Assembly (NCBI GenBank): GCA_021807595.1
Contig: JAKBCS010000041.1
Coordinates: forward strand, 1 to 36,458
Length of the DNA: 36,458 nucleotides
Direction: 5' to 3'
Origin: Planctomycetota bacterium
GTDB lineage: Bacteria; Planctomycetota; Planctomycetia; Gemmatales; Gemmataceae
The number at the start of each line of letters is the position of its first letter. Positions within the stretch are counted from its first letter, which is position 1. Positions 1 through 36,458 of the stretch are shown here, piece by piece. The position numbers and the translations under genes are program-made. The notes under the pieces are model-generated. The model saw nothing but the letters and a program-made list of their open reading frames with translations, ran no database searches and was not told the origin of the DNA.

Positions 1-786
1 ATGCTCGATGTGCTATCGGGCGGACGCCTCGTCGCCGGCATGGTCGTCGGCGGTGGCCCGGAATACTTCTCGTATCAACTCAATCCGACTCATGCCCGCG
101 AGCGCTTCCGCGAGGCGCTCGATCTCATCATCAAGGCGTGGACGACGCCCGGCCCGTTTCTGTGGAACTCGAAGCATTATTTCTTCCGCTACGTCAATCC
201 TTGGCCGCGACCGTTGCAGCAACCACATCCGCCCATCTGGATTCCGGGCGCGGGCAGTTTGGAAACCATCGACTTCGTGGCCCAGCGCCGCTACGCCTAC
301 ATGGGCATACCCTATTTTCATATCGACACGTTTCGACGAGTGTTCGGCCTATTCCGCGAGGCGTGTACCAAGGCCGGATACGAGGCCGACCCCGGACAAA
401 TGGGCTGGGGCGTGCCGATCTACGTCGCCGAGACGGATCGGCAGGCGCGCGAGGAGTTCGAGCCGCACTTGTGGTATTTCATCCGCAATCTGCTCAAGAA
501 CATTTCGCTGGCTCCGCCGGGCTACACATCGGCGAAATCGGCGCTCTCCATTCTCCGCAATCGCGGCGCGTTTCTTGCCGATCAGCCGGATTGGGACGCC
601 ATCGAGAAGGGCGTCTTTGCCATCGTCGGCAGCCCGGAGACGGTGCGACAAAAAGTCAATCACTATCGTAAGGAACTGGGCGTCGGCGTGGTGCTGACCG
701 GCTGTCAGACCGGCACATTGCCGCACGAATTGGCACGCAAAAGCATGGCGATGTTGGCCAAGGAGGTATTGCCTTATGTCCGCTGA
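1..786 (+). CDS. LLM-class flavin-dependent oxidoreductase, C-terminal part
   Basis: The 261 residues match the central and C-terminal part of luciferase-like (F420/FMN-dependent) monooxygenases. The first residues, LDVLSGGRLVAGMVVGGG, are the family's conserved 'lD.lSgGRl..G' segment, which normally lies about 90-100 residues from the start. The window therefore cuts the gene, and the ATG at base 1 is probably an internal methionine. Later family features are the RERFREALDLIIKAW helix, WIPGAGSLETIDFVA, and the GSPETVRQKVNHY segment near the end. Members are usually 330-390 aa and oxidise small substrates with reduced flavin; the substrate here cannot be told. The stop overlaps the next ATG by 11 bases, and AAGGAGG at 760-766 inside this gene serves that next start, so the two are co-translated. 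Confidence 0.85.
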   Translation: MLDVLSGGRLVAGMVVGGGPEYFSYQLNPTHARERFREALDLIIKAWTTPGPFLWNSKHYFFRYVNPWPRPLQQPHPPIWIPGAGSLETIDFVAQRRYAYMGIPYFHIDTFRRVFGLFREACTKAGYEADPGQMGWGVPIYVAETDRQAREEFEPHLWYFIRNLLKNISLAPPGYTSAKSALSILRNRGAFLADQPDWDAIEKGVFAIVGSPETVRQKVNHYRKELGVGVVLTGCQTGTLPHELARKSMAMLAKEVLPYVR

Positions 787-1603
787 GCAATTCAAACAGG
801 AGCAGATTTTCGAGGAAGTCTGCATTTTCTGGCGAGAAGAGTTAGGGCTTGAAAAGCCCTTTAACCCGGATTCGCGCATTGACCACCATCTGAGTAACGA
901 CGATTTCTGGGAGTCCATCGGCCTCAAGGAAGAATACGACTTCGCGGACATCATTAGTGGACTTGAAGAGCGCTTTGGGTTCTCCTGTATCGATGAAGAA
1001 TGGAATCGTGCTTTTGGCTTGTCTGTCCGAAGGCGAGAAGAATGGTTACAAAAGTTTGCTCCTCATTTCACCTTTCGGCGCTTGGTCGAGTTCATCGAGA
1101 AACATGTACAACCGATTTCCTTTGAGCCGATTTCCTTGCTCGGCAAGACGTGCCTGACCGCCGGCATCTTTCGCGGAATCGAGCAGTTGGTGCGTCAAAC
1201 CAACCCGACAGCGACCAGGTTCGCCCCCAGCACCCCTATACATGAGCGTTTGCGCGGCGCAACGCTCCAACGCTTTTGGAACCGCTTGCGCTGGATGCTT
1301 GACGACCAAATCCCGCCTTTGCCGCGGATCAAAATTTCTTCTCGGGGCTTCTGGCATTCGCTGTTTTTCAAATGTGGCATTGGCTTGCTGATCACTATCT
1401 GGAGACGAGATTTGTCGGGCGTGCTCGCGGGGATCGCCACGACCTTCGCGCTTCTTATCCCGGTAGGCATGGTCGTGGCATTCATCAATCAGGTCTGCTG
1501 TCGCCTACCCAAAGGGATCGAAACCTTTGGCGATCTGTCGCGCGTTCTTGCCGCGATTATCGAGGACCAACAAAGCGAGGCTGCCTCATGTTCGACGCCT
1601 TGA
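776..1603 (+). CDS. Hypothetical protein, acyl-carrier-like N-terminus and two membrane segments
   Basis: No family is firmly recognised in this 275-aa protein. The N-terminal 80 residues are acidic and helical (FADIISGLEERFGFS at about 56-70) and recall DUF1493-type acyl-carrier-like proteins, but no DSL phosphopantetheine motif is visible. Two hydrophobic stretches at about 195-209 and 214-238 look like a membrane hairpin. They are followed by a short tail, ETFGDLSRVLAAII, again typical of the end of carrier-like domains. The start is supported by AAGGAGG nine bases upstream. The gene overlaps the preceding oxidoreductase by 11 bases and the following hydrolase by 16 bases, so all three are probably one translationally coupled operon. 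A role in presenting or handling an acyl substrate at the membrane is only a guess. Confidence 0.7.
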   Translation: MSAEQFKQEQIFEEVCIFWREELGLEKPFNPDSRIDHHLSNDDFWESIGLKEEYDFADIISGLEERFGFSCIDEEWNRAFGLSVRRREEWLQKFAPHFTFRRLVEFIEKHVQPISFEPISLLGKTCLTAGIFRGIEQLVRQTNPTATRFAPSTPIHERLRGATLQRFWNRLRWMLDDQIPPLPRIKISSRGFWHSLFFKCGIGLLITIWRRDLSGVLAGIATTFALLIPVGMVVAFINQVCCRLPKGIETFGDLSRVLAAIIEDQQSEAASCSTP

Positions 1604-2430
1604 AGAAACTGAAATACGGCGCTCGCGTGTTCCTCTCTCGTAAGGGCGGCGAGCCGGAAATCATCGACGTGCGCGGTCGGCCCGTGTCGATCATATCGGG
1701 CGGCGATGGTCCACCGTTCGTCTATCTGCACAGCACACTCGGCGAGTCGATGCGCTGGCTGCCCTTCCATGCCGCATGGAGTAAACGATTCACAGTCTAC
1801 TCCCCGTTGCATCCCGGTTTCGGCCAGAGCGGCGGCTTCGATCAAATCGATAGCATCGAAGACATGGCGTTTCATTACGTCGAACTGTTCGACGCGCTGG
1901 GGCTCGGCGAAGTGATACTCGGCGGTGTCAGTCTGGGCGGCTGGATCGCGGCGGAGTTCGCCGTGCGTTGGCCGGAGCGCGTCAAGAAATTGTGGCTGTC
2001 CTCCGCGCCGGGACTGTGGGTCGAGGAGCAGCCGTTGCCCGATCTGTTCCGCGACATGGCCAACGTACCTCGTCTGCGCGAGCTGCTGTTCCACGATCCC
2101 AACGGCTACATGGCCACGATGATTCTCGGCGACAATCCCGACGATGAGCGGCGCATCGCCGGTTTTCAAGCGATGACCGTGCTGGCGCGATTGACCTGGG
2201 AACGGCCCTACGATCCGAAGTTAGCACAACGGCTGCATCGCATTCAATGTCCGACGCTGTTGCTTTGGGGCGCGAACGATCGGCTGGTGCCTCCGGCTTA
2301 CGGCGAAGCGTATCGTCAACACATACCGCAGGCGGAACTGAAACTCATTCCCGAGTGCGGACACTTGGCCATGTTCGAGAAGGAAGCGGAGTTTGTCGAG
2401 TCGGTAATGTCGTTTTGCTCCTCCGGTTAG
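1588..2430 (+). CDS. Alpha/beta hydrolase
   Basis: A 280-aa alpha/beta-hydrolase fold protein of ordinary length. Visible parts are the oxyanion-loop region FVYLHSTLGES (45-55), the nucleophile elbow GGVSLGG with Ser115, the acid residue Asp231 in LLWGANDRLVPP, and the catalytic His259 in ECGHLAMFEK. The triad Ser-Asp-His is complete, so the enzyme should be active as an esterase, C-C hydrolase or similar; the substrate is unknown. The reading frame stays open further upstream, but the ATG at 1588 is preferred because AGCGAGG lies 8 bases before it and the family homology begins soon after. The last codons are GGT TAG, contributed by the left arm of the palindrome at 2425-2485. It probably works with the flavin monooxygenase upstream, an oxidase-plus-hydrolase pairing common in degradation of small organic compounds. 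Confidence 0.88.
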   Translation: MFDALKKLKYGARVFLSRKGGEPEIIDVRGRPVSIISGGDGPPFVYLHSTLGESMRWLPFHAAWSKRFTVYSPLHPGFGQSGGFDQIDSIEDMAFHYVELFDALGLGEVILGGVSLGGWIAAEFAVRWPERVKKLWLSSAPGLWVEEQPLPDLFRDMANVPRLRELLFHDPNGYMATMILGDNPDDERRIAGFQAMTVLARLTWERPYDPKLAQRLHRIQCPTLLLWGANDRLVPPAYGEAYRQHIPQAELKLIPECGHLAMFEKEAEFVESVMSFCSSG

Positions 2431-2485
2431 CCGCGACGCGCAGCGGAGCGCGAAGCCCGCGCTCCGCTGCGCGTCGCGGCTAACC
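2425..2485. terminator. Perfect 28-bp-arm palindrome between convergent genes
   Basis: Arms 2425-2452 and 2458-2485 are exactly complementary over 28 bases, with a 5-base loop (AAGCC). Each outer end reads GGTTAG, so the plus-strand hydrolase (TAG at 2428-2430) and the minus-strand synthetase/acetyltransferase (TAG at 2480-2482) both end in Gly-stop codons encoded by the hairpin. No T-run follows, so it is a bidirectional structural terminator or mRNA-end protector rather than a classical intrinsic terminator. A near-copy lies at 19281-19337 and a relative at 16446-16508. Confidence 0.8.
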
Positions 2486-5161
2486 TCTTATTTCCAACGT
2501 CACGCGGACTACTTGCTCCTCGACGACGATTGGCGGCGAGAAGCCAAGCGATTGCATCAAATGCAGCATCGGTGCGTTCTCGGCCAATACCTGACCGACG
2601 AGGCGTTTGACGCCACGTTCGCGGGCGATGTCGATGAGCCGCTGCATGAGATGTCGTCCCAATCCCTGCCTTTGGTACGCATCGCTCACCACTAAGGCGA
2701 ACTCCGCCGAACCCGTTTCGGGATGCAGATAATAGCGCGATACGCCTAACAACCGTGGTTCGCCGTCTTCATTCATCACGGCCGTCAGCGCCATCTCGCG
2801 GTCGTAATCGAGATGACAGAGGCGTATGAGGCTGTCGCGCGACAGGGTTTTAACCATGCTGAAGAAGCGCATGCGGATGGTGTGTTCGGAATGGGCGGCG
2901 TGCAGGGCGATGATGAGCGGCTCGTCTTCGGGGCGGATGGGGCGGACGATTGCCTCGCGGCCATCGCGCAATCGGAACTTGCCAACGTACTGATTCGGAT
3001 ACGGCGGAATGGCCAGCTTCGGACACTCCTCCGGCGCTCGATCGGCGGCACATAGCAGCACGCGCGCATCTAGGGCAACGACGCGCTCCGGTGCCGCCAG
3101 TACCGGGTTGAGATCGACTTCTTGAATCTCCGGGAAATCCACGAGCAATTGACTGAAACGAGACAGCAGCGTCTCCAGCGCTTCGAGATCGACCGCTTTC
3201 TGACCGCGCACACCTCGGAGCGCCTCGTAAATCTTAGTACGCTCCATCAGTCTCCGGGCCAACATGCGATTGAGCGGCGGCAAACCGAGAGCGCGATCCT
3301 TAAACACTTCCACGAGAACCCCACCGCATCCGAACAGAATCACCGGGCCGAACTGGCGATCGAGCGAACTGCCGACAATCAACTCGTAGCCACGCTCGCG
3401 GACCATCGGTTGCACCGACACGCCCTCAAAGGCTTCCGGTTTGCCGAGGCGTTTGACGTTGTTGTCAATCGTGGCATAGGCGAGGCGAACGGCGCGGTCG
3501 TCGGCGAGATTCAGTTGAACGCCGCCCACATCGCTCTTGTGGGTGATCGTCGTGGACAGCAGTTTCAGGACGACGGGATAGCCTACTTTCGCGGCGACGG
3601 CGACGGCTTCGTCGGCGTTGTGACAAGCGATTGTCGGTACGACGGGCACACCGTAGGCGGCCAACACTTCTTTGGCTTCCACCTCGGTGAGCAGAGTCCG
3701 ACCGGCGGCGCGGACCTGGCCGAAGATCTGCCGCACGCGCGGCACATTCACCGCACTATTCTCCGGCAGAGCGGGCGGCGTTTCGTAGAGCAAGTCTTGA
3801 TTGCGACGATATTGGACCATGTGCAGAAAGGCGCGGATGGCCGACTCCGGCGCGTCGAACGTGGGAATACCGGCCTCGTTCAGCAATTCGATGCCTTTGC
3901 GGACGGCGACGCCTCCCATCCAGCAGGCCAAAATCGGCTTACTCGGCCGATGGGCGAACGAGAGAATTTGTCGCGCCGTCTCGGTCGGATCGCTCATGGC
4001 TTGCGGCGTCAGCAAAACGAGGATGCCCTGCGCGTTGGCATCCTTGGCACAGACTTCGACGGCCAACCGATAGCGTTCCGGCGTGGCATCGCCGAGGATG
4101 TCGATCGGATTGGAATGGCTCCAGAAGGGCGGTAGAGCGGCATTTAGCGCGGCCAATGTTTCGGAAGAGAGCGGCGCGAGTTGGCCGCCGTCGATCATCA
4201 GGGCGTCGGCGGACATGACGCCGGGACCGCCGGCATTGGTGACGATGGCCAAACTGGGTCCGCCCGGCGGCGGTTGCATCGCCAAGATCTCGGACATGGC
4301 GAACAAGTCGGGGATCGTGGTGACACGCAAGACGCCGGCGCGGCGGAATGCGGCTTCAAAAACGGCGTCGGCACCCGCCAAGGCTCCCGTGTGCGAGGCC
4401 GCGGCGCGCGCCCCCGCTTCGTGCCGACCCGATTTGACGACGATGATTGGCTTGGTTCGGCTGACGCTGCGGGCGGCGCTGAGAAACTTGCGCACATCGC
4501 CGATCGACTCCATGTACAACACGATGCTCTTCGTGGCCGGATCGTCGCCGAAATAGTCGATCAGGTCGGCGAAATCAACATCGAGCATCGAGCCGACGCT
4601 GACAAAACTACTGAAACCGACGTGGGCCTGCCGCGCCCAATCGAGAATGGCGGTGCAAATCGCACCGCTTTGACTGAGCAGAGCGACGTTGCCCGGCGCG
4701 GCCATCGACGCGGCAAAGCTGGCGTTGAGATTGCTGGGCGGATGAATGATCCCCAGACAATTCGGACCCACAATGCGTATTTTGCCGCGTGCCACGGAGC
4801 GAATCTCGGCTTCGAGCTTGCGTCCGTCCGCCCCCAACTCGGCGAAACCGGCCGAGATGATAATGGCATTGGAGACGCCGCGTTCGACGCAGTCGCTCAC
4901 GAGTTTGGGCACGCTCGCCGCCGGCGTGGCGATCACGGCCAACTCGACCTTCTCCGGCACGGCGGCGAGATTGGGATAGCAAAAGACGCCCTGAACCGAA
5001 CGTCGCTTGGGATTGATGGGATAGACGACGCCGCCGAAAGGATTCTCCAGCAGGTTGCGCATCAGGATGTTCCCGACGCTGCCCGGCGAGGCGCTGGCTC
5101 CAAAGACGGCGACCGATTGGGGGCGAAAGAACGATTCGAGAGAAGAACGCGATACAGACAT
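2480..5161 (-). CDS. ADP-forming acyl-CoA synthetase fused to GNAT acetyltransferase (PatZ/YfiQ-like)
   Basis: An 893-aa fusion with the layout and length of bacterial Pat/PatZ lysine acetyltransferases. In order: CoA-binding Rossmann domain (about 10-130, SVAVFGASASPGSVGN), succinyl-CoA-ligase-like domain with SQSGA and the SHTGALAGADA loop carrying His257 (the phosphohistidine position of ADP-forming synthetases), ATP-grasp domain (about 480-710), and a C-terminal GNAT domain (about 735-893) with the acetyl-CoA loop YQRQGLGRHLM. Pat proteins acetylate lysines, classically of acetyl-CoA synthetase, to match carbon use to energy state. The start at 5161 is chosen because AAGGA lies six bases before it; in-frame starts at 5167 and 5182 are possible. 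It is last in the minus-strand signalling block, 91 bases after the NtrC-type gene, which suggests control by that system. True synthetase activity is also possible because His257 is kept. Confidence 0.88.
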   Translation of the reverse strand: MSVSRSSLESFFRPQSVAVFGASASPGSVGNILMRNLLENPFGGVVYPINPKRRSVQGVFCYPNLAAVPEKVELAVIATPAASVPKLVSDCVERGVSNAIIISAGFAELGADGRKLEAEIRSVARGKIRIVGPNCLGIIHPPSNLNASFAASMAAPGNVALLSQSGAICTAILDWARQAHVGFSSFVSVGSMLDVDFADLIDYFGDDPATKSIVLYMESIGDVRKFLSAARSVSRTKPIIVVKSGRHEAGARAAASHTGALAGADAVFEAAFRRAGVLRVTTIPDLFAMSEILAMQPPPGGPSLAIVTNAGGPGVMSADALMIDGGQLAPLSSETLAALNAALPPFWSHSNPIDILGDATPERYRLAVEVCAKDANAQGILVLLTPQAMSDPTETARQILSFAHRPSKPILACWMGGVAVRKGIELLNEAGIPTFDAPESAIRAFLHMVQYRRNQDLLYETPPALPENSAVNVPRVRQIFGQVRAAGRTLLTEVEAKEVLAAYGVPVVPTIACHNADEAVAVAAKVGYPVVLKLLSTTITHKSDVGGVQLNLADDRAVRLAYATIDNNVKRLGKPEAFEGVSVQPMVRERGYELIVGSSLDRQFGPVILFGCGGVLVEVFKDRALGLPPLNRMLARRLMERTKIYEALRGVRGQKAVDLEALETLLSRFSQLLVDFPEIQEVDLNPVLAAPERVVALDARVLLCAADRAPEECPKLAIPPYPNQYVGKFRLRDGREAIVRPIRPEDEPLIIALHAAHSEHTIRMRFFSMVKTLSRDSLIRLCHLDYDREMALTAVMNEDGEPRLLGVSRYYLHPETGSAEFALVVSDAYQRQGLGRHLMQRLIDIARERGVKRLVGQVLAENAPMLHLMQSLGFSPPIVVEEQVVRVTLEIRG

Positions 5162-5252
5162 ATTCATTCCTTGAACGAGCATCTCACGAGAGGTTCGGTC
5201 GACCGAGAGACAGACCTTACGATAGTCCTCGGCCCGTCTCGCCCTCGAGCTT

Positions 5253-6608
<1,356 letters not shown>

Positions 6609-6640
6609 TCGTTTTTTTCTCGGTGCTAAATGCCAAGGGG

Positions 6641-6663
6641 ACACCGCTCGCCCGGAAGCGGTG
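6641..6663 (-). terminator. Hairpin between CBS gene and NtrC-type gene
   Basis: The 8-base arms ACACCGCT (6641-6648) and AGCGGTGT (6656-6663) are perfectly complementary around a 7-base loop. The flanking G-run and C-run could lengthen the stem with a small bulge. It lies in the 114-base gap between two co-directional minus-strand genes. It may attenuate read-through; no strong U-tract follows, so termination is uncertain. Confidence 0.35.
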
Positions 6664-6722
6664 TTGCCCCCCAGCATATAGCGCAACCCAACGCGAGAGC
6701 AATACATGACGGCAATCGGGGT

Positions 6723-7244
6723 TCATACACCCAAATGTCCTAGTACGTCCAAGGGGCTAACGACTCCGACCAACGACAAATCGCGATCGACTACGAACAG
6801 ATGGTGTACGCGCAACTCCAACATTCGATGGACGACCTCCGCAACCGAGGCGTCGAGCGGAACCGTGAAGATGGCCGGCGTCATAATCTCGCCCACCGAT
6901 GTCGGATCGGTTACTTCAACCGAGAACCCTTCGGGCAAAGACGGTTCGGGAAATAGATCCCACTCGGTTGCGTCGCGCATCCCAGACCCGTCATCGGCGG
7001 GGCAAGTGTGGCGGACGTGTTCACGTTCGTGAATCAGAATGTCGGTACGGCTTAGGACGCCAACCGGCCGACCGGCATCGTCGATCACCGGTGCCGCGCC
7101 AAACCCGCGATCCGTCAACAATTCCAGCGCCTCTCGAATCGAGGCATCGCGGCGGATCGAGACCGGATTGTGCGTCATCAAGTCCTTGGCTCGCAATAAC
7201 TCAAACGAACGGGTCGGCTTTCTGAGCAAGGTGGCAGCGTTCAT
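6723..7244 (-). CDS. CBS-domain pair protein
   Basis: This 173-aa protein consists of two CBS motifs and little else. The first spans about 18-70 (AKDLMTHNPVSIRRDASIRE... GRPVGVLSRTDIL). The second spans about 113-170 (VGEIMTPAIFTVPLDASVAE... LSLVGVVSPLDVLGHLG). A polar insert of about 40 residues between them includes HTCPADDGSG. CBS pairs bind adenine nucleotides or S-adenosylmethionine and report energy status; no catalytic or membrane domain is attached, so a partner protein is expected. The start is well supported by AAGGAG seven bases upstream. It lies between the ANTAR regulator (223 bases upstream) and the NtrC-type regulator (114 bases downstream), all in one direction, and a link between adenylate charge and the acetyltransferase at the end of the block is an inference. 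Confidence 0.9.
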   Translation of the reverse strand: MNAATLLRKPTRSFELLRAKDLMTHNPVSIRRDASIREALELLTDRGFGAAPVIDDAGRPVGVLSRTDILIHEREHVRHTCPADDGSGMRDATEWDLFPEPSLPEGFSVEVTDPTSVGEIMTPAIFTVPLDASVAEVVHRMLELRVHHLFVVDRDLSLVGVVSPLDVLGHLGV

Positions 7245-7467
7245 GATTGTCTCCTTCGCGTTTGGTTTCCGAGGATTTCAAAGCTGCACTCTACATAACA
7301 GCAAACCCGATGCCGCGCGGCAAAGCGGTCGGTTGCTGGGTCGAGACGCGCCGCGCGAATGCGAAAGCCGAACAATCGAAGGGGTTGCAACGGGGAAGAA
7401 TCCCGCCTCCCCTGTGCGAGACGGCACAGCGAGAGCCAATAGCGGCACAGAAAGCGAAGGGAAACGA

Positions 7468-8058
7468 TTAGGGATTGGACATTTCTTTCGCCGTGGCAAT
7501 CGCCAGACGCGCCACTTCGATCAGTTTGAGATTCTTGGCGCTGGCGGTCTTTTGAAGGCGGCGAAACGCTTCCGGCTCGTTCAGGCTCAACTCGCGCATC
7601 AGGATGCCCTTGGCGCGCTCGATCAGTTTGCGATCTTCCAAGGCTTGGCGCATGTCCGAGGTTTCGCGGCGCAGCGCCTCGAACTGCTCGAATCGGCGCA
7701 TGGCCAAGCCGATGGCCGGCTCCAAATCCGCCTGTTTGATCGGCTTGACGAGATAACTCATGATGTGGTCCGCCTCAGCGCGCTCGATCAGTCTGGCATC
7801 GCTGTAGGCCGACACGAGAATCACCGGAATCGGCATCTCTTCGTAAATCTTGACGGCGGCGTCGATGCCATCGAGATCCGGCATCTTAATATCGGTAATG
7901 ACCAGATTGGGACGGTGTTCGCGGCAGAGTGCGATCAATTCCAATCCACTGGCTGCGGCTGCGACGACGCGATGCCCCAAACGAGGGAGGATTTTACGGT
8001 AATAATCGCGCACGTCCGGCTCGTCGTCGGCCACGACAATGCGTAAGGCTTGCGTCAT
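7468..8058 (-). CDS. ANTAR-domain response regulator (antiterminator)
   Basis: A 196-aa two-domain regulator. The receiver domain (5-120) has acidic pocket DDE at 11-13, phospho-acceptor Asp56 in ITDIKMPDLDG and Lys107 in YLVKPI. A linking helix leads to an ANTAR domain (about 135-190) with the signature ERAKGILMRELSLNEPEAF and a terminal helical segment. ANTAR proteins dimerise when phosphorylated and bind paired RNA hairpins to prevent transcription termination, as in NasR and EutV. The ATG overlaps the stop of the upstream kinase gene by four bases (ATGA), so the kinase at 8055-9554 is the obvious partner. The RNA target is unknown; leaders in the same block are candidates because several contain hairpins. 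Confidence 0.93.
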   Translation of the reverse strand: MTQALRIVVADDEPDVRDYYRKILPRLGHRVVAAAASGLELIALCREHRPNLVITDIKMPDLDGIDAAVKIYEEMPIPVILVSAYSDARLIERAEADHIMSYLVKPIKQADLEPAIGLAMRRFEQFEALRRETSDMRQALEDRKLIERAKGILMRELSLNEPEAFRRLQKTASAKNLKLIEVARLAIATAKEMSNP

Positions 8059-9554
8059 GTGTTTCCTCGCGGCAAGAGAAGCTGGATTTCCGCCCCCTTT
8101 ATACCTGGCCCTTCTCCACCGACGAACGAGGGAAGCACCAGAGGAGCGGACGGCGTATCGGCTCTCAATTGCCCGCCGTGCGCTTCCACAATCCGTTGAG
8201 CAATCGCCATGCCAAGACCCGTTCCTTTGGTCTTGGTTGTGAAAAACGGCTCGAAGATGCGTTGCCGTTGTTCCTCGGTCAATCCCGGTCCATTGTCGCG
8301 GACGGCAATGCGCAGGGCCGGTTGTCCATCAACGGAAGCCGCCGAACAAACGATGGCGATGAGTACCGGATCTTTGCAGGCCGCCAAGGAGTTTTCCAAG
8401 ATGTTGCGAAATACTTGCTCTAGGCGAAAGGCATCCACCTGACAAAACAGATCGACATTTTCGCTTTCATCGTGCAGCGTCGCCGAGCGGCCGCGGCGAT
8501 GATCGGCCAAATTGCTCCAAGCCTGACGCCAGATGGAACGCAACGAATGGGTCTGGCGCTCCAGTTTCAGCGGAGCCGCGTAGTTGCGAACTTCGCCGTA
8601 CAGCTGCTGCAAATGATTTTGCGCCTTCTGAATGCGGGCCACGAGATTGAGTGCTTCGGGACGATCTTCGACTTCCATCGCCAGCATTTCCAGGCACGCT
8701 TGGCTGCGGGCCAGCGCATTGCCGCTTTCGTGAGCCAGCCCCGCCACCATCTGCCCGATGGCCGCCAGACGCTCGGCCTGTAAAGTGCGTTCCTGCGCGC
8801 GCTTCAACGCGGTGATGTCTTGACCGACCATCAAGATCCCCGCCGAACCTTCGTAATCCGGCAACAGTTGCGCGTTCCAGATGATCCAACGGTGCGAGCC
8901 ATCGCGGCAGCGGATCGGATTCTCGAAATCGCGTATCGTCGTGCCGTTCAAAACGCGCTGAATCTGCTCGCCGACCGAAGTTTGACAGTCGCCGCATAAG
9001 AACTGCTCGACGTAATCGCCTCCCACCACTTCGGCGGCGCGATAGCCGGTCAACTCTTCGGCAAATCGGCTGAAATAAGCGAGAGTGCGGTCGCCGCGAA
9101 CGATGGTGATGAGACATGGGGCGGCCTCGACGAGCGTGCGGAAGGCGGCTTCGCTTCGCTCCTTGGCCAAGGTCAAGCGGCGACGTTCGACCAACCGCGC
9201 CAGACTGGCTCGCAGCGCGTCGGCATTGATCGGCTTCAAAATGTAATCCGCAGCCCCTTGACGCAAGGCGGCGATGGCACCCTGAAGGTCGGAGTACCCG
9301 GTGACGATCAGAACCGCCGTTTCCGGAGCCAATTGATGGAGGCGAGGCAATAACTCCTCGGCGCTCCCATCGGGCAAACGTCGATCGAGCAGCACCGCCG
9401 AGATGCGATGCCAGTCGGTGCGCTGCAGCGCTTCGGCGGCGGTGGCGGCCGTCTCGGTTTGAATGTTATCCAAGGCGAGAATATCGCAGAGATTGCTCCG
9501 CGTGTCGGCGTCATCGTCCACTACCAGGACGCGAAGGTCGGAATCGACCGGCAT
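8055..9554 (-). CDS. Histidine kinase with N-terminal receiver and PAS domains
   Basis: A 499-aa cytoplasmic kinase with no membrane segments. Order: receiver domain (6-120, phospho-acceptor Asp57 in LLDRRLPDG, Lys108), PAS domain (about 135-255), dimerisation helix with His275 in GLAHESGNALARS, and an ATPase domain (about 370-495) with N-box NILENSLAACKD, G1 VRDNGPGL and the FFTTKTKGTGLGM region. The H-box has SGNAL where most kinases have IRNPL, but the His and Glu are kept. A receiver placed before the kinase suggests input from another kinase, perhaps the globin-coupled one upstream, with output to the overlapping ANTAR regulator. The start has GAGGAGA six bases upstream. A PAS ligand cannot be inferred from sequence alone. 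Confidence 0.93.
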   Translation of the reverse strand: MPVDSDLRVLVVDDDADTRSNLCDILALDNIQTETAATAAEALQRTDWHRISAVLLDRRLPDGSAEELLPRLHQLAPETAVLIVTGYSDLQGAIAALRQGAADYILKPINADALRASLARLVERRRLTLAKERSEAAFRTLVEAAPCLITIVRGDRTLAYFSRFAEELTGYRAAEVVGGDYVEQFLCGDCQTSVGEQIQRVLNGTTIRDFENPIRCRDGSHRWIIWNAQLLPDYEGSAGILMVGQDITALKRAQERTLQAERLAAIGQMVAGLAHESGNALARSQACLEMLAMEVEDRPEALNLVARIQKAQNHLQQLYGEVRNYAAPLKLERQTHSLRSIWRQAWSNLADHRRGRSATLHDESENVDLFCQVDAFRLEQVFRNILENSLAACKDPVLIAIVCSAASVDGQPALRIAVRDNGPGLTEEQRQRIFEPFFTTKTKGTGLGMAIAQRIVEAHGGQLRADTPSAPLVLPSFVGGEGPGIKGAEIQLLLPRGNT

Positions 9555-9611
9555 TCGTTCTCTCCTCGGCGAGCGCCCGGAACAGGCCGGCTGACGGACC
9601 CATTGGTCAGA

Positions 9612-10352
9612 TTACGCCGGGCGATCGCCTTCCGTCAACTGTTGCAACGTGGATAACAGTCGCGGCACGTCGAAGGGTTTGTAGCAGACCGCGTCGGCCC
9701 CTTCCGCGATCACCCGCTGAACGAGAAGATCCATCTCGACGCGATGGCCGGTGATAACGACTGTGCGCGTCTTGGGATTGGTCTGACGAACGCGCTGAAA
9801 CACGCTACCCCCATCGCCGCGCGGCAGTTTCATGTCGATCAGAACGACTTGAAAATTGCGTTCCCGAAGATCGCGCGCCGCGTCGTGTTCGTCGTGGGAG
9901 ACGGCGACGCGATAGCCGCGCTCGCGCAGTACATCCCATAACGTGGCACACAAATCGGAGTCGTCGTCGACGATCAAGACGAGCGGTTGACCCAACGCCT
10001 CGTCCAACAGCGTCAGCATCCGCGGTAGATCGACGGGCTTGGGCAAAACCTGCCAAGCGCCGGCAGCCAATGCTTCTTCGGCCGTGGCTTTGCTGGCGTA
10101 GGCCGTCACCACGAGGGCCACCGTCGCGGAACGCAGCTTGCGTATCTCACGATACAGCGCCAAGCCGTCCATCCCGGGCATTCTCAAATCCAACAGAGCG
10201 ATGTCGTAGGCGTTCTTACGCACCAGGTCCAAGGCGGAGGGGCCATCGAACGCCATATCCACCCGATAACCCCGATCCGTGAGAATGTCCGACAAATTGC
10301 GGCAGGTGTCGATTTCATCGTCGACCACGAGAATAGACGCGGTTTTCGACAT
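9612..10352 (-). CDS. Tandem double-receiver (REC-REC) protein
   Basis: This 246-aa protein is two receiver domains and nothing more. The first (6-120) has DDE at 11-13 and Asp55 in LLDLRMPGMDG with Lys105 in VLPKPVD. The second (124-240) has DDD at 129-131 and Asp173 in LIDMKLPRGDGG with a terminal Lys in CYKPFD. No DNA-binding or enzymatic output exists, so it probably acts as a phosphate relay or sink between the two kinases on either side. The start at 10352 has GGAG four bases upstream and AGGAGG further out; a GTG at 10379 overlapping the upstream stop is also open but adds only nine residues not seen in receivers. It lies 23 bases after the globin-coupled kinase gene. Confidence 0.92.
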   Translation of the reverse strand: MSKTASILVVDDEIDTCRNLSDILTDRGYRVDMAFDGPSALDLVRKNAYDIALLDLRMPGMDGLALYREIRKLRSATVALVVTAYASKATAEEALAAGAWQVLPKPVDLPRMLTLLDEALGQPLVLIVDDDSDLCATLWDVLRERGYRVAVSHDEHDAARDLRERNFQVVLIDMKLPRGDGGSVFQRVRQTNPKTRTVVITGHRVEMDLLVQRVIAEGADAVCYKPFDVPRLLSTLQQLTEGDRPA

Positions 10353-10375
10353 GATCTCCGATCCTCCTCGATTCG

Positions 10376-11620
10376 TCACGGGCCGTCACTCCGAATGAGG
10401 GAAGAGGTCGGCGGAGGGGAATCCGTTTGCAAATACACGGTGAACGTGCTGCCCTTCTCCCATTCGCTGGCCGCGCGTAAACTGCCTCCGTTCTTCTCCA
10501 GAATGGCTCGCGCGATGGACAAACCTAAACCCAACCCTCGCGCCTTGGTCGAATACAAAGGCTCCATGATGCGATGGAGTTGTTCCTTTGGAATTCCGAC
10601 TCCGGTGTCCTCGACCTTCGTTTCGAGAACCCCGTTCGTTTCGCGGGCCGCGATCGTCAGTCGCCCCCCTTGGGGCATCGCATCGCGCGCATTGCGCAGG
10701 AGATTGGCGAAGACGATACGAATTTGCTCGCCGTCGCCCAGCGCTGGAGGTATCGATGGCGGGAATTCGAGAATTAACTCGACGGTATCGGGAACCGGAT
10801 TGGCGTCGAGGGCTTCGCGGACACATTCTTCCAAAGAGAACGGCGTTCGATTGGGTGCCGGCAGCTTGGCGAAATTCGACAGCGCCGTGATGACGCCATC
10901 GGCCAAGACGACGTGCTTTTCGATGCGATGCAGATGTTCGATTTGTTTCTCCACCGTCGGCTTACTCGCGTTCAGCAGGTAGTACACCGAGGTCTTGACG
11001 ACGTTGAGCGGGTTGCGCAACTCGTGAGCCACGCCCCCGGCCACCTGACCGATCGTCGCCATGCGTTCGCTGCGTTGTAGGCGCAAAGCGTACTCTTCCT
11101 GATAGGCGTCTTCGATAATGGCCAAATCCAGATCGAGCAGTTTATTGAGCGAACGCATCGTCGTTTGTAACTCTTTGCCGTCGCCGCGCCAATGCTCGTG
11201 CAGGCAACTCATCAATCCCAGGCGCAGGCGCGACAGAGCAACATTGGTATAGACCTGATCGAGTCCGATCTCGACGTGCCTCCAGCCGACTTGCCAACGG
11301 CGGGAGACATAGTTTTGGTCGTAGCGGCCGCCCAACAACTCGCGCAGCCACATTACCAGCGTGCCCTTGAGGCGCTCGATTTGTGCCTGCCCGCCGGTGA
11401 TGACCTTAAGGGCGTTGGGATGCCGTTGGATCTCGTCGTAGAAATCCTCCACCAGTGTCGAGAGATGAGGCGCAAGCAGACTCGAAGTCGCCGCGACGCT
11501 GCAAGCGTCCTCGCCGGTCCATCCCACCCATGCCTGCAATTCCTGATAGCGGCGATAAACATCGTCGATATTCACGACTGTTCGGTTCCCATGCCCTTCG
11601 TGATCCCCAACCGAAAGCAT
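10376..11620 (-). CDS. Globin-coupled sensor histidine kinase
   Basis: A 414-aa soluble kinase with an N-terminal protoglobin-type sensor (about 18-175). The key sign is RRWQVGWRHVEIGLDQVY (108-124), which matches the globin-coupled-sensor F-helix, making His115 the likely proximal haem ligand. The helix around RLKGTLVMWLRELLGG (83-98) is also typical. The sensor is followed by a HisKA domain with His199 in GGVAHELRNPLNVV and an ATPase domain (about 300-405) with NLLRNARDAMPQGG, VEDTGVGIP and GLGLGLSIARAI. Such proteins bind O2, NO or CO through haem and change kinase activity. This is the first gene of the minus-strand signalling block and probably sets its input. The ATG at 11620 lacks a strong ribosome site, so a slightly later start (for example GTG at residue 16) is possible. 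Haem binding itself is inferred. Confidence 0.9.
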   Translation of the reverse strand: MLSVGDHEGHGNRTVVNIDDVYRRYQELQAWVGWTGEDACSVAATSSLLAPHLSTLVEDFYDEIQRHPNALKVITGGQAQIERLKGTLVMWLRELLGGRYDQNYVSRRWQVGWRHVEIGLDQVYTNVALSRLRLGLMSCLHEHWRGDGKELQTTMRSLNKLLDLDLAIIEDAYQEEYALRLQRSERMATIGQVAGGVAHELRNPLNVVKTSVYYLLNASKPTVEKQIEHLHRIEKHVVLADGVITALSNFAKLPAPNRTPFSLEECVREALDANPVPDTVELILEFPPSIPPALGDGEQIRIVFANLLRNARDAMPQGGRLTIAARETNGVLETKVEDTGVGIPKEQLHRIMEPLYSTKARGLGLGLSIARAILEKNGGSLRAASEWEKGSTFTVYLQTDSPPPTSSLIRSDGP

Positions 11621-11703
11621 CTTGCAAATACCTTACCGTCCGGAAGGAACCAAATAAAAGGGTGAATCTCCGCCTTTCCGCCGACTGCCGACTCGTCGCT
11701 CTG

Positions 11704-11736
11704 TGCGGAATCGACTCGATCTTGTGCGATTCCGCA
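11704..11736 (-). terminator. Perfect 10-bp inverted repeat between DUF2617 gene and kinase gene
   Basis: Arms TGCGGAATCG (11704-11713) and CGATTCCGCA (11727-11736) pair perfectly across a 13-base loop. The repeat lies 32 bases after the stop of the minus-strand gene at 11769 and 84 bases before the start of the globin-coupled kinase. It could terminate the former, regulate the latter, or be a protein-binding operator; no U-run is present to decide. Confidence 0.4.
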
Positions 11737-11768
11737 TCGTCGCGGCGGAGGCCTCGTGAAGAGGGCTT

Positions 11769-12317
11769 TTATCCGCGTTTCTCGATGAGCGATTGCGTTT
11801 TAACCACAGTGTTCTCGCTGGGAAACGTATGAAACGACGAGAGGATCAGGCTGCCGCGTCCAGCCTCGGCGGTGAGATAGCCCAGCGGTGCAATGCTCAA
11901 CCGATTGTGCGCGGGGAAGTGATGCAGCAAGCCGCGCTTGCCGCCATCGGCGAGAATCTCCTCGTGGATCTGTAAGAAGATCTCCGGCGACATCACTTCG
12001 ACCTGAAAGCTCATCTCGTAGTGAATGCCGTGCGCGCACAACATGCGTCCGCAGTGTTCGCTGCGCAGCTTGTAGTGCAGCAGTCGGCGGCGTTCGGGTA
12101 GTTCCTGTTCGGCGGCGGCGGTCACTTCGGTCAGATGAACGTCGGCGTTCTCCCACGAGACGACATGGCCCGTGCGGGTGATGCGGACGGTAAGCCGATA
12201 GTCCTCGCGCTGGATGGTGCGCACGGCGAGTATGTCGAACAACTCGGGATGCAGAGGACGCCCGTAGAGCTGAAAGATGAGATCGGACACAGCGGGTCGC
12301 AGAATATCAACGCTCAT
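11769..12317 (-). CDS. DUF2617-family protein
   Basis: This 182-aa protein matches the uncharacterised DUF2617 family as I remember it: N-terminal LRPAVSDLIFQLYGRPLHPELF, a central HYEMSFQVEVMSPEIFLQIHEEI stretch, and a C-terminal segment with SLILSSFHTFP. There is no signal peptide or membrane segment. The function is unknown. Alternating beta strands with polar faces suggest a compact beta-rich fold, and the HYKLRSEHCGRMLCAHGIHYE region is rich in His and Cys and could bind metal, which is speculation. A good sigma70-like promoter precedes it (12359-12386). It is transcribed separately from the sugar isomerase gene on the opposite strand, the two sharing a 210-base divergent promoter region. 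Confidence 0.75.
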   Translation of the reverse strand: MSVDILRPAVSDLIFQLYGRPLHPELFDILAVRTIQREDYRLTVRITRTGHVVSWENADVHLTEVTAAAEQELPERRRLLHYKLRSEHCGRMLCAHGIHYEMSFQVEVMSPEIFLQIHEEILADGGKRGLLHHFPAHNRLSIAPLGYLTAEAGRGSLILSSFHTFPSENTVVKTQSLIEKRG

Positions 12318-12358
12318 GGCGGGCCGTCCAGCCTTCTCCAGGTAACAACACCACCTCG

Positions 12359-12386
12359 ATTATAACCGCTTATTGCGGACTCACAA
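12359..12386 (-). promoter_or_regulatory. Sigma70-like promoter of the DUF2617 gene
   Basis: Reading the minus strand, TTGTGA (12386-12381) and a perfect TATAAT (12364-12359) are separated by 16 bases and end 41 bases before the start codon at 12317. The -35 matches four of six consensus positions. Confidence 0.55.
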
Positions 12387-12527
12387 TGCGTTTTCGCCGC
12401 CCGCGCGGGCGCGCCGAAAATTGCTCTTCCCTTAAAGCGGGGCAGCGAGTATAAGCCCGCCAATCGCGGCCGATATCGGGGCGCGCCGCATCATTTTTGA
12501 GGGGCGTTCCGTTAGCGGGAGGCAGCC

Positions 12528-13292
12528 ATGTTCGTCGCTTGTTCCACGTTATGCTTTGGCCGTCTGTCGCTGGAAGACGCGCTGGCCGCCATCGCCGAGT
12601 TACAGTTCACGAAGTACGAGGCGTCGCTTCACGAACAGGGCCGTCAACTGCGTCCCTCCGAAGTAGCCGCCGACATCGGCCACGCCGCATCGCGCTTGCG
12701 CCACGGGCCGGGCCTGATGCCAGTCGCCTTCTCCGTCGAGATCGAGGCCGACGACCCCGTCGAATACGATCGCCAGTTCAAAGCGGTATGCCGATTGGCG
12801 CGCGTCTCCGCCGTGCCACTGCTCACCATCCGAGCCGCCGCCACGGACACCGACTTCGACCGCGAGATCGAACGACTGCGACACCTCGTTCGTCTCGGCA
12901 CTACGGACGGCATCCAAGTGGCCGTCTCCACGCGCCTTGGCACGCTCACCGAAGATCCCGATGTCGCGTTATCCCTCTGTCAGCGCGTGGACGGCTTGGC
13001 TTTGACGCTCGATCCCAGCCATTTCCTCGTCGGCCCGAACCCCGAAAAGTGCTACGATTCCTTGTATCCCTTCGTCAAGCACGTTCACTTGCGCGATACG
13101 CGGCGCGGCGCAAATCAATTTCAGGTGCGAATCGGTCAAGGCGAGATCGAATACGGCCGCATCCTGACGCACTTGGCCCGCCATCGCTACGATCGCGTGC
13201 TGTGCGTAGACATTCACGATATTCCCGATGCCCCCTTCGCCATGCAGCCAGAAGTGCGGAAGCTCAAGTATCTGCTCGAAAGTCTGGTGTGA
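12528..13292 (+). CDS. Sugar phosphate isomerase/epimerase (AP-endonuclease-2 TIM barrel)
   Basis: This 254-aa protein has the length and motif order of the xylose-isomerase-like TIM-barrel family that includes IolE and IolI. Putative metal-binding elements are Glu in TKYEAS (about 30), LDPSHFLVGPNP with Asp and His, VKHVHLRDTRRG with a His pair, and the phosphate or substrate loop GQGEIEYGRIL. The C-terminus has a further acid and His in VLCVDIHDIP. Such enzymes interconvert keto and aldo sugars or inositol derivatives; the substrate is not apparent. GGGAGG seven bases before the ATG supports the start. It is divergent from the DUF2617 gene, and the plus-strand gene at 13478 follows after 185 bases, so it may be monocistronic. 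Confidence 0.85.
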   Translation: MFVACSTLCFGRLSLEDALAAIAELQFTKYEASLHEQGRQLRPSEVAADIGHAASRLRHGPGLMPVAFSVEIEADDPVEYDRQFKAVCRLARVSAVPLLTIRAAATDTDFDREIERLRHLVRLGTTDGIQVAVSTRLGTLTEDPDVALSLCQRVDGLALTLDPSHFLVGPNPEKCYDSLYPFVKHVHLRDTRRGANQFQVRIGQGEIEYGRILTHLARHRYDRVLCVDIHDIPDAPFAMQPEVRKLKYLLESLV

Positions 13293-13477
13293 TGTCCGCC
13301 GCGCCGACGACTCATCGACGGCGGAATTTGTCGGCTATGCGGAGTGACGGGGATCCATTTCAGTAAATCCGGCCCGAGGAGGATTTTTCTCTGGCGAATC
13401 CGTCGGCGAGGCGGTAGGTTTATAGGTAGGGGAAAAGGCGGGTGCCTCTGTCTCCAACCCGGAAGGGGGGAACGCCG

Positions 13478-14644
13478 ATGGTTGCGACAATTCGTCGGAT
13501 TCGTCCGTTGGTATTGAGTGTCACGACTTTGACCTTACTCGCCGCTTCCGTCGCGGCACAATCGCGCGACCTACTGCCCGAAGTGCGCGAACGCCTGAAA
13601 ATCGAGGCGCAGCGCGTCGAGAAAGAGGTGCAAGACGGCCGCATGAGGGCCTACCGACTCATCCGCAGCGATCCCGAAGAGGCGAATGCCATTCTCAAAA
13701 GCCTGATCGCCACGCTCGACAAAGATACGTCGCTGACCGAGGTGCGCCGCAAGTCGATAACGGTGGCGCTGCGTCGCGATCTCGATAATGTGCGCGTCTT
13801 GGGCAGCGTTCGCCGCGCCGGTGAACCAGCCCGAGAGGCGGCGCGCGCGGACGTTCGACGCGCCCCCGAATCCCGAACCGGAGGCGGTCCCCAAACACCC
13901 TACGATCTTGCCAACGAACGCATTCGCAATGTCACCGGGCGCGTGGCCGATTCTCGCAAAATACGAGACAGCAGCGGCGACCGGATGACGGCTACCATGA
14001 CCTCGGTGGATCGAACCTCGGTACCGGCGAAGTCCGACTACGACTTGCCCGACGATTGGGCCGAGAAATCCAAACGTCGCTCGTCGTCGGCCAAGTTGAC
14101 GGAAAAAGAAAAGGCGCTTCTCGAAGCGCTCAAGAAACCCGTCAAGGTCGATTACAACCGAGACACCTTCCAGAGCGTCATCGACCATTTGTCCAAGCAA
14201 ATGGGACAAGACATCCTTCTCGATAAACAGTCGATGGAGGAGGCCAACGTCACCTACGACACCCCCATCACCTTGCGGTTCAATAAGCCTGTCAGCGGCC
14301 GCACCGCCCTCAAGCGTGTTCTCGCCGATGTCGGCCTGACGTATGTGATTCGCAAGGAAAGCATCGAAGTGACCACGGTGGCCCGCGCCAAAGAGATGCT
14401 GACCGTTCGCACCTACTACATCGGCGACTTGATGGGCGTAGTCAGCCCGATGATGCCGGCGGTCGTCAATCAGTTCCAGATGATCCAAGCGGTGGGAATG
14501 ATCCTCAACCAGATTCAGAGCATCGATCCCGAAAGCTGGGAAGGCCGCGGCGGCCCCGGAACCGTCAGCTTCGATCCGACCACCATGTCGATCGTCGTCA
14601 AGCAAAACGCCGAAGTCCACTACATGCTGAATGGCTTGCGCTAA
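13478..14644 (+). CDS. Secreted protein with secretin-N/STN-like domain
   Basis: A 388-aa protein with a clear signal peptide (RRIRPLVLSVTTLTLLAASVAAQS, 6-29). A charged helical region (about 30-80) and a low-complexity Arg/Ser/Thr linker follow. A domain at about 215-315 resembles the short N-domain of secretins and TonB receptors: VDYNRDTFQSVIDHLSKQM, a strand pair ITLRFNKPVSGRTALKRVL, and LTYVIRKESIEVTTV. The end (FDPTTMSIVVKQNAEVHYML) is typical of the strand that closes such a domain. No secretin pore domain is present, so this is not itself a type II or IV pilus channel. A planctomycete periplasmic protein using these domains as a scaffold is plausible. The start follows GGAAGGGGGG; a longer in-frame start at 13442 would spoil the signal peptide. 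Confidence 0.75.
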   Translation: MVATIRRIRPLVLSVTTLTLLAASVAAQSRDLLPEVRERLKIEAQRVEKEVQDGRMRAYRLIRSDPEEANAILKSLIATLDKDTSLTEVRRKSITVALRRDLDNVRVLGSVRRAGEPAREAARADVRRAPESRTGGGPQTPYDLANERIRNVTGRVADSRKIRDSSGDRMTATMTSVDRTSVPAKSDYDLPDDWAEKSKRRSSSAKLTEKEKALLEALKKPVKVDYNRDTFQSVIDHLSKQMGQDILLDKQSMEEANVTYDTPITLRFNKPVSGRTALKRVLADVGLTYVIRKESIEVTTVARAKEMLTVRTYYIGDLMGVVSPMMPAVVNQFQMIQAVGMILNQIQSIDPESWEGRGGPGTVSFDPTTMSIVVKQNAEVHYMLNGLR

Positions 14645-14661
14645 AGCGTCATCGTCGCCGT

Positions 14662-14729
14662 GGAACGTGCGGAAGAGAGACGGAGAGACATCCGATCGAA
14701 TGTTTCCTCGTCTGTCTTCCGCACGTTCC
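14662..14729 (+). terminator. Inverted repeat after the secretin-N-like gene
   Basis: GGAACGTGCGGAAGA (14662-14676) pairs perfectly with TCTTCCGCACGTTCC (14715-14729), and the pairing extends inward with mismatches through the GAGACGGAG and CTCGTCTG stretches. It begins 17 bases after the stop at 14644 and ends 27 bases before the cupin start. A strong structural terminator or mRNA-protecting hairpin; it lacks a T-tract. Confidence 0.55.
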
Positions 14730-14756
14730 CTGGCTTGCTTCCTTGAGATCCGTTCG

Positions 14757-15086
14757 ATGAGTATGTACTTTCCCAGTTCCGAGGAGATGAGTCGTCATGC
14801 CATCTTTTCCGGCGTCGAGATTCAGACGTGTGCCGCCGACAAGATGATGCTGTCGGTAGTCGATCTCGCCCCGCATTCGATTGTCGAGGAACACGCCCAT
14901 CCGCACGAACAGGTCGGCATGGTCCTACAAGGGAAAGCAATCTTCTTTATCGGCGGCGAGCAAAAGACACTGCAAGTCGGCGACTTGTACCGCATCCCCG
15001 GCAACGTGCGGCACAAGGTCGTCGCCCTGGACGAGCCGGTTCGCGCCCTCGACATTTTTCATCCCATCCGCGACGACTATCGCTGA
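14757..15086 (+). CDS. Small single-domain cupin protein
   Basis: A 109-aa cupin. Motif 1 is EEHAHPHEQVGMVLQG, giving metal ligands His46, His48 and possibly Gln52. Motif 2 is GDLYRIPGNVRHKV, giving His86. The metal site is therefore nearly complete, with Gln in the place often taken by Glu. Such single-domain proteins can be dioxygenases, isomerases or sugar-binding regulators, and sequence alone does not choose. The frame is open upstream to 14631, but that region covers the inverted repeat, so ATG at 14757 (or the ATG two codons on) is used. It converges on the LarA-type gene with a 73-base gap. Confidence 0.8.
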   Translation: MSMYFPSSEEMSRHAIFSGVEIQTCAADKMMLSVVDLAPHSIVEEHAHPHEQVGMVLQGKAIFFIGGEQKTLQVGDLYRIPGNVRHKVVALDEPVRALDIFHPIRDDYR

Positions 15087-15093
15087 GCTGGAC

Positions 15094-15133
15094 AGCGTTG
15101 CGCTGCATCCCCGCCACACCCCTTGCAACGCTG
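15094..15133. terminator. Hairpin between convergent cupin and LarA genes
   Basis: CAGCGTTGC (15094-15102) and GCAACGCTG (15125-15133) are perfect 9-base inverted arms with a 22-base loop. The repeat lies in the short gap between converging stops and could end transcription from both sides, though the loop is long and there is no T-run. Confidence 0.4.
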
Positions 15134-15159
15134 CCGCCATCCGTGCAATGCTCGTGGGG

Positions 15160-16431
15160 TCAGGCGACATAGGGCAGCACATACGGTCCCTTGGGAATGA
15201 CGGCCACACGCGCTTGCGGGCCGTATTCGGCCAGGGATTCGGCGACGGCGAACTCGACCGAAGCGGCGGGTTCCACATGGCAGTGGCGCAGCGTCTCCGC
15301 GGAGATGCCTTGCGTGACCACCTTCACCTTGCAATGCTCCACCACCTTGCACAGTTCCTCTAACTGCCATTGATCCATGATGAAATAATCGCCGCCCATG
15401 ATCCGCTGCTTGAACTTTTTCAGATCTGGATTCTCCCGCATCACTTGCTGAAACTCCGGACTGCCGATGCCTTCCGTCAGACTGGCCGCGAGAACGATCG
15501 TGCCGCCCCGCTTGACGATGGGCAGCGCTCCCGTCAGTCCCTTTACCGCTTGATACCACGTCGTATCGAGCGGATAGCCGGCACAGCTCGTGACCACCAC
15601 ATCGAACGGTTGCGATACCGGAACCTTGACCACTTGCTCGACGAAGCGCACGCCTTCTTGCCAAGCCCGAATCATGTCGCCCGCGCCGACCCAGGTGACG
15701 CGCCGTTGGCCGTCGAGACAGACGTTGACGATGAAATCGCAACCGGCCATCAGGGCGATGCGCGTGTTCTCTTCGTGAACCGGATTGCCTTCCACGATAC
15801 CGCAATCGGCCTTGGGATGCTCCAAGAAACGCGGGCCATGCCAGACTTTGACGGTGTCCAATCCCGCGATCCCCGGACAGATGACCTTGCGTCCGCCGCT
15901 GTAGCCCGCCATCAAATGCGGTTCGATGAGGCCGGTCGTGATTTTCAGATCGGCGCGGACGTAACGAGAATCGAGCCAGACCGGCACGCCGTTGGGCGTC
16001 GTGCCGAGGTAATCGTGTTCCTCGCGCACTGGCCCGCGGTGGTTCTCGATGCGATAGTTCGAAGCAATCTCCGGTCCAACCAGTTCCTCCAGTTCCGCGC
16101 CTTCGTTGGGACGGTGCATGCCGGTGGCGATGAGGATGAGAATATCCCGCCGGGCGATGCCTTGTTCTTCGAGAATGCGCAGCATCGGCGGCAAAATGAT
16201 CCGATTGGGCACGGGGCGCGTGATGTCGCAAATGAGGATGCAGGCATTGTTCCGTCCGCGCGCCACCTCGGCCAACGGCGGCGCGCCGATAGGGTGGTTC
16301 ATGGCCTCGGCGATGGCATGTTGTGGATGTTCCAACGGCGGCGCGGGCCGAATGCTCAAGGGACCGACGATGCGATCGTCCGGAAGGTTTACTTCGAGTC
16401 CCGTTCGCCCGTAATCGAGTTGAATCCGCAT
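15160..16431 (-). CDS. LarA-family nickel-pincer racemase/epimerase
   Basis: A 423-aa protein aligned with lactate racemase LarA. All residues known from the L. plantarum enzyme appear with nearly the same numbering: Asp69 and Arg72 in [10 protein letters not shown], His106 in [10 protein letters not shown], His172 in [13 protein letters not shown], Lys182 in GGRKVICPG (the residue that holds the nickel pincer nucleotide), His198 in KVWHGPRF, and Gln294 and Lys297 in TWYQAVKGL. It should therefore be a working 2-hydroxyacid racemase or epimerase. Many homologues act on substrates other than lactate, so the substrate is open. The cofactor-making genes larB, larC and larE are not in this window. 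A large palindrome lies 15 bases upstream of the ATG, in the leader. Confidence 0.9.
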
Positions 16432-16445
16432 GGTGTCTCACTTTT

Positions 16446-16508
16446 GGTTCGCCCCGACGGGGAGCGGAGCGCGTGACTCCCGCGTTCCGCTCCCCGTCGG
16501 GGCTAACC
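16446..16508. repeat. Large palindrome in the LarA-gene leader
   Basis: Arms 16446-16473 and 16481-16508 pair over 28 bases with one G-T wobble and one mismatch, around a 7-base loop. The inner core (GGAGCGGAGCGCG with CGCGTTCCGCTCC) matches that of the palindromes at 2425-2485 and 19281-19337, while the outer arms differ. Unlike those, it lies between divergent genes, so it is not a gene-end terminator; in the minus-strand transcript it would be a 5' leader hairpin just ahead of the LarA start. Confidence 0.75.
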
Positions 16509-16532
16509 GTATTGTCGCCTTTGCATTCGCTC

Positions 16533-16561
16533 TTGTCCACTGTGGCGGCCGCCTCTATCAT
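16533..16561 (+). promoter_or_regulatory. Sigma70-like promoter of the small basic protein gene
   Basis: TTGTCC (16533-16538) and TATCAT (16556-16561) are separated by exactly 17 bases, matching the -35 and -10 consensus at four and five of six positions. It lies 44 bases upstream of the ATG at 16606. Confidence 0.6.
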
Positions 16562-16605
16562 ATCCGCTACGTTATTTAGGACCGCGAAACAGGACGGATG
16601 AAGCC

Positions 16606-16854
16606 ATGTCCATTGATAAAAGCCTGCGCCGCAAGAATCAGCTGGCACGTTCGCGCAATGTGTTGACGCGCGGCGAGCGCATCAAGGTCTTGCAAGACGA
16701 AGAGCGCTGGCCGGAAGGCCGCAGCCCCTACAATCTGCCGAAAGTGCGGGTGATGAAAATCGCTAAGAAGGCGAAGAAGGCCAAGGAAGAGGAGAAGACT
16801 GCCGAGGAAGGTGCCGAAGCCGCTCCCGCCGACAAGAAGGGCGACAAGAAGTAA
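16606..16854 (+). CDS. Small basic protein (TIGR04137-type)
   Basis: An 82-aa protein. The first 55 residues ([47 protein letters not shown]) match the small basic protein family shared by Planctomycetes, Verrucomicrobia and Chlamydiae, known as TIGR04137. The tail from about residue 52 is a Lys/Glu/Ala-rich low-complexity stretch ending in DKKGDKK. The job of the family is unknown; its charge suggests RNA or ribosome binding. It has its own promoter and an intrinsic terminator, so it is a monocistronic gene, probably well expressed. It is the best single marker of the PVC origin of this DNA. Confidence 0.85.
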
Positions 16855-16875
16855 TCCGAATGTTGACTTTCGACG

Positions 16876-16903
16876 AACGGCCAAGGGAAAAACCTTGGCC
16901 GTT
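16876..16903 (+). terminator. Intrinsic terminator of the small basic protein gene
   Basis: AACGGCCAAGG (16876-16886) and CCTTGGCCGTT (16893-16903) form a perfect 11-bp stem with the loop GAAAAA, followed by TTCG and a few more T residues. It starts 22 bases after the stop codon. Confidence 0.8.
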
Positions 16904-16930
16904 TTCGTTAGTTGTTGGTTGAAATCGGCA

Positions 16931-17065
16931 GAGCAGCGGTCGGGTGACTCCCACCACGTTCATCTCCGGATAGCGGAAATCGAACGCGAGCCCGTCTTGG
17001 TCGTGAATGCGAAACGGTTCAAAGGTTCGTTTGTGCAGCAGATCGTACAGTTCGATGGGGCCCGT
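16931..17065 (-). pseudogene. Remnant of a short planctomycete 'PFR.. DG' family protein
   Basis: On the minus strand this stretch reads GPIELYDLLHKRTFEPFRIH, then DQDGLAFDFRYPEMNVVGVT and RPLL. It resembles the start of a family of roughly 90-100-aa planctomycete proteins as I recall them ('...F.PFR....DG..f.vrhPe...'). There is no good start codon close upstream and the resemblance is lost after RPLL, so it looks like a decayed fragment. Family membership is remembered, not searched. Confidence 0.4.
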
Positions 17066-17178
17066 CGTTGATCCTCCAGCGTCTCTTGGTATTGTAGCGC
17101 CTCCCTCGGAAGCGAACAGCAACCGCTTGCGACTCCGCGTCGGACGTTGCGAAAACGCGAAACCATTCGCTTTGCTGC

Positions 17179-17207
17179 TTGCATTGAGCCGATGGGGTCG
17201 TTAGAAT
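17179..17207 (+). promoter_or_regulatory. Candidate promoter of the MoxR operon
   Basis: TTGCAT (17179-17184) and TAGAAT (17202-17207) are separated by 17 bases. The -10 matches five of six consensus positions, the -35 only three. It is the best candidate in the gap before the operon. Confidence 0.4.
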
Positions 17208-17358
17208 CAAACCGGCTCCGCTCCTGCCCTCCCTGAGCCGCCTGCCTCGTTAGGCCCGCCTCGGCCTCTCCCGAACGCGGTCCCGTGTGAGATTCTCCCG
17301 CCGGTCGTCGTCTGTCCGGCGCGCGAGTGAGTCCGACCAACCGAGTGAGCATCCACAG

Positions 17359-18378
<1,020 letters not shown>

Positions 18379-18381
18379 ACC

Positions 18382-19272
18382 ATGCCGACAACAAGCACCC
18401 TACCCGCCGATGTTGTCGCTCGAGCCCAAGCCTTGGGACTCAAGGCTCGCGGCGTCGTCGAGGGATTGCGCATCGGCGATCACAAAAGTCCCTATCGCGG
18501 CTTCTCTGTCGAGTTCGTGCAGCACCGCGAGTACGTTCCCGGCGACGACATCCGCCACATCGACTGGAAGAGCTACGGTCGCTCCGAGCGTTACACCATC
18601 AAGCAGTACGAACAGGAGACGAATTTCATCGGCCACATCGTCGTCGATGCCAGCCGATCGATGCTCTACGGCGAGGGGGGGACGAACAAACTGGAATATG
18701 CCAAGCTGATCGCGGCGACGCTGGCATATGTGATTATCCATCAACGCGACAGCGTCAGCCTGGGCATCTTCGATTCGGCGTGGCGATTTCGCCTTCCTCC
18801 GAGCAGCCAACCGGGCCACATGCAGACGATCTTGCAACAACTGGAGAGCGCCGAACCGCGCGAGAAGACGGCCATCGCCCCGCTGTTGCACGATCTGGCC
18901 CAACAAGCTCGGCGGCGCGGCCTGGTGTTTCTGATCTCCGACTGCTTCGACGATGTGCCCAGCCTGATGAACGCGCTGCAACACCTGCGCTTTCAGGGAC
19001 ACGAAGTAACCGTGTTCCACGTTCTCCATCCCGATGAGATCGGCTTCCCCTTTGAGGGCATGACGAAGTTCGACGCGATGGAAGAACGCATGCACGTTCT
19101 GACCCGCCCGCATCTGATTCGACCGACCTATCTGCGGGCGGTGCAAGCGTTCTTGAAGGAGCTGACTACGGGTTGTCGGGCGAATCGCTGCGATTATGCG
19201 TTAATGGATACGTCGCGCCCGTTGGCGCAGCCGTTGACGGAGTATTTGGCTCGGCGTTTACAGGGACCGTGA
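18382..19272 (+). CDS. DUF58 (VWA-like) protein
   Basis: This 296-aa protein carries the DUF58 signature YRGFSVEFVQHREYVPGDD, IRHIDWKSYGRSERY, IKQYEQETN (about 34-77). The VWA-like core follows: IVVDASRSMLYG (DASRS metal-site motif), DSVSLGIFD, and LVFLISDCFDDV. DUF58 proteins nearly always follow moxR and are thought to be clients or partners of the ATPase. It begins three bases after the MoxR stop. No membrane segment is visible, so it is cytoplasmic or peripheral. The gene ends seven bases before a large palindrome which could weaken read-through into the VWA genes downstream. Confidence 0.93.
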   Translation: MPTTSTLPADVVARAQALGLKARGVVEGLRIGDHKSPYRGFSVEFVQHREYVPGDDIRHIDWKSYGRSERYTIKQYEQETNFIGHIVVDASRSMLYGEGGTNKLEYAKLIAATLAYVIIHQRDSVSLGIFDSAWRFRLPPSSQPGHMQTILQQLESAEPREKTAIAPLLHDLAQQARRRGLVFLISDCFDDVPSLMNALQHLRFQGHEVTVFHVLHPDEIGFPFEGMTKFDAMEERMHVLTRPHLIRPTYLRAVQAFLKELTTGCRANRCDYALMDTSRPLAQPLTEYLARRLQGP

Positions 19273-19280
19273 TTTTCTGG

Positions 19281-19337
19281 TTAGCCGCGATGCGCAGCGG
19301 AGCGCGAAACCCGCGCTCCGCTGCGCGTCGCGGCTAA
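19281..19337. repeat. Near-copy of the stop-codon palindrome, inside the MoxR operon
   Basis: Arms 19281-19306 and 19312-19337 pair over 26 bases with one G-T wobble; the loop is five bases. The sequence is almost identical to that at 2425-2485 (one arm base and one loop base differ). Here it lies between co-directional genes, eight bases after a stop and eleven before the next ATG, so it may act as an mRNA processing or stability element rather than a full terminator. Confidence 0.75.
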
Positions 19338-19348
19338 ACGAGGTTGTT

Positions 19349-21631
19349 ATGTCGTTCCTCGCACCTTATCTGCTCGGCGGCTTGGCGGCTTGCGGCATCC
19401 CGATCGCGCTGCATTTCTTCTATCGCAGCCGCTATCGCACCGTGCCGTGGGCAGCGATGAAGTTTCTGCTCGACAGCATCGAGCAGACGAGTCGGCGACT
19501 GCGCTTCCAAGAACTGCTGTTGCTCGCGCTGCGCGTGATGGTCCTCGCTCTGCTGGCCTTGGCCTTGGCGCGTCCTTCGACGACGGCGGCGCGCGGCGGG
19601 GGTCAGGGCGACGCGGTCGACGCGGTCTTGTTGATCGACAACTCGCTGAGCATGGGCGCACGCGATGGCGTCGCACGGATCGATCCGGGTAACGATGGGT
19701 ATCTCTCGTCACTCAAGGAGTTCGCCGCGCCGGACGGTACGGTGCGACGGCTCGATCGGGCCAAGGCGGCAGCGTTGGCCGTACTGTCGAGTCTACCGCC
19801 GCATTCGACCGCGCAGGTAATCGCCGTCACCGACCGCGCCGTGCCTTTAGGTCCGCAAACGCCGTCGCATCTGGACCAAGCGCGGAAAATCGTCGCCGAG
19901 ATCGAACTCTCTCAACAGGGCAGCGATTTATTGCCCGGCGTCGGCGAAGCGGCGGCAACGCTGCAGCGCGGCCAATCGCCGAACAAAGAGTTGTATCTGT
20001 TCGGCGACATGCAGCGGCGCGGCTGGGAAGCCCAAGCCTCGTCGCTCTCCGAAAAGCTCAAAGAAATGCAAGGCTTCGCTCGCATTCATCTGGTGCATTG
20101 CGCCCATCGAGCGCCCGATAACGCCGCCATCGTCGGCATCACGCCGCAGAGCAGCCTGCGCACCGGCGAACGCGCCGACTTTGCCGTCTTGGTGCGTAAC
20201 ACCTCGGCGAACGCCCTGCGCAATCTCAGCATCAGCCTCGAAGTGGACGGCAAAACGGCCGAGAGCGATACTCGCCCTCTCGAAGAACTCAAGCCGGGAG
20301 AGACGCGCGCCGTCCTGCTGACCGGAATGCTCGACCGTGCCGGCCGCCGCATCCTCACGGCGCGCCTGAAGGCGGACGATCTCGACGGCGACAACCGTTT
20401 CGATGAAGTCATTGTCGTTCACGATCGAGTCGGCATTCTCGTCGTCGATGGAAATCCCGACGACCGCGAGCCGCGCAATGCCGGCAGCTTCTTCCTCCAG
20501 CACGCCCTGAATCTGCCCGCGCAAGTGACATCGGCAGCGCGAGCCACGCCGCGTTCGCTCGTCAACAAGGATCTGTGCATTCTGGTGAATGTGCGACTGG
20601 AGGCCAACGGCAAGAACGAGGGGGGATACATCTCGCCGGAGTTCGTCAAGAACCTCGCCTCCTTCGTCCACGACGGCCACGGGCTAATGATTTTCTCCGG
20701 CGAGAACGTGGTGCCTGAGGCTTACAATCGTCTGCTGTTCGAGCAACGGCGATTGTTGCCCACGACGATCGCCAAAATCGCTAATTCTCCCGCCGACAAA
20801 CCGTGGACGCTGGACCGCCAAAGCGCCGAGACGAATCCGTTCGCCAAGTTCCGTGAGGAAGAAGGCTACGCCGGGGTCGATCGCATCGAAGTCCGCCGCA
20901 TCGTCGAGTTGGAAAAACAACCGCAACGACCCGATGTGCTAGACGAGACCCGCGTGTTGTTGCGTTATAGCAACGGGATGCCGGCCGTCGTCGGGCGCAA
21001 GCATCCGGGCGAAGGCGAGGTAATGTTCGTTACAACCTCTATGAGCGATCCCCAATGGACCGATTGGTTCATCGCGCCGCCGTTCGTGCCGTTCGTACAG
21101 ATGTCGCTCAATTACCTGTTGCAGGGGCAGCCGGAGGCGCACAATCGCATTGCCGGCGAGCCGTTGCAATGGCAAGCGCCCAAGGCCGGTACGGCGACGG
21201 CCTACGACCTCGTGCGTCCCGATGGTGAGACGGTACGGCTGGGCTATCCCGAAACGGTGGCCGGTCGTCCTCTCGTGACCGCCGAGGACACGGCGAAGGC
21301 CGGAATCTATCACATCGTAGCCGCCAATCGAGCCGCGCAGCCCGGAGCCGAGGAGGCCGACGGCGAACGCATCCTCGACGAACCGGACGGCGTACCGTTC
21401 GCCGTCACTCCCGATGTGCGCGACAGCGAACAACTGCAACCGCTGCGGCCCGAAGAGATCGACGCGCAAACGGGAGCCAAGGTCGCCCACTGGATCGCCG
21501 GCGACGATAGCGGACTATTCGGCGACGGCGCGCGGATGAAAAGCGAATGGACCATGTGGCTATTGACGACATTGTTCGTCTTGGTTCTGGGCGAGACGCT
21601 GTTGGCCTGGTTGTGCGGCCGAGCGTGGTGA
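19349..21631 (+). CDS. BatA-type membrane protein with VWA domain
   Basis: A 760-aa protein starting with the BatA N-terminal module: a first membrane helix (about 5-25, PYLLGGLAACGIPIALHFFY), the RTVPWAAMKFL segment, and a second helix (about 52-74). A VWA domain (about 90-260) follows, with an intact metal site DNSLSM and the FGDMQRRGW strand. Then come an Ig-like region (LRTGERADFAVLVRNTSANA), a GATase1-like region (ILVVDGNPDDREPRNAGSFF at about 368-387, through LMIFSGENVVPE) and a C-terminal membrane helix (WTMWLLTTLFVLVLGETLLAW). The protein is anchored at both ends with a large periplasmic middle. It should be a partner of the MoxR ATPase. No substrate is known for such planctomycete proteins. 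Confidence 0.85.
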   Translation: MSFLAPYLLGGLAACGIPIALHFFYRSRYRTVPWAAMKFLLDSIEQTSRRLRFQELLLLALRVMVLALLALALARPSTTAARGGGQGDAVDAVLLIDNSLSMGARDGVARIDPGNDGYLSSLKEFAAPDGTVRRLDRAKAAALAVLSSLPPHSTAQVIAVTDRAVPLGPQTPSHLDQARKIVAEIELSQQGSDLLPGVGEAAATLQRGQSPNKELYLFGDMQRRGWEAQASSLSEKLKEMQGFARIHLVHCAHRAPDNAAIVGITPQSSLRTGERADFAVLVRNTSANALRNLSISLEVDGKTAESDTRPLEELKPGETRAVLLTGMLDRAGRRILTARLKADDLDGDNRFDEVIVVHDRVGILVVDGNPDDREPRNAGSFFLQHALNLPAQVTSAARATPRSLVNKDLCILVNVRLEANGKNEGGYISPEFVKNLASFVHDGHGLMIFSGENVVPEAYNRLLFEQRRLLPTTIAKIANSPADKPWTLDRQSAETNPFAKFREEEGYAGVDRIEVRRIVELEKQPQRPDVLDETRVLLRYSNGMPAVVGRKHPGEGEVMFVTTSMSDPQWTDWFIAPPFVPFVQMSLNYLLQGQPEAHNRIAGEPLQWQAPKAGTATAYDLVRPDGETVRLGYPETVAGRPLVTAEDTAKAGIYHIVAANRAAQPGAEEADGERILDEPDGVPFAVTPDVRDSEQLQPLRPEEIDAQTGAKVAHWIAGDDSGLFGDGARMKSEWTMWLLTTLFVLVLGETLLAWLCGRAW

Positions 21632-21640
21632 GGAGCGTTC

Positions 21641-24112
21641 ATGCACTGGCTTCAACGACTGAACTTGATCGAGGCTCCAGAGAACACCGTGCTGCGTTCG
21701 GCGGAGTTGAGTTGGCGCGGATTGCTGCCCGTGTGGCTTTCGGCGCTGTTGCTCCTGGGTACGGCCGTCGGTGTCGTCTACCTTTATCGCCGGGAGAATG
21801 CGCGGCTCAGCGCGTCGCGGCGACTGCTTCTCGCTGGGTTGCGCATCGCGCTGATTGCGCTGGTTCTCGTTTTACTCAGTCGGCCGGTATTGATCGCTGA
21901 GTTTCACGGCGAACGTCCACGTCCTGTTGTGCTGTTGATCGACGACACCGATAGCATGAAACAGCGCGATCGCCGAATCTCGGACGCCGATCGCCTGCGC
22001 GTCGCGCTGGCCAAGGGATTGCTGCCGTGGAATACCGCTCTCTCTGAGGCCGATCGACTGTCAACGCTCTCTCCCGATCAATTGGCGAATCCGACCCGCG
22101 CGGAGTTGGTGCGGGCGATATTATCCAATAACGATCTGAACTTGCGCTCTTCCTTGTCCGACAGAGGGCCGCTGCAAGAATTTCAGTTCGATCGCAAACT
22201 TCATGGAGTCGGCGACAGCACGCTCGATCCGAGTCACACTGCGCTGGCCGATTCGTTGCGCGAGGTTCTCGTTCGCAGCGGCGGCGAATTGCCTGCCGCC
22301 GTCGTCGTGTTGACCGACGGGCGCGACAATGCCAGCAAGCTTACTCTGCTGGAAGCCGCCGAGATGTGCCGGGACAAGGACGTGCCGCTGTTCGTCTACG
22401 GCGTCGGTTCGTCCAACGGCGGCGTGTTGCAAATCAAGGACGTGACGCTGCCCAATACCATTTTCGTGGACGACAAGGCGGAGGCGGCGGACGATCCCAT
22501 CGAAATCGTGGTGCGTTGGCGCTGTCGCGGGTTCAAGCAAGGGACGGTACTTCTGAACGTGCAACTCGGCGAGCAGAAGATGAGCCGGGAGATTGCGGCC
22601 AAGGAAGGCGAGGAGTTGCGCGAGATTCTGACGTTTGTACCGCACAAAGGCAAGGAGGGCCCGCGCGACTTCACCGCCACGCTGGAGATGAAGCAAGACG
22701 CGACCACGCGCGACCAGGTGCAGCGTTCGGTCCAGGTGAAGAACAGCCGGGTCAAAGTGTTGTACGTCGAGAATCTGCCGCGGCGCGAGTACAAGTTCTT
22801 ACAGCCGTTGCTCGATCGCGATCGCCGCGTCTTGGCCCGCTATTTCCTCGTCGAAGGCGATCCGCGTCTGGCCGAGAATCGCCCCAGCGATCCGGCGGCG
22901 TCGCTGTTTCTCGATGCCTTTCCGGAGAATTTTCCCGATCCTTCGAGCCGCGACGCCGACTCCAAGCCCTACGATCTGTTGATCCTCGGCGATGTGCCTC
23001 CCTCGGCTCTCGGCCCTCAAGGGATAAAAGCGATCCAGAAATTCGTCAAAGAGGGAGGCGGCTTGGCGGTCGTGGCCGGTCGGCAGCACATGCCCGCCGA
23101 CTACGTCGATACCCCGTTGGCCGAGGTCTTGCCCGTCGAGTTTAGCCGCCAAGCGTTTCCCATTCTGGCGGAAGCACGCACCCAAGCCTTCCGTCCGCTG
23201 CTGACCTACGACGGTGAACAGAGCGGCGCGATCGCCCTCGCCGACGGTCAGGAAGACAATTTGCGACTGTGGAAAGAGGACATATGGAAGGACGGACGCG
23301 GCTTCCACTGGTTCTATCCCGTCAACGGTCTGCGTCCGGCGGCGACGGCTCTTTTGGCGCATCCCGAACGGAGAAACGGCCAGAAACCCAACGACAAGCC
23401 GATGCCGTTGATCGCCACCCAATACTACGGCAAGGGCGAGGTGTTCTTTCTGGGCGTGGATGAAACCTGGCGTTGGCGCGACAGCACCGGCGACCGTTTG
23501 ACTTCGCGCTTTTGGGGTCAGATCGTCACGCAATTGGGCTTGCCGCACCTGCTCGGCCATTCGCGCCGCGTGCAATTGGAATTGGAGCGCGGCGAAGCGA
23601 TTTTGGGCAGACCGGGAACCATGAAGGCCCGCTTGCTCGACAAAGATTATGAGCCGTTGACCCGGCCGAGCGTTCGCGCCGTGTTGGTACAACAAGATAC
23701 GGCCGAGGGGCAAAAACGCGAGCAGCCCATCGAACTGAAGCGCGTCAAAAGCATGCCCGGCGAGTATCGCGCCGCCTTGCCCAACGATACCCCGGGACGC
23801 TTCGAGTTGAAGGTGGAAGAATCCGAGGGGCTGGAGCCGTCGTCGTTATCCTATCGGGTCGAGCGGCCGCCGGGGCACGAGACCGAGATCGTCGGCATGG
23901 CCGAGGAGACGCTGCGCGAAGCGGCCCAGACGAGCGGCGGACGATTCTACCGCGAGGAAGATTTACAGCACTTGGCCGCGGACATTCCACCGCGCACCCT
24001 GCCCTTCGTGCAGCGGCAAGAGAAACTGCTGTGGAGTTCGCTGACGATGCTGCTGTTCGTCGGCCTGATAACTGCAGAATGGGTTCTGCGGAAGTTCTCG
24101 AACCTGAGTTGA
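21641..24112 (+). CDS. Large membrane protein with VWA and GATase-like domains
   Basis: An 823-aa protein starting nine bases after the BatA-like gene. Two N-terminal membrane helices (about 28-50 and 62-87) lead into a VWA domain (about 93-270). Its first metal motif is DDTDS rather than DxSxS, and VVVLTDGRDNASK supplies the second acidic loop. A beta-rich region follows, then a GATase1-like domain (about 440-620) with YDLLILGDVPPSALGPQG and EGGGLAVVAGRQHMP, and after it GEVFFLGVDETWRWRD. A C-terminal helix (LLWSSLTMLLFVGLITAEWVL) anchors the end. The organisation repeats that of the preceding gene, so the two are probably distant paralogues that form a complex. The GATase-like domain shows no catalytic Cys and is likely structural. 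Confidence 0.82.
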   Translation: MHWLQRLNLIEAPENTVLRSAELSWRGLLPVWLSALLLLGTAVGVVYLYRRENARLSASRRLLLAGLRIALIALVLVLLSRPVLIAEFHGERPRPVVLLIDDTDSMKQRDRRISDADRLRVALAKGLLPWNTALSEADRLSTLSPDQLANPTRAELVRAILSNNDLNLRSSLSDRGPLQEFQFDRKLHGVGDSTLDPSHTALADSLREVLVRSGGELPAAVVVLTDGRDNASKLTLLEAAEMCRDKDVPLFVYGVGSSNGGVLQIKDVTLPNTIFVDDKAEAADDPIEIVVRWRCRGFKQGTVLLNVQLGEQKMSREIAAKEGEELREILTFVPHKGKEGPRDFTATLEMKQDATTRDQVQRSVQVKNSRVKVLYVENLPRREYKFLQPLLDRDRRVLARYFLVEGDPRLAENRPSDPAASLFLDAFPENFPDPSSRDADSKPYDLLILGDVPPSALGPQGIKAIQKFVKEGGGLAVVAGRQHMPADYVDTPLAEVLPVEFSRQAFPILAEARTQAFRPLLTYDGEQSGAIALADGQEDNLRLWKEDIWKDGRGFHWFYPVNGLRPAATALLAHPERRNGQKPNDKPMPLIATQYYGKGEVFFLGVDETWRWRDSTGDRLTSRFWGQIVTQLGLPHLLGHSRRVQLELERGEAILGRPGTMKARLLDKDYEPLTRPSVRAVLVQQDTAEGQKREQPIELKRVKSMPGEYRAALPNDTPGRFELKVEESEGLEPSSLSYRVERPPGHETEIVGMAEETLREAAQTSGGRFYREEDLQHLAADIPPRTLPFVQRQEKLLWSSLTMLLFVGLITAEWVLRKFSNLS

Positions 24113-24118
24113 TGCTTT

Positions 24119-27100
24119 ATGGTTCCCCGTTCGATTCTAAGACAACTGAAACGCTTGCGCCGGCGCGAGCGATTGCTGCGAGTGACGTGGGCGGCGGCGC
24201 GCGCCGTCTCCGTCTTTGCCGCCGTCCTTGCCGCCGCCTGTTCGATCGACTTCACCGTCGATCTGTACCGCGATACGCCGTCCTGGCTGCGTTGGGGGCT
24301 GCTCGCTGGACAGTTGACGCTATGGACGGTCGGCGGAGCGTTCGTCCTCGTTCAGCTGGCCCGAAGGCTCGGCGATAACGAGTTGTCGCTGTGGATCGAA
24401 GACAAAGTGCCGCAGCTGGGGCATCGCCTGATCTCAGCGGTGCAACTCAATCGCTCCGGGGCGGATACCAACGGCATGTCGCCGGCCATGATCGCCGCCG
24501 TGACGCGGCAAGCCGAAGAGCAAGTGGCCGCCGCCGACTTCGCCTCGATTGCTGACACAAGGCGTCTCAAATGGACGGTGCAACTCCTCGCCCCCGTTCT
24601 GTTGGCGTTGGGGCTTTCGTTCGTTCTGTGGCCGGATACCGTGCGGGCATTGTTGGCGCGCCAGATGCTCGACGATCGCGCCATTCCACGCTCTGTGACC
24701 ATCGAGAGCGCCCGCGCCCAGCAAGTGTGGCCGGCCAACGAGGAGGGCGTGCTGCGTTTCCGCGTCCGCGGCGCGTTCGCCCAGCATCTTCGCGGCGAGG
24801 TCCGCCTCGATCTCCCCGACGGCGACGCCGAACGCCACGAATTGATCTTTGAATCGACCGACGACCATGGAGCGATCTTCCTGGCGCGCGTCCCACCCTT
24901 GACGGTCGATTTCCACTATCGCGCCTGGCTCAAAGACGGACGCACCCACGAATCGGCAGGCGTCCATTTTGAACCGCGACCCATCGTGAAGCGTCAGCAC
25001 GCCTGGGTGCAACTGCCCGCAGCAATCGGATTGCGGTCGAACGGCAAGCCCTACGAAGAGGCGCAAAAGGGCAACGATGTCGTCTTTCGGCTTGCCGGTT
25101 CGTCGGCGCGCGTGGCCATCGAAGCGCAAAAGCCCATCGTCGGGGCGAAGGTCGAGGTTCTGGGTCCGCCGCTGCTGGGCGCGTCGGTTTTGGCGAGTCG
25201 GCAGCGCAAGGTGCCGGGTGAGGGCGCGGTTCGATCCGAAGTCGTCCGGCGCTCGGTCGATCTCGAAGTGGGAAACGACGGTCGCACGGCGGAGGGGGTG
25301 TTCTCGTTTGAACCCGGCATTCGTCCCGAATTGCTCTCGACGTTGGCGGCTTCGCTGCCCGTCGGCGGCCCGGCGAGTTTGCCGTGGGCCGCCCTCTACC
25401 TCGTGGCGCGCGGCGAACCGATGCAATCCGAGACGGCCTATCGCATCGTCGTCCGCGACCAGTTCGATCTGGAAAACACCGACAAGCCGCGCCGGAGCAT
25501 CCGCACCGCTCCCGTCGATCCGCCCGAAGTCGCCCTGTTGCCCGAAGCCCTGCCGTCGCGGAACGGCCAAGTCTCGGAAGACGATGAAATCGAGGGCATT
25601 CCGATTCTTCTGGGCCAGCGCGTGCCGTTGGCTTACGAATGCAAGGCGAGCTACGGACTGAGCCACGCCCAGCTGCGCTACCGCGTCATTCCGCGCACCG
25701 TCAGCCGCGACGATGCCGGCGATCCGGGCGAGGGCGAGTTCTTGCACCTGCCGTTGGGATCGCGGCGCGGGCCTTCCGGACGCGCGTTTCGAGAACGCGA
25801 GTTCTTCACCCGCCCCTCCGGCGATCCCGACCAATTGGGCGACCTCGAAGGCGGCGGACGCTACGACTTCGATTCGTCCGGCATCCCCAACGGCAAGGGC
25901 GGTCTGCTCCGGCTGCAAGAGGGGGATCGTATTCAGTTCTACGTCGAAGTCTTTGGCCGCGCCGATCCGGAAGGCGCGCCGGGACGATCCGCCGTGCGCG
26001 AAAAAGAGGTCGTCAACCAACGCGATTTCTGGGCCTGGATCGAGAAGAAAGAAGATCACAAGGAACGCATCCGCCGTTTGGAAGAGGAGCAGCGCGGCCT
26101 GACGGGCATCGTCTCGCTATTGCCCGAAGATCGTCCGCGCCCGCCCGACCGCACGAACCCCGTTCCTCCGCTCGGTCAACTGCCCGTGAGCATTCAGGAA
26201 GGCGAGGGCGTCCTTGGCCGCGATTGGCGGCTGCTCGGCCCGTTTGCCGACGACAACGACACCGGACACGCTCGCGCCTATCCGCCGGAAACCGAGACGA
26301 CCGATCTCTCCAAACGGTACGACGGCATCGGTGGCAAAGTCGGCTGGCAGATCTACCACGGATTAACGGACAAAGTCGATCTGCAAAAGTTTTTCGCCCG
26401 CGGCGAGGCAGGCGTCGCTTACGCGGCCTGTTGGATTCGCTCCGCCGGTTCGCAGCGCGTCGTCTTAACCACCGGCAGCGACGACGGCATCAAGGTCTGG
26501 ATCGACCGCAAGCTCGTTCTCGACAAAGCCGTCCACCGCGAGGCCATTCCCGCCGACGACAAAACGCCCCTCTCCCTGCGCGACGGCTGGCAAGAGGTTC
26601 TGGTCAAAGTCGATAACCGCTTCGGCAGCTGGGCGTTCTATTTCGACATCGTCGATGCAAATACGGGCAAATCGTTGCCGCCCCAGCGCCTCCAGGTTCG
26701 CACGGCACCCATCACGCAGTTCGAGGGCAAGGCGTTCGTCAAGAATTGGCTGCTGCTCGGCCCCTTCGCCGCCAAGGAGAATCAGGCGCACTCCAAGGAG
26801 TTCCCTCCCGAACGCGATCCGGTCGATCTCAAAAAGGAATACGACGCGCGCAAGGGCAAAATCCGTTGGAAGGAGTATCGGGCCAAGGAAGGGCGAATCA
26901 ACCTCGTCGAGGCGTTCGCCTTGAAGGGCGACGAAGCCCGCGACGCGGTCGGCTACGCCGTCTGCTGGGTCCAGTGTGACAAAGAGAAGATGGCCGTCTT
27001 GGCTACCGGCAGCGACGACGGCATCAAGGTCTGGATCAACCGAGGCATCGTTCACGACAAAGCCGTCGCGCGGACGGCGGAGCCGAGTAGCGACCGCACG

Positions 27101-27262
27101 CCGGTGCGACTCAAAGCGGGATGGAACGAAGTGTTGGTCAAAATCGACAATCGAGCGGCGGATTGGGCATTTTACTTCGAGTTGCTCGATCCGCCGACCG
27201 GCAAGGCGCTGCCCGGTGTCGCGTATCGCCTCGAACCGCCCCAAAAGGATAAGAAAAAGTGA
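24119..27262 (+). CDS. 1047-aa membrane protein with tandem C-terminal domain
   Basis: The N-terminus (about 20-85) has two membrane helices (VFAAVLAAACSIDFTV and LLAGQLTLWTVGGAFVLVQL), then GDNELSLWIEDKVPQLGHRL and a third helix (about 155-173), an organisation seen in planctomycete DUF4175-like proteins. A long periplasmic beta-rich region (about 190-680) follows. The C-terminus is a tandem repeat of a domain of about 150 residues, copy 1 at about 700-846 and copy 2 at about 873-1024. Each has WxLLGPF, an acid-rich loop, TGSDDGIKVWI, and a closing W.EVLVK.DNR...WAFYF. This has the look of a carbohydrate- or protein-binding jelly roll. The function is unknown; position suggests it is part of the same envelope complex. 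The start lacks a strong ribosome site and lies six bases after the previous stop, so coupling is likely. Confidence 0.8.
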   Translation: MVPRSILRQLKRLRRRERLLRVTWAAARAVSVFAAVLAAACSIDFTVDLYRDTPSWLRWGLLAGQLTLWTVGGAFVLVQLARRLGDNELSLWIEDKVPQLGHRLISAVQLNRSGADTNGMSPAMIAAVTRQAEEQVAAADFASIADTRRLKWTVQLLAPVLLALGLSFVLWPDTVRALLARQMLDDRAIPRSVTIESARAQQVWPANEEGVLRFRVRGAFAQHLRGEVRLDLPDGDAERHELIFESTDDHGAIFLARVPPLTVDFHYRAWLKDGRTHESAGVHFEPRPIVKRQHAWVQLPAAIGLRSNGKPYEEAQKGNDVVFRLAGSSARVAIEAQKPIVGAKVEVLGPPLLGASVLASRQRKVPGEGAVRSEVVRRSVDLEVGNDGRTAEGVFSFEPGIRPELLSTLAASLPVGGPASLPWAALYLVARGEPMQSETAYRIVVRDQFDLENTDKPRRSIRTAPVDPPEVALLPEALPSRNGQVSEDDEIEGIPILLGQRVPLAYECKASYGLSHAQLRYRVIPRTVSRDDAGDPGEGEFLHLPLGSRRGPSGRAFREREFFTRPSGDPDQLGDLEGGGRYDFDSSGIPNGKGGLLRLQEGDRIQFYVEVFGRADPEGAPGRSAVREKEVVNQRDFWAWIEKKEDHKERIRRLEEEQRGLTGIVSLLPEDRPRPPDRTNPVPPLGQLPVSIQEGEGVLGRDWRLLGPFADDNDTGHARAYPPETETTDLSKRYDGIGGKVGWQIYHGLTDKVDLQKFFARGEAGVAYAACWIRSAGSQRVVLTTGSDDGIKVWIDRKLVLDKAVHREAIPADDKTPLSLRDGWQEVLVKVDNRFGSWAFYFDIVDANTGKSLPPQRLQVRTAPITQFEGKAFVKNWLLLGPFAAKENQAHSKEFPPERDPVDLKKEYDARKGKIRWKEYRAKEGRINLVEAFALKGDEARDAVGYAVCWVQCDKEKMAVLATGSDDGIKVWINRGIVHDKAVARTAEPSSDRTPVRLKAGWNEVLVKIDNRAADWAFYFELLDPPTGKALPGVAYRLEPPQKDKKK
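26217..27190 (+). repeat. Intragenic tandem domain duplication
   Basis: Two copies of a domain of about 150 codons (about 26217-26655 and 26737-27190) lie at the end of the 1047-aa gene. A 33-base stretch coding TGSDDGIKVWI is identical in both (26471-26503 and 27005-27037), while the surroundings have diverged considerably. Confidence 0.8.
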
Positions 27263-27358
27263 GTTCGCGCTCGAAAGCGCGTTACCCCCTGGGGTACGAA
27301 GGGGTTTCACGATAAGATGCCGCGAACCGGCATCTCTGGCTTCCTCCGAGGAGTTTCC

Positions 27359-30300
27359 ATGCTTCGCACAAAAAAGATCGGCGTTGTGGTTTGGATGGCT
27401 CTGGCGAGCCTGTCCTGGTCCGGCTCCGCGCCGTGCGCGGCGGAGTCCGTTGCCGATCTGGCGACGCAGCGGGAAAAGCAAAGGCAAATCAAGTCCGAGA
27501 CCGACCGGCTCGTTCGCCGCGTCGAGACCACGATTCGCTTGCTCGAATACAACCGCCTCGACAAAACGGCGGAGAAACAACTGCTCGACCAAATGGCCGG
27601 GACGCTCGGCGGACTCAGCCGCGAACAGATGTTGCAACTCATCGCCGCCTTGGACAAAGCCGACAAGGCCGACGAAGCGACGCGCGAGGGGCACCTGAAG
27701 GAAGTCGAAACCCGGCACGAACAAATCGTCTTGGGTCTGAAAAGCCTGTTGGCGCGCTTCGACGCCATCAAGAGCATCGACGAGGCGGCGGAACGACTCG
27801 ACAAAATGGCCCGCGACGAACTCGATCACTATCTGCAAAACGTGCAAATGGCCTGGGAGGACGAGAACGCCGCCAAACTGCCCAAGAACGGCGACCTTCG
27901 CTTTCGGACCGAGAAGCTCGCCGGCGAAGAGACCTTCTTGCACCGCGATCTCAGCACCCTCCTCGCGCAGTTGGACGGGCTGAAAAAGTTGTTGCCGCCC
28001 GAACATGGGGATCGCCATCGCCGAATGGAAGCGGCCCTCCGATCGTCGAATTTGCTCGATAATCTGATCGCTGCCAGTCGTCATTTGCGTGGCTACGGCG
28101 CTCCGGTCGAGCGGCAACGACAGTGGCGCATGGCGGCGCAAATCCAATGGCAGGCGTGCGGCGAGATTCAAGAGTTGGCCCGTATTCTGCACGGTAATCG
28201 AGATCGCTTGTCCGCGCTGCGCGAGGCACGGCAAAAAGTGGAGCGCGCCATCGAGGATCAAGAAGGCGTGCAACAAACCACACGGACGACGCCGGAAATG
28301 GAAAAGCCCGATGCCAAACCCGCTGAATTGGCGGAGATGTACCTCTCGTGGGCGCGCGGAATGAGCAGTCGGCAAGCCAGTCTGGAGTTCGACGCTCGCG
28401 CCGTGCAAGCGGTGGTCTTGCCGCACGCCAAGGAACTGGCCCAGAAGTTCGATCCGCTCGAAAAGATTCTGCGCGAGGCGCAAAGCGCCGAACGCGGGCT
28501 GGGCGCGCGCGGTTCCGATGCGAGCAAGGCGATTCCACCACAAGACCGAGCGCTGAGCCTAATGAAAGCGATCCAAACCGAACTGGATCGTCTGCTCGCC
28601 GACGCGGAAAAAGCCCAAGCCGATCCGCTGGCCAATCTGAAAGACAAACTCGCCCAAGTCGAACAGATCATCAAGGAACAAAAAGATCTGCGCGATAAGG
28701 CGGACGAAGCCGGCAAGACCGAGCAAACCCAGCGCTTGCCCTATCTGGAACCGAAGCAAGAGGACTTGGGCAAGCGCACCGAAGATCTCGCCCGCCAACC
28801 CAGCGCGTCCAAACCGGAGACGAATAAGGCGCTCGACAAGGCCGCCAAGGCGATGGAACAGGCGACGAAACCGCTGAAGGACAAGGAGGCGGAACCGGCT
28901 GTGTCCAAGCAAGACGAGGCGCTCGGCAAGCTGGAAGAAGCCAAAAAGGAATTGGCCGAGCAAGTGGCCGAGATCGAGAAACGGCGCGACGAGATCGCCA
29001 AACTCGAAGACGCCGACCGCAAACTGGAAGAGATGATTAAGAAGGAAGGCAAAGTCGCCGACGAAGCCAAAAAGCCGGAGAAGACGGACGCCGACAAATT
29101 GGCCAAGGAGCAGGGCGAACTCACGCCGCAAACGAAGGAGTTGGGCAAAGAGTTGGAGAAGTCCGCGCCGGAAGCGGCCAAGCACGTCGAGGACGGTGCC
29201 AAGCACATGGAAGCCGCCAAAAACGATCTCGATAAGAAGCAATTGCCGCCCGCCGCCCAGAAAGCGGACAAGGCCGTCGAGAAATTGAAGGAGGCCCAAA
29301 AAGCGGTGGCCAAGGCGCTCGATGAGAAAAAGGGGGCCGAAGCGGCAGAGCAAGCGGCGATGCAGTCCGAAGTCGATCCGTCCAACGCGGCCGAGCAGGT
29401 GGCCAAAGCGTTGGAACAGACCGAACAAGCGGCCAAGGACTCGGCTGCCGCCAAAGAGAAAATGGCGGGCAAACCTCAAGAGGCCAAACCGAACCTGGCC
29501 AAGCTGCAAAAGCAAGTGGCCGAGAAGGCCGACAAGGTAGACGCGCCGCAAGCCAAGCAACCGGCCCGCGAGGCGGCGGAAGCCTTGGAGAAAGGCGATC
29601 TGAAAAAGGCTCTGGAGGAACAGAAGAAAGCGCTCGGCGAGCTGCAAGATGCCGCTCAAAAGAAAGGCGAGCAAGGCGAAGCTCCGGAAGGCGCGCCCAT
29701 GCCCGACGAAGCCAAGAACGCCGGTGAATTGGCCCAAGCGCAGAAGGAACTCATGGAAGCGACCAAGGCGTTGGCCAAGTCGGAAGCCGCCAACAAAGCC
29801 GCCGAGGCTGCGCTGGCGCAAGCCCAGGCCCAAGCACCGTCCATCGTGAAGCCTCAACTGCAAAAAGCCGGTGAGAAACTGGCTCAAGCTGCTCAGAAGT
29901 TGCAACAGGGCGAAGCCCAACCTGCCAACGACGGGCAGATGGAAGCGGCCGAGCAGCTGAAGCAGGCATTGCAAACCCTGAACTCGGCCATGGCACAAGC
30001 CGGCGAGAAAGGCGAGGGCGAAGGGGAAGGAGAAAAGCCCGGACAGGGTGAAGGCCAAGGGGAGAAACCCGGTCAAGGACAAGGGGAGAAGCCCGGACAA
30101 GGACAAGGGGAGAAGCCCGGACAAGGACAAAAACCGGGGCAAGGCCAAGGAGAGAAGCCCGGCAAGAGCCAAGAAAAGAACGAAAGCCGCGGCAGCGGCA
30201 ACCGCGTCGCCGACGGTCAGAAGAACAACGCTCCCTCGCGTCTCAACGACGGTCGCGGCGACGGGACATTCCTCCATCTGCCGCCGCGCCAGCGCGAACT

Positions 30301-30418
30301 CATCAAACAGGCGCTCAATGAGAAGATGCCGCCCGAATACGCCGCGATGATCCAGCAATACTATATCAACATCGCACGCGGGAAACCGGCATCCGCACCG
30401 GCGAAACCGAAGCCATGA
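27359..30418 (+). CDS. Secreted 1019-aa coiled-coil protein with GQGQGEKP repeats
   Basis: A signal peptide (1-28, KKIGVVVWMALASLSWSGSA) leads to about 850 residues that are almost entirely helical and rich in Lys, Glu, Ala and Gln, with long heptad-like stretches (for example about 415-860). Next is a low-complexity block of GQGQGEKP units (about 884-940), then a conserved-looking end FLHLPPRQRELIKQALNEKM through PPEYAAMIQQYYINIARG (about 970-1008). That last motif is similar in style to the ends of planctomycete DUF4175 proteins. A long rod that spans the periplasm and ends in a small docking domain is the simplest reading. Seven bases of spacing follow GAGGAG, and the start was chosen because the signal peptide begins there. 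The next gene starts 41 bases downstream. No specific function can be assigned. Confidence 0.82.
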   Translation: MLRTKKIGVVVWMALASLSWSGSAPCAAESVADLATQREKQRQIKSETDRLVRRVETTIRLLEYNRLDKTAEKQLLDQMAGTLGGLSREQMLQLIAALDKADKADEATREGHLKEVETRHEQIVLGLKSLLARFDAIKSIDEAAERLDKMARDELDHYLQNVQMAWEDENAAKLPKNGDLRFRTEKLAGEETFLHRDLSTLLAQLDGLKKLLPPEHGDRHRRMEAALRSSNLLDNLIAASRHLRGYGAPVERQRQWRMAAQIQWQACGEIQELARILHGNRDRLSALREARQKVERAIEDQEGVQQTTRTTPEMEKPDAKPAELAEMYLSWARGMSSRQASLEFDARAVQAVVLPHAKELAQKFDPLEKILREAQSAERGLGARGSDASKAIPPQDRALSLMKAIQTELDRLLADAEKAQADPLANLKDKLAQVEQIIKEQKDLRDKADEAGKTEQTQRLPYLEPKQEDLGKRTEDLARQPSASKPETNKALDKAAKAMEQATKPLKDKEAEPAVSKQDEALGKLEEAKKELAEQVAEIEKRRDEIAKLEDADRKLEEMIKKEGKVADEAKKPEKTDADKLAKEQGELTPQTKELGKELEKSAPEAAKHVEDGAKHMEAAKNDLDKKQLPPAAQKADKAVEKLKEAQKAVAKALDEKKGAEAAEQAAMQSEVDPSNAAEQVAKALEQTEQAAKDSAAAKEKMAGKPQEAKPNLAKLQKQVAEKADKVDAPQAKQPAREAAEALEKGDLKKALEEQKKALGELQDAAQKKGEQGEAPEGAPMPDEAKNAGELAQAQKELMEATKALAKSEAANKAAEAALAQAQAQAPSIVKPQLQKAGEKLAQAAQKLQQGEAQPANDGQMEAAEQLKQALQTLNSAMAQAGEKGEGEGEGEKPGQGEGQGEKPGQGQGEKPGQGQGEKPGQGQKPGQGQGEKPGKSQEKNESRGSGNRVADGQKNNAPSRLNDGRGDGTFLHLPPRQRELIKQALNEKMPPEYAAMIQQYYINIARGKPASAPAKPKP
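30011..30160 (+). repeat. Short tandem repeats coding GQGQGEKP
   Basis: Inside the coiled-coil gene, units of mainly 24 bases repeat in tandem: 30071-30094, 30095-30118 and 30137-30160 are near-identical, with a 30-base variant at 30041-30070 and an 18-base short unit at 30119-30136. All length changes are multiples of three and keep the frame, so the repeat number could vary between strains. Confidence 0.85.
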
Positions 30419-30458
30419 AGAATCCGGAATCGATTGTCTTTCGAGGAGGGAATCGACC

Positions 30459-30932
30459 GTGCGCTCGACGCTGGCCTTGCTTTTGCTCCTGGGCGCGGCC
30501 TATTTCCCGATCCATTCGGGAAGTAGCCGCGCCGCCGAGGACAATCCTTCCTCGAAAGAATCGGCGAATCGCACCGATCTCGATAAGATTCAGGGAGCCT
30601 GGACTCTCTCCTCCGTTGAATTGGACGGGAGAGTCCTGCCTGGCCCCCTCGGGAAAGAAGAGATTGTCCTTGCCAAAGAAGGCAAAGTTCTCTTCAAAAC
30701 GCCGACCGCCGAACGGAGTGGCACGTTCGTGCTGGGAGACGACAAGAACCCCAAGACGATGGACCTCACTCTGTCCAAGGGAAAAGAGAAAGTCGTCTGG
30801 AGCGTCCTTTACGAAATCGAGGAAGACACCATGAAATGGGGCTTTTCCTCCGATTGGGGAAAGGGAAGTCGTCCAAAATCATTTAAGGACGGTAAACTGA
30901 TCGTCGTTCATCTCAAGCGACAAAGATCGTGA
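30459..30932 (+). CDS. TIGR03067-domain secreted protein
   Basis: A 157-aa protein with a signal peptide (about 1-27, RSTLALLLLLGAAYFP). The mature part matches the TIGR03067 domain common in planctomycetes, beginning DLDKIQGAWTLSSVELDGR and followed by strands with LGDDKNPKTMDLTL and a final GKLIVVHLKR. The domain is lipocalin-like in appearance and its function is not known. The start is GTG at 30459, supported by GAGGAGG seven bases before it. It is the last gene in the MoxR operon direction and may be co-transcribed with the coiled-coil gene 40 bases upstream. Confidence 0.88.
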   Translation: MRSTLALLLLLGAAYFPIHSGSSRAAEDNPSSKESANRTDLDKIQGAWTLSSVELDGRVLPGPLGKEEIVLAKEGKVLFKTPTAERSGTFVLGDDKNPKTMDLTLSKGKEKVVWSVLYEIEEDTMKWGFSSDWGKGSRPKSFKDGKLIVVHLKRQRS

Positions 30933-30951
30933 CGATCCATTCCACCTTCAC

Positions 30952-30971
30952 CCGGCAGTTCACGCTGCCGG
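30952..30971. terminator. Hairpin after the TIGR03067 gene
   Basis: CCGGCAG (30952-30958) and CTGCCGG (30965-30971) pair perfectly around a 6-base loop, 20 bases after the stop of the plus-strand gene. Converging transcription from the minus-strand gene at 31136 also reaches here. No T-run; a weak terminator candidate. Confidence 0.4.
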
Positions 30972-31135
30972 TTCGCCTAACAGTACAGCGCTACTCCAGC
31001 AAAGCGGAACGACGGAAGCTATTGTCCGTCATCGCTTTCGCCCCTCTGCTCTGACAATATGCCGAACATCTGATTAACCGTTCAGTAAGCGGCCATTTTC
31101 ATGGCTTCTGGGTGAACGAGAGTTCATGGCAACAC

Positions 31136-32479
31136 TCAGGGGGAGGGAGGTCGAGGCGAGGGCGCAGATGCCTTCCCCTTCCATTCGGCCGGCAGGTTCG
31201 CTTTCGTCTCGCGCAGTATTTCCAAGATGGCCCGGCGATCTTCCGCGGAAAGATGCGCGAACTTCTTGCTCGTGTCCTTGCCGCTCAACACTTCCCATAA
31301 GCGATGCAAGAGGTAATCCTTCACTGGCGACGGCAAAGCGTCGAATTGCTCGGAATAAATGGCATAGCTGCACGGATAGACGAACAAGCGCTTTTTCAAA
31401 TCGAATTGCCGCAACGAACGTCCCTTGCCATCGCACGGCCCGACTTTGGCGAACGCCTCGGCGAAACCCGATACCCCTTTTATCGGATCGGTCAATTGCG
31501 CTTCTTCGCAAAACAGCATGTACTCGACGACCGGATCGCCGGCGTTCTGGATGCGGCTGAGGGTACTCTCGGAACGATACCCCGCCGTTCGGCTCAGGGC
31601 TTTGTTGAACTCGATCTCGTCGCGCAGCGCGATGCGCGTTGAGAAGTTGGCGCGGGTGAGACGATTTTGCATCTCGGTTTGGTGTTCCATCACCATCAGG
31701 GCCACGATGTCGCTGTGCGGGGTCAGATACGGCTCGGTTCGGAAATAGCGATCCAGATGGGCGACATTGAGGTTCTCCGAATTGTCGATGTCGTCTGGGC
31801 GCGGATTGCCGCGTGCGATCAGATTGCCGAGGTGCATCTGTTTGCCGCTGTCGCCGCTGACGTACCATCCGCCCCAACGCTGCCGCAGCGGGCTGGAGTG
31901 GTCGATGCGATAAGTGCCCGAAGCCAAAAGCGGCATCCCCCCGTTGTCCGCGAACACCGAACGCACCAGGTGCCCCGGATAGCCCCGATTGAACGAGGAA
32001 GCGTGGCAGATCAAACAGTTGTCCGTTTGCCGGAGAAGCCGCGGGCGGTCGCTCTTCTTCTGACTCAGCGAGTAAAAAACCGCCCCGAGTTGCGGATCGA
32101 CGGCGGTAACTTCCAACACATCGCCCTTTTGGCAAAAGCCGACGTAGGCATCGTCGGCAAAGTATATGGCGCGCGGCGTGCGCGGATTGATGCGCTGGCG
32201 CTGCAAACTCGTTTTCGAGAACACCAACATTTGCGACGATTGCGGCACCTTCAACTCGCGCAGCAGCGAACGTAGATAGCCGCTCCCCTCTTCGTGGTTC
32301 AGTTTCGTTCGCCCGTCTTTGAGCCGTTCTTGCAATCGTTCGACGACATTGTTCGCCTGGGAAGTGCCGTACTCGATCGGCGGTCGGTCGAGATCCACGG
32401 CGCGGACGGAGGCAGGAAACAGAGTTAGCAGCAGGGCCATCGCATAGCGCCAGGATAAGGGGAGGCAACGTACTCGCAC
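31136..32479 (-). CDS. Secreted protein with a single CXXCH haem motif
   Basis: A 447-aa protein with a signal peptide (about 1-27, SWRYAMALLLTLFPASVRAV) and one haem c attachment site CLICH in RQTDNCLICHASSFNRGYPG. The surrounding region is not a recognisable small cytochrome c fold, and a distal Met cannot be assigned with confidence (GGMPLL and KQMHLG are candidates). The rest has Trp/Tyr-rich stretches such as RWGGWYVSGDSGKQMHLG and no other known domain. It resembles uncharacterised planctomycete proteins. It may transfer electrons in the periplasm. The start is GTG with AAGGAG eight bases upstream. It follows the ABC permease gene by 122 bases in the same direction. Confidence 0.8.
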   Translation of the reverse strand: MRVRCLPLSWRYAMALLLTLFPASVRAVDLDRPPIEYGTSQANNVVERLQERLKDGRTKLNHEEGSGYLRSLLRELKVPQSSQMLVFSKTSLQRQRINPRTPRAIYFADDAYVGFCQKGDVLEVTAVDPQLGAVFYSLSQKKSDRPRLLRQTDNCLICHASSFNRGYPGHLVRSVFADNGGMPLLASGTYRIDHSSPLRQRWGGWYVSGDSGKQMHLGNLIARGNPRPDDIDNSENLNVAHLDRYFRTEPYLTPHSDIVALMVMEHQTEMQNRLTRANFSTRIALRDEIEFNKALSRTAGYRSESTLSRIQNAGDPVVEYMLFCEEAQLTDPIKGVSGFAEAFAKVGPCDGKGRSLRQFDLKKRLFVYPCSYAIYSEQFDALPSPVKDYLLHRLWEVLSGKDTSKKFAHLSAEDRRAILEILRETKANLPAEWKGKASAPSPRPPSP

Positions 32480-32601
32480 GATCGAACTCCTTGACCCAAA
32501 GCCCGCCAGGAGGGAACAGCGGCGGATACAGAGGACATATGGATAAGTTTATCCAGAATGCAGGAGAAGTCAACTCCCCCCGTCAAAAAATGTCGATCTC
32601 C

Positions 32602-33561
32602 TCACCCCATTCCCCGCGCGCGCAGCCAGGGAGACAGGGCCAGGGATGCGACAAAGGCGCAGACGTTCAACAAGACAATTGTGCCGGGGAGGCCGAGTTG
32701 GTTTTTGGTACCGATGCCGATTTCCCAACTCACCCATTGGCCGACGAGACACCAAGTTAGGCTGAACGCGACGGTGCGCCAGAACAATTGGCGCATGTTG
32801 CGACTGAGGTTGATCGCCGTCGCCGCCGGGATGATGAGCAAGGCGTTGATGAGCAGCGCGCCGACGAAGCGCAAACACAGATTCACGGTCAGCGCCAAGA
32901 GGATGATGAAGAGATATTGCGCCGTTTGTACCGGCACGCGGCGCGACAGCGCCAGGCTCTGATTGAAGCTGGCCAGCAACAAATGATTGTAGATACCGGC
33001 GAGGAGCAGGAGCGCGATCGCAAGCAGCACGGCGAGGACGAGGATTTGCCCGCTGGACACGCGCAGGGGATCGCCGAAGAGGAAGTCTTCCAGGTTGAAG
33101 AGCGCGCGATTGCGCAGGAGATCGCGCAGGGCGGCGGCCAGACCGACCGCGCCGGCGAAGAAGACGCCGATGACCGTGTCGCTGCTCAGTCCGGTGCGCG
33201 TGCGTACCCAGACGATGCCGCAACCGGCCACGATGCCGAACACGGCCATGACCACTGTAACCCAATCCCAGAAGAAATCGTGTCCACCAGGCGAACCGAA
33301 CAGCAAAAAGAGAAAAAAGCCGATGCTGATGCCGGCAAAGGAGCAGTGCGCAAGCGCGTCGCTGAAGAAGGCCATGCGGCTTCCCACCACCAGCGAGCCG
33401 AGGGCGGCGCAGCACAAGCCGACCAGAACGGTGGCCAGCAACGAACGAATGTTGAAATCCCACGCGAAAAAGCTGTCCTGCGGAGCCAGACGGGTGCAAA
33501 AGTCGATGCCGCGATCGAGCCATTCAGAAGGGAACGAAGCGAACAGCAGCGTGCCAAACAT
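32602..33561 (-). CDS. ABC-3 family metal transporter permease (ZnuB/MntB-like)
   Basis: A 319-aa, very hydrophobic protein with about eight to nine predicted membrane helices. Family motifs are LGSLVVGSRMAFFSDALAHC, SFAGISIGFF and, later, the conserved FVGALLINALLIIPAATA. These are typical of the ZnuB/MntB/SitD-type permeases for zinc, manganese or iron import. The matching ATPase and binding-protein genes, usually adjacent, are absent here, so the metal cannot be guessed. The ATG at 33561 is preferred, with AAGGGG eight bases upstream; a TTG at 33597 is also open. A hydrophilic insert of about 25 residues (DRGIDFCTRLAPQDSFFAWD) precedes the first core helix. Confidence 0.9.
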   Translation of the reverse strand: MFGTLLFASFPSEWLDRGIDFCTRLAPQDSFFAWDFNIRSLLATVLVGLCCAALGSLVVGSRMAFFSDALAHCSFAGISIGFFLFLLFGSPGGHDFFWDWVTVVMAVFGIVAGCGIVWVRTRTGLSSDTVIGVFFAGAVGLAAALRDLLRNRALFNLEDFLFGDPLRVSSGQILVLAVLLAIALLLLAGIYNHLLLASFNQSLALSRRVPVQTAQYLFIILLALTVNLCLRFVGALLINALLIIPAATAINLSRNMRQLFWRTVAFSLTWCLVGQWVSWEIGIGTKNQLGLPGTIVLLNVCAFVASLALSPWLRARGMG

Positions 33562-33681
33562 GAAGGCGGCCCCTTGGGATTGCCGAATCGTCGGCAAGAG
33601 CTTCTCACTCCGTCATCCTATCGCAACGGGGTAAGAGCGTCTTTACGACGCGCATTTCTCGGCAATCCCCGCCCTTCGCAA

Positions 33682-34137
33682 CTAGATCGAAAACTCGTCC
33701 CTCTCGACGACAAAACAGGGCGAGAGTTCCAGCGGAGCTTGGACCGACGGAGCGCACGACGGCAACAGTTCGCGGAGTTGCTCGTCGAGCCGTTTCACCT
33801 CGGTTCCGAGACGGTGAAGCATGGCGTGGGAATCGGCGTCTGCCTCCTCAAGTTGTTCCCGGAGTAAATCGAGACTCAATGCCACCGTCTGCAGACGATT
33901 GTTCAGCACGCGGCGGATTCGCTTCAGGCGCGTTGCCGCGTCGCTTTCCCGCAGTGCAAATGCGTCGTTGACCGAGGCATTGCCGCGGAGCAACACTTCT
34001 TCGCGTAAAATCGTCACCGAAGCGGGCGCGTCGATGCCGAGACGAACGCCGTTGGGCTTGATGCCGACTACTTCAATCGTCACCGGCACGGTCGGCAACA
34101 CGATGCGTTCGTTGAGTTGACGGGCCAAGACTAACAT
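33682..34137 (-). CDS. csrA: CsrA-family regulator with long C-terminal helical extension
   Basis: Residues 1-55 are a CsrA domain (MLVLARQLNERIVLPTVPV, GVRLGIDAPASVTILREEVL), with Arg45 at the position of the RNA-contacting Arg44. CsrA normally ends near residue 60-75; here about 90 more residues follow. A helical part (about 66-125) contains RRVLNNRLQTVALSLDLLRE and a second helix LHRLGTEVKRLDEQLREL. It recalls the two-helix dimerisation hairpin of histidine kinases but without the phospho-His. A non-helical tail ends it. The start has AAGGAGGT eight bases upstream. CsrA binds GGA motifs in mRNA leaders to control translation; the extension may add a partner or oligomer surface. Confidence 0.88.
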   Translation of the reverse strand: MLVLARQLNERIVLPTVPVTIEVVGIKPNGVRLGIDAPASVTILREEVLLRGNASVNDAFALRESDAATRLKRIRRVLNNRLQTVALSLDLLREQLEEADADSHAMLHRLGTEVKRLDEQLRELLPSCAPSVQAPLELSPCFVVERDEFSI

Positions 34138-34677
34138 GTGTAGCTACCTCCTTGAGCCAAAAGCACTTCCTGACGAGAATCTCACACGCGGAGATTCCCT
34201 CCCATGTACAATTCGTGAATGGTTGATTCCCATTTGGCGGGTGTGTCTTGCCGGCGGGATGCTTCCTTGCGCACAAAAAAGAGTGGTAGTAAGTTCAACT
34301 TCGTGTTGAAACGTCCAATAGTAGATATTTATAGGAGCGTCGAGGGCAAAAGACAAGGGACGTAGGCGCGCGTTCACCAATTTTTTGCCGAACGACTCGG
34401 TTTGCATCGAACCCCGAACGACGTTACATTGAGTGAGTGGGTGGGGCTTACAAGGACTGGATCGTTGGAGCGCGATCTTGGCGAAAGTTGCCGAGCATCG
34501 GACGGCCGGCGTCACCGTCGTATGCGATCTCAATCGGATGACGGAACGATGCCACGTCTCTCGCAACGAAGAAGCGACACAGATCTTCTCGTCCGATCGG
34601 GAACGAACCGTCCCGGAAGCGTTGCCGGAATTGCGCCTACCCGTGAGGCGATTCTTCGAGTGATCCGAGGGATAGCG
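34138..34677. other. 540-base non-coding region between csrA and the B12-binding gene
   Basis: No convincing gene is seen on either strand. Around 34250-34345 the base composition is unusually AT-rich for the window, including TAGATATTTATAG, and probably holds promoters for the divergent genes. A perfect 6-bp inverted repeat TTCAAC-TTCGT-GTTGAA (34290-34306) sits in this part and could be an operator. The open frames in the region have amino-acid compositions unlike the neighbours and no recognisable family. Confidence 0.5.
34290..34306. promoter_or_regulatory. Palindromic operator-like site
   Basis: TTCAAC (34290-34295) and GTTGAA (34301-34306) are perfect inverted arms around a 5-base centre, about 155 bases upstream of csrA, next to the AT-rich segment. 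It may bind a dimeric regulator; this is not shown. Confidence 0.35.
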
Positions 34678-35088
34678 ATGACCGATTCCCCCCCCGTTCG
34701 CGTGGTTCTGGCCAAAGTCGGACTCGATGGCCACGACCGCGGCATTAAAGTGGTCGCCCGCGCCCTGCGCGACGCCGGGATGCAGGTGATCTATGCCGGA
34801 CTATGGCAGACGCCGGAAGCGGTGGTCCGAGCTGTGGCCGACGAGGACGCCGACTGGCTCGGATTGAGTCTCCTCAGCGGGGCGCACATGACGTTGGTGC
34901 CGCGCGTGCTGCAATTGCTGCGCGAGGCGGGGTTGGCGCACGTCGGCGTCCTGGTCGGCGGCATCATTCCGGAGGGCGACATTCCGAAATTGCGGCAAAT
35001 GGGCGTGGCGCGCATCTTCGGCCCCGGCACGTCGTTGCCGGAGATCGTGACCTTTCTCCAGGAGCGCAGCGGTGCCGGCCATGCTTGA
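34678..35088 (+). CDS. Cobalamin-binding protein (methylmalonyl-CoA mutase C-terminal type)
   Basis: A 136-aa protein equal to the B12-binding Rossmann domain of methylmalonyl-CoA mutase. The DxHxxG motif is Asp17-Gly-His19-Asp-Arg-Gly22 in [13 protein letters not shown], His19 being the lower axial cobalt ligand. SLLSGAHM and [11 protein letters not shown] supply the later cofactor contacts. As a separate protein it is like the small B12 subunit of two-part acyl-CoA mutases (for example ethylmalonyl- or isobutyryl-type) or a free-standing accessory; no large subunit gene is in this window. It overlaps the MeaB-like gene by 17 bases. The ATG at 34678 is used because the domain begins there, although the frame is open upstream. 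Confidence 0.9.
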
Positions 35089-35992
35089 AACGCTGTTGGA
35101 ACGCTTCCGCCAGGGCGACCGCTTAGCGCTGTCTCGGCTCCTCAGCACGGTGGCGCGCGGCGAACGCGTCGAAGAGATTCTCACCGGTGTCGGCGAACCG
35201 GCCAAACCGGCGCGCGTGGTCGCCTTCACCGGCAGCGGCGGCGTCGGCAAAAGCACCCTGGTCGGCAAGACGATTGAGACGATTCGCCTCCACGATCGCA
35301 GTGTCGCCGTGCTGGCTTGCGATCCGCAAAGTCCGCTGAGCGGCGGCGCGCTCCTCGGCGACCGCTTCCGCATGACGGCTCGACCCGACGACGACGGCGT
35401 CTTTATCCGCAGCCTCGCCGCCGCCGGAGGCCACGGAGCCTTGGCCGAGCATCTGCCCGCGCTCGTTCGCTTGTTGGAAGCGTTCGGCTTCGACGTGGTG
35501 CTGATCGAGACGGTAGGCGCGGGACAGGGCGACACCGTGGTGCGCGAATGGGTCGATGTCCTCGTTCTGCTCTTGCAGCCGGAAACCGGCGACGATTTGC
35601 AATGGGAAAAAGCGGGCCTGCTCGAAGTCGCCGACGCCATCGTCATTCATAAAGCCGATTTGTCCGGCGCGGACCGCGTCGAGGCGCAAGTGTTGGCCAC
35701 GCTCTCGTTGGGAACCGGGCCGGTCGCTCCCGTGTTGCGCGTCAGTTCGCGCACGGGTGCGGGACTGGCCGAGTTGTGGCAAACCATCGCCTCTCTACCC
35801 TTGCGTCGCGGTCGACAAAAGCGTGGGCGCGATTTGCTGCTACTGGCGCAACAGACCTTGACGGCCCGTTTTGCCGCCGCCGAGGCGCATCCCGAATTGC
35901 AACAACTCCTCGCCTCCTGGGAGCGAGGTACCGTAACCTCAACTCAGGCGGCGGCGGCATTATTGCGCCTGCTCCGCGACACCGATCGTTAA
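35072..35992 (+). CDS. meaB: MeaB/ArgK-type GTPase for B12-dependent mutase
   Basis: A 306-aa G3E-family GTPase with the MeaB layout: Walker [10 protein letters not shown] (54-62), the [20 protein letters not shown] segment (82-101), Walker B/switch [12 protein letters not shown] (146-157), and the base-specificity motif HKAD (193-196) where MeaB and relatives normally have NKAD. MeaB protects and reloads methylmalonyl-CoA mutase cofactor. The GTG start at 35072 is chosen because AGGAG is seven bases upstream; ATG at 35081 is the alternative. The 17-base overlap with the B12-binding gene shows translational coupling and supports the shared job. The C-terminal dimerisation arm is present ([20 protein letters not shown]). 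Confidence 0.9.
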
Positions 35993-36118
35993 CCGTACCG
36001 CACCGATACCCTCTCCCTGTCATCTTGCCGAGGAGCGAAGGACATTTGATCGCAAACGTGGATCGTCTTACCTCGGCATGCACGCTTGTCACAATTATCG
36101 ACGAGCGGGGTTGCGTAA

Positions 36119-36458
36119 GCGTTCCGTGAGAATGCCCGAGGTCGGGCATACTTTAAAAGGAACGACCTGGGCCGAGCGAAGGCCGACTACAGCGAAGCGA
36201 TCCGATTGCATCCCGACAATTCATACGCCTTTTATCGTAGAGGATATTGTTACTTCAGCGGCGGAGTTCTCAATCGAGCCATCGACGATTATACCGAAGG
36301 AATACGAAATAATTTTTATCATTATTTCGCACGAGCGCAAGCCTATTATTTGTCCGAACAGTACGTTCTGGCTTGCGCCGACTGCACCGAGGCTCTCGAA
36401 CGGAATCCTAAATACCTTCCCGCGCTCGTCTGCCGGGGGAATGCCTATTTGCGGATGG
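36119..36458 (+). CDS. TPR-repeat protein, 5' start unclear, runs off the window
   Basis: An open frame from the stop at 36116-36118 to the window end encodes at least three TPR units: ARGRAYFKRNDLGRAKADYS, EAIRLHPDNSYAFYRRGYCY, RAIDDYTEGIRNN, YFARAQAYYLSEQYVLACA and ALERNPKYLPALVCRGNAYL. TPR repeats bind proteins. No ATG, GTG or TTG occurs in frame before the first repeat, and the sequence upstream has no TPR likeness in other frames, so either the beginning is lost (a truncated copy) or an unusual start or frameshift lies here. The codons are more AT-rich than those of neighbouring genes. The 3' end is not in the window. Confidence 0.65.

Follow-up and report, generated by a model that had tools for sequence, protein, structure and literature searches.

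A CsrA protein with a DHp-like hairpin lacking the histidine, and its CsrA-hairpin-REC relatives in the Planctomycetota

The window, the whole 36,458-nucleotide stretch of Planctomycetota DNA analyzed here, encodes on its minus strand (33682..34137) a 151-amino-acid CsrA protein with a predicted hairpin that resembles the dimerization hairpin (DHp) of histidine kinases and without a receiver (REC) domain. The protein was assigned to the CsrA family, with a hairpin derived from DHp that has no His. It is a shortened offshoot of a family in the Planctomycetota whose usual architecture is CsrA, a His-bearing DHp-like hairpin and REC, and it is itself neither a response regulator nor a phospho-acceptor. 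The explanation favored for the gene as a whole, at a probability of about 0.55, is that it encodes a phosphorylation-blind companion derived from this CsrA-hairpin-REC family. The relatives, which carry the His and REC and often adjoin kinase genes, suggest that control of mRNA could be linked directly to two-component signaling.

The window gene and its orthologue

The limits of the open reading frame (ORF) are exactly 33682-34137 on the minus strand. It starts with ATG and has a strong Shine-Dalgarno sequence, AAGGAGGT, at -16 to -9 relative to the ATG. Residues 1-50 (33988..34137, minus strand) form the CsrA domain and matched PF02599 in Pfam with an E value of 4.4e-15 (55.8 bits, cut-off 27). 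The NCBIfam csrA models scored the protein at 48.6 bits, below their 73-bit cut-off. When the predicted model was searched with Foldseek, CsrA/RsmA structures ranked first (best E value 2.8e-3). L4, R6, and R45 are all present; L4, R6, and R44 (R45 in this protein) are the RNA-contact residues of CsrA. An extension of approximately 100 residues follows the domain. The preliminary description had read the protein as a normal CsrA domain fused to an extension resembling a kinase hairpin, and both the domain and an extension holding a helical hairpin were confirmed.

AlphaFold, run on the monomer, predicted helices at residues 58-97 and 103-124, with a mean pLDDT of 69 overall and approximately 80 in the hairpin. 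The hairpin was assigned to residues 67-126 (33760..33939, minus strand) from these helices, the pattern of selection, the structural ranking of kinase DHp domains and a family-level hhalign comparison. Residues 78-92 read LNNRLQTVALSLDLL. The linker (residues 51-66; 33940..33987, minus strand) lies between the CsrA domain and the hairpin, and pLDDT was low at residues 48-55. The tail comprises residues 127-151 (33685..33759, minus strand), with a strand predicted at low confidence at 141-145.

An orthologue of equal length and with the same ending was found in G003, a genome of the same genus (L038/L193), and is 87% identical. A query with the extension only against 149 related genomes returned this orthologue first (86% identity over that part), followed by much weaker matches, several of them in ORFs reading CsrA-hairpin-REC. 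Synteny with G003 is kept across 31141-36017 of the window at approximately 93% DNA identity. The gene is present in two of the four genomes of the genus that were searched. In the comparison with the G003 orthologue dN/dS was 0.17 in the CsrA part and 0.18 in the hairpin (residues 67-126; dN 0.031, dS 0.166), these being rough numbers from few sites. On the same rough scale the ratios exceed 1 in the linker (dN 0.306, dS 0.186) and the tail (dN 0.159, dS 0.112). The CsrA part and the hairpin are under purifying selection while the linker and tail drift. Disorder and lack of conservation in homologues, the refuting outcome set by the preliminary description, do not apply to the extension, which is both helical and conserved. 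A chance reading frame was ruled out by the selection pattern and the orthologue. A frameshifted or misassembled REC domain beyond the stop codon was ruled out as the next gene starts approximately 85 nt downstream and the G003 gene is truncated identically.

A metal ABC permease gene lies downstream of the window gene, and B12-binding/MeaB genes are divergent to it. No kinase is encoded nearby, the nearest being approximately 22 kb off. A promoter and terminator scan of 32400-34800 gave results near chance. Elsewhere in the window, an RNA-binding response regulator (7468-8058, minus strand; REC 4.5e-24, ANTAR 5.5e-19) adjoins kinase genes. A soluble histidine kinase (10376-11620, minus strand) has an N-terminal protoglobin domain (4.1e-34), so it is probably a haem-based gas sensor. 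The gene at 2480-5182 (minus strand) encodes a protein similar to acyl-CoA synthetases with a GNAT domain at its C terminus, the layout of Pat-kind protein acetyltransferases.

The genome from which the window comes holds five more CsrA-like places according to the protein search, and seven CsrA matches altogether were found in the family search. The paralogue L002 is 36% identical to the window protein over residues 1-132 and then continues into a receiver domain. The full-length paralogue of this genome, at L194:7336-8118, matched CsrA at 1e-15 and REC at 1.8e-14.

The hairpin and the CsrA-hairpin-REC family

A profile of CsrA plus hairpin, built from seven sequences, had matches at E 1e-15 in 118 of the 397 genomes from the class; in some cases the match covers CsrA alone. 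Of 392 phylum genomes, 14 had a match at E 1e-20, and the listing gives each of these as own or same class. The window protein, itself one of the seven rows, matched the profile over all 115 positions with an E value of 1.9e-40. The profile matched 150 distinct gene entries, of which 116 were kept on the basis of the hairpin motif or a match past profile position 85. The other 34, including L105 with its internal stop, were set aside as ordinary CsrA. L105:4001-4769 is a csrA-hairpin-REC relative from an uncultured Gemmataceae bacterium; its frame stops after 64 residues and the match continues to residue 255, which was read as a frameshift or sequencing error. Named members of the family are from the cultured species Bythopirellula polymerisocia and Rhodopirellula baltica and from uncultured Gemmataceae, and on this basis the window probably belongs to an uncultured planctomycete close to the Gemmataceae. 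R6 and R45 are invariant (116/116). The hairpin His is present in 104/116 proteins, a count that leans high because the hairpin motif was one entry route into the set, while the REC acceptor Asp is present in 108/116 and the REC Lys in 107/116.

The His, together with an Asn four residues later, is invariant in 21 hairpins hand-picked by us from the family. HisKA was the commonest Pfam match to this set of our own choice (11/21), with a best E value of 2.9e-4 and all matches below the curated cut-off. The window protein gave no HisKA match in Pfam at E values up to 1. Using hhalign, the family-hairpin profile aligned to a HisKA profile, made from domains of kinases from the same loci picked by H-box pattern, with a probability of 97.1% (P 5.9e-11). 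Among the controls, the reversed profile gave 0.4%, and none of 30 column shuffles exceeded 2.6%. The signal sits in helix 1, which gave 97.1% alone; with the H-box removed the probability was 2.3%. A search of the hairpin profile against PDB sequences returned nine matches at E values up to 10 (best 0.13), none of them to a kinase. Matches of the extension to PF22905, spectrin, HSCB, and SlyX (E 0.003-0.4) were all below cut-off and were taken as helical noise.

Structural alignment of the Foldseek candidates with VIA-align, again on the monomer model, ranked the WalK DHp highest (Z 8.4, rmsd 3.8, 79 aligned). Further rows included VicK, HK853, and PhoR (Z 7-8) and DesK. Unrelated helical proteins (lipoxygenase, designed bundles) also reached Z 7-8, and Foldseek without VIA-align listed kinases solely at E values above 6. 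By the N-terminal alignment offset, residue 76 of the window protein falls on HK853 260 in both 6rh7 and 6rh0 and on WalK 391, the C-terminal offsets being shifted by one to two residues. The title of 6rh7 (H260A) names His 260 of HK853. For 2c2a, a further HK853 entry, residue 76 maps to 255 by one offset and to 264 by the other. AlphaFold modeled full-length L097 (mean pLDDT 81.2) with helices at 64-96 and 99-125 and with REC predicted confidently. The resemblance of the hairpins to the dimerization hairpin of histidine kinases is real at family level. To that extent the kinase likeness first proposed for the window protein holds; it does not extend to the phospho-acceptor, as Arg replaces the His in this copy.

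This Arg is residue 76 (33910..33912, minus strand) and is shared with the G003 orthologue. The H-box helix is kept (NNRLQ...LDLL) despite the missing His. Pfam Response_reg did not match the window protein, and there is no room for a REC domain before the next gene. In the tail, FVVERDE (142-148) can be aligned to LVVEDDRN, the strand with which REC begins, and is possibly what is left of the lost domain. This alignment is suggestive of a loss of REC by truncation. With R76 in place of the His and no REC, a direct phospho-acceptor role of the window protein is unlikely. Oligomerization or docking through its hairpin is plausible.

Further REC-less forms occur in the family, in G060 (140 amino acids, His kept) and G014 (128 amino acids, His lost). 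Among the REC-less forms L153 has retained the hairpin His. The His is absent from seven of eight proteins without the REC Asp compared to 5/108 with it (Fisher p 1.3e-7, a value which ignores relatedness). On a tree based on few columns, the 12 His losses need five changes and the eight Asp losses need seven. Counting supported branches only, two independent pairs of losses are left, and the co-loss is therefore a lead and not proof. Seven long family proteins are without the His, so not every member needs it.

Leader stem-loops and neighboring genes

A stem-loop, TGGCT(CAAGGAGGT)AGCTA, lies directly before the window gene (34141..34159, minus strand). The loop contains AAGGA, an ANGGA motif, together with the Shine-Dalgarno sequence and is a candidate CsrA site. 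The binding site of CsrA family proteins is an ANGGA motif in a loop that covers the ribosome site. The structure 2jpp, among the Foldseek matches, is of RsmE on the hcnA Shine-Dalgarno. A common pattern, GG-(A/T)ANGGAG-ACC, is found directly before the start codon in many of the family leaders. The 112 distinct leaders were thinned to 96 non-redundant ones, and ANGGA occurred within 30 nt in 82 of these. A stem of at least three pairs closes the motif in 56/82 leaders, compared to a mean of 19.0 and a maximum of 28 in 300 shuffles with ANGGA held fixed. In the comparison sets such stems were found for 20/84 other genes of the loci and 5/23 ordinary csrA genes. Stems of at least four pairs were found in 25 leaders, compared to 9.7 in the shuffles, where the maximum was 19. 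Pairing at (-1,+6), (-2,+7), and (-3,+8) was above column permutation (p at most 0.0005), a permutation that ignores relatedness, and adjacent registers show some pairing excess too. The fold energies of five leaders, including that of the window gene, gave no low z-scores and are individually unexceptional. Judged by sequence, many of the family leaders, that of the window gene among them, resemble a CsrA autoregulation site, and the genes may be autoregulated.

A histidine kinase ORF was present within 400 nt of 58/109 family genes with enough flanking sequence, compared to 1/33 ordinary csrA genes. Of these kinases 27 are upstream and eight downstream on the same strand, 18 are convergent and five divergent. 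Two of the neighboring kinases, read by Pfam, have HisKA, HATPase, and a C-terminal REC. The window gene itself is neither kinase-linked nor Kai-linked.

Four genomes of one genus (G000, G001, G002, and G003) and G011 share a cluster of csrA-hairpin-REC, a small uncharacterized gene, kaiB, kaiC, and kinase-REC. The small gene in L194 (8359-8832) encodes a 157-amino-acid protein between csrA-hairpin-REC and kaiB; it has no Pfam match and is conserved in G000-G003 and weakly in G011. The full-length paralogue in the genome of the window sits upstream of kaiB-kaiC-kinase, the kinase lying at L194:10858-12333, and KaiB and KaiC of this cluster matched Pfam at 7.9e-27 and 8.3e-117, respectively. 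In L093 and L101 kaiB and a kinase follow the family gene, and in L163 the order is kinase-kaiB-kaiC-csrA. In all, a family gene adjoins kaiB and a kinase, in some cases also kaiC, at eight loci, a number which could be higher since the other loci were mostly seen with 1.5-3 kb of flank.

Proposed role and comparison with known systems

For phosphotransfer, RNA binding, dimer mixing, and physiological role we infer the following. The full-length proteins would most likely receive phosphate on REC from a histidine kinase with a nearby gene, either directly or via the hairpin His, and their phosphorylation state would alter how the CsrA dimer binds mRNA. The window protein would be a phosphorylation-blind companion, a dimer that binds ANGGA stem-loops of the same kind and whose two hairpins pack into a DHp-like four-helix bundle. 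It may mix with the full-length paralogue of its own genome. Such a companion could set a constant level of repression or buffer the signal-dependent repression.

The hairpin could be a mere structural coiled coil or linker that stabilizes the CsrA dimer, its DHp likeness being superficial and without a two-component link. Helical hairpins of many proteins match at similar Z, the HisKA similarity vanishes without the H-box, the PDB sequence search gave no kinase, and the window copy has no His. This is nevertheless unlikely in view of the H-box similarity (97.1% compared to at most 2.6% in controls), the His in 104/116 proteins, the REC in most relatives, and the excess of kinase neighbors (58/109 compared to 1/33). 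Conservation of the helix NNRLQ...LDLL although the His is gone, and the presence in the same genome of a full-length paralogue with a kinase, would also suit a pseudo-DHp decoy. Here the hairpin would dock a response regulator or the ATP-binding domain of a kinase and titrate the partner of the paralogue, not acting via RNA. However, the arginines for RNA contact are retained in the CsrA part, which is strongly constrained, and a decoy appears distinctly unlikely.

It is improbable that the window gene is a functionless, decaying remnant of a CsrA-hairpin-REC gene, as its length and ending are identical in two genomes, dN/dS is 0.17-0.18 in both the CsrA part and the hairpin, and the Shine-Dalgarno sequence is strong. 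Decay would account for the loss of REC, with its possible C-terminal vestige, the loss of the His, the drifting linker and tail, and the occurrence of the gene in only two of the four genomes searched.

The phosphorylation-blind companion is the preferred reading. It could form part of a wider scheme, a Planctomycetota phosphorelay that ends on mRNA, passing from kinase to hairpin His to REC, with self-repression through ANGGA and, in some genomes including that of the window, a kinase driven by KaiB-KaiC. This would be a post-transcriptional clock output in which the window protein acts as a His-less, threshold-setting subunit. The scheme is speculative and as a whole doubtful. A single chain that combines RNA binding, a phospho-acceptor hairpin and a receiver would couple signaling directly to translation. 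The His-less window form offers a natural test of which part of the chain matters, and with the Kai-linked copies an RNA-level timer output becomes directly testable.

The window protein resembles CsrA/RsmA/RsmE (PF02599) in its N-terminal 50 residues, in R6 and R45, and in having, at the ribosome site of its own gene, a candidate ANGGA stem-loop. It differs by the approximately 100 added residues with the DHp-like hairpin. In the preliminary description a CsrA that senses a partner or oligomerizes through the extension would be a new form of mRNA-binding control, a claim that has to be narrowed since CsrA as a response-regulator output was already in print in 2007; PMC2222644 lists it as such an output domain, citing an earlier classification. 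Compared with the CsrA-output response regulators, the full-length relatives are alike in joining CsrA and REC and differ in having a His hairpin between the domains and a C-terminal REC, while the window protein is REC-less. No report of the histidine hairpin, its His-less form, the leader stem-loops, or the CsrA-Kai link was found in the open-licence papers searched.

The HisKA/DHp domains (PF00512; WalK, HK853, PhoR) share with the family the HxxRNxL H-box of the relatives, a broadly similar predicted hairpin shape, and the position of residue 76. The hairpin is shorter, has no HATPase domain, and in the window protein has Arg for His. Histidine phosphotransferases of the Spo0B/ChpT kind are stand-alone proteins with a DHp-like hairpin and without a working kinase domain of their own, and can be used as a relay. 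The likeness lies in the hairpin without a working kinase domain; the differences are its fusion to an RNA-binding domain and, in the window copy, the missing His, without which a relay is impossible. In the Gac/Rsm and BarA-UvrY/Csr systems two-component signals reach CsrA indirectly, via small RNAs under a response regulator. The cyanobacterial Kai output pathway is KaiC-SasA-RpaA, with a DNA-binding output. The full-length paralogue likewise adjoins kaiB, kaiC, and a histidine kinase, but its putative output domain is RNA-binding and not DNA-binding.
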